The notes under the pieces: generated by a model
The model's input: the letters and a program-made list of their open reading frames with translations, nothing else
Databases searched by the model: none
What the model was told of the DNA's origin: nothing
Assembly (NCBI RefSeq): GCF_003752415.1
Contig: NZ_RKHG01000001.1
Coordinates: 930,001 to 994,000, forward strand
DNA from: Luteococcus japonicus
GTDB taxonomy: Bacteria > Actinomycetota > Actinomycetes > Propionibacteriales > Propionibacteriaceae
DNA length: 64,000 bases
Direction of reading: 5' to 3'
Translations under genes and position numbers: made by a program
Part shown: piece by piece, positions 1 through 64,000 of the stretch
How the letters are laid out: each line of letters starts with the position of its first letter
Numbering within the stretch: position 1 is the first letter of the stretch

Positions 1-386
1 CCCGGCCCGAAGACGCGCCCCGCGATGATGATCAGGAAGAAGATCGCCTCCAGCCCGGCTGTGCCGGCACCCAAGGGCCTCACCGCGGCACCGACCGCCG
101 ACAGCACGCCCAACAGGGCCAGTGCCTTCACATCCAGGTCGTCATTGCCCAGTTGCGTCATCACCAGCGCAATCACCACCGGCAGCACCAGCGCGAAGAC
201 CAGCGGCGTACGCCCGTCGCCGGACAGCGTCGCCCCCGGATGCCACAGCAGGGGCCAGCAGAAGGCCATCAGGGACATCACGCTGGCCACGGTGAGCATC
301 AGGGCCGAGTGCCAGGAGACGCGGACGACTCCCCTCGACTGGCTCGGGGGACGGGGATCCGGGCTTGGGGGCCGTGACTCAGCCAC
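1..386 (-). CDS. ECF transporter S component (partial, 5' part only)
   Basis: Small integral membrane subunit that would bind the vitamin in an energy-coupling-factor importer. The gene runs off the left edge, so only about 128 N-terminal residues are visible. After a Pro/Ser/Arg-rich start these form hydrophobic segments (around residues 25-45, 57-75 and 85-105, then a run into IIIAGRVFG). The GTG start at 386 overlaps the stop of the upstream ATPase by 8 bases, so it is the third gene of an S-A-T operon. Identification rests on this context and the hydrophobic profile. Because the operon lies behind a cobalamin riboswitch, cobalamin or a related corrinoid is the likely substrate. The missing C-terminus prevents family-level assignment. 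Confidence 0.7.
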   Translation of the reverse strand, partial: MAESRPPSPDPRPPSQSRGVVRVSWHSALMLTVASVMSLMAFCWPLLWHPGATLSGDGRTPLVFALVLPVVIALVMTQLGNDDLDVKALALLGVLSAVGAAVRPLGAGTAGLEAIFFLIIIAGRVFGP

Positions 387-1974
387 GTGAGACCGCCTCT
401 GCCAGCTCGTCGGGCGTGAGCAGTTCGACGGGACTGAAGACCTTGCTGGTCTGCGGCGCGAAGGTGGGTGAACTGGTGCACACGGCGCGGGTGGGGCCAT
501 CGGCGACGAGGTCACCATCGGCCATCACGATGGTGCGCTGGGTGGCTGCGGCGGCGAACTCGACGTCGTGGGTGCTGACGACGATGCAGGAGCCGGCGGC
601 GGCCAGGTCGTCGAGGATGCCGTGCAGGTGCTGCTTCATCGCGTAGTCGAGGCCCCGGGTGGGCTCATCCAACAGGATCATCGTCGGGCGCGCCGCCAAC
701 TGGATGGCCAGCACCAACGCCAGGCGTTGTCCCTCGGACAGGTCACGCGGGTGGCGTTGCGGATCGAGGTCCACCCCCAGCCGGTCCAGGATCGCAACGG
801 TGGTCCCGGCCGGCGAGGCCGTCTCCCGGTCCGCCTGGGCGCACTCCTGGGCGACGGTGGGCAGGTAGAGCAGGTCCGAGGCATTCTGTGGCACCAGCGA
901 GACCACTTCGCGGGCATGGGCGGCGTCCACCCGGCGCGGGTCCGTCCCGTCGATGTCAATCTCGCCCGAGCTGGCGGTGGCCCCTTGCAGGGCCCACATC
1001 AGGGAGGACTTCCCGGCACCATTGCGGCCCATCAGGGCGATGGTGCTGCCGCGGGTGAAGTCCAGGCTGATCCCGTTGACCGCGCAGAGGTCGTCGTAGG
1101 CCACGCGCAGGTCCCGCACACTGCAGACGATCTCCCCGGCCGGCGGCGTTTGCGCTGGCAGGGGCCGCAGCTCGATGCGCTCCGCCGTGGCGCGACGGCG
1201 GGCGTCGCGGACGCTGAGCGGAACCTCCGCCCAACCCAGCACCCGGGCCATCGCGCTGAGCGGCGGCACCACATCAGCCCGTGCCATCACCTCACCGGCG
1301 ATGCCGTACTGCACGGACCCGTCGCCGGGCAGCCAGAGGACGGTGTCGGCGTACTGCATGACGCGTTCCAGCCGGTGCTCGGCCAGCACGACGGTCAACC
1401 CCACCTCGTGCACCAGCGTGGTGATGGAGCCCAGCACGTCGGCCGCGGCATTGGGGTCCAGGGCGCTGGTGGGTTCGTCGAGCACCACGACGCGCGGTTG
1501 GGCGGCCAGCACCGCGGCGATGGCGACGCGCTGCTGCTGGCCGCCGGACAGTTCGATCAGCGGCCGACGGCGCAGGTCCGCGATGCCCATCACGTCGAGG
1601 GTCTCCTCCACCCGCTTGCGCATGGCTGCCGGATGGATGCCGAGCTGTTCCATGCCATAGGACACCTCGTCCTCGACGCGGTCGGTGACGAAACCGGACA
1701 GCGGGTTCTGCCCGACGAAACCGACCACCTCGGCCAGGTCACGCGGACGATTGCGGCGGGTCGAGCGGCCGTCGACGCGCACCTCACCGGACAGGTGCCC
1801 GCCGCTGAAGTGCGGCACCAGGCCATTGATGCTGCCCAGCAGGGTGGACTTCCCGGTTCCGGTGCGGCCCACCACCAGGCACAGGTCGCCCTCGCCGATG
1901 GTCAGGTCGACGTGTTCCAGGGTTGGCGCCTCGGCCCCGGAGTGGCGGATGCTGACGTCGTCGAAAGTGATCAC
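379..1974 (-). CDS. ECF transporter fused double ATP-binding protein
   Basis: Energises ECF-type uptake by ATP hydrolysis on the cytoplasmic face of the membrane. The 531-residue protein contains two CbiO/EcfA-like ABC domains in one chain. Domain 1 has Walker A GRTGTGKST (near residue 35), signature LSGGQQQR and Walker B VVVLDEPTSALD. Domain 2 has Walker A GRNGAGKSS, a signature-like LSEGQRLA and Walker B MILLDEPTRGLD. Such fused A subunits are usual in actinobacterial ECF transporters. The GTG start at 1974 overlaps the stop of the T-component gene (GTGA), and the 3' end overlaps the S component. A far longer open frame reaching 3588 exists in this phase, but its extra N-terminal part is only antisense or out-of-frame to ecfT and corA. 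Confidence 0.93.
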   Translation of the reverse strand: MITFDDVSIRHSGAEAPTLEHVDLTIGEGDLCLVVGRTGTGKSTLLGSINGLVPHFSGGHLSGEVRVDGRSTRRNRPRDLAEVVGFVGQNPLSGFVTDRVEDEVSYGMEQLGIHPAAMRKRVEETLDVMGIADLRRRPLIELSGGQQQRVAIAAVLAAQPRVVVLDEPTSALDPNAAADVLGSITTLVHEVGLTVVLAEHRLERVMQYADTVLWLPGDGSVQYGIAGEVMARADVVPPLSAMARVLGWAEVPLSVRDARRRATAERIELRPLPAQTPPAGEIVCSVRDLRVAYDDLCAVNGISLDFTRGSTIALMGRNGAGKSSLMWALQGATASSGEIDIDGTDPRRVDAAHAREVVSLVPQNASDLLYLPTVAQECAQADRETASPAGTTVAILDRLGVDLDPQRHPRDLSEGQRLALVLAIQLAARPTMILLDEPTRGLDYAMKQHLHGILDDLAAAGSCIVVSTHDVEFAAAATQRTIVMADGDLVADGPTRAVCTSSPTFAPQTSKVFSPVELLTPDELAEAVSRG

Positions 1975-3113
1975 AACTCGTCCTTCGGGGGTCTCGGCGT
2001 GCCCACCAGGGGCAGGGCGACGGCGGCCAGCACGGTCAGGACGCGCGGGTCCAGCATGGGCCATTCGGGTGGCGAGGTCGACGGATTGGCGACGGCCGGA
2101 GCGGCCTGGACCAGCCAGGCCGTGGCGAGGGCGGCCGCCAGGGCGCCGAAGCAGAGGACCCATTCGGGGCGGCCCCAGGCGTCGGGTCGGTAACGGGTGA
2201 CCGCAAGGCGCTGCCCGGAGCGACGCAGGCCGAACCATGCCAGCAGCAGCCCCAGCACCAGGCACAGCCAGGACCAGGGCGACGAGTCCGGGATACCGAG
2301 CAGCAGGAAGGTGCCAAAGGTGACCAGCGTCGTTGCCCCCAACAGGCAGGACGTCACCAGTCTCCCCACCGGTTCCTGCGCGTGGGTGCGGCCGTAGCCG
2401 CGGGCCTCCATACCGGCCGCGAGCTGCAGGGACCGTTCGATCGCGTCCTCCAGCACGGGCACCACCACGGCGCGCACGGCATGCCAGCCCTGACCTTGCC
2501 CGCCGCGCAGTCGGCGGGCCCGTCGCACCCGTTGGACGCTCTCCACCAGTTGCGGGGCGACGCTCAAGGCCACCACCAGGGCCACGGACACCTGGTACAG
2601 GGCCGGTGGCACGGCCTTCAGGGCGCGTTTCGGGTTGGCCAGCGCATTGGCGGCCCCGACGCACAACAGCATGGCGCCCAGACGCAGCGAGTCGTAGAGG
2701 GTGTAGAGCAGCCCGTCGACGGTGACGGGGCCGCCCAATGTGATGCCCGCCGCCCACGCCGGCAATTGCAGCCGGGGAAGGCTGAACAGGACCGCGCCGG
2801 TGCGGTTGACGCCCATCACCATCTGGAAGACCATCCTGATCCCGATCACGACCAGCGCCATCACCAGGTAGGCGCCCGCAGCGCGGGCCCATGGGGCTCG
2901 CGTGCGTCGTTCGGTGACCACCACCCAGACCAGGCCGGTCACCATCACCAGCAACAGCGGGTTGCTGACCAGGCTGACGGCCACCGCGCATCCGATCGCC
3001 CAGACCCACCACGCCATCGGGTGGATGCTTCTTCGCAGCCGGGGGCGTTGGTCTGCCACGCCGATCGCGGGCGCGACGGGTGCCGCCTGCTCGCGGGTGA
3101 CGCTGCGGGTCAC
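1971..3113 (-). CDS. ECF transporter T component (EcfT-like permease)
   Basis: Transmembrane coupling subunit that links the ATPases to the substrate-binding S subunit. The 380-residue product has an N-terminal polar stretch of about 40 residues, then hydrophobic segments (MAWWVWAIGCAVAV, LVMVTGLVWVVV and others). It contains the cytoplasmic coupling region with RRARRLRG and MEARGYGRT, a characteristic EcfT A-R-G type motif, and further C-terminal membrane segments. The GTG start at 3113 was chosen because GGAAGG lies five bases upstream and the cobalamin riboswitch ends just before it. A longer reading from 3245 would place the riboswitch inside the coding region. It is the first gene of the three-gene importer operon. 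Confidence 0.9.
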   Translation of the reverse strand: MTRSVTREQAAPVAPAIGVADQRPRLRRSIHPMAWWVWAIGCAVAVSLVSNPLLLVMVTGLVWVVVTERRTRAPWARAAGAYLVMALVVIGIRMVFQMVMGVNRTGAVLFSLPRLQLPAWAAGITLGGPVTVDGLLYTLYDSLRLGAMLLCVGAANALANPKRALKAVPPALYQVSVALVVALSVAPQLVESVQRVRRARRLRGGQGQGWHAVRAVVVPVLEDAIERSLQLAAGMEARGYGRTHAQEPVGRLVTSCLLGATTLVTFGTFLLLGIPDSSPWSWLCLVLGLLLAWFGLRRSGQRLAVTRYRPDAWGRPEWVLCFGALAAALATAWLVQAAPAVANPSTSPPEWPMLDPRVLTVLAAVALPLVGTPRPPKDEL

Positions 3114-3144
3114 GGGAACCTTCCGGCCGGGGCGTCGCCCGCAG

Positions 3145-3292
3145 GCCCAGGAGGTCTCCCGGACTCCCCCGCGGGCCACGACGGGTGTGCACCAATCCAT
3201 TGCCGACGGGCATTCCGACTCGGGTATCCAGTGGATGCACCTCACGGCTGCGGGTCAGTTCCGGTCTCGCACCGGATTTCCCCGTCGACAGC
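3145..3292 (-). promoter_or_regulatory. Cobalamin (B12) riboswitch
   Basis: Read on the minus strand, the leader carries the B12-box core: CCGGTGCGAGACCGG, then CTGACCCGCAGCCGTGAG (positions 3241-3275 on the complement). The 3' element CGGGAGACC (around 3150-3165) precedes the ECF T gene. This order matches the cobalamin riboswitch consensus. A TAGCGT hexamer at 3299-3304 could be the -10 element, putting the transcript start near 3292. Repression by adenosylcobalamin is expected. The boundaries are approximate. Confidence 0.88.
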
Positions 3293-3323
3293 CCCTCCAC
3301 GCTACTCCACCGCTGCGGTGGTC

Positions 3324-4325
3324 TCAGATCCAGTCGCGTTGGCGCAGCAGCAGGTAGAGCCCGAGCGTCGCGACCACGATCAGCACCACCGACTGCCACA
3401 GCCCGAAGGCAGACGAGAAGCCGGGATAGGGAACGTTCTGCCCGAACCAGCCGGTGATGGCGGTGGGCACTGCGATGACGGCGGCCCAACCGGCCAGCTT
3501 CTTCATCACCGTGTTGAGGCGGGAGTCCTGCAGCGAGAGGTTGGTCTCGAAGACTGATCCGATCATGTCGCGGAGGCTTTCGGTCCATTCTGCGGCACGA
3601 AGAACGTGGTCGTAGAGGTCCTCGAAATACCCGCTCATCACAGGCGGCTGCCCCTCGCCATGTGATCCGGCGCGCATCAGCCCCGACACCACCTCACGCA
3701 TCGGCAGCACCACCCGTCGCAACTGCACCAGTTCCTTGCGCAGCTGGTAGCTGGCCCTCTGCACCTGCTGGGCCTGGGAGTCCTCCGCGAAGAGCACGTC
3801 CTCCAACTCCTCGACGGCATCGTCGAGCTGTTGGATGGTCTCGAAGTGACCGTCGACGACCACGTCCAGCAGTCCGTGCACCAGCGCACCCGGCCCGCAG
3901 GCCAGCAAGTCCGGATCCTCCTGCCACCGCTGCACCACCTCGTCGATGTCGAAGCGGTCGTCGCGGCGCACCGTCACCAGCCCGCGCGGTAGCACGAAGG
4001 CGGAGATCCGGCTGGTGACCAGGCGTGACTCGTAACCGCGTTCCCGCTGCCGCAGGGAGGTGGCGTAGACGGAGACGAAATTGTGCCCGGCATGCCTGGT
4101 GGCCTTGGGCCGCTCGCCGGGGGCAACCGCATCCTCGACGGCGTGCGGGTCCAGCCCCAGCTCGGCAGCCAGCCGCTCGAGCTCGGCGACGTCACCGCCA
4201 CCAGCCAGACACAGGTCCAACCAGACGAGGCTGCCCTCCGCGGCCAGGTGCTCGTCCAGCTCCTCCAGCGGGAAGTCCGTCGCGACGAGCCGACCATGGC
4301 GCCACAGCCGGGAGCGCACTGTCAT
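3324..4325 (-). CDS. CorA-family divalent cation channel-like protein
   Basis: Predicted pentameric inner-membrane Mg2+/Co2+ transporter of the CorA superfamily, 333 residues, a normal length. A long acidic and helical cytoplasmic domain is followed by two C-terminal transmembrane helices. The first ends in [12 protein letters not shown], where classical CorA has YGMNF. The Met of the GMN selectivity motif is Gln here, a variant I believe is frequent in actinobacterial CorA-like proteins. The ATG start overlaps the NUDIX gene stop by one base (TGATG), indicating co-transcription. The ECF operon begins just downstream, so readthrough into the cobalamin riboswitch is possible. The transported ion cannot be read from sequence. 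Confidence 0.85.
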
Positions 4326-4843
4326 CAGGCGTCGGTCTCGCCCAGGAAGTCCTTGGCGGCCTGCACGCCCAGCAACACCTCGGGCGGATTGGCGGCTGCC
4401 ACCCGGATCCGTCGGGTCTGGATCTCGCTCATCGGCTGCGGCAGGTCGTCGAGGTCGAACCAGCCGACGGCCACCGACTCGTCGTCGCCCACGGCCGCCT
4501 CACCGCTGACCCAGCGGGCACGGAAGGTGTGGTCCAGGTAGTCGTTCTGGTCCCCGTTGTCGTACTGCATCCGGCCGGTGGTGCTCATCCACACCATGCG
4601 CTCGATCTCGATCTCGACGCCGGCCTCCTCCTCGGCCTCGCGGATCGCGGCGACGTGCGGGTCCTCACCGGGCTCGACGATGCCGCAGATCGGAGTCCAC
4701 GAGCCATTGTCCGAGCGCTGCACGCACAACGCCTGTTCTCCCCGAGGACCCGGGCGGAGCACGACGGCGGTGGTTCCGGGCAGCCACAACAGGCTGTGTC
4801 CGAGGGACTTGCGCATTTCGACGATGAAGTCAGGTGTTGGCAT
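4325..4843 (-). CDS. NUDIX hydrolase
   Basis: Hydrolyses nucleoside diphosphate derivatives; substrate unknown. The 172-residue protein contains a NUDIX box beginning at GIVEPGEDP and continuing [12 protein letters not shown], a good match to Gx5Ex7REUxEExGU. The flanking beta-strand segments are normal ([19 protein letters not shown]). The ATG at 4843 is preferred to the much longer upstream frame, which is antisense to the carboxylase gene. A TAGTCT hexamer lies seven bases upstream with no Shine-Dalgarno, so the mRNA is probably leaderless. It is followed directly by corA. Confidence 0.88.
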
Positions 4844-4850
4844 GAGGCCC

Positions 4851-4856
4851 AGACTA
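4851..4856 (-). promoter_or_regulatory. Putative -10 element for leaderless NUDIX mRNA
   Basis: TAGTCT on the minus strand ends seven bases before the ATG at 4843 and fits the actinobacterial TANNNT -10 pattern. No ribosome-binding site is visible. The inference is transcription starting at the A of the start codon. Confidence 0.45.
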
Positions 4857-4954
4857 GTGGTGCCCGGAGGGTGGCACAGGGCTGCCGAAGACGGCCCGAA
4901 GGCCATAGACTCCGAGCAGCAAGGCCCTGCCCAAGGCCAGTTCAAGGAGGAACA

Positions 4955-6730
4955 GTGGGAAACCAGATCACCAAGGTGCTCGTGGCGAACCGCGGCGAGA
5001 TCGCCGTGCGCGTGATTCGTGCCGCAGCCGATGCCGGGATCGGAAGCGTCGCAATCTATGCAGACAGCGACTCCGAGGCCCTCTTCGTGAAGCTCGCCGA
5101 CGAGGCCTTCGCCCTCAACGGCGCCACGCCCGCCGAGACATACCTGAATGTCGAGAAGATCCTCGACGTGGCACAGCGTTCCGGCGCCAATGCAATCCAC
5201 CCCGGATACGGCTTCCTCGCCGAGAATGCAGACTTCGCCCGCGCCGTGATCGACGCCGGCCTGATCTGGATCGGCCCCTCCCCGGACGCCATCGAGAACC
5301 TCGGCGACAAGGTCAAGGCCCGTCACATCGCGCTGAAGGTGGGCGCGCCGCTCGTTCCCGGCACCCCCGATCCCGTGGCGAATGCCGACGAGGTCGTCGC
5401 GTTTGCCCAGGAGCACGGGCTGCCGATCGCCATCAAGGCCGCCTTCGGTGGTGGCGGCCGTGGCCTGAAGGTCGCCCGCACCATGGAGGAGGTGCCCGAG
5501 CTCTTCGAGTCGGCCACCCGTGAGGCCGTCACGGCCTTCGGCCGCGGTGAGTGCTTCGTCGAGCGTTACCTGGACAAGCCGCGCCACGTCGAGACCCAGT
5601 GCCTCGCCGACCAGCACGGCAATGTCGTCGTGGTCTCCACGCGCGACTGCTCGCTGCAGCGTCGCCACCAGAAGCTCGTCGAGGAGGCCCCCGCGCCCTT
5701 CCTGACCGACGACCAGCTGGAGCGGCTGTATGCCTCGTCGAAGGCGATCCTCAAGGAGGCCGGATATGTCGGTGCCGGCACCTGTGAGTTCCTCGTCGCC
5801 CAGGACGGCCTGATCTCCTTCCTCGAGGTCAACACCCGTCTGCAGGTGGAACACCCCGTCTCCGAGGAGGTCACCGGCCTCGACCTCGTCCAGCAGATGT
5901 TCCGCATCGCCAATGGCGAGGAGCTCGGCTTCGACGATCCCGAGATCCGCGGCCACTCGATCGAGTTCCGCATCAATGCCGAGGACGCGGGCCGCAACTT
6001 CATGCCTGCCCCCGGCACCCTGGTCAAGTGGCAGGCCCCCACCGGCCCCGGCGTCCGCGTCGACGAGGGCTACCACGCCGGCATGACCGTCCCCGGCTCC
6101 TTCGACTCCCTCGTGGGCAAGGTGATCGTCACCGGCACCGACCGTGCCAATGCCATCGCCCGCTCGCGTCGTGCGCTGAAGGAGATCGTGCTCGAGGGCA
6201 TGCCGACGGTGATCCCCTTCCACCAGGCCGTCCTGGATGATCCCGCCTTCATCGGTGACGGTGAGACCTTCGGTGTCTACACCAACTGGATCGAGACCGA
6301 GGCCGACCTGCAGGTCCATCCCTACACGGGCACCCTGGGTGAGGCCGACGAGGTCGAGGAGTCGCAGACCGTCGTCGTCGAGGTGAATGGCCGTCGTCTC
6401 GAGGTCAAGCTGCCCGGTGGTCTGGCCTCTTCCGGCCGTCCCGCGGGCAAGAAGGCCAAGCGTCCCACCAAGCGTGACCGTGGCGGCGCCAAGGTCAGCG
6501 AGGCCTCGGGCAATTCCGTCACCGCCCCCATGCAGGGCACCGTGGTGAAGCTGGCCGTCGAGGAGGGCCAGACCGTCGCCGAGGGTGACCTGGTGGTGGT
6601 CCTGGAGGCCATGAAGATGGAGAACCCCGTCACCGCACACCGTTCGGGCGTCATCAAGGCCGTCGGTGCCCAGGTGGGCGAGACCGTCACCGCCGGTGCC
6701 GTCCTCTGCGAGATCGACGACGCGGAGTGA
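4955..6730 (+). CDS. accA3: Acetyl-/propionyl-CoA carboxylase alpha subunit (biotin carboxylase + BCCP)
   Basis: Carboxylates its own biotin with ATP and bicarbonate and passes the carboxyl group to an acyl-CoA carboxyltransferase (fatty-acid or propionyl-CoA metabolism). The 591 residues comprise a biotin-carboxylase N-domain ([14 protein letters not shown]), an ATP-grasp domain with the glycine loop FGGGGRGLK and [12 protein letters not shown], and a C-terminal biotinyl domain with EAMKMENPV (biotinylated Lys near residue 554). Length and order match actinobacterial AccA3/AccBC proteins. The GTG at 4955 follows AAGGAGG by four bases. The carboxyltransferase partner is not in this window. 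A strong hairpin terminator follows. The name accA3 is by analogy; substrate specificity depends on the partner. Confidence 0.95.
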
Positions 6731-6767
6731 TCCATCGTCGGCGGTGAACAGGCCGTGAAGTTCCGCC

Positions 6768-6796
6768 GAGGCGGGCCCAGAACTTGGGCCCGCCTC
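6768..6796 (+). terminator. Rho-independent-type hairpin after carboxylase gene
   Basis: A perfect 12-bp stem (GAGGCGGGCCCA paired with TGGGCCCGCCTC) with a five-base loop lies 38 bp past the carboxylase stop. It has no long T-run, as is usual in high-GC actinobacteria. Confidence 0.75.
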
Positions 6797-6819
6797 GTGC
6801 ATGCTCCACACTGGGTTAC

Positions 6820-7632
6820 ATGTTCGAGATGCTCATCGTCCTCATGGTGCTGGTCACCGTGTGGGGCCTGTTCCAGTCCAGCCGCCGCAACAAGGCCGTC
6901 GAGGCCCAGCAAGCGGCGGAGCTGGAGGCAGCCCTGACCACCAGTCGTCGGGCCGCCGACGAGGACGTCACCAAGTTCGGTGAGGAGCTGCAGCGCCTGG
7001 ACTCGCAGGTGGCCGGCCATCCCTTGGACGCCGCGATGCGGCAGGACTACGAGCGGGCCCTGGACGCCTACGAGAATGCCAAGTCCTCCCTGGCCGCCGT
7101 GACCAAGCCCGACGAGATCCGTCACGTCACCGAGGTGCTGGAGGACGGCCGCTACGCCATTGCCTGCGTCAACGCCCGCGTCGCCGGAGAACCGCTGCCG
7201 CAGAAGCGGCCACCGTGCTTCTTCAACCCCGCCCACGGGCCCAGCACGCAGAACGTGAAGTGGACTCCCCCGGGTGGCGCGGAGCGCGACATCCCGGCGT
7301 GCGCCGCCGACGCGGAGCGCGTGCTGGCCGGCGCCGACCCCTACATCCGCACCGTCCAGGTGGGCGCCCAGCGAGTGCCCTACTGGCAGGGAGGCCCCGC
7401 CTACGCCCCGTGGGCACAGGGCTACTACACCGGCTGGTCCGGCTCCAACCTGATCCGCGACATCGCCATCGGCTCGATGGTCTTCCACGGCATGAGCGGC
7501 CTGCCCTACATGATGGACGGGATGGGCGATGGCATGGGTGAGATGTTCGAGGGCTTCGGCGACGGCTTCGAGTCGATCGGCGACGGCATCGGCGGCATGT
7601 TCGACGGCATCGGCGACTTCTTCGGTGACTGA
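6820..7632 (+). CDS. Hypothetical membrane-anchored protein with Gly/Asp/Phe-rich tail
   Basis: I do not recognise this 270-residue protein. An N-terminal membrane helix (MLIVLMVLVTVWGLF) is followed by a charged, probably coiled-coil stretch (QQAAELEAALTTSRRAADEDV). A central region has paired-looking cysteines (PPCFF, PACAADAE) and an aromatic PYWQGGPAYAPW segment. The tail repeats a loose motif of Gly-Asp-Gly/Phe and Met (MGDGMGEMF, GFGDGF, GDGIGGMF). The ATG at 6820 is chosen because the membrane helix begins there. The stop overlaps the start of the next gene by eight bases, so the two are probably co-translated. The alternating glycine and aromatic tail could be an interaction or aggregation surface, but this is speculation. 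Confidence 0.75.
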   Translation: MFEMLIVLMVLVTVWGLFQSSRRNKAVEAQQAAELEAALTTSRRAADEDVTKFGEELQRLDSQVAGHPLDAAMRQDYERALDAYENAKSSLAAVTKPDEIRHVTEVLEDGRYAIACVNARVAGEPLPQKRPPCFFNPAHGPSTQNVKWTPPGGAERDIPACAADAERVLAGADPYIRTVQVGAQRVPYWQGGPAYAPWAQGYYTGWSGSNLIRDIAIGSMVFHGMSGLPYMMDGMGDGMGEMFEGFGDGFESIGDGIGGMFDGIGDFFGD

Positions 7633-8497
7633 CCCCGTCGGACGCCTCGTGACCGCCCTCGGCCTGGCCGGGGGCGGTCTTGCCGTCGGGGCACTGGCCG
7701 CCGCCCACCAGATCAGTGGCCCCCAGCGGCCGGACCTGGCCTATGCCATGAGCCCCTTCGAGGTGGGCGCGGCAGCGGAGGACGTCACCTTCCGTGCCGC
7801 CGACGGCACCCGACTGGCCGGCTGGTGGCTGGAGCGGCCCGGCAGCGAGCACGTCGTGGTGGTCAGCCACGGCCACCGCGGGTCCAAGGCGGACATGTTG
7901 GGCATCGGCCCGGGCCTGTGGTGGGCCGGCGCGTCGGTGCTGCTCTTCGACTTCCGCGGCAATGGAGACTCGGAGGACGGCCCACAGTCCCTGGCCCACT
8001 ACGAGCAGCAGGACCTCGCCGCCGCCATCGACTGGGCCGCGGAGCGCCGCCCCGGTTCCCGGATCAGCCTGCTGGGCTTCTCGATGGGTGCCGCCACCAG
8101 CATCCTGGTGGCCGCCCGTGACCGGCGCGTCGAGCGAGTACTTGCCGATTCACCCTTCGCCGACATGCACGGCGTGATCGCCTCGGCGGCGCGCGGGATG
8201 CATCTGCCGCCGGTGCCGCTGGTGGGGCTCGTCGACGTGGTGACCGGCCTGCGCTATGGCTACCGCTTCCGGGATGTGCAGCCCGTCGACGTCGTCCAGG
8301 AGATCGCACCCCGGCCGCTGCTCATCGTGCACGGCACGCAGGACCACGTGATCCCCGTCGAGCATGCCCACAGACTGGCCGACGCCGCCGGCGATGGCTG
8401 TGAACTGCGCATCGTCGACGGCGTCGACCACTGTGGTGCCTATTTCGCCGACCGGCCCGGCTACATCGAGCGGGCCGCCGACTTCCTCGGACTGTGA
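7625..8497 (+). CDS. Alpha/beta hydrolase
   Basis: Serine hydrolase of the alpha/beta fold (290 residues), substrate unknown. It shows the nucleophile elbow GFSMGA, a likely catalytic Asp in HGTQDHVIP and the His in VDHCGAY near the C-terminus. An oxyanion-side HGHRGSK loop follows the first strand. The N-terminal GLAGGGLAVGALAAA could be a membrane anchor or signal. The GTG start at 7625 overlaps the preceding gene by 8 bases. Its family resembles the DUF1749/BAAT-like dipeptidyl peptidase-type esterases often annotated as alpha/beta fold hydrolase. It is convergent with the SIR2-STAND gene, with 8 bp between the stops. Confidence 0.85.
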   Translation: MTDPVGRLVTALGLAGGGLAVGALAAAHQISGPQRPDLAYAMSPFEVGAAAEDVTFRAADGTRLAGWWLERPGSEHVVVVSHGHRGSKADMLGIGPGLWWAGASVLLFDFRGNGDSEDGPQSLAHYEQQDLAAAIDWAAERRPGSRISLLGFSMGAATSILVAARDRRVERVLADSPFADMHGVIASAARGMHLPPVPLVGLVDVVTGLRYGYRFRDVQPVDVVQEIAPRPLLIVHGTQDHVIPVEHAHRLADAAGDGCELRIVDGVDHCGAYFADRPGYIERAADFLGL

Positions 8498-8505
8498 CTG
8501 ATTAC

Positions 8506-11091
8506 TCAGTAACCGCCAGAGGAAGAATCCTTCGCACGCAGCAAGTCATGCATGCCTACGAATCTCCACTCTTCGAGACCATCAATCATGATACCAAATC
8601 TATAGGAACTTCGACGAAATTCATCAACGATTTGGGCTAGCGTCACCCCACTGGATCCGCGACGGAGATAACTCTCAATCCCCACAACCGCCTTTGCCAA
8701 TTCCTTTACCTTCTGATCCGAACTCGTCCGACACATTGACCGCGCGGTCGTCATGGCATATTCAATGTGCGATTTTCTCGGTCCATGAGTCCCACGCAAA
8801 TCCGAGACTGAAGCGCAAACTAGCCCCAACGCCAATTCAGAGTTCCCACAGGCATACTCCGCCATCGCCCATTCAACGAGAAATCCCCGCACCTTGATCG
8901 CCGAATCAGAATAACTACTCCGGTGATCCCAGACCGCCCGAGCATACTGCGTAGAGAACTCGAACCTCCCTTGATCTCGTGCAACCTTCATTAGGTTCAC
9001 TCGTGGCTCAAGGATTTCCGTCGCACCACGTACCGCCCCGTAAGCCGCAACATGCGCTTCGCTAGCGTCGAAGCTATCATGTCCATTCATCTTCGCAGCC
9101 AGTCGGTAGGCATTATGAAATTGACTCTCCTGATCCTGCAGGCGCAGCCTCCCCCCAGCTTCCCCAATCAGACCTAGGACCGCATTCAACTCGCCGGACT
9201 GACGGGCAATCTTCACGACATACTCAGCGATCCTGCCGTGCCGCACGTAAACTCGCGAACCGATGACAGATACACCTACTTCACGACCAAGTGGGTCAAC
9301 CGCAAAACGAAGCACATCGCCTGAACTGATACCGATAATCTCACCAAGGACATCAAAACTGACACCGTCCTCGTCCTCCTGCCAGAGATCCCAAGCAACC
9401 TGGACAACCGCAATAATGATGAGAATCTGTCGCATGTTTGTTCTGTACAGCTCTAGCTTTTCCAAACGGACCATCAAGTCTTCAACACGATCAACGAGGT
9501 CATCGCTGGCCCACAAATCCAACATGCCTCCCAGCAAGGAGCTTCCTTGAGCACCACCAGAGGCGGCGATGATCATGTTGGCAATGTCTTGGGTTGACTT
9601 CGTGTCGTACGGTGGCGGCAACACCCGAGCCCCCCGATACCACCCGGCTATGTCGAAGGCATCAACTTCCGTGGGACCATGGAAATCAAGAATCGTCACA
9701 GAAGCCGCATGACCTGCAGCCATTCCCGCCAAAGTGGATCGATAGTGCGTGTGCACAGCAAGGACCCAAATAATCCGTCCTTCGTCTGGGCGGCAGCCAG
9801 TGATCAACGTCCGACGAATGTCGTTTAGGACGAGGTCGGCCTCATCGATAAAAAGGATAGTTCTTCCAAACATGGCCCGCATTTCGGCGACCCAACTAGC
9901 TGAGATTGCGGGGGCCCCCGGCTCTCTATAAAGGAGGTTCCATCCCTCTGATTGCACCTGCAGGGCCAACTGGCGGAGCGCCGTGGATTTACCTTCTCCG
10001 GCGGGAGCTACCAAGGCTAGAACCGCATCGCCTTGGGCGGACATGGCCTCGTGCAGCAATGTTTGAGCCTCTCGGGCCGAACTGAGAATCGGAGCGCTGC
10101 GCACCGTGGCCCACGATGGGTGAATCCCCTGGCAGTATTCGAGAATCTCATCCGCACTTGCAGTCGGGGGCATCTGGCCCCCCAGCGGCATCCAGCCAGG
10201 AAGCCTTACCAAGGACTCCCGCTCCAAACCGGATACCTTCGCAAGCACCGCGGTAAAGAAATCAGCCGCGTCGATCCCGTTGTAAAAATTAACGTTGCGC
10301 GCTCCTAGAATCTTCCCGAATATAGGGCCAACATCTTGAGAGTCCATGGAATAATTGAGCCAAATCAACCCGCCGCCGCTCTGGGCGAGTTCACCGCTTG
10401 AAACCAACTTGTCAAGAGTCCGGGTAAATGAATCATCCCAACCGCCATAGGCAACGACTACAACCAAAGTCCCCAATAGCGCTCGCCGGATGCTAGATTC
10501 GAAGTCGTCACGCCTTCGCTCAAGCTGATCTGCAGTCGACATTGTGTCCCGATTCCAGAATCCATGAAGGTGGACGACGGGAACCCCGCGGCTCACGATG
10601 GTCTCAAGATCAGTAAATTGGTCAGTTGAGACATGGCAGGTAAAATGATCAACCCCCTCAAGATCCAACGCGCATTCTGCAAGAGGATCAAAATTTGTTG
10701 TCCAGAGAGCGCTCATTTGTTGCTTGGGAATTCTAGCTACAAGTCGAGACATCGCAGCCTGCGCTTTGGTGATCCGCCATTCATCGGAGGCCCCAGCGCG
10801 AGCACTTTCAACTGCTGCGCGGATAACGCGATCCACGATCGGGGCACCACGACGTTGTTTGAGTTTCATCGCTGCCTGTCGATACGCGACCCCTGGAGAA
10901 CCTCTGAGGATATGCTCCTCATCGCTCCTGGGTACGTTGGCGGCCGCCAAGAACTGCTTGGCCATGTCTTTAGCCCCTGGCACCACTGGCACACTCAAGC
11001 CAGAACCAAAGAGGAGTGCAATCGGGAGATCAGGGCGCTCCTGAATATGATTCGTCAAAAACTCGACTGCATCATCGAAGTCGCTACTCAT
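8506..11091 (-). CDS. SIR2-like / P-loop STAND NTPase, candidate anti-phage defence protein
   Basis: An 861-residue protein built like single-gene abortive-infection systems. Residues 1-290 form a SIR2-like domain: FGSGLSVPVVPG (28-39), WTTNFDPLAE (130-139, Asn133), VVHLHG (172-177, His174/176) and AYGGWDD (214-220). Residues 340-480 form a P-loop NTPase: Walker A APAGEGKST (362-370) and Walker B TILFIDEAD (411-419). The remaining roughly 380 residues are mostly helical and lack a recognisable family, as expected of a phage-sensing region. In characterised relatives (DSR2, ThsA, Avs5-type SIR2-STANDs) the SIR2 domain degrades NAD+ when triggered; here that is inference. The ATG at 11091 has GGAG at proper spacing, so I prefer it to an upstream start at 11136. 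The gene is visibly richer in A+T than all neighbours and uses rarer codons, indicating horizontal transfer. No partner gene is adjacent. Confidence 0.88.
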   Translation of the reverse strand: MSSDFDDAVEFLTNHIQERPDLPIALLFGSGLSVPVVPGAKDMAKQFLAAANVPRSDEEHILRGSPGVAYRQAAMKLKQRRGAPIVDRVIRAAVESARAGASDEWRITKAQAAMSRLVARIPKQQMSALWTTNFDPLAECALDLEGVDHFTCHVSTDQFTDLETIVSRGVPVVHLHGFWNRDTMSTADQLERRRDDFESSIRRALLGTLVVVVAYGGWDDSFTRTLDKLVSSGELAQSGGGLIWLNYSMDSQDVGPIFGKILGARNVNFYNGIDAADFFTAVLAKVSGLERESLVRLPGWMPLGGQMPPTASADEILEYCQGIHPSWATVRSAPILSSAREAQTLLHEAMSAQGDAVLALVAPAGEGKSTALRQLALQVQSEGWNLLYREPGAPAISASWVAEMRAMFGRTILFIDEADLVLNDIRRTLITGCRPDEGRIIWVLAVHTHYRSTLAGMAAGHAASVTILDFHGPTEVDAFDIAGWYRGARVLPPPYDTKSTQDIANMIIAASGGAQGSSLLGGMLDLWASDDLVDRVEDLMVRLEKLELYRTNMRQILIIIAVVQVAWDLWQEDEDGVSFDVLGEIIGISSGDVLRFAVDPLGREVGVSVIGSRVYVRHGRIAEYVVKIARQSGELNAVLGLIGEAGGRLRLQDQESQFHNAYRLAAKMNGHDSFDASEAHVAAYGAVRGATEILEPRVNLMKVARDQGRFEFSTQYARAVWDHRSSYSDSAIKVRGFLVEWAMAEYACGNSELALGLVCASVSDLRGTHGPRKSHIEYAMTTARSMCRTSSDQKVKELAKAVVGIESYLRRGSSGVTLAQIVDEFRRSSYRFGIMIDGLEEWRFVGMHDLLRAKDSSSGGY

Positions 11092-11482
11092 CGCATCTCC
11101 AGTGCCATAGAGCGTAGTGTAACGACAGACTTGCATAAGCGCAGGAGAACCTGCGAATCGGGCCCCGTCCGGCCAGCGAGATGCCGCTCACACGGCCGGG
11201 CATCGAGGTGTGCTGACCGGACACGTTGGTGGACGAGCAGAGTCAGCCAACAAGCCTCGATTTCCTTGTCAGACCGACTTACAGCGGTAGAGGCCGCTGC
11301 CTCGGGCGGGTCGGTCGGATCGCTTATCTACCAGTACCGCGACGACATCCCGCCCCGCCGAGCTGGAGCGGTGACACCAATGAGGACCCGGACATACCAG
11401 AGCGATTCCGACCCGCGGATTCACGGCCCTTGGTCGGCCAGATGTGCAGGTTCTTCCCGACGTGAAGATCCATTCCTGCGCT
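11092..11482. other. 391-bp region without a recognisable gene (right edge of acquired segment)
   Basis: Contains the upstream region of the SIR2-STAND gene, including a small hairpin (CGCAGG-AGAA-CCTGCG near 11140-11157). The rest is sequence of intermediate composition in which no frame resembles a known protein. It probably includes the promoter of the defence gene and the junction to the host backbone. I saw no tRNA, integrase or clear direct repeat that would define an attachment site. Confidence 0.5.
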
Positions 11483-12910
11483 TCACACCTGCGTGCTGGA
11501 GGGCTTCTCCGGGTGGGCGTGCAGGTGCAGGCGTCGGGCCGCCTCGGCGATGGAGCCGGACATCGACGGGTAGACGGTGAAGTCATGGCTGAACTGGTCC
11601 ACCGTGATCTTCTCCGCGACGGCGAGGGAGATGGAGTGGATCAGCTCGCTGGCGTGCGGGGCCACCACGACGCCGCCGACGATGATGCCGGTGACGGGCA
11701 GGCAGAAGAGCTTCACGAAACCGTCGGTGACGCCCTGCATCTTGGCCCGCGGGTTGCCGGCCAGCGGCAGCATGATCTGGCCGATGTCCAGCGTGCCCTC
11801 GTCGGCCTGCTTCTGGGTCATCCCGACGGTGGCGATCTCCGGGGAGGTGAAGACATTGGACGAGACGGACTTCAGGTTCAGCGGGGCCACCGCGTCGCCC
11901 AGTGCGTGCCACATGGCGATGCGGCCCTGCATGGCGGCCACGGAGGCCAGGGCGAAGACTCCGGTCACGTCGCCGGCCGCGTAGACGGTGCGCGCGGAGG
12001 TGCGGGAGACCTTGTCGACGACGATGTGGCCGCTGGGGGCCAGCGTCACGCCGGCATTCTCCAGGCCCATGTCCTTGGTGTTCGGGATGGAGCCGACGGC
12101 CATCAGGCAGTGCGAGCCGCGGACCTCGCGGCCGTCCTCCAGGCCGACGATCACCTCGTCGCCCTCACGACGCGCGCTGACGGCGCGGCACTCGCTCATG
12201 ATCTCCATGCCCCGGCGCTCGAAGACGTCCTGCAGCACGCCGGCGGCATCCTGGTCCTCGCCCGGCAGCACCTGCTTGCGGGAGCTGACCAGCACCACGT
12301 CGACGCCCAGCGCGTCATAGGCATTGGCGAACTCGGCACCCGTGACGCCGGAGCCGACGACGATGAGCTTCTTGGGCAGCTCGCACAGGTTGTAGACCTG
12401 CTTCCAGTTCAGGATCCGCTCGCCGTCGCACTTGGCGGTGTCCAGCTCGCGGGGCGTGGTGCCGGTGGCCACCAGCACGATGTCGGCCTCCAGCTCCTGC
12501 GTGCCCGCGTCATTGCTGACGGTGATCCGGGTGGCCGACTCCATGTGCGCCCAACCGTCGATGACGGTGACACCGGCCTTCTCCATGCTGCGGGCGATCG
12601 ACTCGGACTGCGCCTTGGCCAGCTCCAGCACGCGCCCGTTCACGGTCTTGAGGTCGACCTCGACGGACGAGACCACCGAGTCGTCGTCGCCGGAGCTGGT
12701 CACCTTCAGGCCCAGCTGGCCGGCGCGCTCGATCAGGCTCATCACCTCCGCGGTGGCGATGAGCGTCTTGGAGGGTACGCAGTCGGTGAGCACGGCGGCG
12801 CCGCCGAGCCCGGTACCTTCCACGAGAGTCACCTCCGCGCCCAATTGGGCCGCCACTAGGGCAGCTTCGTAGCCTCCGGGGCCTCCACCAATGATCACGA
12901 CTCTGGTCAC
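11483..12910 (-). CDS. lpdA: NAD(P)H-quinone dehydrogenase / LpdA-type flavoprotein
   Basis: FAD-dependent pyridine-nucleotide oxidoreductase, 475 residues. The N-terminal dinucleotide-binding motif is VVIIGGGPGGYEAA; a second is VVGSGVTGAEFA; the FAD-contacting segment is TVYAAGDVTG. The redox-active site reads GGAAVLTDCVPSKT. The first Cys of the usual C-x4-C pair is Ala, so it cannot act as a disulfide reductase. The same substitution occurs in M. tuberculosis LpdA (Rv3303c), a quinone reductase. The GTG start at 12910 begins directly at the nucleotide-binding motif. It is divergent from the PNP gene across 47 bp, and the lpdA / PNP / pmmB order matches the mycobacterial arrangement. Confidence 0.9.
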   Translation of the reverse strand: MTRVVIIGGGPGGYEAALVAAQLGAEVTLVEGTGLGGAAVLTDCVPSKTLIATAEVMSLIERAGQLGLKVTSSGDDDSVVSSVEVDLKTVNGRVLELAKAQSESIARSMEKAGVTVIDGWAHMESATRITVSNDAGTQELEADIVLVATGTTPRELDTAKCDGERILNWKQVYNLCELPKKLIVVGSGVTGAEFANAYDALGVDVVLVSSRKQVLPGEDQDAAGVLQDVFERRGMEIMSECRAVSARREGDEVIVGLEDGREVRGSHCLMAVGSIPNTKDMGLENAGVTLAPSGHIVVDKVSRTSARTVYAAGDVTGVFALASVAAMQGRIAMWHALGDAVAPLNLKSVSSNVFTSPEIATVGMTQKQADEGTLDIGQIMLPLAGNPRAKMQGVTDGFVKLFCLPVTGIIVGGVVVAPHASELIHSISLAVAEKITVDQFSHDFTVYPSMSGSIAEAARRLHLHAHPEKPSSTQV

Positions 12911-12944
12911 GCCGTCATTGTTCCATGATTTGGACGCTCTCCCC

Positions 12945-12950
12945 TATCGT
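12945..12950 (+). promoter_or_regulatory. Putative -10 element for leaderless PNP mRNA
   Basis: TATCGT, seven bases before the GTG at 12958, with no ribosome-binding site in between. It lies in the 47-bp divergent gap with lpdA. Confidence 0.4.
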
Positions 12951-12957
12951 TGGTCCG

Positions 12958-13782
12958 GTGAGCAGCACCGACTTCAGTGATCCCACCGCCATCGCCCAGC
13001 AGGCCGCCGATTTCGTCCGCGCGCAGCTGCTGGCCCCGGCGGGTCTGGACAACATCGACGTGGCCCTCGTGCTCGGCTCCGGCTGGAACCAGGGTGTCGA
13101 CCAGCTGGGCGACGAGATCGCCAGCATCAACCTCGACGCGGTGCCCGGCTTCAGCAAACCCGTGGTCGCCGGACACGGTGGCGCCCTGCGGCTGGCACGC
13201 ACCGCCAGCGGCAAGGTGGCGATGGTGCTCACCGGCCGCACCCACTTCTACGAGGGACGTGGCGTGGAGCCCGTCGTGCACGGCGTGCGCACGGCCGCGG
13301 CACTGGGCGCCTCGACGCTGGTGTTGACCAATGGCTGCGGGGGCCTGGACCCGGCCTGGGCGCCCGGCACCGCCGTCCTGCTCAGCGACCACATCAACCT
13401 CACCGGCGCGACGCCGCTGCGCGGCGCCACCTTCATCGACATGTCCGAGGCCTACAGCCGTCGGCTGCGGGATCTTGCGCGCGAGGTGGACCCCTCGCTG
13501 CCGGAGGGCGTCTACGTGCAGTTCAGCGGCCCCAACTACGAGACTCCCGCCGAGGTGCGGATGGCCGGCGTGATCGGCGGCAACCTGGTGGGGATGTCCA
13601 CCGCACTGGAGACCATCGCCGCCCGCGAGGCCGGGCTTGAGGTGCTCGGCATCTCCCTGGTCACCAATGCCGCCGCCGGCATCAGCGGCGAGAACCTGGA
13701 CCATGCCGAGGTGATCGCCGCCGGCAAGGAGGCCGGCCCGCGCCTGACCGCCCTGTTGCAGGGAATCCTGGAGAGGATCTGA
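12958..13782 (+). CDS. punA: Purine nucleoside phosphorylase (trimeric type)
   Basis: Phosphorolysis of (deoxy)guanosine and inosine to base plus ribose-1-phosphate. The 274-residue product has family II PNP features: the phosphate loop LGSGW, VAGHGG, the GRTHFYEG segment, TNGCGG, the Glu/Met substrate loop GNLVGMST and LVTNAAAG. The GTG at 12958 is preferred over an in-frame ATG at 12925 because the family starts about here and a TANNNT element ends seven bases before it. The gene lies directly upstream of pmmB. Together with adenosine and cytidine deaminases further along the window it completes a nucleoside salvage set. Confidence 0.92.
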   Translation: MSSTDFSDPTAIAQQAADFVRAQLLAPAGLDNIDVALVLGSGWNQGVDQLGDEIASINLDAVPGFSKPVVAGHGGALRLARTASGKVAMVLTGRTHFYEGRGVEPVVHGVRTAAALGASTLVLTNGCGGLDPAWAPGTAVLLSDHINLTGATPLRGATFIDMSEAYSRRLRDLAREVDPSLPEGVYVQFSGPNYETPAEVRMAGVIGGNLVGMSTALETIAAREAGLEVLGISLVTNAAAGISGENLDHAEVIAAGKEAGPRLTALLQGILERI

Positions 13783-13784
13783 CC

Positions 13785-15449
13785 ATGATCAGCAGCGACC
13801 TGCGCCGCAAGGTACTCACCTGGATCGCCGAGGATCCCGACGAACAGACCCAGGCCCGGCTCGGCGAACTGCTCGCCGCGAGCGACGCCGGTGACGCGGC
13901 TGCCACCGAAGAGATCGAATCCGCCTTCGCGGGTCCGCTGACCTTCGGCACCGCCGGACTGCGTGCCGCACTGGGCCCCGGGCCCGGACGGATGAACCGC
14001 ATCGTGGTCAGCCAGGCCGCCGCCGGCTTCGCCGCCTGGCTGCAGGCCCAGGGCCACGCCGGTGGCAAGGTGCTGATCGGCTACGACGCCCGCACCAAGT
14101 CCGACCTGTTCGCCCGCGACACCGCCGAGATCTTCGCCGGCGCCGGCTTCGAGCCCATCCTCAGTGACACCAACGTCCCCACCCCCGTCGTCGCCTTCGG
14201 GATCAAGCACCTGGGCTGCGTCGCCGGCATCGTGGTGACCGCCAGCCACAACCCACCCGCCGACAACGGCTACAAGGTCTACCTGGGCGACGGCTCGCAG
14301 ATCGTGCCCCCGGCCGACGCCGAGATCGCAGACCAGATCGCGCTGGCCGCGGCCCGCCCGGTTGCCGAACTCCCCCGCTCGACGGACCACGCGCTGATCG
14401 GGCAGGAACTCGTCGACGCCTACTGCGAGGTGGCCGCCGGTCTCGTCCCGTCCGAGGCCCCCAGACAGATCGACTGGGTCTACACCGCGATGCATGGTGT
14501 CGGCGCCCGCGTCGTGGAGCAGGCCGTGGCCGCGGCCGGATTCCCCGCCGCCATTTCCGTCGGGCAGCAGCACGATCCGGACCCCACCTTCCCCACCGTC
14601 GCCTTCCCCAACCCGGAGGAGCCCGGCGCCATCGACCTGGCCCTGGAACTGGCGGAGCAGACCGACGTGGACTTGGTGATCGCCAATGATCCCGACGCGG
14701 ATCGCTGCGCCATCGCCGCCCCCTTCCCCACCGTCGGCTGGCGGATGCTGACCGGCGACGAGCTGGGATCCCTGCTCGGAGACGACGCCATTCGTCGCGA
14801 CGTGCCGGGCACCTATGCCAACTCGGTGGTCTCCTCCACCCTGCTGGCCACCATGGCCAAGGCTGCGGGCAAGCCGCACGCCACCACCCTGACCGGCTTC
14901 AAGTGGATCGGACGCGTCCCGGACCTGGCCTTCGGCTACGAGGAGGCCATCGGCTACTGCTGTGACTCCGCGCACGTCCCGGACAAGGACGGCATCACCG
15001 CCTGCCTGACCATCCTGCGGCTGGCCGCCGAGCTCAAGGCCAAGGGCCAGACCATCGCGGACCGGCTCGACGAGATCGCCCGCACCCACGGCGTGCACGT
15101 CACCGGCCAGCTCAGCGTCCGCGTCGAGGACCTGCAGATCATCCGCGACGCCATGGCCAAGCTGCGCAAGAACCCGCCGGCCACCCTGCTGGGTGAGCCC
15201 GTCGACGTCCGTGACCTCAACCAGGGCACCGCCGAGTTGCCCCCCACCGACGCCATCGAACTCACCGGAGAATGGGTGCACGTCGTCGCCCGCCCGTCTG
15301 GCACCGAACCCAAGCTCAAGTGCTACCTGGAGGCGCGGGTCGGGGCCGAGGAGTCGGCCGCAGACCTGAAGGCGGCGCGCACCGAGGCCGCCCGGATGCT
15401 CACCGGGATCCGCGACGAGATGGCAGCGGCCCTCGGGGTCCAGGCCTGA
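13785..15449 (+). CDS. pmmB: Phospho-sugar mutase (phosphomannomutase/phosphoglucomutase family)
   Basis: Interconverts hexose- or pentose-1- and -6/5-phosphates via a phosphoserine. The 554 residues are typical for the long alpha-D-phosphohexomutase group: phosphoserine loop VTASHNPPADNG, metal loop NDPDADRCA, sugar loop GFKWIGR with YEEAIGY, and C-terminal phosphate loop RPSGTEPK. It starts two bases after the PNP stop and has GGAGAGG upstream, so it is translated from the same message. Next to a phosphorylase that releases (deoxy)ribose-1-phosphate, phosphopentomutase activity is a reasonable alternative to the mutase activities suggested by the name. Confidence 0.9.
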   Translation: MISSDLRRKVLTWIAEDPDEQTQARLGELLAASDAGDAAATEEIESAFAGPLTFGTAGLRAALGPGPGRMNRIVVSQAAAGFAAWLQAQGHAGGKVLIGYDARTKSDLFARDTAEIFAGAGFEPILSDTNVPTPVVAFGIKHLGCVAGIVVTASHNPPADNGYKVYLGDGSQIVPPADAEIADQIALAAARPVAELPRSTDHALIGQELVDAYCEVAAGLVPSEAPRQIDWVYTAMHGVGARVVEQAVAAAGFPAAISVGQQHDPDPTFPTVAFPNPEEPGAIDLALELAEQTDVDLVIANDPDADRCAIAAPFPTVGWRMLTGDELGSLLGDDAIRRDVPGTYANSVVSSTLLATMAKAAGKPHATTLTGFKWIGRVPDLAFGYEEAIGYCCDSAHVPDKDGITACLTILRLAAELKAKGQTIADRLDEIARTHGVHVTGQLSVRVEDLQIIRDAMAKLRKNPPATLLGEPVDVRDLNQGTAELPPTDAIELTGEWVHVVARPSGTEPKLKCYLEARVGAEESAADLKAARTEAARMLTGIRDEMAAALGVQA

Positions 15450-15489
15450 GTCATCCCTACGACGGAGGCGGACTGCACCCACCGGGTCG

Positions 15490-15495
15490 TAGCGT
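15490..15495 (+). promoter_or_regulatory. Putative -10 element for leaderless DUF2207 gene
   Basis: TAGCGT lies six bases before the ATG at 15502, without a Shine-Dalgarno sequence. Confidence 0.35.
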
Positions 15496-15501
15496 TGAGA
15501 C

Positions 15502-17256
15502 ATGCATCATCCTCGTCTCCACCACCTTGTCAGTGCGCTCTTCGCAGTCCTGTTGGCACTCGGTGGACTGCTGGCTGCCGCCGGGCCCGCACACGCCGAC
15601 GACGACCCGCCGTCCAGCTGGCACCTGACCCGGCACGACACCCGGATCACCGTCGACGAGCAGGGCGTCGGCAAGGCCGTCACCACGATCGACTTCGACT
15701 TCTCCGATGACGAGGGCCACGGACCCTTCGTCGTCTTCACCGGCCGGACCGCCGTCGCCAGCGAGCCCGACCTGTGGCGGATGACCCCCGTCACCATCGA
15801 CGAGGTCACCAGCCCGACGGGCGCCCCCACGGACCTCAAGATCGAGAGCGAGCCCGCCGGCCTCAAGGTGCGGATCGGCCACCGCGACCGGGAGGTCCAG
15901 GGCCTGCAGACCTATGTGATCAGGTACACGATCCGAGGCCTGGTGGAACCCGACCAGAAGGACTCACACCTGGACGAGTTCAACTGGAGCGTGGTGGGCA
16001 CCGGCTGGCAGGTCCCGATCGACGAGGCCACCGCGACCATCACCGTCCCGGGCGCCGTGAAGCTGGCAAAATGCTTCCAGGGCAAGAAGTTCGACAAGCC
16101 CTGCGAGGCCAGCGCCGACTCCACCTCGTCGGGCTCGACGGTGCACTACCGGGCCACCGGGTTGAAGGAGGGCCGCGGCATGCAGGTGGTCGCGGGAAGC
16201 CCGGCCGGGACCTACTCCGACGTCGTGGTGGAGAAGACCCATCGCTACCGGTGGGGCAACACCTTCGGCGGCAACCCCCTCGCCGCCGGGATCGGCGCGC
16301 TGCTGGCCGCGCTGGGCTCCGTCGGCCTCTGGAAGGGCACCCGCCGGGGCAGCGACTACGACGAGGTCGTCGCCGTCCGCTTCAACCCGCCGAGCGGGAT
16401 GCGCCCCGGCGAGGCCGGTTACCTGCTCAAGGGGATGACCAGCAATCGCGATGTGGTGGCCACCCTGGTGGACCTGGCGGTCCGCGGCCACCTGCGGATC
16501 GAACCCACCGGGAAGAAGAGCTTCACCTTCGAACGGCTCGGCGACCCGACCCCGCTGGCCCACCACGAGCAGGAACTGCTGCAGGACTTCTTCGGCGGGG
16601 CCAGCACCATCACCACCGAGGAGATGAAGAAGCGGAAGCGCTTTACCGGCTTCATGGGAAGGCAGCAGACCTCCCTGCGGAGTCAGGCCACGCAGTACGG
16701 CTGGTTCTCGAAGAGCCCCGTGTCCACCACACTCACCGTCGTCCTCGTGGGTGTCTTCCTGCTGCTCGCTCTGGTGGCGGCCACCGTCGTGGCCGCGCTG
16801 CGCGGGTGGGGCATGCTGCCGGTACTGCTGGTCGTCCCCGCCCTGCTGCTCTTCTTCCTGACCTCCCGCTTCATCCGGCGAAGCGAGCAGGGCAAGGCCA
16901 CACTGCGGGAGACACGGGGCTTCAAGCTGTACCTGGAGACCGCGGAGGCCAACCAGATCCGCTTCGAGGAGGGCGTCGACATCTTCAGCCGCTACCTGCC
17001 CTGGGCCATCGCCTTCGACGTGGCCGACCGCTGGGTGAAGGTCTTCCAGCAGCTGGCCGACGAGGGCCGCTACGACATGGGCGCCGCAGCCTGGTACGTC
17101 GGCGGGACGGACTTCGGGATGAGCAGCTTCGACGGGCTGGGCACCATCGACAGCGCCATGAGTGCATCCCTGAGCTCCGCGTCCAGCTCGTCCTCCGGCG
17201 GCTCGGGCGGTGGAGGCGGCGGCGGCTTCGGCGGTGGCGGCGGCGGCGGCTGGTGA
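15502..17256 (+). CDS. DUF2207 membrane protein
   Basis: Surface-exposed membrane protein of unknown function, 584 residues. It has a signal peptide (LLALGGLLAAAGPAHA, cleavage about residue 33), then an extracellular beta-rich DUF2207 domain with the family's initial D-x-R-I-T-V-D pattern and QTYVIRYTIRG. A transmembrane helix near residue 260 and a cytoplasmic region follow, then two close helices around residues 405-455 and a Ser/Gly-rich end (nine or so glycines, FGGGGGGGW). Such Gly-rich ends are common in this family. It is followed 19 bp later by a kinase gene with its own promoter-like hexamer. A 54-residue secreted ORF at 19662 resembles this family's N-terminus. Confidence 0.85.
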   Translation: MHHPRLHHLVSALFAVLLALGGLLAAAGPAHADDDPPSSWHLTRHDTRITVDEQGVGKAVTTIDFDFSDDEGHGPFVVFTGRTAVASEPDLWRMTPVTIDEVTSPTGAPTDLKIESEPAGLKVRIGHRDREVQGLQTYVIRYTIRGLVEPDQKDSHLDEFNWSVVGTGWQVPIDEATATITVPGAVKLAKCFQGKKFDKPCEASADSTSSGSTVHYRATGLKEGRGMQVVAGSPAGTYSDVVVEKTHRYRWGNTFGGNPLAAGIGALLAALGSVGLWKGTRRGSDYDEVVAVRFNPPSGMRPGEAGYLLKGMTSNRDVVATLVDLAVRGHLRIEPTGKKSFTFERLGDPTPLAHHEQELLQDFFGGASTITTEEMKKRKRFTGFMGRQQTSLRSQATQYGWFSKSPVSTTLTVVLVGVFLLLALVAATVVAALRGWGMLPVLLVVPALLLFFLTSRFIRRSEQGKATLRETRGFKLYLETAEANQIRFEEGVDIFSRYLPWAIAFDVADRWVKVFQQLADEGRYDMGAAAWYVGGTDFGMSSFDGLGTIDSAMSASLSSASSSSSGGSGGGGGGGFGGGGGGGW

Positions 17257-17261
17257 TTCAC

Positions 17262-17267
17262 TAGACT
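17262..17267 (+). promoter_or_regulatory. Putative -10 element for uridine-kinase-like gene
   Basis: TAGACT lies eight bases before the ATG at 17276. The 19-bp gap after the DUF2207 stop has no ribosome-binding site. Confidence 0.35.
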
Positions 17268-17275
17268 GACCGCCC

Positions 17276-17863
17276 ATGCGCACCGTCATCCTGCTCGCAG
17301 GCCCGTCGGGCAGCGGCAAGTCCCGCCTGGCCCGCACCACCGCAACACCCCAGCTGCGACTGGACGACTTCTACCACGCCGAGGACCATCCCGGCCTGCC
17401 CCGCCGGGCCACCGGCCTGGTCGACTGGGATGACGTCGGCACCTGGAACCTGCCCGCCGCCATCGACGCCCTGCGGGAGGTGCTCGCGACGGGACGGGCC
17501 GAGGTCCCCGAGTACTCCATCGCCCTGAGCCGCGCCACCGGAACCCACCTCGTCGACGTCTCCGATGCGCCCGTGGTCATTGCCGAGGGCATCTTCGCCC
17601 CGGACCTGCTTGCGGCCTGCCGGGAACACGGGGTGGACGTGACCCCCGTCTGGCTGGACCGGTCACGCCATGCCAACTTCGTCCGGCGACTGCGTCGGGA
17701 CCTCGCCGGGCACCGCAAGCCACCCGCCGTCCTGGTGCGCCGCGGCCTGATGCTGTGGCGCGAGGAACGCGCCAAGCGCCGTCACGCCCTGGACCTGGGC
17801 TTCCGGCCAATGGGGATGGCGCAGGCCACCCAGCTGATCGAGGACCTGAGAGCAGGGGCATGA
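17276..17863 (+). CDS. Uridine kinase-like P-loop protein
   Basis: P-loop kinase of the uridine/phosphoribulokinase group, 195 residues, close to the usual size. Walker A is LAGPSGSGKSRLA at the extreme N-terminus. RLDDFYHAED is the substrate-binding DDFY segment typical of uridine kinases, followed by DWDDVGTW and VVIAEGIFA. A basic lid RFVRRLRRD-like helix (NFVRRLRRDLAGHRKP) lies near residue 140. Nucleoside phosphorylation would suit the salvage genes nearby, but substrate is not proven. The stop overlaps the next ATG (ATGA). Confidence 0.8.
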   Translation: MRTVILLAGPSGSGKSRLARTTATPQLRLDDFYHAEDHPGLPRRATGLVDWDDVGTWNLPAAIDALREVLATGRAEVPEYSIALSRATGTHLVDVSDAPVVIAEGIFAPDLLAACREHGVDVTPVWLDRSRHANFVRRLRRDLAGHRKPPAVLVRRGLMLWREERAKRRHALDLGFRPMGMAQATQLIEDLRAGA

Positions 17864-18756
17864 GCTGGCGCAGCGCCCCGGACCAGCCGCTGCGGCCGGG
17901 CCAGTGGTGGAGCCATCCCGTCATCCGGGCGGTGGTCTTCGTCGTCGTGATGGTGGCCGTGGCGATGACCACCGTGGTCTTCGAGCAGGACGGGAGGGCC
18001 CCGGACTGGGTCTACCTGACCGGGCAACTGGTGGCCAGCGTGCTGGCCTATGCCGTCGTGGTGCTCCTGTTGGAGAACCGACGCCCGCCGGTGGAGGTGG
18101 ACCCGTCGCGCTGGCGGGGTCTGCCCGTGGGGTTGGGAATCGGCACGGCCGCCTGCCTGGTGGTCTTCGCGGTCCTGTGGGCCGGCGGCTGGCGGACCAT
18201 CGAGGGCACCAATTCGCACGCCCCCCTGCTGCAGCCCCTGTTCATGATGGGGGTGGTGGCCGCGATCAGCGAGGAGATCATCTTCCGCGGCATCCTCTTC
18301 CGCCTCGTGGAGGCGGGGCTGGGCACCTGGGGCGCGACGCTGGTCTCCGCCGCGGTCTTCGGGCTGGTGCACATCAACAACCCGCAGGCCACCTGGTGGG
18401 GTGCCGTGGCCATCGCCCTGGAGGCCGGCATGATGTTCGGCCTGCTCTACGCCCTGACCCGCAGCCTGTGGGTGGTGATCGGGGTGCACGCCGCCTGGAA
18501 TGTGATGCAGGGTCCCATCCTGGGATCGGCCGTCTCCGGCGCCACCCACAATGGCGACGGGCTGGTGGTCAGCCACCCCGCCGGCCCGGAGCTCATCTCC
18601 GGCGGCATCTTCGGGTTGGAGGCCTCCCTGGTCGCCGTGCTGGTCTGGACCGCGATCTCGCTGTGGCTGGTCCGTTCCCTGGTGGTGCAGGGGCGCGTCG
18701 TGGCGCCGCTGTGGCGCCGACGCCTCACAGCAGGGCCGGCAGCACCTCGCTGGTAG
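17860..18756 (+). CDS. CPBP-family intramembrane metalloprotease
   Basis: Membrane-embedded putative protease of the CPBP (Rce1/Abi) family, 298 residues with about seven hydrophobic segments. The diagnostic motifs are EEIIFRGILFR, FGLVHINN and GVHAAWN, which supply the Glu and His ligands of the intramembrane metal site. The ATG at 17860 overlaps the preceding stop by four bases. The 3' end overlaps the convergent sir2 gene by 32 bp. Substrate and role are unknown; relatives are linked to bacteriocin immunity or prenylated-peptide processing. Confidence 0.88.
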   Translation: MSWRSAPDQPLRPGQWWSHPVIRAVVFVVVMVAVAMTTVVFEQDGRAPDWVYLTGQLVASVLAYAVVVLLLENRRPPVEVDPSRWRGLPVGLGIGTAACLVVFAVLWAGGWRTIEGTNSHAPLLQPLFMMGVVAAISEEIIFRGILFRLVEAGLGTWGATLVSAAVFGLVHINNPQATWWGAVAIALEAGMMFGLLYALTRSLWVVIGVHAAWNVMQGPILGSAVSGATHNGDGLVVSHPAGPELISGGIFGLEASLVAVLVWTAISLWLVRSLVVQGRVVAPLWRRRLTAGPAAPRW

Positions 18757-19603
18757 AGGCATCCAGCCGGATCGTGGCGAGCTCATCGGCCCTCGTGGCC
18801 CCGCGGTTGACCACGATCACCGGCTTGCCGCGGCGGTGCATGTGCCGGGCGAAACGCAGGCCACTCATCACCGTCAGGGAGCTGCCGGCCACCAGCAGCG
18901 CGTCGGCCTCGTCGCACCAGGCGAAGGCCTCTTCCACGCGCTGCCTGGGGACGGGTTCACCGAAGAAGACGACGTGCGGCTTCAGCACTCCCCCACAGTT
19001 CAGGCATTCGGGGACGACGAAGTCCTGCCACTCGTCCACGACGGCGTCGGCGTCGGGCCGCAGCTCCGCATGACCCATGTCCCGCCGCGGCTGGACCTCC
19101 GGATTGAGCGCGGCCAGCCGGGGCTGCAGGTCCGTGCGCGCCGTGATCTGGCCGCACTGCAGGCAGATCACCTCCGCTGAACGGCCATGCAGGGTGATCA
19201 GGCGCTGGGACCCGGCGGCCTCGTGCAGGCCGTCGACATTCTGGGTGACCAGACCCACCAGCCGGGTCGGGTGGTCCATCGCCTCCCAGTGCGCCAGCGC
19301 CCGGTGTCCCGCATTGGGATCGGCCTGACCCAGATGCGCCCAGCCCTGGTAGTTGCGTGCCCAGTACCGGCGACGGTTCGCCTCGTCCCCGACGAATTCC
19401 GCGTACATCATCGGCGTGGCCCGCTGGGCATTGGGGCCGCGGTAGTCCGGCACTCCGGAGTCGGTCGACATCCCGGCGCCGGTCAGCACCACCACGCCGT
19501 CGAGCTCCTCCAGCAGCTCACGGGCATCCTCGACGTCCCCGCGCAAGACCTCGGTGGGCTGCCAGGGGCGGGTGGCGTGCCGGACGCTCACGACGGGTTT
19601 CAC
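18725..19603 (-). CDS. Sir2-family NAD-dependent protein deacylase
   Basis: Canonical sirtuin of 292 residues that removes acyl groups from lysines using NAD+. Motifs in order: [27 protein letters not shown], catalytic His in LHGRS, a zinc site with CLQCG and [15 protein letters not shown] and [10 protein letters not shown]. This is a housekeeping deacylase of high GC, unrelated in origin to the SIR2-like defence gene at 8506. The GTG start at 19603 has TAGACT six bases upstream and no Shine-Dalgarno. Its 3' end overlaps the convergent CPBP gene by 32 bp. Confidence 0.93.
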
Positions 19604-19609
19604 GCCAGA

Positions 19610-19615
19610 AGTCTA
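19610..19615 (-). promoter_or_regulatory. Putative -10 element for leaderless sir2 mRNA
   Basis: TAGACT on the minus strand, six bases before the GTG at 19603. Confidence 0.4.
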
Positions 19616-19661
19616 GGCGTGTGCCAACAACGATGACATGTCCCGTAAGGAGAGGAGGTGG

Positions 19662-19826
19662 TCAGGCGGGCTGTTGCAGCTTGGGTGCCTGCTCCAGGAC
19701 GGCCTCGTAGGTCACGGACAGCCGGGTGATGCGATCGCCCGGTGCCGCCTGTGCAGGGCGCATCGCCCCGCCCATCACGATGACAAGCAGTGCCAGCGTG
19801 GCCGCCGCGATCCGTCGGATTCTCAC
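19662..19826 (-). CDS. Small putative secreted protein (54 aa), possibly a truncated DUF2207 N-terminus
   Basis: A short frame 26 bp after the metG stop. It encodes VRIRRIAAATLALLVIV, an AQA signal-peptidase site, then GDRITRLSVTYEAVLEQ and a stop after LQQPA. Basic start, hydrophobic core and AQA-A cleavage make a convincing signal peptide. The mature part resembles the first strand of DUF2207 proteins (compare the gene at 15502), so it may be the remnant of a larger gene or a real secreted peptide. There is no clear ribosome-binding site; readthrough from metG is likely. Confidence 0.45.
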   Translation of the reverse strand: MRIRRIAAATLALLVIVMGGAMRPAQAAPGDRITRLSVTYEAVLEQAPKLQQPA

Positions 19827-19852
19827 CCGACAATGATGCCGGAGTCAGTGGG

Positions 19853-21661
19853 TCAGACGACCGGCTTGATCGGGGCCCATTCGGGACCCGTCTCGCCCAG
19901 CGTGTCGTCGAGCTTGGCGAAGATCGGGCTCGGCTTGGACAGCGCAGTGCCCACGACGATCGGCTTCGACGCCCACTCGGCCAGCTCGTTGGCGTAGTCG
20001 CCCTGCAGGATCGGGTAGGACTTCTCCGAACCGTCTTCGCGGGTCTCGGTGACCTCCACCAGCTGAGGCTGCGCCGCCCACACGCCGGTGCCACCCAGGG
20101 CCTCGAAGACCTTCTGCGCCGCGTGCGGCATGAAGGGCGTCATCAGCGTGTTGCAGTCACTGACCACCTGCAGCGCGACGTGCAGCACGGTGTTGCGACG
20201 CTCGGGCTGGTCCTTCAGCTTCCACGGCTCCTGGTCCGACAGGTAGCGGTTGGCGAGCGTGACGATCCGCATCGCCTCGGTGATGGCCGCCTTGAACTTG
20301 CATACCTCCAGCAGCTCACCGACGGTGGTGAAGGCCTCCTTGCTGGCCTCCAGCAGGGCGGTGTCCTCGGCGGTGAACTCGCCAGCCTCCGGGATGGAGC
20401 CGACATTCTTGTGCGCCATCGAGACGGAGCGGTTGACCAGGTTGCCCCACTCATTGGCCAGCTCGTAGTTGGTGCGGCGGACGAACTCGTCCCAGGTGAA
20501 GTCGGTGTCCTGGTTCTCCGGCCCGGCCACCGCGATGAAGTAGCGCAGGGCGTCGGGGCCGAACTCCTTGAGGAAATCGCCGACGAAGATCGAGGCGCCG
20601 CGCGAGCTGGCCACCTTGGAACCACCCATGGTGAGGAATTCGGAGCTGACCACCTCGGTGGGAAGGTCCAGCGTGCCGAACCACTCGCTGCTGCGGCCGC
20701 CCTTGTCACCCTTGCCGTTGACGCCCAGCAGGATCGAGGGCCAGATCACTGAGTGGAAGACGATGTTGTCCTTGCCCATGAAGTAGTAGCTGCGGGTGGC
20801 CTCGTCCTGCCAGTAGGTCTTCCACGCCTCGGGGTCACCGGATCGCTTGGCCCACTCGATGGAGGCCGACAGGTAGCCGATCACGGCGTCGAACCAGACG
20901 TAGATGCGCTTGAGGTTGTTGTCCTCCCAACCCTCCAGCGGGATCTTGATGCCCCAGTCCAGGTCACGGGTGATGGCGCGAGGCTGCAGCTCCTTGGCGA
21001 AGTTGGCGCTGAAGCGCAGCACATTCGGGCGCCAGTCCTGACGAGTCTCCAGCCAGGCGGCCAAGGCCTCGCCGAAGGCGGGCAGGTCCAGGAAGAAGTG
21101 CTCGGTCTCGACGAAGTTGGGCACCTCGCCGTCGATCCGGCTGTGCGGGTTCTTCAGGTCGACGGGGTCCAGCTGGCGGCCGCAGTTGTCGCACTGGTCA
21201 CCGCGGGCACCGTCGAAGCCGCAGTGCGGGCACTCGCCCTCGATGTAGCGGTCCGCGAGGGTGCGGCCGGTCGAGGGGCTGATGGCGCCCATCTCCGTGC
21301 GGCTGATGATGTAGCCGTTGTCGTGCAGGACGGTGAACATCTCCTGCACCACCTGGCGGTGATTGTCCGTGGTGGTGCGGGTGTACAGGTCATAGGACAG
21401 GCCCAGGCCCTGCAGGTCCTCGGCGATGATCCGGTGGTACTTGTCCGCGGTCTGCTCGGCGGTCAGGCCCTCGGAGTCTGCCTTCACCTGGATGGCGGTG
21501 CCGTGCTCGTCGGTGCCCGAGACCATCAGGACGTCGTGGCCCGACATTCGCATGAACCTGCTGAAGACGTCGGAGGGAACCCCGAACCCGGAAACGTGTC
21601 CGATGTGACGGGGACCATTGGCATAGGGCCACGCGACGGCAGCAAGAACATGAGCGCACAT
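19853..21661 (-). CDS. metG: Methionyl-tRNA synthetase
   Basis: Charges initiator and elongator tRNAs with methionine. 602 residues, class I synthetase. The HIGH motif is in GPRHIGHV (residues 17-23), with [11 protein letters not shown], a zinc knuckle with CPHCG and CDNCG, the anticodon-side [12 protein letters not shown] segment, and a degenerate KMSKS box KVASSRG. No C-terminal dimerisation domain is present, as in the shorter actinobacterial enzymes. The ATG at 21661 places the first strand ([12 protein letters not shown]) at the usual distance. Transcribed toward the 54-residue ORF. Confidence 0.95.
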
Positions 21662-21705
21662 GGAGGCAAGACTATCGCTGTCAGCCTTGCCCCCATGACA
21701 CAGGA

Positions 21706-22839
21706 TCAGGCGTCGGGGGCGATCAGCTCCGGCAGCTTGGCGTCGAACTCGTCACGCAGGACGCGCGTGGGACGGATCCGGGACTTCGGGCGGGTGGACT
21801 CCTGCACCTGGACGCCCCACATCGCGGCGGCGTGGCGCTGCTTGGGGGTGCCATGGTGGCCGGTGCTGGCGAACTGGCAGTCACCGATGCCGTAGAAGAC
21901 CTTGCCGAAGGCGAGGATGCGCTTGGTCTGCATGCTCAGGCCCTTGGGGTGCGACGCGAAGTAGGCGGCCGACGCGTCGGCGTGCAGCTCGGTGCGACGC
22001 GTCCCCTCGGGCGTGGAGCTGGCCATGGTGTCGGGGGTGATCATCCCGATCTCCATCTGCACGTGGTGCGCGTACTCGTGGGCGAGCACCACCTGCGGCG
22101 CGACGTCACCGAAGCCCAGCTCGTCGTAGGCGCGCAGCAGGCCCTCGCCCATCACGATCCGGTCGACGATCTGCGGCTGCTGGCCGAAGGTGCTGTAGGC
22201 GAAGGCGTTGAAGGACAGCAGCGGGAAGTGGCCGCCCTCCAGGCCCTTGCTGGACGGGACATAGGACTTCACGAACTCGGCGAGCTCGCGGGAGGTTGCC
22301 GCGTCCAGGCCCAGTTCGGTGTAGGCGCGCACCATCCGCTCGACGTCGGTGTAGATGTCCGTGCTCATCGCCATCAGGGTCATGTCGGAGCCGTCGATGT
22401 CCCAGAAGCGCTGGCACTTGGTGAAGGTCTTGCGCAGGTCGTGGGCGTGCCGGGTGAGGGCGTAGGAGGCGCCGGTGACGTCGGTGGTGAGCATCGCGTC
22501 GACGGCGGGCAGGATGTCCAGCCCGGCCTCCTGGATCACCTGCCGGTCCTGCTCGCTCAGCCTGGCCATCTGGGCGGTCATCCAGACGTCGACGGCGTCA
22601 TCGGGGGTGCACTCGTACTGGGTGGGATCGATGGCACGGGTGAACGGACGGTTGAAGTGGTCCACCGCGTGCCTGGCCAGGAAGTCGTCGAAGAGCTGGT
22701 CGATGTTGGCCTGGGGCAGGGAGACGGGCGCCGCCTGGGCGTGCGGGACCGACAGGCCGAGGGCGAGTGCCCCGGCACCGGCACCGGCGCCGGCGAGCAG
22801 GCCACGGCGGGTGATCCGAGGGGTGGGTGTGGTGTGCAT
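21706..22839 (-). CDS. Tat-exported putative zinc metallopeptidase (paralogue 2)
   Basis: Predicted secreted metalloprotease, 377 residues. It has a twin-arginine signal ([12 protein letters not shown]), a hydrophobic core and an AQA cleavage site near residue 38. The zinc site is [10 protein letters not shown] (HExxH), with a downstream [11 protein letters not shown] segment likely giving the third ligand, as in the YpfJ-like neutral zinc peptidases. Cysteines in YECTP and GDCQF may form a disulfide. The ATG at 22839 has AAAGGAGA upstream. It lies directly downstream of a paralogue (22578-24047) sharing the [11 protein letters not shown] core, indicating tandem duplication. No substrate is known. 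Confidence 0.85.
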
Positions 22840-24047
22840 GACGGTTCTCCTTTGGGTGTGCTGTGGTGGGCTTGGAATGGTAAACTGGCGATCGCGTGCG
22901 GTGCGGAGGCCGACAGCAGGCCTGGCAGTGCGGTCTGGAAGGCGGAGCGGAATCCGGCCACCGGCATCACCGCCGTCTTCCCCGCGGCCTGCCGCTGGCC
23001 CCATGCGGCGGCGGCGCGACGCTGGGCGGGTGTGCCGTGGTGGCCCTGGCTGGAGACATTGCAGTCACCGATGCCGTGCACGACGTCGAGGACCTCGCGC
23101 TGCTGCGCCGCGCTCATCGCGCGCCCCTTGCGGTGGCTGGTGAAGTAGCTGGCCTGCGCATCGGCATGCAGCTCGGTCTTGCGGGTGCCCTGGGGTGTCG
23201 GTGCCTTCTTCGGGTCGATCATCCCCAACCGGAACTGCACCTGGTGGCCGAACTCATGGGCCAGCACCACCTGGGGTGCGACGTCACCGTGGCCCAAGGC
23301 GTCATAGGCCTGCAGCAGCCCCTTGCCCATCACGATCCGAGCCGGCGTCCCGGCCTGCGCGGGTGTGGCCATGGCATTGAAGGTGAGCAGCGCGTTGCGG
23401 CCGCGGTCCAACCCGGGGCTGGTGGCCACATAGCCCGCCAGCGCCTCACCGAGCACGCGGGAGACTTCCTTCGGCAGTCCGATGGCCTGGTAGGCCGCCT
23501 GGACCCGGCGCGGGTTCATCAGCATCTCGCCGGTCATGCCGCGCAGGCCGATCTGCTTGCCGTCGACCTTCCAGAAGACCTGCAACTGGGTGAAGGTGCT
23601 GTTCAGGACCTTCCCGTGCCCGGTGACCGAGACCGGGGCCTGCGAGGCGTGCTTGGCCTGCACCGCCTCCACCAGCGGCAGCATGTCCGCCAGGCTCAGG
23701 CCCAGCACCACCTGGTCGGTGAGGGTCAACCGCTTGGCCTGCTGCTGGGCGTAGCGGGTCACCTCGGTATCGGCCTCGCAGGAGGACGGTTCCTCGACGG
23801 CAGGACGCTCCGGCATCGGCAGGCCGCGCTCGGCGAGGTACGCACGCACTTTGGCCTCGACGCCCTGCCGGGCCAGGGCGGTGCGGATCTGCTGCAGGCG
23901 ACGCAGCTGGTCCTGGTCCAATTTCTGGACGCGTTGGGCGGGCTGGGCTGGGGCGGCGCTGGCCGCGGGCGCCGCCGCGCCCGCGACGCCCAGGGCCAGA
24001 CCGGCCGCAGACAGCACGGAAAGTGCTCGGATTCTGCTTACAGACAT
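22578..24047 (-). CDS. Secreted putative zinc metallopeptidase (paralogue 1) without its expected stop
   Basis: Paralogue of the following gene. It has a Sec-type signal ([20 protein letters not shown]) rather than Tat, a Pro/Gln-rich linker, the zinc motif [21 protein letters not shown], and the shared GHHGTP end. Homology to its neighbour finishes at about LPGLLSA (residue 375). No stop follows: the frame continues about 115 more codons to 22578, running 262 bp into the downstream gene in another phase. The extension is Pro/Ser/Arg-rich, typical of an out-of-frame reading. Either a stop codon was lost or an indel sits near 22920-23000. The ATG at 24047 has AGGAGAGGAAG upstream. Confidence 0.75.
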
Positions 24048-24114
24048 AGGTCTTCCTCTCCTGGGGGTGGCGCCAGTCTGCCTGCCCGAGGGTTCACCTC
24101 AGCCCACCGGCTAG

Positions 24115-24537
24115 CCAGGTCCATCGCGCCACCGACGGCGGGGATCGCGCCGGGCTTGCCGGTGTGCCAGTTGGCGAGGTCACCGTTGAAGGCCACCTGG
24201 TAGGCCCCCAGCACGCACACGTCGAGGTGCCCGCCGCGCATCATGGCGAAGGAGTCGGCGTGGTGGGAGTCGCTGGCACCCGGAAGTTCGGTGACGGGCA
24301 CCTTGCCGGCATTGGTCAGGTCAGCGTCGATCTGGTCCCCCACCGCGGCGGGCCCCATGCCGAGCATGCCGTTCTCGGTGTGCAGCACCACGCCCGCATC
24401 CGCCGCGATGTGGTCGGCGACGGTGGTCGGCTGCCCGTTGCCAGGTTCACGAAGGATCCCGGCCGGATGGCGGTGGCCACCAGGGCGGCCAGTTCCGGCT
24501 TGCCCAGCGGCTCACGGTCCAGGTTCTCGATGCTCAT
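24115..24537 (-). pseudogene. pcaJ: 3-oxoacid/3-oxoadipate CoA-transferase subunit B, frameshifted and truncated
   Basis: The start reads [19 protein letters not shown], then [16 protein letters not shown]. The frame breaks where NLG[11 protein letters not shown] is expected (24439-24443). One missing G restores the run [31 protein letters not shown] and [11 protein letters not shown] when allowed for. Similarity stops after VGGAMDLA at about 24118, so the C-terminal part is gone. The ATG overlaps the subunit A stop (ATGA), the normal operon arrangement. Role of the intact enzyme: CoA transfer to 3-oxoadipate or acetoacetate. Confidence 0.8.
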
Positions 24538-24650
24538 CGGGCACCCTCCACGGCGTAGGAACGAGCGTCGACGCGCACCACGCGGCCGACGAAGATGGAC
24601 GGCGTGACGACGTCGCCATCCTGCACACCCGCGACGGCCTCGTCGGTCGA
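24534..24650 (-). pseudogene. pcaI: 3' fragment of CoA-transferase subunit A
   Basis: About 38 codons remain, ending GDVVTPSIFVGRVVRV and a short tail before TGA at 24534. This matches the conserved C-terminus of CoA-transferase alpha subunits (VVTPGIFV). Everything upstream is missing and is replaced by the catA fragment in the opposite orientation. Confidence 0.65.
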
Positions 24651-24656
24651 CTCCCG

Positions 24657-25128
24657 TCTCCTACGACGAGTACAACGCCTTCAAGGCATGGCTGATCCAG
24701 GTGGGCGCCGACGGCGAATGGCCGCTCTTCCTGGACGTGTGGGTCGAGCATGCAGTCGAGGATGTCGCCACCGAGCACCGCGACGGCAGCAAGGGCTCCA
24801 TCGAGGGCCCCTACTACGTGCCGGACGCCCCGGTCTGCACCGACGGCCAGATCCCGATGCGCGAGGACGAGTCCGGCGACCGGATGATCTGGACCGGCAC
24901 CGTCACCAGCACCGACGGCAAGCCGCTGAGCGACGCCAAGGTCGAGCTGTGGCACGCCGACAGCCTGGGCTTCTACTCGCAGTTCGTCCCGGGCCAGCCC
25001 GAGTGGAACCTGCGCGGCACCTTCCCGGTGAACCAGGACGGCTCCTTCGAGATCCACACCACCAAGCCGACGCCGTACATGATCCCTACCGACGGCGCCT
25101 GCGGCAAGCTGATCGCCGCCGCCGGCCC
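24657..25128 (+). pseudogene. catA: Catechol 1,2-dioxygenase, both ends missing
   Basis: The open frame begins inside the gene at YDEYNAFKAWLIQVG and continues DGEWPLFLDVWVEHAVEDV, GSIEGPYYVPDAP (iron-ligand Tyr), AKVELWHADSLGFYSQF and LRGTFPVNQDGSFEIHT. It ends at KLIAAAG. The segment W-x-RPAHLH that supplies the two iron-ligand histidines is missing, so the product cannot be active. About 40 N-terminal residues are also missing. Divergent orientation from pcaI suggests one deletion removed both 5' ends. Confidence 0.85.
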
Positions 25129-25179
25129 CGGGCGAGACGGCCGAGGCCCTGCGATCCTTCGTCTGCTGACCGCCTGCCC

Positions 25180-26076
25180 TCACAGGTCGGCGGGCGTCCC
25201 CTGGTGGAAGCGCAGCCTCCAGCCCGACGGGGTACGCACCCACACCGAACTGCGCAAAGCGATGGCACCGCGGCCACGGGAACGCCAGCGCAGCAGGATG
25301 ACGTCGTCGGCCAACCGATCGGTGCCGATCACCTCGAGTGTCGTGCGATTGGTCAGCGGCTCGACGGAGGCCAGCATCCGCGCCCGGCTCCACAACTTCC
25401 CCGATGCTCCGATCTCGGTGTACTCCGGATGCAGCAGGGCCTCCACACGGCGACGGTCACTGCGCACGGCGTCGAGCAGCAGGGACTCCTCCAGTGCCAC
25501 CACGTCGTCCTCGTCCCGGGCGGCCGGCTCCTCGTCGAAGCTGAACAGGTCGATCTCCACGGGCTCTGGCGTTCTGGGCGCCACGTCCAGGCTGGTGGCC
25601 CCTTCCGCCCCAGCTCCCTGGAAGCCGGGACCCGCAGGCACTGCGGTGCCGTCGCGATAGGCCCGGGCCGCGGCCTGGGCCCGGGAATCGGCCGCCTCGT
25701 TCATGGCGTGGCCGGCATGGCCCTTGACCCATTCGAAGGTGACGGTGCGCCCCACGAGCTGCCGGTCGATCTCCTGGAGCAGTTCGACATTCATCACCGG
25801 CTTGCCGTCGGCCTTCTTCCACCCCTTGCGCTTCCAGCCCGGCATCCACTTGCTGACGGAATTGATCACGTACTGCGAGTCGCACAGGATGTGCAGCGGC
25901 TCCTCGGGAACGACGGCGGTCTGCTGCAGCAGGTTCAGCACCGCCATCAGCTCACCCATGTTGTTGGTTCCCCGGGGCCAGCCACCGGCGGCCCAACAGT
26001 TCTCGTCGATGAACCAGGCCCAACCGGCCGGGCCGGGATTGGACAGGGAGGAACCGTCGGCGGCAGCAGTGATCAC
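25180..26076 (-). CDS. RNase HI fused to an NTF2-like domain
   Basis: Residues 1-140 are ribonuclease HI, which cleaves RNA in RNA-DNA hybrids. The catalytic set is D7 (AADGSS), E42 (NNMGELMA), D66 (LCDSQYV), H120 (VKGHAGH) and D130 (NEAAD). An acidic linker (residues 150-190) leads to a C-terminal domain (about 190-298) with LLHPEYTEIGASGKLW and VWVRTPSGWRLRFHQGTP. That pattern matches SnoaL/DUF4440-type NTF2-like folds. The GTG start at 26076 is six bases from a CACAAT hexamer; the gene diverges from the LCP gene over 29 bp. The function of the added domain is unknown. Confidence 0.88.
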   Translation of the reverse strand: MITAAADGSSLSNPGPAGWAWFIDENCWAAGGWPRGTNNMGELMAVLNLLQQTAVVPEEPLHILCDSQYVINSVSKWMPGWKRKGWKKADGKPVMNVELLQEIDRQLVGRTVTFEWVKGHAGHAMNEAADSRAQAAARAYRDGTAVPAGPGFQGAGAEGATSLDVAPRTPEPVEIDLFSFDEEPAARDEDDVVALEESLLLDAVRSDRRRVEALLHPEYTEIGASGKLWSRARMLASVEPLTNRTTLEVIGTDRLADDVILLRWRSRGRGAIALRSSVWVRTPSGWRLRFHQGTPADL

Positions 26077-26105
26077 CGGCTCATTGTGCCGTAATCTCGA
26101 CTCCC
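26077..26105. promoter_or_regulatory. 29-bp divergent promoter region, RNase HI / LCP gene
   Basis: TAATCT (26092-26097) ends eight bases before the LCP ATG. On the other strand CACAAT (complement of 26083-26088) ends six bases before the RNase HI GTG. Neither gene has a Shine-Dalgarno sequence, so both transcripts look leaderless and their -10 elements nearly abut. Confidence 0.45.
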
Positions 26106-27401
26106 ATGAAGCATGTCGCCCCCGACGAGCCCACCGAGGCCGGCGCCCCTCCGCGGCGCGTCGAGCACCGCCATCCGCGCCTGCGCAAGCTCCTGGCCGC
26201 CCTGGTGGTCCTTGCCCTGCTCCTGGCAGCGGGTGGTTATGGCCTCTACCGGCACCTCAATGCGAACATCACGTCGATGGAGATCCCCTCTGATGTCCAG
26301 GGCGAGGCGCTGGAGGGGCTGCCCAAGGGCAAGGCCCAGAACATCCTGGTGATCGGCACCGACTCCCGGCAGAATGCGGCGGACTGCAAGCTCGGTGGCT
26401 CCTGCGGCGACGACAAGCTGGACGGCGACACCAATGCCGATGTGGAGATGCTGGTGCACATCTCGGCTGACCACGAGTCGATGACCGTGATGAGCATCCC
26501 GCGGGACACCATCCTCGACCTGCCGGCCTGCACCGGCAATGGCAAGACGCGTGAGGCAGGCACTCGCGGCCGGATCAACGGCTCCCTCAACTACGGCGTC
26601 GACTGCCAGCTGCGCACCGTGCACGAACTGACGGGTCTGACCATCAACCATTTCATGATGGTGGACTTCTCCGGTGTCGTGAGCCTGTCCGATGCCGTGG
26701 GCGGCGTCGACGTCTGCGTGGACGCCGACGTCTATGACACCTACTCGCACCTGAAGCTGGCCAAGGGAGAGCACACCCTGCAGGGAGTCGCGGCGCTGCA
26801 GTTCGTCCGGACCCGGCACGGTTTCGGCGACGGCTCGGACCTGGGCCGGACCATCGGCCAGCGGCTCTACCTGTCATCGCTGCAGCGCAAGCTGGAGAGC
26901 GCAGGAACCCTGCTGAACCCGCAGAAGGTCTATCGCCTGGCGGAGGCCGGCACCAAGGCACTCACCGTCGACTCGGGCCTGGACAGCGTGAGCACCCTCG
27001 CCCAGGTGGCGGCCACGGTGGGTGGCGTCCCGGCCTCCTCGACGGCCTTCGTCACCCTGCCGACGGTTCCTGACCCGGAGAATGTGAACACCGTCGTCCC
27101 GGCCGAGGGTGCACAGAAGCTCTTCGACAAGCTTGCTGCCGACGAGTCCTTGGTCAAGCCGTCCCCGAAGACGACGCCCAGCACAGCCTCGAGTGCAACG
27201 CCCGAGGCCACCAGCCAGAAGCCCTCCCCCTCGGCCAGCGCAACCGGCGACCCGGCCACCGACGGCAGTGCCCAGACCTCCGCGGAGACCACCGGCTGCG
27301 CCCAGGTCAGCACGCAGAAGACGGTGGAGATCAATGGAGTCCCGATGACCCCCTCGGAGGCCTATGCGGCCTCCCCCAGGATCAAGGACTCGGACGCCTG
27401 A
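26106..27401 (+). CDS. LytR-CpsA-Psr (LCP) family cell-wall glycopolymer ligase
   Basis: Membrane-anchored enzyme that transfers polyprenyl-linked glycopolymers to peptidoglycan. 431 residues: short cytoplasmic N-terminus, one transmembrane helix (about 26-47, LLAALVVLALLLAAGGYGLY), then the LCP domain with ILVIGTDSR, MTVMSIPRDT, RINGSLNYG and FVRTRHGFGDGSDLGRT. These Arg/Asp positions bind the pyrophosphate and Mg2+. A Pro/Ser/Thr-rich extracellular stretch (about 345-395) precedes a short C-terminal segment. Cysteine pairs (ADCKLGGSC) may form disulfides. A strong convergent terminator follows. Confidence 0.92.
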   Translation: MKHVAPDEPTEAGAPPRRVEHRHPRLRKLLAALVVLALLLAAGGYGLYRHLNANITSMEIPSDVQGEALEGLPKGKAQNILVIGTDSRQNAADCKLGGSCGDDKLDGDTNADVEMLVHISADHESMTVMSIPRDTILDLPACTGNGKTREAGTRGRINGSLNYGVDCQLRTVHELTGLTINHFMMVDFSGVVSLSDAVGGVDVCVDADVYDTYSHLKLAKGEHTLQGVAALQFVRTRHGFGDGSDLGRTIGQRLYLSSLQRKLESAGTLLNPQKVYRLAEAGTKALTVDSGLDSVSTLAQVAATVGGVPASSTAFVTLPTVPDPENVNTVVPAEGAQKLFDKLAADESLVKPSPKTTPSTASSATPEATSQKPSPSASATGDPATDGSAQTSAETTGCAQVSTQKTVEINGVPMTPSEAYAASPRIKDSDA

Positions 27402-27409
27402 CCATGACG

Positions 27410-27445
27410 ATGCGGGGCCACCTCCGGCTGGAGGTGGCCCCGCAT
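27410..27445. terminator. Bidirectional hairpin between LCP gene and hsp20
   Basis: Perfect 16-bp stem (ATGCGGGGCCACCTCC with its complement) and a four-base loop GGCT, between two convergent genes. Confidence 0.8.
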
Positions 27446-27462
27446 GTCGTCCCGGAGCGGGA

Positions 27463-27912
27463 TCAGCCCTCCTGCTGTTCCTCGGAAGCCGATCCCTCGA
27501 TCTGCGCGGCCGAGCCACGGTGGTTGACCTGGATCTTGCGGGGCTTGGCCTGCTCCGCCACCGGGATGGTCAGTGTCAGCACGCCGTCGCGGTAGTCGGC
27601 CTCGATCTTGTCGAGGGCCAGGCCCTGGCCCAGGTTCAGCTGCCGCGCGAAGGTGCCGACCGCCCGCTCCTTGGCGAGCCAGCGACGGTCCTCTCCGGTC
27701 TCGTCGGCCTTGCGCTCGGCGCGGACGGTGAGCGTGCGCTCCTCGACGTCGACGTCGATCGAGCCGGGGTCCACCCCAGGCAGGTCGATCCGGGCGACGA
27801 AGGTGTCACCCTCGCGGTAGAGGTCCATCGGCATCGGCGCCGCGCTGGGCGTACGGGTGAACTCGTTGACGAAGCGGTCCATCTCACGGAAGGGGTCGAA
27901 GGTACGAGCCAT
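27463..27912 (-). CDS. Small heat-shock protein Hsp20
   Basis: ATP-independent chaperone, 149 residues, cytoplasmic. The alpha-crystallin domain runs from about MPMDLYREGDTFVARIDLPGV to DGVLTLTIPVAEQAKPRKI, including the conserved A/G-x-L-x-I-x-I-P element (GVLTLTIPV). The N-terminus (FDPFREMDRF) and the Glu/Gln-rich C-terminal tail are typical. GGACAGGAG precedes the ATG. A HAIR-type operator 87 bp upstream indicates HspR repression, as for actinobacterial heat-shock genes. Confidence 0.93.
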   Translation of the reverse strand: MARTFDPFREMDRFVNEFTRTPSAAPMPMDLYREGDTFVARIDLPGVDPGSIDVDVEERTLTVRAERKADETGEDRRWLAKERAVGTFARQLNLGQGLALDKIEADYRDGVLTLTIPVAEQAKPRKIQVNHRGSAAQIEGSASEEQQEG

Positions 27913-27998
27913 GATTTCTCACTCCTGTCCTTGTCGGTCGGGGCCGCTCCTTGCGGCCTCATCCCCACCAACACAAGGATCCCCGGCTCTATTCCCGG

Positions 27999-28019
27999 GT
28001 TGAGCGGAACCGACTCAAG
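27999..28019 (-). promoter_or_regulatory. HAIR-type (HspR) operator upstream of hsp20
   Basis: On the minus strand CTTGAGT-N7-GCTCAAC. The known HspR-associated inverted repeat is CTTGAGT-N7-ACTCAAG. The left half is exact, the right half differs at two bases and the spacer is exact. It lies between hsp20 and the add stop. Confidence 0.7.
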
Positions 28020-28025
28020 TTCTCT

Positions 28026-29096
28026 TCACGAGGCCTTGAGGTAGGCGGGACGGATCACCTCGGTGATGATCCGCTCCCGCTCCTGGTGGTCCCAGAAGGC
28101 GGAGTGCATCGCCGAGATCGCGCAGCGCCGCATCTCCTCCGGGCCCCAGCCGAAGGCCTCGTGCAGCGCGGCGAACTCCTTGCTGAGCGTCGTATTGCTC
28201 ATCAGACGGTTGTCGCAGTTCACCGTGACGCGAAAGCCCAGGTCGAAGAGCAGGCCGATCGGGTGTTCGGCCATCGTCGTCGCGATCCCGGTCTGCAGGT
28301 TCGACGTGGGGGCCAGCTCCAGGGCGATCCGGGCATCACGCACATAGGCGGCCAACCGCCCCAGCACCGGCCGCGGCCCGGACACGTCGATGTCCTCGAC
28401 GATCCGTACGCCGTGCCCCAGCCGCTCTGCGCCGCACAGCTGCACGGCCTCCCAGATGCTCGGCAGGCCGAAGGCCTCCCCGGCGTGGATGGTGAAGTGG
28501 GCATTGTTGCGCTTGAGGTAGTCGAAGGCCTCACGGTGGCGGCTCGGCGGGAAGCCCTCCTCGGCGCCGGCGATGTCGAAGCCCGCGACGCCCTGGTCGC
28601 GGTACTCCACGGCCAGTTCGGCAATCCGCAGGGTGGGCTCGTCGTGGCGCATGCTGACCAGCAGCTGCCGGGCCATGACGGGGCTCCCCTGCGCCGTGGC
28701 CTCGGCCATTCCGGAGGCCAGCCCGTCGCGCACCGCCTCGACGGCGCGCGCCAGCCCCATCCCGCGTCGCTGGTGGAGCTCCGGGGCCCACCGGGTCTCG
28801 GCGTAGACGACGCCGTCGGCGGCCATGTCCAGCACGAACTCGTGCGCCACGCGGGCCAGCTGCTCCGGCGTCTGCATGCCCGCGACGGTGAGCTCGAAGG
28901 GCTTGAGGTAGTCCACCAGGTTGCCGGCATCGCACTGCGCATAGATCCACTGCTGCAGCTCGTCGGCGTCGGTGGTGGGCAGCGGATGCCCGTTCTCCCG
29001 GCACAGGTCGACGACCGTCTGGGGCCGCACACCCCCGTCGAGGTGGTCATGCAGGGTCACCTTGGGCAGGCGACGGATCTCGTCCAGGCTGAGCAT
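28026..29096 (-). CDS. add: Adenosine deaminase
   Basis: Converts (deoxy)adenosine to (deoxy)inosine with a catalytic zinc. 356 residues: zinc His pair in KVTLHDHLDGG, FTIHAGEAFG (zinc His and catalytic Glu region), RLGHGVRI (catalytic His), LELAPTSN, and VNCDNRLMSNTT where the zinc Asp is the D of CD. It is the last gene of the nucleoside operon. The ATG at 29096 is one base past the cdd stop, favouring it over a longer upstream reading. Its product feeds the PNP encoded at 12958. Confidence 0.93.
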   Translation of the reverse strand: MLSLDEIRRLPKVTLHDHLDGGVRPQTVVDLCRENGHPLPTTDADELQQWIYAQCDAGNLVDYLKPFELTVAGMQTPEQLARVAHEFVLDMAADGVVYAETRWAPELHQRRGMGLARAVEAVRDGLASGMAEATAQGSPVMARQLLVSMRHDEPTLRIAELAVEYRDQGVAGFDIAGAEEGFPPSRHREAFDYLKRNNAHFTIHAGEAFGLPSIWEAVQLCGAERLGHGVRIVEDIDVSGPRPVLGRLAAYVRDARIALELAPTSNLQTGIATTMAEHPIGLLFDLGFRVTVNCDNRLMSNTTLSKEFAALHEAFGWGPEEMRRCAISAMHSAFWDHQERERIITEVIRPAYLKAS

Positions 29097-29097
29097 C

Positions 29098-29487
29098 TCA
29101 GGCCAGGTCGTCCGGGCCGAAGGCCTGTGGCAGGACCTCTGCCATGGTGAGGATCCCCCGCGGGGTCTCCACCAGCAGCTCATCGCCGCCGTGTTCGAAG
29201 AGCAGCTGACGACAGCGGCCGCAGGGCATGATCACCTCTCCGTCGGCATTGCAGCAGGTGAAGGCGACCAGCCGGCCGCCGCCACCGGCGACGAGTTCGC
29301 TGACCAGGCCGCACTCGGCGCACAAGGTGACGCCGTAGCCGGCATTCTCCACATTGCAGCCGGCCACGATCCGCCCGTCGTCCGCCAGGGCCGCGGCCCC
29401 CACCCGGTATCCCGAGTAGGGCGCGTAGGCCCGGGCGTTGAGCTCCCGGGCCCGCTGCCGCAGGGCCTCCCAGTCGACGGGGACCAC
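29098..29487 (-). CDS. cdd: Cytidine deaminase
   Basis: Deaminates cytidine/deoxycytidine to uridine. 129 residues, the tetrameric short form: substrate-binding YAPYSGYRVGAA, catalytic CNVENAGYGVTLCAE (zinc Cys and proton-shuttle Glu) and PCGRCRQLL (two further zinc cysteines). The GTG start at 29487 is one base from the permease stop, so it is translated with the transporter. The gene order importer-cdd-add directly links uptake and deamination. Confidence 0.94.
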   Translation of the reverse strand: MVPVDWEALRQRARELNARAYAPYSGYRVGAAALADDGRIVAGCNVENAGYGVTLCAECGLVSELVAGGGGRLVAFTCCNADGEVIMPCGRCRQLLFEHGGDELLVETPRGILTMAEVLPQAFGPDDLA

Positions 29488-29488
29488 C

Positions 29489-30841
29489 TCAGTGACCTTC
29501 CTTGACGTACGGGACGCCGTCTGCGGCAGGAGCCCGCACGCGGCCCACCAGACCTGCGACGGCGATGATGCAGGCCAGGTAGGGCAGCATCAGCAGCCAC
29601 TGGCTGGGCACCTCGACGCCGACGGCGGACAGCTGGGAGGCCATCTGCTTCACGAAGCCGAAGAACAGGGCCATCAGCGGTGCCAGCACCGGGTGGTAGC
29701 GGCCCATGATCAGGGCGGCCAGCGCGATGAAGCCGTTGCCGACGGTCATGTCCTTGCTGAAGGAACCCGTCGAGCCGATGGTGAAGAAGGCGCCGCCGAG
29801 GCCGGCGAAGACGCCGCCCATCAGCACCGAGCTCCACCGCGTCATGGTGACATTGATGCCCACGGTGTCGGCGGCCTTGGGGTGCTCGCCGACGGCGCGC
29901 ACGCGCAGGCCCCACTTGGTGCGGTAGACGAGGAACCAGACCAGGATGACCGACGCCACGGCGATGTAGGCCAGCGCCGTCTGGTTGAACAGCACCGGGC
30001 CGAAGAAGGGGATCTTCGACAGCCCCGGGATGGCGATGTTCTGCATCTGCGGCGCCGAGTTCAGCTCCGTCGACTGCGGCTGGACCAGCTGGTCGAAGAG
30101 GAAGCCAGTGATGCCGGCCGCGAAGAGGTTGATCACCACGCCCATCACCACCTGGTCCACCAGGTAGGTGATGGTGAACAGGGCCAGCAGGGCGGCCATC
30201 AGCACACCGGCGATGACGGCGGCCACCAGGGCCATCGGGATGGACTTCGTCACGGAACCGACGACGCCCGCGGCGAAGGCGGCGACGAGGAACTGGCCCT
30301 CGATGGCGACGTTGACCACGCCGGCTCGCTCGCACAGCACACCGGCCAGCGAACCCAGCACCAGTGGCGTGGCGATGGCCAGCGTGCCGTTGAGCTGGTT
30401 GGTGACCGGGAAGGGCAGGTCTCGCCCGGCGACGGCCCAGGCCAGGAAGCCGACCATCACTGCGAGGGCGGCCACCGTCCCAGCGATCGCGGGGAGCTTG
30501 CCGTGCAGGCGGCCGGACAGGTAGCCGAGGCCGGCCAGCAGCGTGAGCAGACCACAGACCAGCACCGTCGCCATGCCCGGCAGGGTGATGGTGGGCAGCT
30601 GCACCGTGTCGAAGGCATCCGACAGGGCGAAGTGCGAGGCACCCGTGGTCTTCAATGCCAGCACGAGCAGCAGCAGCCCGAAGAGGGTGACCAGGGCACC
30701 CGTGGTGAGGCGGCTGCGCCGCGCGTCGGCGCTCTCCGTGGTACGCAGCACGATCTCCTCGGCGTGGGCGCCGGACAGTCCGTCGGCGGCCGAGGAGGTG
30801 GTCTGCGCCACGGGGCTCTGGGGATACTTGGTGGCCCTCAT
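29489..30841 (-). CDS. Nucleoside ABC transporter permease (second permease)
   Basis: Inner-membrane permease of the BMP-dependent nucleoside importer (NupQ/YufQ-like), 450 residues. About 60 N-terminal polar residues are followed by nine to ten hydrophobic segments. The cytoplasmic coupling region is around VRAVGEHPKAADTVGIN, a strongly conserved motif of BPD_transp_2 permeases. The ATG overlaps the stop of the first permease gene by four bases. The long N-terminal extension before the first helix is unusual and could reflect an earlier GTG/ATG choice. Confidence 0.9.
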   Translation of the reverse strand: MRATKYPQSPVAQTTSSAADGLSGAHAEEIVLRTTESADARRSRLTTGALVTLFGLLLLVLALKTTGASHFALSDAFDTVQLPTITLPGMATVLVCGLLTLLAGLGYLSGRLHGKLPAIAGTVAALAVMVGFLAWAVAGRDLPFPVTNQLNGTLAIATPLVLGSLAGVLCERAGVVNVAIEGQFLVAAFAAGVVGSVTKSIPMALVAAVIAGVLMAALLALFTITYLVDQVVMGVVINLFAAGITGFLFDQLVQPQSTELNSAPQMQNIAIPGLSKIPFFGPVLFNQTALAYIAVASVILVWFLVYRTKWGLRVRAVGEHPKAADTVGINVTMTRWSSVLMGGVFAGLGGAFFTIGSTGSFSKDMTVGNGFIALAALIMGRYHPVLAPLMALFFGFVKQMASQLSAVGVEVPSQWLLMLPYLACIIAVAGLVGRVRAPAADGVPYVKEGH

Positions 30842-32070
30842 GCCTTGGCTCCATTCTCTGCGGCCACGGCGGCCACGGTGGCCGTGGTGGCCTCACCGGC
30901 CAACGACGGTGGTTGTGCCTTGCGCGCCTTGAGGAAGGGCACGACGGTACGCACCAGCATCGGGGCGGCGACGAACATGACGATCAGTGCCTGCAGCACC
31001 GTGGTCAGCGTCAGCGGCGTGTCGGCCTGCGACTGCATCGCCAGGCCACCGGCGTGCATCGCGCCGAAGAGCATGCCGGCCAGCACCACACCGAAGGGCT
31101 TGGAACGGCCCAGCAGGGCGACGGTGATGGCGTCGAAGCCGATCGAGCCGACCAGGCCCATCGACAGCGGCGTGGGCAGGCCGAAGTCACCGGGGCCCAG
31201 TGCCGCCTGGACGCCCGCCAGCCCGGCCAGCGCGCCGGACAGCGTCATGGCGACCACGGTGGTGCGGGCCACGCTCATGCCGGCGGTGGCGGCGGCGTCG
31301 GGATTGGCGCCGACGGCCTTGATCCGGAAGCCCACCGTCGAGCGTTCCATCAGCCACCACACGCCACCGGCGGCGAGCAGCGCCAGCAGGAAGCCCAGGT
31401 GCAGCTGGCCTCCCTCGAGGCGGGGGAAGGTGGCGGAGAACTGCACCTCGGGCGCGATCGGGTCCTTGCGGCCCTCGCGCAGGAAGGCGTTGGTGGTGAG
31501 CAACCAGGCCAGCGTGAGGCTGGCGACGTAGTTCAGCATGATCGTCACGATCACCTCGTGCGCTCCCGTCGCGGCGCGCAACCAGCCCGCGAAACCGCCC
31601 CACAGGGCGCCCGCGAGCACACCGAGCAGCAGCGCCAGCGGCAGGTGCACGATCAGCGGCAGGTTGGTGATGGAGAAGCCGGCATAGGCGGCCAGGGTGG
31701 CACCCATGATCGCCTGGCCCTGGGCACCGATGTTGAACAGGCCGGCCCGGAAGGCCAGGGCCATGCCCAGGCCGGCGCTGATCAGCGGCGCGGCGGCCGA
31801 GGTGGTCTCGGTGAAGGCCTTCCAACTGCCCACCGAACCCATGATCAGGGCGCCATAGGCGCCGGAGACCTTGTCCCAGGAGGCCGTCAGGGCGTCACTG
31901 GGGCGGCTGAGGAAGTAGGTCCACTTCTTGCTCACCTCGGGGTCGGCGACGATCATCAGGATCGCGCCGATCAGGAAGGCCATCACGAAGGCGGCGAGGG
32001 TGGTGACGACCTCGCTCCAGGGGAAGGGGCGACGGGTGCGGGCGGTCTTCTCGGCCACGGCGCTGCTCAT
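30838..32070 (-). CDS. Nucleoside ABC transporter permease (first permease)
   Basis: Partner permease (NupP/YufP-like), 410 residues with about nine hydrophobic segments. The EAA-like coupling motif is FRIKAVGANPDAAATAGMS. LFNIGAQGQAIMGA is the conserved N-terminal BPD_transp_2 signature. The C-terminal tail is hydrophilic and Ala/Thr-rich. It overlaps both neighbours by four bases (ATGA), so ATPase, P and Q subunits are translationally coupled. Confidence 0.92.
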   Translation of the reverse strand: MSSAVAEKTARTRRPFPWSEVVTTLAAFVMAFLIGAILMIVADPEVSKKWTYFLSRPSDALTASWDKVSGAYGALIMGSVGSWKAFTETTSAAAPLISAGLGMALAFRAGLFNIGAQGQAIMGATLAAYAGFSITNLPLIVHLPLALLLGVLAGALWGGFAGWLRAATGAHEVIVTIMLNYVASLTLAWLLTTNAFLREGRKDPIAPEVQFSATFPRLEGGQLHLGFLLALLAAGGVWWLMERSTVGFRIKAVGANPDAAATAGMSVARTTVVAMTLSGALAGLAGVQAALGPGDFGLPTPLSMGLVGSIGFDAITVALLGRSKPFGVVLAGMLFGAMHAGGLAMQSQADTPLTLTTVLQALIVMFVAAPMLVRTVVPFLKARKAQPPSLAGEATTATVAAVAAENGAKA

Positions 32071-33650
32071 GCCCGGCCTCCTTCCTGGACGGCGGCGAGC
32101 GCCTCGTCCTGCGGGACGCCGGCCATCATCAGGCCCAGCGCGTCACGGGGTGTCTCCGGCGGCACGATGCCGACGATCTTGCCGCGGTACATCACGGCGA
32201 TCCGGTCCGCCAGGGCCGCCACCTCGTCGAGCTCGGTGGAGACGATCACCACGGCGGTGCCCTGGTCCCGTTCGGCGACGATGCGCTCGTGCAGGAATTC
32301 GATGGCGCCGACGTCGACGCCGCGAGTGGGCTGGTTGGCCACCAGCAGGCTCAACGGGCGGCTCAGCTCGCGCGCCAGCACCACCTTCTGCTGGTTGCCA
32401 CCGGACAGGCTGGACACCGGCAGATCGATGCCATTGGTGCGGATGTCGAACTCGCTGACGCGCTGCTCGGCGTTCTCGCGGATCTTCTTCATGTCGAGCG
32501 CGAGCCCGCGCGAGTAGTCCTCGACGTGGTTGAGGACCAGGTTCTCGGCGACGCTGAAGCTGCCGACAAAGCCGTCCTTCTGTCGGTCCTCCGGGACGAA
32601 GCCGATGCCGGCGTCCAGGGTCTGCTGCGGCTTCATCCGGGCGACGTCCTTGCCGTCGATCAGGATTTCGCCGGACTTGACCGGAGTGGTGCCGAGCACA
32701 GCCTCGGCCAACTCGGTCTGGCCATTGCCCTGCACGCCCGCCAGGCAGAGGATCTCTCCCCCACGGACGCTGAAGTCGACGTGGTCCACCATCACCGAAC
32801 CCGCCGGGGAGGCCACCACGAGGTCGCGCACCTGGAGGCGCTCGTCTCCGAGCGTCGGCTCCTGCTTGTCGACGGTCAGGCTCACGGCGCGGCCCACCAT
32901 CATCTCGGCCAGCTGGGCCTCGCTCATGGACGGATCGGCGGTACCGACCACCTTGCCGCGACGGATGACGGTGATCCGGTCCGCGATGGCGCGCACCTCG
33001 CGCAGCTTGTGGGTGATGAAGACGATGGCCCGGCCCTCGTCGCGCAGGGCCTGCATGACGGCCATCAGCTCGTCGATCTCCTGCGGGGTGAGCACGGCGG
33101 TGGGCTCGTCGAAAATCAGGTACTTGGCGTCATTGGCCAGGGCCTTGAGGATCTCGACGCGCTGCTGGATGCCCACCGGCAGGTTCTCGATGATGGCGTC
33201 GGGCTCCACCTCGAGCTTGTAGCGGTGGGACAGTTCGCGCACGCGCTTGCGGGCGGCGCGCATGTCCACGGTGCCGAATGGACCCTGTTCGCGGCCGAGC
33301 ATGAGGTTCTCGGCGACGCTGAAGACCTCGACGAGCATGAAGTGCTGGTGCACCATGCCGATCCCGGCGGCCATCGCCTGCTTCGGGTTGGTCAGGTGCA
33401 GCTCGGCGTCGTCGACGGTGATGGTGCCCTCGTCGGTCTGCAGCAGGCCGTAGAGCACATTCATCAGCGTGGACTTGCCGGCGCCGTTCTCGCCCAGCAG
33501 GCAGTGGATCTCTCCGGGGCGGATGTCCAGGTCGATGTGGTCGTTGGCGACGAGGCTTCCGAATCGCTTGGTGATGCCGCGCAGTTGCAGCCCTGAGCCT
33601 GGCTCACGGGATGCAGCGGGGACGGCTGCTGTCTGGTTCACGGGGCACAT
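32067..33650 (-). CDS. Nucleoside ABC transporter ATP-binding protein
   Basis: Tandem ABC ATPase (527 residues) energising nucleoside import. Domain 1: Walker A GENGAGKST, VGIQQRVEIL in the signature region and YLIFDEPTAVL. Domain 2: a degenerate Walker A (VQGNGQTELA), signature LSGGNQQKV and Walker B-like LLVANQPTRGVD. The second domain is probably not hydrolytic, as usual for this sugar/nucleoside family. The ATG at 33650 or the in-frame GTG at 33641 are both possible: GGAAG lies one base from the ATG and ten from the GTG. Separated from the BMP gene by a strong hairpin. Confidence 0.93.
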   Translation of the reverse strand: MCPVNQTAAVPAASREPGSGLQLRGITKRFGSLVANDHIDLDIRPGEIHCLLGENGAGKSTLMNVLYGLLQTDEGTITVDDAELHLTNPKQAMAAGIGMVHQHFMLVEVFSVAENLMLGREQGPFGTVDMRAARKRVRELSHRYKLEVEPDAIIENLPVGIQQRVEILKALANDAKYLIFDEPTAVLTPQEIDELMAVMQALRDEGRAIVFITHKLREVRAIADRITVIRRGKVVGTADPSMSEAQLAEMMVGRAVSLTVDKQEPTLGDERLQVRDLVVASPAGSVMVDHVDFSVRGGEILCLAGVQGNGQTELAEAVLGTTPVKSGEILIDGKDVARMKPQQTLDAGIGFVPEDRQKDGFVGSFSVAENLVLNHVEDYSRGLALDMKKIRENAEQRVSEFDIRTNGIDLPVSSLSGGNQQKVVLARELSRPLSLLVANQPTRGVDVGAIEFLHERIVAERDQGTAVVIVSTELDEVAALADRIAVMYRGKIVGIVPPETPRDALGLMMAGVPQDEALAAVQEGGRA

Positions 33651-33676
33651 ACTTCCACACTCGGTTGGGTGGCCAA

Positions 33677-33714
33677 GGGCCCCGTCGGCTGGTGATGGCC
33701 GGCCGACGGGGCCC
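33677..33714 (-). terminator. Hairpin between BMP lipoprotein gene and ATPase gene
   Basis: Perfect 13-bp stem (GGGCCCCGTCGGC with its complement) and a 12-base loop in the gap between the binding-protein gene and its ATPase. It probably limits readthrough, giving more binding protein than transporter. Confidence 0.7.
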
Positions 33715-33742
33715 CTGGTCAGGATTGTTCAGCTGTGGCTGG

Positions 33743-34855
33743 TCACTTCGGCTGCGAGGCCGACTCGATCTTGATCTTGCCGGAGACGATGTCACCCTTG
33801 ATGGCCTCCAGCTCGGTCTTCAGCTCGGCCGGGACCTTGGAGTCGAACTCGTGGAATTCGGCCAGCTGGACGCCGTCGTTCTCCAGGGTGCCGACATAGG
33901 GGTCGGCGCTGAAGCTGCCGTCCTTGGCGGCCTTGATGGCGTCGAAGACCGCGACGTCCATGGCCTTCTGCACCGAGGTCATGATGCTCGGGCAGTAGCT
34001 GGCCGAGGAGACGCAACCGTCGGTGTCCACCCAGACGGCGTTGACCTTGCCGCCGGACTTCTTGGCCACCTGCAGGGCGCCCTCACCGGCGGGGCCGGCG
34101 ACGGGGAAGATCACGTCGGCACCCTGGCTGGTCAGGGTGCTGGCGATGCGGCTGCCACCGGCGACGTCGGAGAAGTTGCCGGTGAACTGTCCACCCTTGG
34201 TGTTCTTCGGGTCCCAGCCCAGGACCTTGACGTTCTTGGACTTCTGGCTGTTGTAGTAGGTGGCGCCCTGGTGGAAGCCGTCCATGAAGATGGTGACGGT
34301 CGGGATGTTCATGCCACCGAAGGTGCCGACCGAGCCGGTCTTGCTCATCGCGGCGGCGGTGTAGCCCGCCATGAAGGAGGGCTGGGCGGTGTTGAAGATC
34401 AGCGGCTTGAGGTTCTTCAGGCCGGAGGTCTTCGACGGGTCGTTCCAGTCGACGATGGCGAACTTCACGTTGGGGTTGGCCTTGGCGGCGGCCACGGTGG
34501 CGTCGCCCAGCATGAAGCCGACGGTCACGATGATGTTGCACTTGGCCTGAACCATCTGGTTGATGTTCTTGGTGAAGTCGTTGGCGGTGGCGGACTGCAT
34601 TTCGCCCTTCTTCACCTCCAGCTCCTTGACGGCCTGCTCCAGGCCGTCGTGGGAGGTCTGGTTGAACGACTTGTCGTCGAAACCACCCTCGTCGGAGACC
34701 ATGCAGGCCTTGAAGGTGCCGGAGCCGGCGGCCGCCGATCCGGTGGAGCTGGCACTGCCGGAGGCGGCCGGCGTGGCGTCGGGGGCCTTGGCGCAGCCTG
34801 CGACGGTGAGGGCAAGGGCCGACGCAATGGCCGGCGCGATGAGGGACTTCTTCAC
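33743..34855 (-). CDS. BMP-family nucleoside-binding lipoprotein
   Basis: Extracytoplasmic substrate-binding lipoprotein for the downstream importer, 370 residues. Signal peptide with lipobox VAGC (Cys21), a Ser/Ala/Thr-rich linker, then the Bmp/PnrA-like domain starting KACMVSDEGGFDDKSFNQ. Ligand-site elements include VTVGFMLGD, FAIVDW, QPSFMAGY and VIFPVAGPAGEG. The GTG start at 34855 has AGGAGG seven bases upstream and places the lipobox correctly. A TACGAT hexamer (complement of 34913-34918) is a plausible -10, leaving a leader of about 50 bases. Confidence 0.93.
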   Translation of the reverse strand: MKKSLIAPAIASALALTVAGCAKAPDATPAASGSASSTGSAAAGSGTFKACMVSDEGGFDDKSFNQTSHDGLEQAVKELEVKKGEMQSATANDFTKNINQMVQAKCNIIVTVGFMLGDATVAAAKANPNVKFAIVDWNDPSKTSGLKNLKPLIFNTAQPSFMAGYTAAAMSKTGSVGTFGGMNIPTVTIFMDGFHQGATYYNSQKSKNVKVLGWDPKNTKGGQFTGNFSDVAGGSRIASTLTSQGADVIFPVAGPAGEGALQVAKKSGGKVNAVWVDTDGCVSSASYCPSIMTSVQKAMDVAVFDAIKAAKDGSFSADPYVGTLENDGVQLAEFHEFDSKVPAELKTELEAIKGDIVSGKIKIESASQPK

Positions 34856-34979
34856 TGAACTGCCTCCTGAGCAGATGAACTTGTGGATGCTCCTGGGGTT
34901 GGGCGCGCACAAATCGTAACCTGCCGTTCACCGCACGTCTCCCGAAGACCCCGCTCCATGGCAAACCGTTATCGGATTG

Positions 34980-36209
34980 TCAGCTGACCTGACGGACCAG
35001 CGCCTCCGCAGCATCGAGGATCGTGGTGGTCTCGCCCTCCCAGTCGGGCTCCTGGCCGCGGTGCGGCCCGGTTGCCAGAGAGATGATCACGGCGGCGGCG
35101 CGAAGGCGCAGTTCGGTGGCGTCCACGCGCTCGTCGAAGACCGGCACCCAGCCGCGGATCAGGGCGTGCACATTGCGGGTCTGGCGCTCGTCCATCCGCT
35201 GCACGGTGGACAGGTGTGCCACCAGACAGGCCAGGTCGTCCGCCCGTCGTCCGGGGCCGATGGTGTCGACGTCCAGCAGCCCCACGATGCGACCGCCGTC
35301 GACGTGCACCTGCCCCTCGTGGAAGTCCCCGTGGGTGGGCTCGTCCCCCAGCGGGACTCCGGCCAGCCCGCTCCGGATGGCACTGGCCAGCTGTTCGGCC
35401 CGCTCGGCCTGTTCGGGCAGGGCATGGGCGATGATCTGGGCATAGTGGTCCACGGCATCCGTCCACGGTGGCCGACGCTCCAGCCTCGCCACCCCGGGTG
35501 GCAGCCGGTCGAGAAGCTCGACCACGGTCTGCCCGTCACAGGGTGGCTCGTCGTCGAACATCGCCAGCGCGAGGGGCCGGCCGGGCAATTCCCGCAGGAC
35601 GAGCAGGTGGTCATCCGTGGTGGCCACCACCTCAGGGGCAGGGACGTGGGCCTCACTCAGCAGCAGGTGGCGGGACAGCACGGCGTCGAACTGGTCCGGT
35701 CGCAGCACCTTGACGAAGAAGACCTCTCCCCTGACCCACATCCGCAGCACCGCGCGACGGCGGGGGCGGTAGCCGATCATGGTCAGCTCCACGTCATCGA
35801 GACCCACCGGCCGTCCCACCAGGCGGTGCTCGTTGACGAGCTCCACCATCCGTTCGGCGAAGGCGGCACGGGCCAGCCCCGGCAGGTCCGGGTCAGTCGG
35901 ATAGATCCACACCGCGGCGGCCGTCTCCCCGTCGCTGAAGATCTCCGCCACGTCATCGGTCCGGCTCGGCCCCTGGGCGCGCACGCTGCACCCCAGCAGT
36001 TCCTCGCGCTCCCCGAAGGTCCACCGCACGGTGGCGAGGTAGGTGGCGGTCGTGGAACGCTGCGGATCGTGGTCGACGTGGTCCAGCCGCCACTGCAGCA
36101 GGTCACCTCCGGCATGGGCCACTGCGGCCACCAGCAGCGGCTCCACCTCATCCCCGGTCAGCAGCTGCTGGCCATCGTCACCATCGCCGGGAATCGTGGA
36201 CGGGGCCAC
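34980..36209 (-). CDS. Aminoglycoside-phosphotransferase-family kinase-like protein
   Basis: Predicted small-molecule kinase of the APH/choline-kinase fold, 409 residues. The catalytic loop is THGDFHEGQV and the metal motif GLLDVDTIGPG. RGEVFFVKVL contains the ATP-contacting Lys in the N-lobe and LVLRELPG is the hinge. An N-terminal region of about 140 residues precedes the kinase and resembles the cap found in actinobacterial maltokinase-like proteins, but I cannot fix the substrate. The GTG at 36209 is three bases past the stop of the upstream CBS-domain gene, so they share a transcript. Resistance function should not be assumed from the family name. Confidence 0.75.
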   Translation of the reverse strand: MAPSTIPGDGDDGQQLLTGDEVEPLLVAAVAHAGGDLLQWRLDHVDHDPQRSTTATYLATVRWTFGEREELLGCSVRAQGPSRTDDVAEIFSDGETAAAVWIYPTDPDLPGLARAAFAERMVELVNEHRLVGRPVGLDDVELTMIGYRPRRRAVLRMWVRGEVFFVKVLRPDQFDAVLSRHLLLSEAHVPAPEVVATTDDHLLVLRELPGRPLALAMFDDEPPCDGQTVVELLDRLPPGVARLERRPPWTDAVDHYAQIIAHALPEQAERAEQLASAIRSGLAGVPLGDEPTHGDFHEGQVHVDGGRIVGLLDVDTIGPGRRADDLACLVAHLSTVQRMDERQTRNVHALIRGWVPVFDERVDATELRLRAAAVIISLATGPHRGQEPDWEGETTTILDAAEALVRQVS

Positions 36210-36212
36210 CGG

Positions 36213-37601
36213 TCAGGCCTCCGCGTCCACGACGGTTGCGGCCACGGCCGTGGCACCCGTGGCCACTGAGGGCACGTCGTCGCGGCGGCGCACGCTCAGC
36301 CAGGAGGCGCGCCGGCCGTCGAGTTCCGTGACCCGGAAGACGACGGCGGAATGTTCGGGCAGGTGGGCGAACTTGTCGGACTCCGGGTCCCTGTCCAGCT
36401 CGACGGTGATCTCGTCACCCAGGGCCGGGACGGTGCCCGACTGTGCCAGGAAGTAGCCGGCCACCGTGTCGTAGGGCCCCTCGGGAAGCAGGTAACCGAA
36501 CTTGTCCGCGAAGTCCTCCAGGGTCATCAGGCCGTCGATGTCGTTGACCTGTGTGTGGACGCCGGCCGGGGGCAGGTCGTACTCGTCGGTGATGTCACCG
36601 ATCAGTTCCTCGACCAGGTCCTCCAGGGTGACGATGCCGGCAGTGCCGCCGTACTCGTCGCGCACGATGGCCAGATGGGAGTGGGCACGGCGCATCGCGG
36701 TCAGCGCGCGCAGCACCCGCACGGTCTCCGGCAGGCTCAGCACCGGCCGGACCAGCTGCTTGATCGGGGTGGAACGGGTGGAGGGATCCATGTCCATCAG
36801 GTCACGCACGTGCAGGAATCCGACGATTCGGTCACGGGAGCCGTCGGTCACCGGGTAGCGCGAGTGCGGGGCGCCCTGCACCTCGCGGATCGCCTTGTAG
36901 GCGGGCATGTCACCGGGCAGGAAGTCCACCTCGGTGCGCGGCACCATCACCTCTCGCAGGCTGCGTTCACCGGCCTCGAAGACCTCGTCGACGATGTGGC
37001 GTTCCTCCGCGCCGAGCGTCTGGGAACCCACCACCATCTGGCGGAGCTCCTCGTTGGTGACCTCCTCGCGGGAGGCCTTCGGGTCGCCACCGAGCAGCCG
37101 CACGGCGGCATCGGTGGACTTGCCGAGGAACCAGATCACCGGACGCGTGATGCGGGCGATCGAGTCAACCAGGGGTGCGATGGCCAGCGAGAAGCCCTCC
37201 GCGCGTTGCATGGCGATCCGCTTGGCGGTCAGCTCACCCAGCACGATGGAGAAGTAGGAGATGGCGATGGTGATCAGCACCAGGGCGGCGGTATTGGCCA
37301 GCGAGCTCGGCAGGCCGGCCTCGACCAGCACCGGGCTGAGGGCCGGCGCCAGCGTGGCGCCACCGAAGGCCGAGGACAGGAAGCCGGACAGGGTCACGCC
37401 GATCTGCACGGCGGACAGGAAGAGGTTCGGATCCGACGTGAGCCGGGCCACCGCCTCCCCGCGCTTGCCGCGGCCAGCCAGGTTCTTCACCTGGCTCTCG
37501 CGCAGGCTGACCAGCGCCATCTCCGCGCCGGAGAAGACTCCGCCGATGCAGATGAACAGCAGGATCAGGGCCACATTGGTCAGGACCTCGGAGGTGCTCA
37601 T
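36213..37601 (-). CDS. CNNM/CorC-HlyC family membrane protein (DUF21-CBS-CorC)
   Basis: Membrane protein of 462 residues, widely annotated hemolysin or Mg/Co efflux family. The N-terminal DUF21 transmembrane domain has ILLFICIGGVFSGAEMALVS and GVTLSGFLSSAFGGATLAP. A CBS pair covers roughly residues 205-330 (VMVPRTEVDFLPGD, HSHLAIVRDEYGGTAGIVTLEDLVEE). The C-terminal CorC_HlyC domain starts near FADKFGYLLPEG. Likely role: ion (Mg2+) homeostasis; the hemolysin name has no support here. It starts an operon with the downstream kinase-like gene. Confidence 0.9.
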   Translation of the reverse strand: MSTSEVLTNVALILLFICIGGVFSGAEMALVSLRESQVKNLAGRGKRGEAVARLTSDPNLFLSAVQIGVTLSGFLSSAFGGATLAPALSPVLVEAGLPSSLANTAALVLITIAISYFSIVLGELTAKRIAMQRAEGFSLAIAPLVDSIARITRPVIWFLGKSTDAAVRLLGGDPKASREEVTNEELRQMVVGSQTLGAEERHIVDEVFEAGERSLREVMVPRTEVDFLPGDMPAYKAIREVQGAPHSRYPVTDGSRDRIVGFLHVRDLMDMDPSTRSTPIKQLVRPVLSLPETVRVLRALTAMRRAHSHLAIVRDEYGGTAGIVTLEDLVEELIGDITDEYDLPPAGVHTQVNDIDGLMTLEDFADKFGYLLPEGPYDTVAGYFLAQSGTVPALGDEITVELDRDPESDKFAHLPEHSAVVFRVTELDGRRASWLSVRRRDDVPSVATGATAVAATVVDAEA

Positions 37602-37681
37602 GCCTCACCCAAGGCCTTGCCCCACAGGGCCGCGTCATGCCAGATATTCACCACTGCAGGATACCGGCCATCCGCGGCGGC

Positions 37682-38287
37682 TCATTCCACCAGCAGGCCG
37701 AGCGGGTCCGCCTCGAAGGACTCCTGGGCCTCCAACTCGTCGGTGACCAGCGGGAAGACCGCCTTGCGAAGCTCCTGCAGCCCGGGCACCTGAACCAGCT
37801 CGTGGGCCAGGATGTCCTCCACCACGGCATCCACATTGCCCGCGATGTCCGCGGAGGCCTGGCCCCGCTGGGCGGCGACGGCGTCGGCCAGCGCCTTCGG
37901 GTCCACCACGACGAGGTCCGCCCGGATCACCAGGCTCACGAAGCCCGGTTCGCCGTCCTGGCCATCGGGTGCGGTGGTATCCCGTGAGCTGGCATTCAGA
38001 GCGGTGACCTCCTCGAAACCCCCCTCCTCGGGCAGCTCGTCGCCCTCGTCGTCCTCATCGGTCAGGCAGATCGGGAAGCTGCCGCTGTAGTCGAAGGCGG
38101 CATCGTCATAGCCGAGCAGGGCCGTCCGGAGCTCGGCATCCTGGCGCATGGCGTCCTCCAGGTCATAGGAGTCCTCGTCGCTGATTGCCAGGAGGGCCTG
38201 AGCGTGTGCCTGCAGCGCGGCGGCGGCGGCCTGCGCTCGTTCGGCGAGTTGGTTGCGGGCGTCCGCGGTCCACAGGGTGTCGGTCAT
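37682..38287 (-). CDS. Hypothetical acidic protein
   Basis: 201 residues, no recognised domain. An N-terminal Ala/Gln-rich helix (ARNQLAERAQAAAAALQAHAQALL) is followed by a very acidic middle (LTDEDDEGDELPEEGGFEE) and a mixed alpha/beta C-terminal half (FVSLVIRADLVVVDPKALADAV). The protein is soluble with no signal. It diverges from purU across only 30 bp. The ATG at 38287 has no convincing Shine-Dalgarno. Function unknown. Confidence 0.7.
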   Translation of the reverse strand: MTDTLWTADARNQLAERAQAAAAALQAHAQALLAISDEDSYDLEDAMRQDAELRTALLGYDDAAFDYSGSFPICLTDEDDEGDELPEEGGFEEVTALNASSRDTTAPDGQDGEPGFVSLVIRADLVVVDPKALADAVAAQRGQASADIAGNVDAVVEDILAHELVQVPGLQELRKAVFPLVTDELEAQESFEADPLGLLVE

Positions 38288-38304
38288 GACCACCAGCCTG
38301 CCAC

Positions 38305-38310
38305 TACTGT
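38305..38310 (+). promoter_or_regulatory. Putative -10 element for leaderless purU mRNA
   Basis: TACTGT ends seven bases before the GTG at 38318, inside the 30-bp divergent gap. No Shine-Dalgarno sequence is present. Confidence 0.4.
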
Positions 38311-38317
38311 GGGGCGG

Positions 38318-39172
38318 GTGAGCAATGAGCACCAGATCTGGGTCCTGACCATCGGCTGCAACGACCGCCCCGGCATCGTCCATGCGGTCTCCGGAGCCTG
38401 CGTGGCGGCCGACGGGAACATCGTCGAGTGCCAGCAGTTCTCCTCGGAGGACTCGGGTCGCTTCTTCATGCGCCTGACCCTGGACACGGTGCTGGACCGC
38501 GCGGGCATCGAGGCTGCCCTCGCCCCCGTCGTCGAGGACCTGGACGCCAGTTGGGAACTGGACCTGGTCTCCCGGCCGACGCGCACCCTGGTGCTGGCAT
38601 CCAAGGCGGGCCACTGCCTCAATGACCTGCTCTTCCGCCAGCGCAGCGGACACCTGAACATCGAGATCCCCCGTGTCCTGGCGAACCACCCGGACCTGGG
38701 TGGCCTCGCGGGCTTCTACGGCATCGACTTCGAAGACCACGCCGTCACCCCGGAGACCAAGCCCGCCTTCGAGGCCCGTATCCTGGAGCTGGTCGACGAA
38801 TTCGACATCGAGCTGGTCGTCCTGGCGCGCTACATGCAGATCCTCTCCCCCGGACTGTGCGAGGCCCTGTCCGGGCGCGCCATCAACATCCACCACTCCT
38901 TCCTGCCCGGCTTCAAGGGGGCCAATCCCTACCGCCAGGCGCACAATCGCGGCGTCAAGCTGATCGGCGCGACGGCGCACTTCGTCACCAGCGACCTGGA
39001 CGAGGGGCCGATCATCGAGCAGAACGTGGTGCGCGTGGACCACTCGCAGAGCGTCGCGCAGCTCACCTCGATCGGGCAGGACGAGGAGAGCCGCACCCTC
39101 ACGGAAGCCGTGAAGCTGTTCGCGGAGCGTCGGGTCTTCCTGGACGGGCACCGGACGATCATCTTCCGCTGA
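38318..39172 (+). CDS. purU: Formyltetrahydrofolate deformylase
   Basis: Hydrolyses 10-formyl-THF to formate and THF, balancing one-carbon pools and supplying formate. 284 residues: an N-terminal ACT domain (TIGCNDRPGIVHAVSGA), then a formyltransferase fold with RSGHLNIEIPRVLANH, LARYMQILSP and the catalytic INIHHSFLPGF; GATAHFVTSDLDEGPIIEQ is the conserved Asp region. The GTG at 38318 is supported by the family length and the -10-like TACTGT seven bases upstream. Related to purN at 48261, which lacks the ACT domain. Confidence 0.94.
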   Translation: MSNEHQIWVLTIGCNDRPGIVHAVSGACVAADGNIVECQQFSSEDSGRFFMRLTLDTVLDRAGIEAALAPVVEDLDASWELDLVSRPTRTLVLASKAGHCLNDLLFRQRSGHLNIEIPRVLANHPDLGGLAGFYGIDFEDHAVTPETKPAFEARILELVDEFDIELVVLARYMQILSPGLCEALSGRAINIHHSFLPGFKGANPYRQAHNRGVKLIGATAHFVTSDLDEGPIIEQNVVRVDHSQSVAQLTSIGQDEESRTLTEAVKLFAERRVFLDGHRTIIFR

Positions 39173-39249
39173 TTTTCCTTGCATGGTGAAAAACTCGCCG
39201 GAGAATCTCGACGTCATGGTGAACATCCCACCAACACCCGGGCGCACAA

Positions 39250-39289
39250 TTGTGAGGCAAGTCTCACAAATCGAGTGACATCGGTCACA
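39250..39289. promoter_or_regulatory. Two adjacent palindromic operators upstream of the acetate-type symporter
   Basis: First site, 39250-39269: TTGTGAG-N6-CTCACAA, a perfect inverted repeat. Second site, 39274-39289: AGTGA-CATCGG-TCACA, one base from the CRP/GlxR consensus TGTGA-N6-TCACA. Both lie 75-115 bp before the DUF485 start, in or just upstream of the promoter. In Corynebacterium glutamicum GlxR regulates acetate uptake, so cAMP-type control is a fair inference for the second site. The first is two bases longer than a CRP site and may bind another regulator. Confidence 0.55.
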
Positions 39290-39362
39290 TTTGCGGCTAG
39301 CTTTGCTCCAGCTACTGCCACCGGACGGCATGAGCTACCACTGCGACGATGCAAGGAGCCCA

Positions 39363-39824
39363 ATGTCAACGCCACATCAGCCGAGCCCGGAGCCACAGGC
39401 CCGGCGTGCTTCCCAGCTGCCCGATGACGTACCCGTGCACGATGACCCGGAACGTCACCTCCCCGAACACCACAACCCGCTGCCCGAACTGGACGGCCCG
39501 CACGCCTACGTCGTCGATGACGCCAAGCTCGCCGCGGTGCAGGCCTCGGACGAGTTCCAGGAGCTCAAGAAGCGCTTCCGCAACTTCGCCTTCCCTCTGA
39601 GCGCCGCCTTCCTCATCTGGTACTTCGCCTATGTGCTGCTGAGCACCTATGCGGTCGGTTTCATGTCCAGGCCGCTGTTCGGGAATGTCACCATCGGCCT
39701 CTTCCTCGGGCTGCTGCAGTTCCTGACCACCTTCGTGATCACGGCGCTGTACATCCGTCACGCCAACAAGAACCTTGACCCGATCGCCACCAAGATTCGC
39801 GCACAGCTGGAGGGCACCCGATGA
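39363..39824 (+). CDS. DUF485 membrane protein (symporter partner)
   Basis: 153-residue membrane protein with a Pro/His/Asp-rich N-terminal 70 residues and the DUF485 domain: KKRFRNFAFPLSAAFLIWYFAYVLLSTYA and a second helix pair around TIGLFLGLLQFLTTFVITALYIRHANKNLDP. Proteins of this family (YjcH) are encoded with ActP-type acetate symporters and are thought to assist them. The ATG has AAGGAG six bases upstream. The stop overlaps the symporter start (ATGA). Confidence 0.9.
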   Translation: MSTPHQPSPEPQARRASQLPDDVPVHDDPERHLPEHHNPLPELDGPHAYVVDDAKLAAVQASDEFQELKKRFRNFAFPLSAAFLIWYFAYVLLSTYAVGFMSRPLFGNVTIGLFLGLLQFLTTFVITALYIRHANKNLDPIATKIRAQLEGTR

Positions 39825-41473
39825 ACACCTACCTGCCCCTGCTGCAGACCAAGCTCGGCAACCCGATTGCCAATATCATCATCTTCGCCGTCTTCGTGGT
39901 GGTCACGCTGACCATCGTCATCCGGGTCTCCCAGGGTGGGAAGAAGAAGGCCAGCGACTTCTACACCGGCGGCGCCTCCTTCGACGGCCGCCAGAACGGC
40001 CTGGCCATCGCCGGCGACTACCTGTCCGCAGCATCCTTCCTCGGCATCGTCGGCGCCGTCGCACTGACCGGATATGACGGCCTGCTCTACTCCATCGGCT
40101 TCCTGGTGGCCTGGCTGGTCGCCCTGCTGCTGGTGGCCGAGCCGCTGCGCAACACCGGCAAGTACACGATGGCCGACGTGCTCAGCTTCCGTACCCAGGA
40201 GAAGCCGGTGCGCATGGCGGCCGCCATCTCCACCCTGGCCGTCTCCTTCTTCTACCTGCTGGCCCAAATGGCCGGCGCCGGCGGCCTGGTCTCCCTGCTG
40301 CTGGGCGTCACCGACGACATGATGCAGAACCTGGTCATCGTCCTAGTCGGCCTGCTGATGATCGTCTACGTGCTCATCGGCGGCATGAAGGGCACCACCT
40401 GGGTCCAGATGATCAAGGCCGTCCTGCTGATCGCCGGCGCCGCCATCATGACCGTCTGGGTGATGGCCCACGCTGGCTTCAACCTGTCGACGCTGATCGG
40501 CAATGCCCAGAGCAAAGCCGACGCCATCAAGGCCGCCGATCCTGCCATGGCCACGGGCTGGCACAATCTCACCGAGCCGATGGGCAAGTACGGCAAGAAC
40601 AAGCTGGGCTTCGTCTCGCTGGCCACCGCGCTGGTGCTGGGCACCGCCGGCCTGCCCCACGTGCTGATGCGCTTCTACACGGTGCCGACCGCCAAGGAGG
40701 CGCGGCGCTCGGTGACCTGGGCCATCGGTCTGATCGGTGCCTTCTACCTGTTCACCATGGTCCTGGGTTACGGCGTCGCGTGGCTGGTGGGTTACGACAT
40801 CGTCGACACCCTGCCCGGCAAGGCCAATGCGGCCGCCCCGGCACTCGCCTTCTGGCTGCCCGGCAAGGGTCTGGGTGGCACGCTCTTCCTGGCGATCATC
40901 GCCGGCATCGCCTTCGCCACCATCCTCGCAGTCGTCGCGGGCCTGGCGATCACCGCGAGCGCCTCCTTCGCGCACGACATCTACAACGCGATCATGAAGG
41001 ACGGCAATGCAGACCCGACCCAGGAGGTCAAGGTTGCCCGCAACACCGTCGTGGTGATCGGCCTGCTCGCCATCGTCGGTGGCATCGCCGCCAAGAGCCA
41101 GAACATCGCCTTCCTGGTGGCCCTGGCCTTCGCCATTGCTGCCTCGGCCAACCTCCCGTCGATCCTGTACTCGCTGTACTGGAAGCGGTTCAACACCCGT
41201 GGCGCGGTGATGTCCATCTACGGTGGCCTGATCTCCGCTCTGGTGCTGATCACCTTCTCCCCGGCCGTCTCCGGCACCAAGACCTCGATGTTCCCGAATG
41301 CGGACTTCGCCTGGTTCCCGCTGGACAACCCGGCCCTGGTCAGCGTGCCCATCGGCTTCATCCTGGGCTGGCTCGGTTCGATCAGCTCCAAGGAATACAA
41401 CCCGGAGAAGTACACCGAGATGGAGGTTCGCTCCATGACCGGTGCCGGAGCCGAGGGCGCCGTCGCCCACTGA
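39821..41473 (+). CDS. Sodium:solute symporter, acetate/monocarboxylate (ActP/MctC-like)
   Basis: Cation-coupled uptake of acetate or other short monocarboxylates. 550 residues, solute:sodium symporter family with about 13 hydrophobic segments. Signatures: GGASFDGRQNGLAIAGDYLSAASFLG near the N-terminus and GLPHVLMRFYTVPTAKEARRS in the middle, both highly conserved in ActP/MctC. The pairing with DUF485 supports an organic-acid substrate. A strong hairpin follows, then the IS-containing debris region. Confidence 0.92.
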   Translation: MNTYLPLLQTKLGNPIANIIIFAVFVVVTLTIVIRVSQGGKKKASDFYTGGASFDGRQNGLAIAGDYLSAASFLGIVGAVALTGYDGLLYSIGFLVAWLVALLLVAEPLRNTGKYTMADVLSFRTQEKPVRMAAAISTLAVSFFYLLAQMAGAGGLVSLLLGVTDDMMQNLVIVLVGLLMIVYVLIGGMKGTTWVQMIKAVLLIAGAAIMTVWVMAHAGFNLSTLIGNAQSKADAIKAADPAMATGWHNLTEPMGKYGKNKLGFVSLATALVLGTAGLPHVLMRFYTVPTAKEARRSVTWAIGLIGAFYLFTMVLGYGVAWLVGYDIVDTLPGKANAAAPALAFWLPGKGLGGTLFLAIIAGIAFATILAVVAGLAITASASFAHDIYNAIMKDGNADPTQEVKVARNTVVVIGLLAIVGGIAAKSQNIAFLVALAFAIAASANLPSILYSLYWKRFNTRGAVMSIYGGLISALVLITFSPAVSGTKTSMFPNADFAWFPLDNPALVSVPIGFILGWLGSISSKEYNPEKYTEMEVRSMTGAGAEGAVAH

Positions 41474-41498
41474 CCGGTCCAACCGCTGCACCACCGAT

Positions 41499-41528
41499 GC
41501 GGCCGTCCTCCCCTGGGAGGGCGGCCGC
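41499..41528 (+). terminator. Hairpin after symporter gene
   Basis: GCGGCCG-T-CCTCCC pairs with GGGAGG-G-CGGCCGC, with only a two-base loop and one mismatch. It begins 25 bp past the stop at 41473. Confidence 0.75.
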
Positions 41529-41549
41529 TTCCCATGCCCGCGGCCGCAC

Positions 41550-41598
41550 GTCGCGCCTGTCCGTGCACCTGGCACCTCGCACACCTGCCGCCATGTGC
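41550..41598 (-). repeat. 80-bp repeat copy A, left part (split by IS)
   Basis: Joined to 43012-43042 it aligns with copy B at 44014-44095 at roughly three quarters identity. Shared blocks are GTCGCGCCTGTCCGTG, CCTGGCACC and, in the other part, GGTGCACAAG and CGGCGC. The IS481-type element inserted here. Confidence 0.6.
41584..41598 (+). repeat. Left 15-bp target-site duplication of the IS
   Basis: CCTGCCGCCATGTGC immediately precedes the left terminal repeat and is repeated exactly at 42997-43011. Confidence 0.9.
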
Positions 41599-42996
41599 TG
41601 TCATGTAGCAACACTTCTGGGACACCGGGGTGTCATGACTTCTGGGACGGTCGGGTGTCATGACATCTGGGGCAGTTCGCTGGGGGAATGGGAAGCGCAT
41701 TGTCGCCACGGGTTCGTGAGCAGATCGTCCGGTTCGATCCCGACGTGGAGCAGGTCTCGGTCAGCGAGTTCTGCCGACGGGCGGGGATCTCGACATCCTC
41801 GTTCTACCGAGTCCGAGACAAGGCCACCGAACGCGGGCTGGCCGCTGCGTTGGTCCCCGAGTCACGGGCGCCCAAGCATCCCGCCACCATCTACACGGAC
41901 TGGACTCGTCTCCTGGTACGCGTGACCCACGCGGAACTGGTGGCCGAGGGCAAGGACTGTGGCCCGTGGTCGGTCGAGTGGCGCCTGTTTCAACGGGAGG
42001 CGGACCCGCTGCCGTCTCGGTCCACGATCGCCCGGATCCTGCGCAGCGAAGGCCTGTCAGCGCCCTCACCCCGCAAACGTCCCCGCGCCTCGTACCGTCG
42101 CTTCCGACGAGCCAGGGCCAACGAACTGTGGCAACTCGACGGCATGGAATGGCACCTGCCTGAGATCGGGCTGGTCACCATCTACCACGTCGTCGACGAC
42201 CATTCCCGCCTCTGCCCAGCCCTGATCGCCGTGGCAGGTGGCGAGTCCACGGCCGGCGCCCGGCAGGCCCTCCAATCCGGGATCGACGCGTTCGGCCCGC
42301 CTCAGAGCGTGTTGTCCGACAACGGCGCGGCGTTCAACCAGCACCGACGCGGACGCTTGTCCGCGACTGAGGTCTGGCTAGCCGGGCTTGGGATCCGGCC
42401 GATCTCGGGGCGGGTCAGCCACCCACAAACCCAAGGCAAGGTCGAACGCTCTCACCAGCCACTGCAACGCTGGCTCCATGCCCGCACACCGACCACCCTG
42501 CAGGACCTCACCCAGGCCCTGGACGGCTACCGGAACTGGTACAACCACGAACGCCAACACCAAGGCCTGGGGCATCACCTGACGCCCATGGCCGTCTGGC
42601 AAGTAGCCTCCAAGGCCGGACCCGAGCCCCGAGCGATTCCGCTCGACCTGCTCTACAGCCAGTCCTTGCGGCAGCCCACCCAGCCCGCAAAGAACCGGAT
42701 CGAGGACCGCACTATCGGCGGGGACCTGCGCACCGCGTGGAAGGGCACCAGCATCGGTTTCGGCCCTGGCATGGCCCACCAACTGGTCCACCTCGTCGAA
42801 ACCGACGGCCAGCTCGACATCTTCGACGACAACGGTGAACTCCACGCCAGCATCCCCTGGCCATCACCCACCAAATACGTCTCGGTCACCCAACCACCCC
42901 ACCGGCTGGTCCCCGTCATCGACCGCCGCAGCCGCGCCTACAAACTGTCCCAGATTTCATGACATCTGGGAGTCCCAGAAGTGATGAGACATGACA
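41599..42996 (+). mobile_element. IS481-family insertion sequence, complete, 1398 bp
   Basis: Terminal inverted repeats start TGTCATGT at both ends. The outer 28 bp match at 24 positions (shared block CACTTCTGGGAC). The element is flanked by an exact 15-bp duplication, within the range known for IS481. Shorter copies of TGTCATGA-x-TCTGGG repeat inside the left end (41631, 41658) and the right end (complement of 42945-42964), probably accessory transposase sites. One intact transposase gene is inside. Exact duplications imply a recent insertion, into repeat copy A. Confidence 0.93.
41688..42962 (+). CDS. IS481-family transposase
   Basis: DDE transposase, 424 residues, intact. N-terminal helix-turn-helix (VSEFCRRAGISTSSFYRVRD), then the RNase-H-like core with the three catalytic acids in WQLDGMEWH, VLSDNGAAFN and QTQGKVERSHQPLQ. 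KRPRASYRRFRRARANELWQ before the first Asp is typical of the family. The ATG has GGGGGA just upstream. The stop lies within the inner right-end repeat. Codon use matches a high-GC host. Confidence 0.95.
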   Translation: MGSALSPRVREQIVRFDPDVEQVSVSEFCRRAGISTSSFYRVRDKATERGLAAALVPESRAPKHPATIYTDWTRLLVRVTHAELVAEGKDCGPWSVEWRLFQREADPLPSRSTIARILRSEGLSAPSPRKRPRASYRRFRRARANELWQLDGMEWHLPEIGLVTIYHVVDDHSRLCPALIAVAGGESTAGARQALQSGIDAFGPPQSVLSDNGAAFNQHRRGRLSATEVWLAGLGIRPISGRVSHPQTQGKVERSHQPLQRWLHARTPTTLQDLTQALDGYRNWYNHERQHQGLGHHLTPMAVWQVASKAGPEPRAIPLDLLYSQSLRQPTQPAKNRIEDRTIGGDLRTAWKGTSIGFGPGMAHQLVHLVETDGQLDIFDDNGELHASIPWPSPTKYVSVTQPPHRLVPVIDRRSRAYKLSQIS

Positions 42997-43011
42997 CCTG
43001 CCGCCATGTGC
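42997..43011 (+). repeat. Right 15-bp target-site duplication of the IS
   Basis: Exact copy of 41584-41598, directly after the right terminal repeat. Confidence 0.9.
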
Positions 43012-43042
43012 ACGACCAGGCATCAGGTGCACAAGACGGCGC
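43012..43042 (-). repeat. 80-bp repeat copy A, right part (split by IS)
   Basis: Continues copy A after the insertion, with CCAGG and GGTGCACAAGACGGCGC. Compare 44066-44095 in copy B. Confidence 0.55.
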
Positions 43043-43091
43043 ATGGTCAGCGGCCTCCACCCTGCAGCTTGCGAGCATTCTCCAGGGCCTA

Positions 43092-43150
43092 GAAGGAGCC
43101 CACCTTCGAACGGGACAAGGACGAACTGCGCGCCATGGGTGTGCCGTCAC
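43092..43150 (+). pseudogene. Remnant of a PafB/PafC-type WYL regulator
   Basis: A short frame reads FERDKDELRAMGVP, closely matching the N-terminal FERDKDELRELGVP segment of PafB/PafC-family WYL regulators. No start, no WYL domain and no continuation are present. Only about 20 codons survive, so identification rests on this motif alone. Confidence 0.4.
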
Positions 43151-43154
43151 TCGA

Positions 43155-44010
43155 CGGAAACGCGAGCGGTCATGGACGTCGAGCTTGGAATAGTGGCAGG
43201 TCCACCAACCCAGCCGGTTGAGCTTGCGGTCCCGCTCCTTATCGGCTCGGAAGGCATCCTGCGGGCGCTGACCCGGCTGCAGAAGCTCGTCGCACTTGCT
43301 TCCCCTTCATATTCGAAGGCCACCTTCCGGTCTTCCAGGGGCTCCATCGACGCGAGCCACGAAATTGCCGTGCTCGTCGTTGATCACGAGCTGGGGTGTG
43401 AGCTCACCCAGGTCAAGCTCGCTGAGGAGCACCCGCATCCAGGACTCATAGGGGGATTCGCTGCGTACATCGGCGAAATCGACGACCTGCCGGGCCTTCG
43501 CCATTCCCGGCCAGCGTCGGGCTCGTTCCAGCGCAGGCCGCAGCTGCCCGGGCGTGCATCCGCCCCCCATGGCAGCATCCGCCACCATGACGCCCATCAC
43601 GAAGGACTCATTGCGGGCGATGTCGATGGTCGTTCGATCCATGGTGGTGACCATGAGATTCTCCTGCCAACCCCATTCCGAAACCTGCAACGGAGCCCTC
43701 ACCACCTGGATCCCAGTCCGGTGGTGACCACCGCCACGGCGCCCGGGGCGCGTGAGCCAGACCGTGTCGAGCTTCGACGGCAAGGGGAGCCCGTGGAAGG
43801 CGGCCGCACTGAGGTGGGAGACCACCGCCCGTCGGCTCGCCCAGCCAGTGCAGCCCGGACGTCCTGCTGGTGACGTTCGCGCACACTCAGCGGACGCTTG
43901 GCAACCCAAGACACCGCGTCGGATCTTGACCAGCTCACGGCCCTTCTCGGCCGTGGCAAGTTCGCGACGGCCGATCCCGAGGTCGGCAAGTTCTTGCGCA
44001 CCAGATCCCT
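43155..44010 (-). pseudogene. AbiEi/DUF559-type endonuclease-like protein, multiply frameshifted
   Basis: Pieces of one protein lie in three frames on the minus strand. First LADLGIGRRELATAEKGREL and VKIRRGVL (helix-turn-helix start of AbiEi-like proteins). Then AKRPLSVRERHQQDVRAAL and VVSHLSAAAFHGLPLPSK. A long piece has TTIDIARNESFVMGVMVADAA and VVDFADVRSESPYESWMRVLL with LVINDEHGNFVARVD. After another shift, KERDRKLNRLGWW resembles the DUF559-type C-terminus. At least three frameshifts are needed, so no functional product is expected. Intact relatives are common in actinobacterial accessory DNA. Confidence 0.6.
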
Positions 44011-44013
44011 CAT

Positions 44014-44095
44014 GTCGCGCCTGTCCGTGTTCCTGGCACCCCGGACACACGTCGCCACGAGACACCCAGGGGCAGAAGGTGCACAAGCCGGCGCG
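44014..44095 (-). repeat. 80-bp repeat copy B
   Basis: Aligns with split copy A (41550-41598 plus 43012-43042). On the minus strand both copies can form a hairpin (TGTCCG/CGGACA in B, one mismatch in A) around a conserved GGTGCCAGG. Both can also be read as a short peptide with C-x2-C-x2-HGQAR. Whether it is coding debris or an RNA/DNA repeat is unresolved. Confidence 0.55.
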
Positions 44096-44137
44096 ACGTC
44101 GGCGCCCCGCGGCTGAGGCTGGGCCCACGACACGGAA

Positions 44138-44167
44138 GTGGCCGCCACCCCGAAGGGTGACGGCCAC
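44138..44167 (-). terminator. Hairpin after mdh
   Basis: GTGGCCG-C-CACCC-CGAA-GGGTG-A-CGGCCAC, a 12-pair stem with one mismatch. It lies 24 bp past the mdh stop on the minus strand. Confidence 0.75.
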
Positions 44168-44190
44168 GTCTGTGTCAGTGGTGAGCCGGA

Positions 44191-45177
44191 TCAGATCAGG
44201 CCCAGCTCCTTGACGGCGTCGCGCTCGTCCTCGAGCTCCTTGACCGACGCGTCGATCCGGGCGCGGCTGAACTCGTTGATCTCCAGACCCTGGACGATCT
44301 CCCAGTTGCCGTCCTTGTGGCGCACCGGGAAGGAGGAGATGAGGCCCTCGGGAACGCCGTAGGAGCCGTCGGAGACGACGCCCATGCTGGTCCAGTCCCC
44401 GCCGACGGTGCCCAGCTCCCAGTCGTGCATGCAAGAGGCTGTGGCATTGGCGGCCGAGGCGCGGCTCGACAGGCCGGTGGCGTCGATGATCTCGGCGCCG
44501 CGCTTGGCGACCTTCGGGATGAAGGTCTCCTCCACCCACTCGTTGTCGTTGATCTCCGGCAGCACCGGCTTGCCGTCCACGGTGGCGTGGAAGAGGTCGG
44601 GGTACATCGTCGAGGAGTGGTTGCCCCAGATGGTCAGGCGCTCGATGTGACGGGTGGTCACGCCCAGCTTCTTGCCGACCTGAGCCTTCGAGCGGTCCAG
44701 GTCGAGACGGGTCAGGGCACCGAAGCGCTCGTTCGGGATGTCGGGCGCATTGTTCATGGCGATCATCGCGTTGGTGTTGGCGGGGTTGCCGGTGACCAGG
44801 ACGCGGACGTCGTCGGCGGCAACGTTGTTCAGTGCCTTGCCCTGGGCGGTGAAGATGCGGCCATTGGCGGAGAGCAGGTCACCGCGCTCCATGCCCGCCT
44901 TGCGCGGGAAGGCGCCCACCAGCATGGCGATGTTGGCACCCTCGAAGACCTTCTCGGGGTCGTCACCGATGACGACACTCTTCAGGTTCGGGAAGGCGCA
45001 GTCGTCGAGCTCCATCACGACGCCCTCGAGGGCCTTCATGGCCTGCGGGATCTCCAGCAGGCGAAGCTCGATCGGGGCGTCGCCCAGCACCGCGCCGCTG
45101 GCGATGCGGAACAGCAGGCTGTAGCAGATCTGACCGGCGGCGCCGGTGACTGCAACCTTGATGGGGGTCTGCTTCAC
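44191..45177 (-). CDS. mdh: Malate dehydrogenase
   Basis: NAD-dependent interconversion of malate and oxaloacetate. 328 residues, the actinobacterial type: nucleotide-binding [37 protein letters not shown]-type loop ([16 protein letters not shown], substrate arginines), [10 protein letters not shown], the catalytic [12 protein letters not shown] and [12 protein letters not shown] (catalytic His). The GTG at 45177 has GAGGAAA eight bases upstream. TAGACT (complement of 45260-45265) is a possible -10, leaving a leader of about 75 bases. Confidence 0.96.
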
Positions 45178-45313
45178 GGTAATTTCCTCACTCTTGGTCT
45201 GTCTCACCGAGGAGCCGTGACGAGAATGTCCGGGCCCGGCGATCTGTGCTCTTCGAGCCAGTCTAGGAGGAGCACTGATCGCGGGGGTACCCGCCCCCAC
45301 CCCTTGTCCGGGT

Positions 45314-45655
45314 TCAGCCCATCCCTGGCTTGGTGTGCGGCACCACAAGCGTGATCACCAGCATTGCCCCACCCACCAGGAGGAGCAATGCCGTGTCGAA
45401 CCAACGGCTGCGCACGGCCAGCAGGCCGGCCACCCGGCTGGGCAGCACGGCCCGCAGAAGACCGCCGAGCAGGACGCTGCAGCCGATCGCGAAGGCGCCA
45501 CGACGCCAGTGCCCCGTGGCGGTGATCCCGAGCGCCATCCCCAAGCAGGCCAGCACGAGAGCGAGCGGCCACTGGTTCAAGGAACGGCCGCTGGCCACGG
45601 CACGTGCCCTGGCCAGCGCCGTGTCACGCTCGTGCTGCTCGGTGCTCGACGGCAT
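45314..45655 (-). CDS. DUF3017 membrane protein
   Basis: 113-residue protein with three hydrophobic segments ([48 protein letters not shown]). Between the second and third is [14 protein letters not shown], a pattern shared by DUF3017 proteins encoded next to folD in actinobacteria (compare Rv3355c beside folD). The ATG follows the folD stop by two bases, so it is part of that operon. Function unknown. Confidence 0.85.
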
Positions 45656-45657
45656 GG

Positions 45658-46515
45658 TCAGTCCTGGTCGGCCAGCTGCTCGGCGCGGTCCACCACATTG
45701 CTCAGCAGCATCGCGCGGGTCATCGGGCCCACACCGCCGGGGTTGGGCGTCACCTTGGAGGCGACCTCCCAGACGTCGGCAGCCACGTCGCCGACGGGCT
45801 TGCCGTCGACGCGGCTGACACCGACGTCGATCACGACGGCGCCGGGCTTGACCATGTCGGCGGTGAGGAAGCCGGCGCGGCCGACGGCGGCGATCACGAT
45901 GTCCGCCGCACGGGTGTGGGCGGCCAGGTCCTTGGTGCCGGTGTGGCACAGGGTGACCGTCGCGTTCTCGCTCTTGCGGGTGAGCAGCAGGCCGAGCGGA
46001 CGACCCACCGTGGTGCCACGCCCGACGACGCAGACCTCGGCGCCCGACAGCGGCACCTCGTAGCGGTTCAGCAGTTCAACAATGCCGCGCGGCGTGCAGG
46101 GCAACGGGCCGGGCTCGGTGAGCACCAGCTTGCCGAGGCTGGCCGGGGCCAGGCCGTCGGCATCCTTGTCGGGGTCGATCAGCGACAGCGCGCGGTGCTC
46201 GTCCAGGTGCTTGGGCAGCGGCAGCTGCACGATGTAGCCGGTGCAGGCCGGGTTGTCGTTGAGCGCCTGGATGGCCTCGTCGAGCTGCGCCTGGGTGGTG
46301 TCCTCGGGCAGGTCCACCCGGATCGACTCGATGCCCACCTGGGCGCAGTCCTTGTGCTTGCCACCGACGTAGATCTGGCTGCCGGGATCGGCGCCCACCA
46401 GCACGGTGCCCAGCCCGGGCACGACGCCCTTGGCGCGCAGCGCGTCAACGCGCACCTTCAGCTCATCCTTGATCTGTGCGGCGACGGCCTTGCCGTCAAT
46501 GCGTTCTGCAGTCAT
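45658..46515 (-). CDS. folD: Methylenetetrahydrofolate dehydrogenase/cyclohydrolase
   Basis: Bifunctional enzyme converting 5,10-methylene-THF to 10-formyl-THF, the one-carbon donor for purN and purH. 285 residues: catalytic region [18 protein letters not shown] (Tyr and Lys), [23 protein letters not shown](P)-binding [13 protein letters not shown] and C-terminal [11 protein letters not shown]. The ATG at 46515 has AAGGAGA upstream. It lies downstream of purH, separated by 136 bp that holds a nested hairpin. Confidence 0.95.
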
Positions 46516-46555
46516 TCTCTATCTCCTTGGGTTGGGAGGATCAGAACACTCCCCC

Positions 46556-46610
46556 GCGGAGCGCAGGGGGCGTGTCCGAGCTTGCGAGGACATCCGACGC
46601 CGCGCTCCGC
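46556..46610 (-). other. Nested hairpin element between purH and folD
   Basis: Three stems nest within 55 bp: GCGGAGCGC/GCGCTCCGC (46556-46564 with 46602-46610), GGCGT/ACGCC (46569-46573 with 46597-46601) and TGTCC/GGACA (46573-46577 with 46588-46592). A C/G-rich run with GGGG-ACGAT-CCCC follows on the purH side (about 46613-46645). It may be an attenuator, a processing site or a repeat. I know no matching riboswitch class. Confidence 0.5.
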
Positions 46611-46651
46611 GCAGGGGGTTCAGGGGGGGATCGTCCCCCTTGGTGGATGAA

Positions 46652-48214
46652 TCAGTGGAAGAAGTGGCGGGTGCCGGTGAAGTAGAGCGTGACGCCCTTG
46701 CTCTTGCAGAGCTCGACGGTCTCCTCGTCACGGATCGAGCCGCCGGGCTGCACGATGGCCTTGACTCCCCCGTCGATCAGGATCTGCGGGCCGTCACTGA
46801 AGGGGAAGAAGGCATCGGAGGCCGCCACCGAGCCCTTGGCACGCTCCCCGGCGCGCTCGACGGCCAGCTTGCAGCTGTCGACGCGGTTCACCTGGCCCAT
46901 GCCGACGCCCACGGAGGCGCCGTCGCTGGCCAGCAGGATGGCATTCGACTTCACCGAGCGGCAGGCCTTCCAGGCGAAGGCCAGGTCGGCCAGGGTCTGC
47001 TCGTCGGCGGCCTCACCGGCGGCCAGGGTCCAGTTGGTGGGCTGGTCACCCTCGGCCTGCAGTACGTCCATCTGCTGCATCAGCATGCCGCCGTCGATCT
47101 CGCGGGTCTCGACGCCACCGCGGGCGGGCGCGCCACACTTGAGGATGCGCAGGTTCTTCTTGGTCTGCAGGATCTCCAGCGCCTCGGGCTCGTAGTCGGG
47201 GGCGACGATCACCTCGGTGAAGATCGGCCTGACCTGCTCGGCCATGGCCTTGGTCACGGTCTGGTTGGCGGCAATGACGCCACCGAAGGCGCTCAGCGAG
47301 TCGCACGCGTGGGCCTTGCGGTGGGCCTCCGCAATGTCTGCGCCGGTGGCGATGCCGCACGGGTTGGCGTGCTTGATGATGGCCACGGCCGGCTGCTCGA
47401 AGTCGTAGGCGGCACGGTGCGCGGCATTGGTGTCGACGTAGTTGTTGTAGCTCATCGCCTTGCCGCCCAGCTGCTCGGCGGTGGCCAGGCCCTCGGAGCC
47501 GAAGTTCGTCTTGTACAGCGCGGCCTGCTGGTGGCTGTTCTCGCCATAGCGCAGCACGTCGAGGCGCTCGTAGCTGCCCGCAACCCAACCGGGGAAGCCG
47601 GTGCCCTCGGTGCCGTCGGTGAGCACGGCACCCATCCAGCCGGCCACGGCCATGTCGTAGTTCGCGGTGTGCTTGAAGGCGGCGGCGGCCAGGGCCTTGC
47701 GCTCCTCCAGGGTGTAGCCGCCCTCGGCGACGGCGCGCTTCAGCTCGTCGTACTGGTCGGGCGAGGTGACGATGGCGACGCTCGGGTGGTTCTTCGCGGC
47801 GGCGCGCACCATGGAGGGGCCGCCGATGTCGATCTGCTCCACGCACTCGTCGACGCTGGCGCCACTGGCGACGGTCTGGGTGAACGGGTACAGGTTGCTC
47901 ACCACCAGGTCGAAGGCGGCGATGCCCATCTCGTCGAGCTGCTTGCGGTGGTTCTCGAGGCGACGATCGGCCAGGATGCCGGCATGCACCTTGGGGTGCA
48001 GGGTCTTGACGCGTCCGTCGAGGCATTCGGGGAATCCGGTCAGCTCGGCCACCTCGGTGACCTGGAGTCCTGCGTCGACGAGCTCCTTGTACGAACCGCC
48101 GGTGCTCACCAGCTCCACGCCAGCCTCGGCCAGGGCCTTGCCGAGGTCCTCGAGACCCGTCTTGTCGTAGACGCTCACCAGCGCGCGCTTGATGGGCATT
48201 CGGTTGTCACTCAC
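46652..48214 (-). CDS. purH: AICAR transformylase / IMP cyclohydrolase
   Basis: Last two steps of IMP synthesis. 520 residues: N-terminal IMP cyclohydrolase ([34 protein letters not shown]), then the transformylase with [33 protein letters not shown] and [10 protein letters not shown], ending [12 protein letters not shown]. The GTG at 48214 has AGGAG five bases upstream and is preferred to the internal ATG at 48199. It sits 46 bp downstream of purN and uses 10-formyl-THF from folD. Confidence 0.95.
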
Positions 48215-48260
48215 TGCTTCTCCTGAATGTTTCGTGCCGTGGACAGAATCGTGGGGCCGC

Positions 48261-48845
48261 TCAGTGCTGGGCGGCGAGCTGGTTGACGACGTCGACCAGC
48301 AGGCGACGCTCGACGACCTTGATGCGTTCGTGCAGGGTCGCCTCGTCATCGGTGGGGAGCACCTCGACGGACTCCTGGGTGATGAGTTCTCCGGTGTCGA
48401 CGCCGTCGTTGACCCAGAAGATCGACGCGCCGGTGGTGGTGGCGCCGGCGGCCAGGGCGTCACGGACCGCGTGGGCGCCCGGGAAGTGCGGCAGCAGCGC
48501 GGGATGGGTGTTGATGATCCGGTCACCGAAGCGGGCCATGCAGGGCTCGTCGAGCAACTTCATGAAGCCTGCCGAGACGATCAGGTCCGGCCGGTACTCC
48601 GCGATCCGGCCGGCCAACGCGGAGTCCCATGCCAGTCGCTCGGGTGTGCCACGGCGCAGCAGGGTGGGCATTGGGTGCACGAAGGTGCTGATGCCCGCCG
48701 TCCTGGCACGGTCGATTCCCGCGCATTCGACATCGGCCCCGACGGCCACCAGCTCGGCCGCCAGACGTCCATCTTCGCGTGCGTCGATCAGGGACTGCAG
48801 CAGGGTTCCGCTTCCGGACACCAGGACGAGCACGCGATAGGTCAC
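48261..48845 (-). CDS. purN: Phosphoribosylglycinamide formyltransferase
   Basis: Formylates GAR with 10-formyl-THF in purine synthesis. 194 residues: [16 protein letters not shown] at the N-terminus (phosphate loop) and [21 protein letters not shown] with the catalytic Asn/His; the catalytic Asp is in [10 protein letters not shown]. The GTG at 48845 is favoured over one six bases earlier because TAGGGT lies six bases upstream and the GTGA overlap with the preceding gene's stop is normal. Followed by purH. Confidence 0.93.
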
Positions 48846-49360
48846 CCACACACCCTATCGGCCCGCGGCCGATGCCCCGGGCGTGTCAGGACCGGCGCAC
48901 GACGAAGACCGAGCCAGCCCCGCCACGCCCCCACGCACTCCACGCCCACCAGCGCCAGGATCGCGCCACGCCAGGCACTGCCCCACAGCGACGAGGTCCA
49001 CTCCCAACCGCTGACCGCCAGCAACAAGCACACGGCGAGGAGGGTCTTGATCACCACCGTGCGACGGGCGATCACCAGGTCATCGCCCGGCAGGGAACGC
49101 GCGTAGCCGAGCGGATTGCCGAACTCCTCCGCCAGGCTCGTCCGACCGTCGCGTGCATGGGCGACAGCCTCGTCCAGGTGCTGCTCGATCTGGTGCACGG
49201 TGAGTTCCTCCCGCTCCCGCAAGCCGAGACGTGCCAGCGCCAACCATTCCTGGTCGTCTATCCGGGACCCGCCCCGGGTTCGCACGAAGCGGGGCGCCGC
49301 TTCCGGAACCAGACGGCCGGCCATCCAGGCAAGCAGGAAAAACACGACGGCCTCTGCCAC
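48842..49360 (-). CDS. HAAS-type (DUF1700-like) membrane protein
   Basis: 172 residues: an N-terminal hydrophobic segment (VVFFLLAWMAGRLV), a helical HAAS-like unit (REELTVHQIEQHLDEAVAHA, EEFGNPLGYARSLPGD) and two C-terminal membrane segments. HAAS/DUF1700 domains are characteristically encoded with PadR regulators, and a padR gene lies two genes upstream. The GTG at 49360 lies three bases after the upstream stop. The gene ends in a GTGA overlap with purN, so purN may be translationally coupled to it. Confidence 0.75.
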   Translation of the reverse strand: MAEAVVFFLLAWMAGRLVPEAAPRFVRTRGGSRIDDQEWLALARLGLREREELTVHQIEQHLDEAVAHARDGRTSLAEEFGNPLGYARSLPGDDLVIARRTVVIKTLLAVCLLLAVSGWEWTSSLWGSAWRGAILALVGVECVGAWRGWLGLRRAPVLTRPGHRPRADRVCG

Positions 49361-49363
49361 CCA

Positions 49364-49688
49364 TCAGCCGGGGCCGCGGCGCGCGGCTGCCCGGCCGCGC
49401 ATGAAGCAGAAGACGGTGGCGGTGATGCCCACCACCGCCACCCCAATCGCGGCGACCCAGGCCACCACGGCGCGAAGCCGCCGCAACAGCGCCTCCCGAA
49501 TGCTGGCGAACGCAACCGGGGCCACACCCATCCTCGTCCAGCGCCTGTTCGAGAAGCCGTTGGGTCACGTGTGCGTCGAGCCCCGCCCAGGTGAGCTTCA
49601 TCAGCACGCGGGCAGCCCAGTGGCCGTCTTCCGGGCGGCCGTCGAGCCCGTCGAACTCCCGCACCAGGTCGCGTACGTCCATGCCCAT
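49364..49688 (-). pseudogene. Small membrane protein of the PadR/HAAS module, apparently frameshifted
   Basis: The frame from 49688 reads MGMDVRDLVREFDGLDGRPE and then helices to LLEQALDED. It then loses sense and stays open to 49080 across the next gene. In another frame, from the same point (about 49525), a sensible end follows: GVAPVAFASIREALLRRL, a membrane segment WVAAIGVAVVGITATVFCF, basic residues and TGA at 49364. One indel would join them into a protein of about 108 residues. It could be a real mutation or a sequence error. Confidence 0.6.
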
Positions 49689-49723
49689 CACTGCTCCGTC
49701 CTTCCCATCACTGCTCCGTCCTT
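49684..49723 (+). repeat. Perfect 20-bp tandem duplication at the padR / downstream gene junction
   Basis: CCCATCACTGCTCCGTCCTT occurs twice in a row. It duplicates the padR stop and the next start region, so a former TGATG overlap is now separated by 20 bp and a five-codon reading intervenes. Confidence 0.9.
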
Positions 49724-50046
49724 GCGGGCTGCCCCAGTGCGACGAGGGTGTCGCTGAGGTCTCGCCAGCCTTCCGCCAGTCGCGAGCGTTCATCGCGTCC
49801 AGCAAGGGTGAGGGTGTAGGCCTTGCGTCCGGGCCCGGACTCCCCTGGCAACCACACGGCCTCCACGAGCCTCGCCTGCTCCAGCTTGCCCAGCGTCGGG
49901 TAGAGCGAACCCCCCTTCAACCTCCCCAGACCGCAGCGCTCCAGTTCCGCGGCAATGGCATAGCCGTGCAGGGCCTCGCCCTGCAGGATTGCGAGGTCAA
50001 GACCCGCGCGGACCCAGGCATTTGGCCATCGCTGTGTTTCACCCAT
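49708..50046 (-). CDS. PadR-family transcriptional regulator
   Basis: 112-residue DNA-binding protein. The winged helix includes DLAILQGEALHGYAIAAELE, LKGGSLYPTLGKLEQARLVEAVW and the wing GPGRKAYTLTLAGRDE, all standard PadR N-terminal elements. The C-terminal dimerisation part is short. The operon continues with a small membrane protein and a HAAS protein, the usual PadR partners. A perfect inverted repeat lies directly before the start codon (50051-50071), pointing to auto-repression. Confidence 0.92.
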   Translation of the reverse strand: MGETQRWPNAWVRAGLDLAILQGEALHGYAIAAELERCGLGRLKGGSLYPTLGKLEQARLVEAVWLPGESGPGRKAYTLTLAGRDERSRLAEGWRDLSDTLVALGQPARTEQ

Positions 50047-50050
50047 GCAT

Positions 50051-50071
50051 CTAGGTATGACTTCTACCTAG
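50051..50071. promoter_or_regulatory. Palindromic operator at the padR start
   Basis: CTAGGTA-N7-TACCTAG, a perfect inverted repeat ending four bases before the padR ATG at 50046. Its location fits an operator for the PadR protein it precedes, but binding is inferred. Confidence 0.65.
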
Positions 50072-50109
50072 CTACGTCGCAAGGCCGGGGACGTGGGACG
50101 CCGCTTTCG

Positions 50110-51447
50110 TCAGTCGATCGGTTCGACGTCGTCCTGCGGCTCGGACAGGGCTTCCTCTTCACCGGACGCGACCACGTCCGAAGCATCCCGCGGAGCGCGC
50201 ACGGCGCGAATCCAGCCCAGTGCCAGCCCCGTGGTCAGTCCCGAGATGCCCATCACGGTGGGCGCCATCACCAGGAGCGGCAACAACCGAGCCCCCACGC
50301 CCACCAGCCGCGCGCCACCGAGGTTTCCATTGCTTGTCAGCGCCAGCAGCCAGAAGGACAGCCCCGCGAGCACTCCAGCCAGCCCACCCACCAGCGCCGT
50401 CTCGTCGAAGCGGGCCGCGCGACGGGAGCGCACCACCACCGCCGCGGCGATTCCACCGGCCAGGACCCCTGAAAGCAGCCACAGGAGGGTGGGGCGCGGG
50501 CCGGGACCATTGGGCCCAATCGCTCCCAGGACAGGGATCGCGGGCAGCATCCCGGTCAGGTTGTGCGCCGGGGAGACGAGGCTCCCCGTGCCCATGCTGA
50601 AACCGGCACCGAGAGCCCATGAGCCACACCAGAGCACCAGATTGGGCAGCCATGCCAGCTGGAGGAGCAACAGGACGATGCCGCCGGCCGTGCCTGGCAC
50701 CAGCGCCTCGTGCAGCGCCATCACATGGTGCCGCTGACGCAAAAGCGCCACGAGGCCGACGACGGCACCGGTGGCGATCATCACCGACAGGGCGGCCAGC
50801 ACGGCCCGCGGAACAGCCTTGGCCCATTCGGGCCACCACGCGGTGGGATGCCAGTCGACGGCGCGTCCGGCACCGACGACCCCGCTGACCAGCCCGACGA
50901 GGAGGCCGCCGAGCAGCGCACGCCCCGTCTGGTTCGCGGTGTCGGTCAGCGCCGACGCGAACAGGATGCACACCACGTAGGCAGCTGCGAAGACCCCACC
51001 GACGCGCAGCGCAAGGGCGCGGCGTTCCCGCTGGGACAGTTCAATGGCCGCCTCCTGACGCGCCTGGGCGGCTGCCAGCCCGGCCACGCCGCTGCCGGTG
51101 AGCAGGGCCAGGGCGGTCACTCCCAACGGAACGATGGTCAGGGTGCCGCTCGCGATGGGTACTCCCGCGCCATGGGCCAACAGCCAGCCTCGGGTTCCCA
51201 GTGCGATCATCGACCAGAAACCAATGTCGGGGGCCTGGGCCCAGCCCACGGATGCCAGCGCAATCGGCGGGACCAGACCGGCCACGACCGTCACCACGGC
51301 CGCCAGGGCAGTCAGCACCGGCCAGGGCATCAGGGACACGACCGGCACCCCGTCACCATGCGAGTCATGGCGCATCAACCTGGGGCGACGAGTGCCTCGT
51401 CCCGCGCGCTCGTTCCTGCCACAACGCCTGCCCGGCACGTCCACCAT
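50110..51447 (-). CDS. DUF6350 (PerM-like) integral membrane protein
   Basis: 445 residues with about ten hydrophobic segments (for example TALAAVVTVVAGLVPPIALA, ALLGGLLVGLVSGVVG, GIVLLLLQLAWLPNLVLW). NLVLWCGSWALGAGFSMGTGSLVSP is a motif shared by this actinobacterial family. Hydrophilic ends are Arg-rich at the N-terminus and acidic at the C-terminus. In mycobacteria the homologue (PerM, Rv0955) lies beside purN-purH and affects cell division and persistence; the same neighbourhood here supports the assignment. The ATG at 51447 has AGGAG about ten bases upstream; ATG at 51375 is an alternative. Confidence 0.8.
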   Translation of the reverse strand: MVDVPGRRCGRNERAGRGTRRPRLMRHDSHGDGVPVVSLMPWPVLTALAAVVTVVAGLVPPIALASVGWAQAPDIGFWSMIALGTRGWLLAHGAGVPIASGTLTIVPLGVTALALLTGSGVAGLAAAQARQEAAIELSQRERRALALRVGGVFAAAYVVCILFASALTDTANQTGRALLGGLLVGLVSGVVGAGRAVDWHPTAWWPEWAKAVPRAVLAALSVMIATGAVVGLVALLRQRHHVMALHEALVPGTAGGIVLLLLQLAWLPNLVLWCGSWALGAGFSMGTGSLVSPAHNLTGMLPAIPVLGAIGPNGPGPRPTLLWLLSGVLAGGIAAAVVVRSRRAARFDETALVGGLAGVLAGLSFWLLALTSNGNLGGARLVGVGARLLPLLVMAPTVMGISGLTTGLALGWIRAVRAPRDASDVVASGEEEALSEPQDDVEPID

Positions 51448-51576
51448 CGCCCCACCTCTCCTGAGAACTCACCGACGCGGAATCGCCGCACACCACTGCG
51501 GCAGGTAAACTCCGGACGAGCCTCATAGAACCGCAAGGCCCACTCCCGAAGAGCCCGATACACCCGGAGGATCCGC

Positions 51577-53301
51577 GTGACCGACGAACACCACGAGCAG
51601 CCCCGACCAGAAGAGGTCGAGGACGGGCAGATCGTCGAGCCCGAGGAGACCACCGCGGCCCTAACCCCCGAAAGCGGCTCCGAGACTACCCCAGCCGAAG
51701 AGCCGCAAACGGCTGCCGAGCCGGACCACAGCGCCTGGATGCGCCCCGCCGTCGGTGACGACGTGCGAACCTCCGAGGTGGTCGGCGCCCTGGCCCCGCC
51801 CGAGCCAGAGGTCCTGCCCGAGGCCGAGCCCGTCGACGTCTTCGACGAGGCCGCACCCGTCACGCCCGACGAGAATCCCGCCGAGCTCGAGAGCCCGGCA
51901 CTGAGCACCGAGCAGGCGGCCGCCGTGGCCGGCGCCCGAGCCGCCCTGGCGCGCCACGACGTGCCCGGGGCCAGCCTGGACCACGCGCCGGAGAGCTATC
52001 CCGAGGACACCTTCGCCACCCACGACGATGCGCCGCGCTCCTGGACGCGGATGATCCCGTGGATCGCCGGTGCCCTGGCCCTGACCCTGGTCGTCTTCGG
52101 ACTGGTCTACTCCGGTACGCGCAAGTCCCCGATCGTCGTCACGCCCTCCCCCACCCCCAGCGTGAGCACCCCGCCCGTGGTGGACGATGCAGACCTGCTC
52201 ACCGTCAACGACATGGAGAAGATCGCCCCCAAGGCCGGCTGGCAGGTCTCCCAGACCCTCGACAAGCTGACGCCCACCACCCGTCGCGTCTTCTGCCAGA
52301 ACAGCACTGATGGCCAGCCGAACCCCACCCTGACCCGGCAGCGGACCCTGACCACGACGTCCACGAAGGGCCTGGCCGCCCTGCACCAGATCGACGCCTA
52401 CGCCACGGCCGCAGATGCCCGCAATGCCTTCGCCGCCAAGGCTGCCAACCTCGCCACCTGTGGCGACGTGCCCACCTGGATCATGCGTTCGGATGCCGTC
52501 ACCGGCTTCGGCGACGAGTCCACCGCCCTCACCGCAGTGCTGCAGGACCTGGTGGACGAGAACCACACGATCCTGCTCAGCCGCAGTGGCACCGTGGTGC
52601 ATGCCTATGACATCAGTCAGGTGAACAGCCCCCTTCGCGTCGCGGACGTGCTGAAGGGCGCGGCACCGGCCATGAACCGCCAGTGTGCGAGCTCGGGGGG
52701 AGAGTGCGCCCAGCAGCCCTCCACCCGCGCCACGATCCCGCCGCCCACCGGAACCCCCGGCTGGCTCATCCCTTCGGACCTGCCACGTGTCACCAAGGGG
52801 GCGGGTCTGTGGACCAGCACCGACACGAGCAGTGTCACCACCAAGGGCAGCCAGTGCGAGAACACGACACTGGCCTCCGTCCCCGGCCCCACGAAGCGGG
52901 AGCAGCGCACCTACCTGATGACCCAGGACAATGCCGCCCCGCAGACCTTCGGCATCGACGAGGTGGTCCTGACCCTCAAGGACGAGAAGGCCGCCAAGGA
53001 CTTCGCCGGGACGCTGCAGAAGAATCTGCGCAACTGCGAGAAGCGGCTGGAGACGGCCAAGGTCTCCGAGTTCGGCAAGGTCTCGAGCCCCTTCAACAAG
53101 CAGACTCCGATCGCGGGTGAAACCGCTCTGGTCCAGCAGGCGATGGGCGGCACGGAGACAGCGCGGTTCCGCACCGCGGTGGTCTCCGTCGGCAACAAGG
53201 TCGTCTACCTGGTGAGCAATCCGAGCGCCTCCTATGACCTGGGCGACAAGCGTTTCGTCGCCATCGCCGTGCGAGCAGCGGAACGTGCCACGCAGGAGTG
53301 A
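51577..53301 (+). CDS. Membrane-anchored protein with PknH-like extracellular sensor domains
   Basis: 574 residues. The first 155 are acidic and disordered (many Glu/Pro), then one transmembrane helix (about 158-179) and a Pro/Ser/Thr linker. Two extracellular domains follow, each beginning with an LT-x-D/LP-x-V-x-K type strand and carrying a C...C pair (FCQNS and ATCGD; QCENT and RNCEK). Their pattern resembles the PknH sensor domain, though there is no kinase here. The GTG at 51577 has GGAGG six bases upstream. It diverges from the DUF6350 gene over 129 bp. Ligand unknown. Confidence 0.7.
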   Translation: MTDEHHEQPRPEEVEDGQIVEPEETTAALTPESGSETTPAEEPQTAAEPDHSAWMRPAVGDDVRTSEVVGALAPPEPEVLPEAEPVDVFDEAAPVTPDENPAELESPALSTEQAAAVAGARAALARHDVPGASLDHAPESYPEDTFATHDDAPRSWTRMIPWIAGALALTLVVFGLVYSGTRKSPIVVTPSPTPSVSTPPVVDDADLLTVNDMEKIAPKAGWQVSQTLDKLTPTTRRVFCQNSTDGQPNPTLTRQRTLTTTSTKGLAALHQIDAYATAADARNAFAAKAANLATCGDVPTWIMRSDAVTGFGDESTALTAVLQDLVDENHTILLSRSGTVVHAYDISQVNSPLRVADVLKGAAPAMNRQCASSGGECAQQPSTRATIPPPTGTPGWLIPSDLPRVTKGAGLWTSTDTSSVTTKGSQCENTTLASVPGPTKREQRTYLMTQDNAAPQTFGIDEVVLTLKDEKAAKDFAGTLQKNLRNCEKRLETAKVSEFGKVSSPFNKQTPIAGETALVQQAMGGTETARFRTAVVSVGNKVVYLVSNPSASYDLGDKRFVAIAVRAAERATQE

Positions 53302-53333
53302 GGCATTCAATGGGGGGGCCTTCCCGAGACAGG

Positions 53334-53347
53334 GTGAGGTACCTCAC
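53334..53347. promoter_or_regulatory. 14-bp perfect palindrome upstream of the M23 peptidase promoter
   Basis: GTGAGGTACCTCAC lies about 10 bp before the -35 hexamer of the M23 gene. Possible operator; regulator unknown. Confidence 0.5.
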
Positions 53348-53357
53348 ACCCTCAGGA

Positions 53358-53387
53358 TTGTGACCATTTCCTGAGAAATGCTAAGGT
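53358..53387 (+). promoter_or_regulatory. Promoter of the M23 peptidase gene
   Basis: TTGTGA (53358-53363), 18-bp spacer, TAAGGT (53382-53387). The transcript should start near 53394. Confidence 0.55.
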
Positions 53388-53393
53388 TTGTTA

Positions 53394-53497
53394 GCAACAG
53401 AGGTACGGATGACCCCATCCGCCCCTCCACAAGCGCCGCTGGAGGGATTCAGCCCGCGGCGTATGATTTCTTGAGTCGTCCATGTTCTAGGAGAACC
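53394..53497 (+). promoter_or_regulatory. Structured 5' leader of the M23 peptidase mRNA
   Basis: About 104 bases containing two perfect hairpins: CGGATG-ACCC-CATCCG (53406-53421) and CCCTCCA-N10-TGGAGGG (53423-53446), followed by AGGAGA before the GTG. Cell-wall hydrolase genes in actinobacteria are sometimes under c-di-AMP riboswitch control, but I could not match this leader to that consensus. Confidence 0.4.
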
Positions 53498-54649
53498 GTG
53501 TCCCACACCCCGTTCCGCAAGGTTCGCGCAAAGCGCGCGCTGGAGGTGTCGGAGACCCCCGACGAACTGGACTTCGACAGTGTTCTCGACACTGCAGAGG
53601 AGGAGCCCACCACCGGAGTGATGAAGCGCAGCCTCGCCGCGCTCGCCGTGAGCACGCTGGGCCTGATGACCATCGGCGGGGTCGTGGCCACCGCCTCGGC
53701 CAGTTCCCAACGAGTGGACACCTCGGCCGTCTCGACCGACAAGCAGGCCAAGGACATCACCCGCGCCGTCGCCGCTCCCGATGCCCTGAGCATCGAGCAG
53801 CAGGTCCAGTCCCAGGTGGCGCAGGCCCGCAAAGTACAGGGCCAGACCAATGGCACCCTGGCTGCATTCGCCGGCCGTACCAGCATCACCCGTAATGCTG
53901 CTCGTACCGAGCTGAGCAAGGCCGTCGCCGCGGAGGATGCGGGCGTTCGGCAGGACTCGCTGGACGACATCAACGAGACCGTCACCTCCGAGGCCACCGA
54001 TGCCGGCGCCGAGAACCGTGGAGACCAGATCGAGGCCGACCTCAAGCGTGTCAAGGCCGAGGCCGGACGCATCGCCGAGGAGAAGAAGAAGGCCGAGGGG
54101 CTGCTGAAGAAGCAGGGCATGAAGGAGGCCGAAGCCAAGAAGAAGGCGGCGGAGGACGTCGCCAAGAAGAAGGCTTCCACTCCGTCAGCCCCGTCGGCTG
54201 CCTCCGGCGCCGTCACCGGCAGTGGCGGCTCCACCCCGATCGCCGCTGGCCAGTACAGCGTCGGCGCCACGTGGGGCCAGTACGGCTCGTGGTCCCGCTG
54301 GCACACCGGTCAGGACCTGCCCGCTCCCGTCGGCACCCCGATCCGCGCCGTCGCTGACGGCGTCGCGGCCACCAACTGCGGTGGCTGCCAGGGCTGGGCT
54401 GGCGACAGTGCCCTCGTGCTGCACCACGCCAACGGCAACTCGACGCTGTACGCCCACATGAGCCAGTACACGGTCCAGCCCGGTCAGGTGGTCAAGGCCG
54501 GCACCGTCATCGGATATGTCGGTATGAAGGGTCGCACCTTCGGTCCGCACCTGCACTTCGAGTACTATCCGCAGGGCACCACCCCGGGCGACGTCTACTC
54601 GTCCAAGGACCCGCGCACCTTCCTGCTGACGCTCGGTGTGCACCTCTGA
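53498..54649 (+). CDS. M23-family (LytM) peptidoglycan endopeptidase
   Basis: Cell-wall metallopeptidase, 383 residues. A cytoplasmic start of about 42 residues is followed by a hydrophobic export segment (SLAALAVSTLGLMTIGG). Next comes a helical coiled-coil stretch rich in Lys/Glu/Ala (about 175-235, AEEKKKAEGLLKKQGMKEAE). The C-terminal LytM domain has its zinc ligands in HTGQDLPAPVG and HLHFEY and the catalytic His in LYAHMSQY. The cysteines in TNCGGCQG are an oddity of this lineage. The GTG at 53498 has AGGAGA upstream. The homologue in M. tuberculosis is Rv0950, next to uvrD1, as here. Confidence 0.92.
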   Translation: MSHTPFRKVRAKRALEVSETPDELDFDSVLDTAEEEPTTGVMKRSLAALAVSTLGLMTIGGVVATASASSQRVDTSAVSTDKQAKDITRAVAAPDALSIEQQVQSQVAQARKVQGQTNGTLAAFAGRTSITRNAARTELSKAVAAEDAGVRQDSLDDINETVTSEATDAGAENRGDQIEADLKRVKAEAGRIAEEKKKAEGLLKKQGMKEAEAKKKAAEDVAKKKASTPSAPSAASGAVTGSGGSTPIAAGQYSVGATWGQYGSWSRWHTGQDLPAPVGTPIRAVADGVAATNCGGCQGWAGDSALVLHHANGNSTLYAHMSQYTVQPGQVVKAGTVIGYVGMKGRTFGPHLHFEYYPQGTTPGDVYSSKDPRTFLLTLGVHL

Positions 54650-54666
54650 GCAGTCCCAGATCGTGA

Positions 54667-54696
54667 CGAAGGCCCCCGGACTTCCGGGGGCCTTCG
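54667..54696. terminator. Hairpin between the M23 gene and pcrA (convergent)
   Basis: Perfect 13-bp stem (CGAAGGCCCCCGG with its complement) and loop ACTT, 17 bp past the M23 stop. Confidence 0.8.
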
Positions 54697-54787
54697 TCGT
54701 ATCCTGACATTCTGCTGCGGGGCGCCAGTGGCCGAGCGCCCACGGGCCCCCTGAGAAGGCCAAGAAATGCTCAGCCCCACCGGACCG

Positions 54788-57298
54788 TCAGAGCTTCTCC
54801 ATGGGCGCGTGCTTGAGGCTGAGCCGCTTCAGCCCGGCCGTCCCGAAGTCCACGTCGGCCTTCATCTGGTCCCCGCTGCCCGAGGTCGCGACCACCGTGC
54901 CCAGGCCGAAGGTGCTGTGCAGCACCCGGTCCCCCGCATCCACGGAGGCCACCGTCTTGACGGCTCGTCCCTTGCCCGAACCAAAGCTGGGCATGCCGCC
55001 GCCCTGCGAGGACAGGGTACGGCTCGACGAGCCGTAACCGGTGCTCTGCCGGGCCTGGGCGCTGCGGGTGGCCGACGAGCTCGCCCAGCCGGTCAGCGCA
55101 GCTCCGGTCCGACGCCAGTCCATCAGGTGCGCCGGGATCTCCTCCAGGAAGCGGCTGGGCGGATTGTAGGCCGGGGCCCCCCAGGCCGTACGCACCGCGG
55201 CGCGCGACAGGTACAGCCGCTTGCGGGCCCGGGTGATGCCCACATAGGCCAGACGCCGCTCCTCCTGCAGCTCGCTGCGGTCCATCAGGGCACGCATGTG
55301 CGGGAAGACACCGTCCTCGAAGCCCGTCAGGAAGACGGTGTCGAATTCCAGGCCCTTGGCGGTGTGCAGCGTCATCAGGGTCACGACACCCGCGCCATCC
55401 ACGTCGTCGGGAATCTGGTCGGAGTCCGCCACCAGCGCGATGCGCTCCAGGAAGGCGGGAAGACTGTCATCCGGTTCCGGCATGCCGGCGGCCAGCTCGT
55501 CGCCCAGTTCTTCGGCCTCGTCGTCACTCTCCCCCAGACCGGGAACACCCTCGCCCAGGTCCACCGAATGCGCGGCCGCCACGAACTCCCCCGCGACGGA
55601 GACCAGTTCGACGAGGTTCTCCAGCCGGGTCTCATCCTGCGGGTCCTTGGAATTCTCCAGCTCGGTCAGGTAGCCCGACGCCTTGAGGATGCTGGTCAGC
55701 ACCTCGTCAGCCGGTGTCCCCTCGGCCACCATCTGGCGGTGCCGGCCCATCATCTCCGCGAAGTCCTTGATCTGCTTGAAACTCCGGGTTGCGATGCCGG
55801 GCGCCTCGCTGGCCCGGTCAAGGGCCGCGGAAAAGCTGATCCGCTCGCTGGTGGCCAGGGCATCGATGGCGGCCTCCGCGCGGTCCCCGATGCCGCGCTT
55901 GGGCACGTTGAGGATGCGACGCACGCTCACGTCGTCGGCCGGATTGGCGATGGCACGCAGGTAGCTGATCGCGTCGCGGATCTCCTTGCGCTCGTAGAAG
56001 CGCACCCCACCGACCACCTTGTAGGGCAGCCCGACGCGGATGAAGACCTCCTCGAAGGCACGCGACTGGGCATTGGTGCGGTAGAAGACCGCGACGTCGC
56101 CATAGCGGTGCTTGCCATCGTCGGCCAACTTGTCAATCTCCGTGGCGATGAACTGCGCCTCGTCGTGCTCGGTGTCCGCGACATAGCCGGTGATCAGGTC
56201 CCCGGTGCCCTGGTCGCTCCACAACCGCTTCTCCGGCCGGTTCGGGTTGTGCCCGATCACGGCATTGGCGGCGGTGAGGATGTTCTGGGTGGAGCGGTAG
56301 TTCTGTTCCAACAGGATGGTGGCGGCACCGGGAAAGTCACTCTCGAAGTCCAGGATGTTGCGGATTGTCGCTCCGCGGAAGGCGTAGATGGACTGGTCCG
56401 AGTCACCCACCACCATCAGCTCCGGCGCGGCCACGGTGGGCGTCCCGTCGGTGAGCAACACGTCGTCGAGCTCGCCGCACAGCTGCCGGATCAGCTGGTA
56501 CTGGGCGTGGTTGGTGTCCTGATACTCGTCGACGAGCACCTGCCGGAAGCGACGACGATAGCCCTCCCGCAGGTCCGGGAAGGCCTGCAGCAGGTGGACG
56601 GTGGTCATGATCAGGTCGTCGAAGTCCAGGGCATTGGCGGCCACCAGCCGACGCTGGTACTCCGCATAGGCCTGCGCGAAGGGGCGCTCATTGCCCTCAC
56701 CGGCATTCGTCAGGGCGGAATCGTGGTCCACCAGCTCGTTCTTGCAGTTGCTGACCCAGTTCATCACCGCCCGCACCGGCTGCTTCTTGACGTCCATCTG
56801 GAGGTCGCGATGCACCAGCGTCATCAGGCGCTTGGCGTCGGTGTCGTCGTAGATCGAGAAGTTGCGGTTCATCCCGAACTTGTCGATGTCACTGCGCAGG
56901 ATCCGGACACAGGCCGAGTGGAAGGTGCTGACCCACATCAGCTTGGCCCGGTTTCCCACCAGCTCGATCACGCGGCTCTTCATCTCCGCCGCCGCCTTGT
57001 TGGTGAAGGTGATGGCCAGGATCGAGCCCGGATGCACATTGCGCGCGGCCACCAGGTGGGCGATCCTGCGGGTCAGCACCCGGGTCTTGCCGGAACCCGC
57101 ACCCGCCACCACCAGAACCGGACCGCCGGCATGCAGCACCGCCTGGCGCTGGGGTTCGTTCAGGCCCTCCAGCAGTTGCTCGACGCCAGGGCGTTCGGCC
57201 TGCGCCGGCTGGGCCTCCGGGCTCGCGGGACGGACGCTGCGGAGGGTGGGCTGTGGGTCGAAGGCGCTGAACAGGTCTGGCATCGGATCATTCGTCAT
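54788..57298 (-). CDS. pcrA: ATP-dependent DNA helicase PcrA/UvrD
   Basis: 3'-5' SF1A helicase for repair and replication, 836 residues. N-terminal Q-motif LNEPQRQAVLH, Walker A AGAGSGKTRVLTRR, Ia ITFTNKAAAEMK, motif II VLVDEYQDTN, III GDSDQSIYAFRGA, IV ILLEQNYRST, V TLHTAKGLEFDTVF and VI EERRLAYVGITRARK. The Ser/Gly-rich C-terminal linker ends in the PcrA Tudor-like segment DRVLHSTFGLGTVV. A 40-residue extension precedes the Q-motif. TAGGGT lies nine bases before the ATG. Matches uvrD1 context in mycobacteria. Confidence 0.96.
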   Translation of the reverse strand: MTNDPMPDLFSAFDPQPTLRSVRPASPEAQPAQAERPGVEQLLEGLNEPQRQAVLHAGGPVLVVAGAGSGKTRVLTRRIAHLVAARNVHPGSILAITFTNKAAAEMKSRVIELVGNRAKLMWVSTFHSACVRILRSDIDKFGMNRNFSIYDDTDAKRLMTLVHRDLQMDVKKQPVRAVMNWVSNCKNELVDHDSALTNAGEGNERPFAQAYAEYQRRLVAANALDFDDLIMTTVHLLQAFPDLREGYRRRFRQVLVDEYQDTNHAQYQLIRQLCGELDDVLLTDGTPTVAAPELMVVGDSDQSIYAFRGATIRNILDFESDFPGAATILLEQNYRSTQNILTAANAVIGHNPNRPEKRLWSDQGTGDLITGYVADTEHDEAQFIATEIDKLADDGKHRYGDVAVFYRTNAQSRAFEEVFIRVGLPYKVVGGVRFYERKEIRDAISYLRAIANPADDVSVRRILNVPKRGIGDRAEAAIDALATSERISFSAALDRASEAPGIATRSFKQIKDFAEMMGRHRQMVAEGTPADEVLTSILKASGYLTELENSKDPQDETRLENLVELVSVAGEFVAAAHSVDLGEGVPGLGESDDEAEELGDELAAGMPEPDDSLPAFLERIALVADSDQIPDDVDGAGVVTLMTLHTAKGLEFDTVFLTGFEDGVFPHMRALMDRSELQEERRLAYVGITRARKRLYLSRAAVRTAWGAPAYNPPSRFLEEIPAHLMDWRRTGAALTGWASSSATRSAQARQSTGYGSSSRTLSSQGGGMPSFGSGKGRAVKTVASVDAGDRVLHSTFGLGTVVATSGSGDQMKADVDFGTAGLKRLSLKHAPMEKL

Positions 57299-57372
57299 GG
57301 CAGGTACACCCTATTCGCTGCCACCGACAACGCCGGCCTGCCCCCGTCCAGGACCATGGCTATGGTGGGGGC

Positions 57373-58626
57373 ATGTCACGAACCGACGCGGCCAAGCGCA
57401 TCGCCACACGCGCCATGGCCACCCTGTTCACCGCGCAGGTGGGGACGGCAGTGGGTCTCACCGCCGTGGACGCGGTGAAGCGACGCGGGCGACGCCCGTA
57501 CCGCTTCCCCGTCGCGGATCCCACCCCCGTCCAGGCGGGCCCCGACGAGGTGACGATCTACACCTTCGGCCAGGACCTCTACGAAGCCATGCTGGCCGAC
57601 ATCCACCGCGCCAGGCACAGCGTCTACCTCGAGACCTACATCTGGAAGGGCGACGCCACCGGGCAGCGCTTCAAGGATGCACTGGTGGCGGCCGCGGACC
57701 GGGGCGTGCGAGTCTGCGCCATCTACGACGAGTTCGCGAACCTGGTGGTCCCCCGGTCCTTCTTCCATTTCCCGGACAATGTCCAGATCCAGAGCCATCC
57801 CATCCTCGGCAGCCCTGCCTTGCTCAATCCGCGCAACACCGGCCGGGACCATCGCAAGCTGTTGGTGGTGGACTCCGCGGTCGCCTACATCGGCGGATAC
57901 AACATCGGCGACACCTATTCCGACCGATGGCGCGACACCCATGCCCGGCTGGTCGGCCCGGGCGTGCCCGAGATCGAGAATGCCTTCATCGACTACTGGA
58001 ACATGCGGCCGGTCGGGCTTCTGGGACCTCGCCGGGACACCACGCCGGAGCTCGTGCAGACCGCCCGTCGCTCCTGGCAGACCCGGGTACGGGTGCACCG
58101 CAATTCTCCTCGGCTTGCGGTCTACCCCATCCGCAACATGTACCTGGAGGCCATCGACCGGGCCGCCGAGCGCATCTGGCTGACCCAGGCCTACCTGATT
58201 CCCGATGACGACCTGACCGCCGCCCTGTTCGCCGCGGCCCGACGCGGTGTCGACGTGCGGATCATCGTCCCGGCCCAGTCCAACCACGTGGTCGCGGACT
58301 GGTTGTCCCGCGGCTTCTACGAGGACCTCCTGCGGTGCGGGGTGCGCCTGTTCCTCTACCAGGGCGCGATGGTGCACGCCAAGACCGGCACGATCGACGG
58401 CTACTGGTCCACCATCGGCACCGCCAACCTGGACCGGTTGAGCCTGGCCGGCAACTACGAGGTCAACGCCGAGATCCACGACGAGGCGGTGGCGCGTCGG
58501 ATGGAGGAGATCTGGGCCGTCGACGAGACCAACTGCGTCGAGCTGACCTACGACGAGTGGCAGCGACGCTCGATGGTGGCTAAGTTCACCGAAGGCCTGC
58601 TGGCCCCCTGGCGACCCCTGTTCTGA
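57373..58626 (+). CDS. Phospholipase D-family (cardiolipin-synthase-like) protein
   Basis: 417 residues with two HKD motifs: DHRKLLVVDSAVAYIGGYNIGD and VHAKTGTIDGYWSTIGTANLD (H-x-K-x4-D in each). The spacing and surrounding segments fit PLD-type cardiolipin/phosphatidyl transferases. The N-terminus lacks the two transmembrane helices of classical Cls; a weakly hydrophobic stretch (TLFTAQVGTAVGLTAV) may associate with the membrane. TATGGT lies six bases before the ATG with no Shine-Dalgarno. Confidence 0.85.
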   Translation: MSRTDAAKRIATRAMATLFTAQVGTAVGLTAVDAVKRRGRRPYRFPVADPTPVQAGPDEVTIYTFGQDLYEAMLADIHRARHSVYLETYIWKGDATGQRFKDALVAAADRGVRVCAIYDEFANLVVPRSFFHFPDNVQIQSHPILGSPALLNPRNTGRDHRKLLVVDSAVAYIGGYNIGDTYSDRWRDTHARLVGPGVPEIENAFIDYWNMRPVGLLGPRRDTTPELVQTARRSWQTRVRVHRNSPRLAVYPIRNMYLEAIDRAAERIWLTQAYLIPDDDLTAALFAAARRGVDVRIIVPAQSNHVVADWLSRGFYEDLLRCGVRLFLYQGAMVHAKTGTIDGYWSTIGTANLDRLSLAGNYEVNAEIHDEAVARRMEEIWAVDETNCVELTYDEWQRRSMVAKFTEGLLAPWRPLF

Positions 58627-58701
58627 GGCGTCGGACCACCCCCTTGGGTGGGGTCGTTTCGCCGGGAGGGGAATAACAGGACTTTGGCAAGTCCCACGTT
58701 C

Positions 58702-58707
58702 TATGGT
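58702..58707 (+). promoter_or_regulatory. Putative -10 element for leaderless glsB-like gene
   Basis: TATGGT, six bases before the ATG at 58714. Confidence 0.4.
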
Positions 58708-58713
58708 CAAGAC

Positions 58714-58974
58714 ATGGGAATTATTGCAACGCTCGTCCTCGGCCTCATTGCAGGCTCCCTCGCCAAGCTCGTCATGCCCGGTGAGCAGGGCGGCGGCATC
58801 TTCGTCACCATGCTGCTGGGTGTTGTCGGCGCCTTTGTCGGCAGCCTGATCGGTTCGCTCTTCGGCATGTCGGTCACCGGCTTCAACATCGGCAGCATCG
58901 TCCTCTCGGTCATCGGCGCGCTCGTCGTGCTGGCGATCTGGGGCTTCATCAAGGGCCGCTCGGCTCGCGCCTGA
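58714..58974 (+). CDS. GlsB/YeaQ/YmgE-family small membrane protein
   Basis: 86 residues with three hydrophobic helices: IIATLVLGLIAGSLAKLVMPG, GIFVTMLLGVVGAFVGSLIGSLF and IGSIVLSVIGALVVLAIWGF. The Gly-rich GLIAGSLAKLVMPGEQGGG start is the family hallmark. Members are stress-inducible in several bacteria; role unclear. The ATG is favoured by the family start and by a leaderless-type hexamer. A strong terminator follows. Confidence 0.92.
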   Translation: MGIIATLVLGLIAGSLAKLVMPGEQGGGIFVTMLLGVVGAFVGSLIGSLFGMSVTGFNIGSIVLSVIGALVVLAIWGFIKGRSARA

Positions 58975-59011
58975 CCCGTCAGGCACCACAAACCTTCCTT
59001 CCCCAACTCCC

Positions 59012-59041
59012 AGAAGGCCCCGGCTACGGCCGGGGCCTTCT
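59012..59041 (+). terminator. Hairpin after glsB-like gene
   Basis: Perfect 13-bp stem (AGAAGGCCCCGGC with its complement) and loop TACG, 37 bp past the stop. Confidence 0.8.
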
Positions 59042-59110
59042 GGCGTCCCCCGGCCAATTCAGGGTTGTCACCGATGGTCCATCGGCCGCCGACCCAGCAG
59101 GATGGTGGGT

Positions 59111-60385
59111 ATGGAGACTTCCCAGCTGCCCGTCGCGCCCGAGGAAGGGCTTGCTGCCCTTCGTCGCAGCCGCGACGACGCCGCCATCGCGGGAGTCTGC
59201 TTCAGCCTTGCCCAGCACCTTCGTGTTGACCCGCTGCTCGTCAGGTTGGCCGCCGTCATCCTGGCCCTGTCCTCCGGTTTCGGGGTGCTGGTCTATGCCG
59301 CCGCCTGGTTCCTGCTTCCGCAACAGGGCGCGACGCGCTCGCTGGCACAGCAGTGGTTCCCACAACTCGACGCGTGGCCACTTCGTCGGCAGGCCAAGGT
59401 GGCCCTGGCGGTGTGCCTGATGGCCTGTCTCCCGCTGACACAGATAGGGGGCGGGAGCATTGGCCCGGGCCTCGTCCTGCTGCTCCTGGTCGTCATGGCC
59501 CGACGGTGGAATGCCCCCTCGGCCACGCACACGGACCCGTCTCCTGCCCCCAGCACCGCTCCCCTGACGGCCGGGCCGCAGTACGTGAACGCCATCACTG
59601 CCTGGCAGCGTCGGCTCGACGAGGTGGGCCTACAGCCGCATCCGGCAGCCATGGTCCAGCCCCTTGCCGCGGCCCCCGTGCCGGTCCGATCCGCCCCTCC
59701 CTCTGCCCCTGCACCCGTGGCCCCTGCCCCGGTCCCGTCCGCTCCGGCGGCTGCGGCCTGGGCCGATGACGCGGCGCCGACACGCATTGGCCCCCGTCGC
59801 TCCTGGCTGCTGGGAATCCTGTTGCTGGTGGCCGCGGGACTGGCCGCAGCCGTGGTCCCGACCGAGGGCGTGCCCGAGCCGCGACTCTTCCAGCACGCTG
59901 CCGGGCTGGCCGTGCTCGCCTGCGGACTCCTGCTGTCCTGGCTGCTGAACCTGCCCCGGCCGCGGCTTGCGGTGCTTGCCGGGCTGCTGGTCGTCGCCTC
60001 GGCCCTGACGCCCACACCAAGCTCCCTGCACCCCATCGACGTGGCGTGGACCTCTGCGACGCAGATTCCCTCGGAGCCCGTCCGCGTGGTCGCCACCGAG
60101 GCCCGCTACGACCTGTCCGGCATGGACCTCTCCGGCATCTCCGCACCCAGGCGTCTGGCGCTCGACGCCAAGGCCGCCGACGTGGAGGTCATCGTCCCCC
60201 GCGGGGCCGTGGTCCGCGTGGACTACCACCTGCGGGCGGCCGATCTGGAGATCGACGGGGAAGGCGAGCGGTTCACGCAGGACGGTGGCCGCGATGGCAC
60301 GTGGTCCTCCCACCCGAACCGGTCACCGGACCTGGTGTTGGACCTCACGCTGGTGGCCGCCTCAGGGAAGGTGAGCCATGGCTGA
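59111..60385 (+). CDS. PspC-domain membrane protein with C-terminal adhesin-like region
   Basis: 424 residues. N-terminal PspC domain (residues about 10-75: LRRSRDDAAIAGVCFSLAQHL, GVLVYAAAWFLLP), two to three further membrane segments, a long Pro/Ala linker (about 190-235), two more helices and an extracellular-type beta region (ARYDLSGMDLSGI, LALDAKAADVEVIVPRG) like the C-terminus of actinobacterial PspC/DUF4097 proteins. The ATG at 59111 or at 59102 is possible. It overlaps the next small gene by eight bases. Probably an envelope-stress component acting with the two-component system nearby. Confidence 0.8.
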   Translation: METSQLPVAPEEGLAALRRSRDDAAIAGVCFSLAQHLRVDPLLVRLAAVILALSSGFGVLVYAAAWFLLPQQGATRSLAQQWFPQLDAWPLRRQAKVALAVCLMACLPLTQIGGGSIGPGLVLLLLVVMARRWNAPSATHTDPSPAPSTAPLTAGPQYVNAITAWQRRLDEVGLQPHPAAMVQPLAAAPVPVRSAPPSAPAPVAPAPVPSAPAAAAWADDAAPTRIGPRRSWLLGILLLVAAGLAAAVVPTEGVPEPRLFQHAAGLAVLACGLLLSWLLNLPRPRLAVLAGLLVVASALTPTPSSLHPIDVAWTSATQIPSEPVRVVATEARYDLSGMDLSGISAPRRLALDAKAADVEVIVPRGAVVRVDYHLRAADLEIDGEGERFTQDGGRDGTWSSHPNRSPDLVLDLTLVAASGKVSHG

Positions 60386-60584
60386 AACGAGGCAGTGTTC
60401 CCGACGCCAGGCCGACGCCTTGTGGTGCGGCCTTGTGCTGCTGCTCGCCTCCGGACTCATCTTCTGGCGTGCGCTGGGTCACCCGCTGGACGACCAGCGG
60501 CTGGCCGTCGCCGCCCCCTTCGTGCTGATCGGCCTCGGCCTGCTGGCCGCCCTGACGGGGCGAGCAGGACGGCATCGCCGGTGA
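60378..60584 (+). CDS. Small two-helix membrane protein
   Basis: 68 residues: a basic start, two hydrophobic segments (LVLLLASGLIFWRAL and AAPFVLIGLGLLAALTG) and an Arg/His tail. The ATG overlaps the preceding stop (ATGGCTGA), which supports translation. The stop is six bases from the convergent response-regulator stop. No family recognised. Confidence 0.65.
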   Translation: MAETRQCSRRQADALWCGLVLLLASGLIFWRALGHPLDDQRLAVAAPFVLIGLGLLAALTGRAGRHRR

Positions 60585-60590
60585 CGGTCC

Positions 60591-61310
60591 TCAGACCAGC
60601 TTGCGGTCGGTGGCCCACTTTGTGAGCTGGTGCCGGTTGGACAGCTGCAGCTTGCGCAGCACGCTGGAGACGTGCGTCTCGACGGTCTTGACGGAGATGA
60701 ACAGCTCTCGGGCCACCTCCTTGTAGGCGTAGCCACGGGCAATCAGCTTCAGGACCTCCCGTTCCCGGGGGCTCAACCGGTCGAGATCCTCGTCGATGCT
60801 CGCGACGTCGATGCTTCCGCTGAACGCGTCCAGCACGAAACCCGCCAGCCGCGGGGAGAAGACCGCGTCCCCGCCACCCACCCGGGCGATGGCCTCGAGC
60901 AGGTCCTCGCTGGAGATGGACTTCGTGACATAGCCGCGCGCCCCGGCCCGGATCACGCCGATCACGTCCTCCGCGGCGTCGGAGACGCTGAGTGCCAGGA
61001 ACTTGGTCTGTGGCGAGCGGGAATGCACCTGCTTGACCACCTCGGCACCTCCACCACCGGGCAGGTGGACGTCGAGCAGGACGACGTCGGGCTGGGCCTC
61101 GATGACGGCCCTCACCGCGGTGGGGACGTCCTCGCCCTCACCGACGATGCTGACCCGATCGGACTGGCCCAGCTCGTGGCGCACGCCGGCGCGGAACATG
61201 GCGTGGTCATCCACCAACACGATCCGCCAGGGCCCCTGGTGCCCAGTGGCGGGCGGCTGGCTTCCCCCGGCCTCGCCCAAGGCAGTGACCTGTTCGTCGT
61301 TGTGGTTCAT
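60591..61310 (-). CDS. NarL/FixJ-family response regulator
   Basis: 239 residues: receiver domain (about 28-150) with IVLVDDHAMFRAG, phospho-acceptor Asp in VVLLDVHLPGGGG, LALSVSDAAED and GYVTKSIS (Lys); LuxR-type helix-turn-helix at the C-terminus with LSPREREVLKLIARGYAYKEVA and VKTVETHVSSVLRKLQ. The ATG overlaps the histidine-kinase stop by one base, so the two form one operon. A 28-residue N-terminal extension is polar. Confidence 0.94.
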   Translation of the reverse strand: MNHNDEQVTALGEAGGSQPPATGHQGPWRIVLVDDHAMFRAGVRHELGQSDRVSIVGEGEDVPTAVRAVIEAQPDVVLLDVHLPGGGGAEVVKQVHSRSPQTKFLALSVSDAAEDVIGVIRAGARGYVTKSISSEDLLEAIARVGGGDAVFSPRLAGFVLDAFSGSIDVASIDEDLDRLSPREREVLKLIARGYAYKEVARELFISVKTVETHVSSVLRKLQLSNRHQLTKWATDRKLV

Positions 61311-62674
61311 CAGTCGTCCCTTCCGATCTCCATCACGAGCCGCACCTCCGTGCCCTCACCGGGCGCGGTGCGGATCCGAGCACTGCCTCCATACCGTTCC
61401 ATCCTCTCGAGGATCGAACGTCGCACACCCATCCTGTCATCGTCGATGGTCTCGGGGTCGAAGCCCGCTCCACGATCTCGGACGAAGACCTCCACCTGCC
61501 CATCCTCGACCTCGCAGTAGACGTCGATCCGCTGTTCACCGGAGTGCTTGGCGGCATTCATCATGGCCTCGCGTGCGGCGCGCACCACGGCATCCGTCTG
61601 CGGGTCGGTGTCCGCGTCGCCGACGCAGACCAGCTCCACCTCGACGCCCCGCTCGTCCTCGATCTCCTGGGTCGCCCTGGTCAGGGCCGTCTTCAGTGAG
61701 GTGTCGGCCGGGACCTCCCCGTAGAGCCAGGTGCGCAGCTCCCGTTCCTGCCGGCGAGCCAGCGCAGCCACGGTCCGGGGGTCATTGGACTGGCGCTGGA
61801 TCAGGGCCAGCGTCTGCAGCACGGAGTCGTGCAGGTGGGCTGCCATGTCGGCGCGCGCCTGCTCCAGCAGGGCCCGCTCGTGGGCAGTCTGCGAGGCCCT
61901 GCGCCACTTGGCCACCCACGGCGCCCCGGCAATGCCGACGCCGAGCAGCAGGAGCGCCGCGAAGCCCAGCACCATCGGCAACTGGGCAACCCCGATCTGG
62001 CTGGCGGCCACCATCGAGACCGAAGCCCCGACCAGTGACAGACCCACCATCATCCTCAGCAACTCACCCCAGTGACGGCCCAGCATCAGCCGGCCGAACC
62101 GTCCCTCCGTCTCGCTGGTCGACGTTCGTGGTGCATCGGCCTGCCGCCACACGATGGCAACGCCTGCGGCCGCGAAGGCCAACGGCCAGAAGACCGCAGA
62201 GGAGGGCCCCAGGCCGAAGCGGCTGACCAGCAGCACCAGGCCACTTCCCACCAGCACCATGGAACCGACGGCCGCAACGTCCTGGCGGACCCGCTCCATG
62301 GCCGGGCCGGGCCGACGACGCATGTCCTGACGTCTGGCCGCTTCCAGGCCGGGGGCCTCGGGCTCGTCCTGCTCGTCGTCGGCGGGCAACAGGACCCAGA
62401 GCAGGCCGTAGGCGAAGACCCCGATCATCTGCATGCTCCCCAGGAGCACGAAGGCGCCTCGTACCAGCATCACGGGCCAGCCGAGATGGTCGGCGATGCC
62501 TGCGGCAACTCCGCCGAGCCACGCTCCCTGCGAGGAGCGGTGCGCGCGGACCGGGGCTTGCTCCAGGGGGTCGAGCGGCACCAGCCCGTCCGCGGCCTCC
62601 TGCTGGGGGCGCGACGAAGGCACCGACGGCTCGTCGGGAGCGGCCGGGGTGCCGGGTACGGGCTGATCCTCCAT
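61310..62674 (-). CDS. PspC-domain sensor histidine kinase
   Basis: 454 residues. A Pro/Glu-rich N-terminus is followed by a PspC domain (about 45-105, GAWLGGVAAGIADHLG, GVFAYGLLWVLLP), four further membrane helices, a HisKA_3-type dimerisation helix with AAHLHDSVLQTLALIQRQ (phospho-His) and an ATPase domain with AAREAMMNAAKHSG, VFVRDRGAGFDPE and GTEVRLVMEI. The ATG at 62674 is chosen over a TTG at 62683. Paired with the NarL-type regulator and divergent from another PspC gene. Confidence 0.93.
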   Translation of the reverse strand: MEDQPVPGTPAAPDEPSVPSSRPQQEAADGLVPLDPLEQAPVRAHRSSQGAWLGGVAAGIADHLGWPVMLVRGAFVLLGSMQMIGVFAYGLLWVLLPADDEQDEPEAPGLEAARRQDMRRRPGPAMERVRQDVAAVGSMVLVGSGLVLLVSRFGLGPSSAVFWPLAFAAAGVAIVWRQADAPRTSTSETEGRFGRLMLGRHWGELLRMMVGLSLVGASVSMVAASQIGVAQLPMVLGFAALLLLGVGIAGAPWVAKWRRASQTAHERALLEQARADMAAHLHDSVLQTLALIQRQSNDPRTVAALARRQERELRTWLYGEVPADTSLKTALTRATQEIEDERGVEVELVCVGDADTDPQTDAVVRAAREAMMNAAKHSGEQRIDVYCEVEDGQVEVFVRDRGAGFDPETIDDDRMGVRRSILERMERYGGSARIRTAPGEGTEVRLVMEIGRDD

Positions 62675-62879
62675 CAGGTCCAAGCCTCACACGCGCATGG
62701 GTGGGGCGCCACCCTTGCTGGGTTCGTGTCGGGTGGCGATCAGGGTTCTGCCGGATGTTCAGCAGACCCCGGCCGGGGCAGGATGGATGTCAGAAGGAAG
62801 CCCCTTCGAGGCACCACGCAGGACAACCACCCGCGGCCCGGTCTCACCCGGCCGGCCGCCATCCAAGGAGAACAGCACC

Positions 62880-63194
62880 ATGGCACTCATCCCGAACCTC
62901 GTCCGGCCCACCGACGACCGCATGATCGCCGGCGTGTGCTCCGGAATCGCCCGCTACCTGAAGGTCGACACCGGCCTCGTCCGCGTCGTCGTCCTGTTGG
63001 CCGTCCTGTTCGGCGGCGTCACCCTGTGGATCTACCCGATCATGTGGCTGCTGATGCCCGAGGAAGGCTCCGAGAAGGCCGGCGTCGACACCCTGATCAC
63101 CCAGGCCAAGGACTGGAAGGCGAGCAATGACGCCAAGCGTTCCGGCAACGCCCCGACCGACGTCTTCAATCCCTACGAGGAACCCCGCAACTGA
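62880..63194 (+). CDS. Small PspC-domain protein
   Basis: 104 residues consisting of one PspC domain (LVRPTDDRMIAGVCSGIARYL, GLVRVVVLLAVLFGGVTLWIYPIMWLLMPEE) and a hydrophilic tail. AAGGAG precedes the ATG at good spacing. It diverges from the PspC histidine kinase across about 205 bp, which probably holds both promoters and may be the kinase's own target. Likely an envelope-stress sensor or effector. Confidence 0.9.
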   Translation: MALIPNLVRPTDDRMIAGVCSGIARYLKVDTGLVRVVVLLAVLFGGVTLWIYPIMWLLMPEEGSEKAGVDTLITQAKDWKASNDAKRSGNAPTDVFNPYEEPRN

Positions 63195-63213
63195 CCTTCC
63201 CCCGGTCGCTACA

Positions 63214-63259
63214 AACCGACGCGCCCCGCACCTGTCATCAGGTGCGGGGCGCGTCGGTT
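63214..63259. terminator. Long hairpin between pspC and guaA (convergent)
   Basis: Perfect 21-bp stem with a TCAT loop, 63214-63234 paired with 63239-63259, flanked by AA and TT, between convergent genes. It is the strongest terminator in the window. Confidence 0.85.
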
Positions 63260-63296
63260 GCTGTGCTGTGGATCCCGGGGTCTGGGGGTCGTCCCC

Positions 63297-64000
63297 TCAC
63301 TCCCACTCAATCGTGGCCGGCGGCTTGCTGGTGATGTCCACCACGACGCGGTTCACCTCGCGCACCTCATTGGTGATGCGGGTGCTCATCTTCTCGAGCA
63401 CCTCGTAGGGCAGGCGGCCCCAGTCGGCGGTCATCGCGTCCTCGCTGGTGACGGGGCGCAGCACGATCGGGTGGCCGTAGGTGCGGCCGTCTCCCTGGAC
63501 TCCGACGGAGCGGACGTCGGCGAGCAGCACGACGGGGAACTGCCAGATGGAGCGGTCCAGACCGGCCTTGGTGAGCTCCTCGCGGGCAATGAAGTCGGCC
63601 TCGCGCAGGATGTCCAGGCGTTCGCGGGTGACCTCACCGATGATCCGGATACCCAGGCCGGGGCCGGGGAAGGGGTGGCGGTAGACGAGCTTCTCGGGCA
63701 GTCCGAGCTGCATGCCCGCGGCGCGCACCTCGTCCTTGAACAGGGTGCGCAGCGGCTCGATCAGCTGGAACTGCATGTCCTCTGGCAGGCCGCCCACATT
63801 GTGGTGGCTCTTGATGTTTGCGGCGCCTTCTCCTCCGCCGGACTCGACGACGTCGGGGTACAGGGTGCCCTGCACCAGGAAGTCGATGCCGTCGGCGTCG
63901 GCGATCTCCCGGGCGGTGTCCTCGAAGACGCGGATGAATTCGTTGCCGATGGCCTTGCGCTTGGCCTCGGGGTCGATGACGCCGGCCAGCTTGGCGAGGA
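63297..64000 (-). CDS. guaA: GMP synthase (glutamine-hydrolysing), C-terminal part
   Basis: Amidates XMP to GMP. The gene enters from the right edge; about 233 C-terminal residues are visible, starting inside the ATP-pyrophosphatase region ([21 protein letters not shown]). They continue through [46 protein letters not shown] and the dimerisation domain, ending [10 protein letters not shown]. These are hallmark GuaA segments. The stop is 38 bp from a strong convergent terminator. Confidence 0.96.

Follow-up and report, generated by a model that had tools for sequence, protein, structure and literature searches.

Divergent actinobacterial clusters of catechol and beta-ketoadipate genes, found in genomes of the same taxonomic order, are the closest described counterparts of the locus analyzed here. 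When 391 genomes of the order were searched, many of them from remote relatives, the pcaJ fragment of the locus was matched in 243 and its catA fragment in 130. In at least five of these genomes (G379, G409, G353, G323, and G358), pcaJ and catA are oriented divergently, as they are in the locus: one strand encodes pcaJ-pcaI-pcaF, the opposite strand encodes catR1-catR2-catB-catA-catC, and the divergent intergenic region is located between pcaF and catR1. The two LysR-like genes (catR1 and catR2) and catC were named from reading of the sequence and are presumably what their features indicate. In G379, the intact cluster spans 6.8 kb from pcaJ to catC; its catA scores above the TIGR02438 cut-off, and its pcaF and catB give strong matches to TIGR02430 and TIGR02534 that fall under those cut-offs and pass those of Pfam.

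Other arrangements also occur. In G333 and G292, catR2-catB-catA-catC-pcaF-pcaI-pcaJ are all encoded on one strand; in the stretches read from six genomes (G324, G387, G411, G395, G005, and G077), cat genes are present without pcaIJ; and in those read from the same family as the locus (L180-L185), pcaIJ genes are present without a close catA. Of 80 catA loci retained from 118, none had pcaJ divergent from catA within the flanks read, which were short in some cases; the search of the order was the sole source of the divergent arrangement. As a separate observation, a catA in G382 (contig C1, L236:3162-4330) is directly adjoined, on the opposite strand, by an incomplete second copy with 58% identity across 134 residues.

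The window, a 64,000-nucleotide stretch of the Luteococcus japonicus genome, contains cat/pca remnants at positions 24114-25126, with a possible extra scrap extending to 25180. The features of the locus and its flanks are as follows, with codons numbered on the reference locus L170.

22900-24047, minus strand: flanking putative neutral zinc metallopeptidase-like gene (scanned as 22578-24047; PF04228 at 20.4 bits, under the 23.2-bit cut-off)
24114-24537, minus strand: pseudogene of pcaJ (subunit B of 3-oxoadipate CoA-transferase) with the first ~141 of ~220 codons
24534-24612, minus strand: C-terminal ~25 codons of pcaI and its stop, the TGA overlapping the pcaJ ATG at 24537-24534
24613-24655, minus strand: N-terminal scrap of pcaI (codons ~8-23) that joins the C-terminal ~25 codons in frame
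24652-24658, no strand assigned: junction of pcaI codon ~8 with catA codon ~57; pcaF, catR1, catR2, and catB are missing (4.5-5.4 kb relative to three compact order-mates)
24656-25126, plus strand: catA pseudogene, 157 codons (~57-214 of 284), no stop
25127-25180, plus strand: possible degraded 3′ end of catA (suggestive)
25180-26076, minus strand: flanking rnhA, encoding RNase HI with a C-terminal DUF4440 domain, open throughout

The pieces have the same order and strands as the clusters of the five order-mates, share about 79-81% DNA identity with them, and retain about 1 kb of the full pcaJ-pcaI-pcaF/catR1-catR2-catB-catA-catC arrangement. Over positions 24114-24612, DNA identity to intact pcaIJ is 80% (best E value 4e-128), and the catA fragment is 80-82% identical to its closest intact counterparts (best E value 6e-133), which rules out chance resemblance. 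The family assignments are as expected: PF01144 (CoA-transferase) matches the pcaJ/pcaI remnant with an E value of 1.5e-17, and PF00775 matches the catA fragment with an E value of 7e-32. The claim of the original prediction that this segment is the wreck of a catechol/beta-ketoadipate gene cluster is therefore confirmed, and the wreck was apparently left by several deletions. It is a well-resolved case of ordinary bacterial pseudogene decay, a common kind of gene loss.

The remnants of pcaJ and pcaI are each broken in more than one way. In pcaJ, a net loss of one base between 24442 and 24436 shifts the reading into another frame, and homology ends at 24114 in all pcaJ loci aligned save one (24113), in agreement with the frameshift and missing 3′ end proposed earlier; the predicted ATGA overlap of pcaI and pcaJ is likewise present. 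The earlier description of pcaI as a C-terminal fragment captured only part of what is left: the C-terminal piece is real, but codons ~8-23 survive as well, and the deletion is internal. Residues read from 24653 to ~24606 match intact pcaI codons ~8-23 and those following match codons ~206-231, corresponding to an in-frame internal deletion of ~550 bp (scaled on L170). A functional 3-oxoadipate CoA-transferase (PcaIJ) is thus missing from the locus, with pcaJ frameshifted and 3′-truncated and pcaI lacking its start and interior.

The catA remnant shares the catalytic-domain core of actinobacterial catechol 1,2-dioxygenases (TIGR02438/PF00775), including both tyrosine-ligand motifs, but lacks the N-terminal ~56 codons and the histidine-ligand segment of these enzymes. 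Its Dioxygenase_C domain is partial (122 of 182 profile positions, 1-122). Two tyrosines and two histidines are the iron ligands looked for; we take GPYYVP and PYMIPTDG to carry the tyrosines and WHxWRPAHLH the two histidines. The first two motifs are present and the third is absent from the fragment, as was originally predicted. In the catA loci aligned, homology ends at 25126, right before this segment, which is seen in L170, L171, and L179. Taken together, the remaining pieces of pcaJ, pcaI, and catA should make no functional enzyme, judging from these defects.

Whether catA has lost both ends, as first proposed, depends on the bases that follow: the 5′ part is gone, whereas a degraded 3′ end may be left. 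The 54 bp between 25126 and the rnhA stop at 25180 were aligned with 107 distinct catA 3′ ends. Among 1000 stretches of the window matched for composition, 2 equaled their mean score, 4 their top-ten score, and 34 their maximum score; the 54-base tail and the softer gap costs were picked after earlier tests had been seen. As a peptide, the tail reached a score matched by 1 of 400 controls, and against the single catA end of G137 (described below) it was equaled by 3 of 2000 and 5 of 2000. A 42-base tail compared as DNA with stiffer gaps gave no support for a catA 3′ end (46 of 200 controls), and in view of that first DNA test the resemblance is graded as suggestive. In 12 of 80 catA loci, tblastn alignments extend in frame through the tail, an observation given no evidential weight. 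As candidates for positions 25127-25168, the 3′ ends of catC, catB, and pcaF were at background (371, 211, and 219 of 400 controls, respectively), and that of pcaD likewise did not stand out from background (69 of 400 controls) in a weak comparison, using a small set of 19 pcaD sequences with several apparently misread ends. If the tail does belong to catA, that gene too lost an interior segment and kept its end.

At the junction of the two halves, catA homology starts at codon ~57 immediately after the N-terminal scrap of pcaI. By arithmetic on the aligned coordinates of the intact relatives, the homologous points lie 4.5 kb (G379), 5.4 kb (G409, G353), or about 15 kb (G323, G358) apart. The spacing in the three compact relatives suggests that one deletion took pcaF, both LysR regulators, catB, and the 5′ ends of pcaI and catA, which best explains the junction as aligned. 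The earlier proposal that a single deletion removed both starts is compatible with such an event, albeit one that was probably far larger than envisaged. The control region thought to have been shared by pcaI and catA is contradicted by the intact order-mates, in which the divergent region would lie between pcaF and catR1. Nor can one event account for the whole wreck. Sharp breaks in homology to relatives are located at 24114, ~24612, ~24655, and 25126, and these at least four breaks rule out a single deletion; beyond the junction, the pcaJ 3′ end, the pcaI interior, and the catA 3′ part represent at least three further structural breaks, in addition to the frameshift.

The very probable explanation is that an intact divergent cat/pca cluster once lay between rnhA and metG and was later eroded in place by several deletions. 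An ancestor would have carried pcaF-pcaI-pcaJ/catR1-catR2-catB-catA-catC in this slot, possibly in exactly the layout of the intact order-mates, and erosion would have begun once selection on the catechol branch ceased. One large deletion would have brought the pcaI 5′ end up against the mid-portion of catA. The pcaI interior, the iron-binding part of catA, and the pcaJ 3′ end with whatever lay past pcaJ would have gone in smaller deletions, and a one-base loss would have shifted the pcaJ frame. The order of these events is one that we infer.

Phylogenetic evidence bears on whether the two halves were ever neighbors in a cluster. A quick tree was built from 37 pcaJ sequences (support from SH-aLRT alone, without bootstrap; identical sequences removed and G358 not included). 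It places the window in a seven-member group whose support of 92 is under the 95 starred by the program. Four of the five divergent-cluster genomes are among the six other members, and two further members (G369 and G351) have no catB, catA, or catC in the 20 kb read. The position of the window in the catA tree is unsupported. The catA fragment is 79.4-80.7% identical to the five linked clusters, compared to 82.1% (L179), 81.3% (L178), and 81.0% (L177) for three stand-alone cat clusters and 74.2-78.1% for three others. Given the slightly nearer stand-alone genes and the unsupported catA placement, the two halves could have different histories: pcaIJ and catA may never have been cluster neighbors, being instead separate remnants that were rearranged into proximity or were captured as two foreign fragments. 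Family members with pcaIJ and no close catA in the stretches read are consistent with such a history, which nevertheless appears unlikely, as the identity gap amounts to about one standard error on 471 bp by our own estimate, the order and strands in the window fit the linked cluster of the five order-mates, and four of these share its group in the pcaJ tree.

The chromosomal slot itself was compared across the family. In the window, the interval between rnhA and metG holds two metallopeptidase-like genes and the wreck. The rnhA product (RNase HI plus DUF4440) was matched in 171 of 197 family genomes, with the best matches covering almost the entire protein. The neighboring metallopeptidase-like frames at 22578-24047 and 21706-22839 resemble paralogs by eye, and the upstream frame overruns the downstream start by about 260 bp in another frame, as if its native stop had been lost. 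Among 20 family regions fetched around rnhA, nine (L215-L218, L221, L224, L228, L231, and L232; five genus codes) have rnhA linked to a metG of the same orientation, at distances ranging from 50 bp to 3.4 kb; in the remaining 11, metG was not within the fetched stretch. Six of the nine contain long frames in the slot, alike by eye in L215, L216, and L217 (one genus) and different in L221, L224, and L228. None of the nine has cat/pca genes between rnhA and metG, a result that fits two separately acquired remnants and also favors gain of an intact cluster in the window lineage followed by decay; loss of the cluster in the other lineages would be less economical. The genus-mate G001 (79% complete) gave no catA or pcaJ match and only chance-length matches to positions 21700-27400, and no genome close enough to show the state before the deletions was found.

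Elsewhere in the genome (3.45 Mb, one contig, 99.96% complete), no functional copy was found at the thresholds used, with catB sought as DNA only. The wreck provides the sole matches to PF00775 (catA/pcaHG) and PF01144, and a search for PF02426 (muconolactone isomerase) gave no match. An 8-kb reference cluster searched as DNA against the rest of the genome gave only 15 short matches, the best of which (65 bp, E value 3e-8) lies in a thiolase gene; the thiolases of the genome reach only 39-42% identity to pcaF. As far as these searches reach, the ortho-cleavage route appears to be absent. The thiolase match at G000:C1:1675767-1676491 (L203, L204) consists of two overlapping pieces in different frames, possibly a frameshifted gene. 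A plasmid origin of the region was considered and rejected: 422 of the 72,556 plasmid records searched share a portion of it, and none covers 80% at one place. It is very improbable that the wreck is an assembly or sequencing artefact and that the true genome carries an intact cluster, given the single, nearly complete contig, four separate breaks plus a frameshift, and the lack of any other long stretch of cluster DNA.

Loss of constraint is hinted at by substitution patterns. Third codon positions account for 42% of catA differences from 43 relatives of like divergence, compared to 50% (s.d. 6) in 2193 intact pairs, a weak signal about 1.4 s.d. below the latter. The end branches of the window are 0.23 for pcaJ (median 0.085) and 0.20 for catA (median 0.057), although they could also be explained by sparse sampling of the genus. 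Both features are expected if constraint was lost, perhaps fairly recently. The catA frame is open for 157 codons and departs from only 2 of 60 near-invariant positions; as many changes are found in 8 of 114 intact sequences, a comparison that is not fully independent, as a few loci overlap. These features would suit the survival of a fragment, either the catA core or the short in-frame fusion within pcaI, as a translated product with a new role. Such retention is hardly credible, with no catA start in its native position, the histidine-ligand segment gone, the codon-position signal somewhat weakened, and long open frames common on both strands of this G+C-rich DNA, according to the ORF list.

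A second broken catA was found in another genus of the same family (G137:C297:423-814, L235); across 77 bp its DNA is 93.5% identical to that of the window. In contrast to the catA of the window, this copy has lost its middle and retains the 3′ end and the histidine segment, and it adjoins a pcaD-like frame that follows catA. None of ten flanking proteins from the window matched its 4.4-kb contig. Since the genome is 72% complete and in about 480 contigs, the break is possibly an assembly fault. A broader scenario is considered doubtful: the slot between rnhA and metG would be a minor site of turnover in this family, with accessory genes arriving and decaying there, catA would have been broken independently in the two genera, and loss of the catechol branch would be driven by a cost that it repeatedly imposes.

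Decay in place of an intact divergent cluster remains the favored account of the locus. No such wreck was found in the titles and opening abstract lines of the literature consulted. The locus clearly illustrates the dismantling of a divergent catabolic cluster: its break points can be located to a precision of a few bases, and the genes that were lost can be named. It also carries a caution for annotation: matches to PF00775 and PF01144 at this locus are no ground for crediting the organism with catechol ortho-cleavage.
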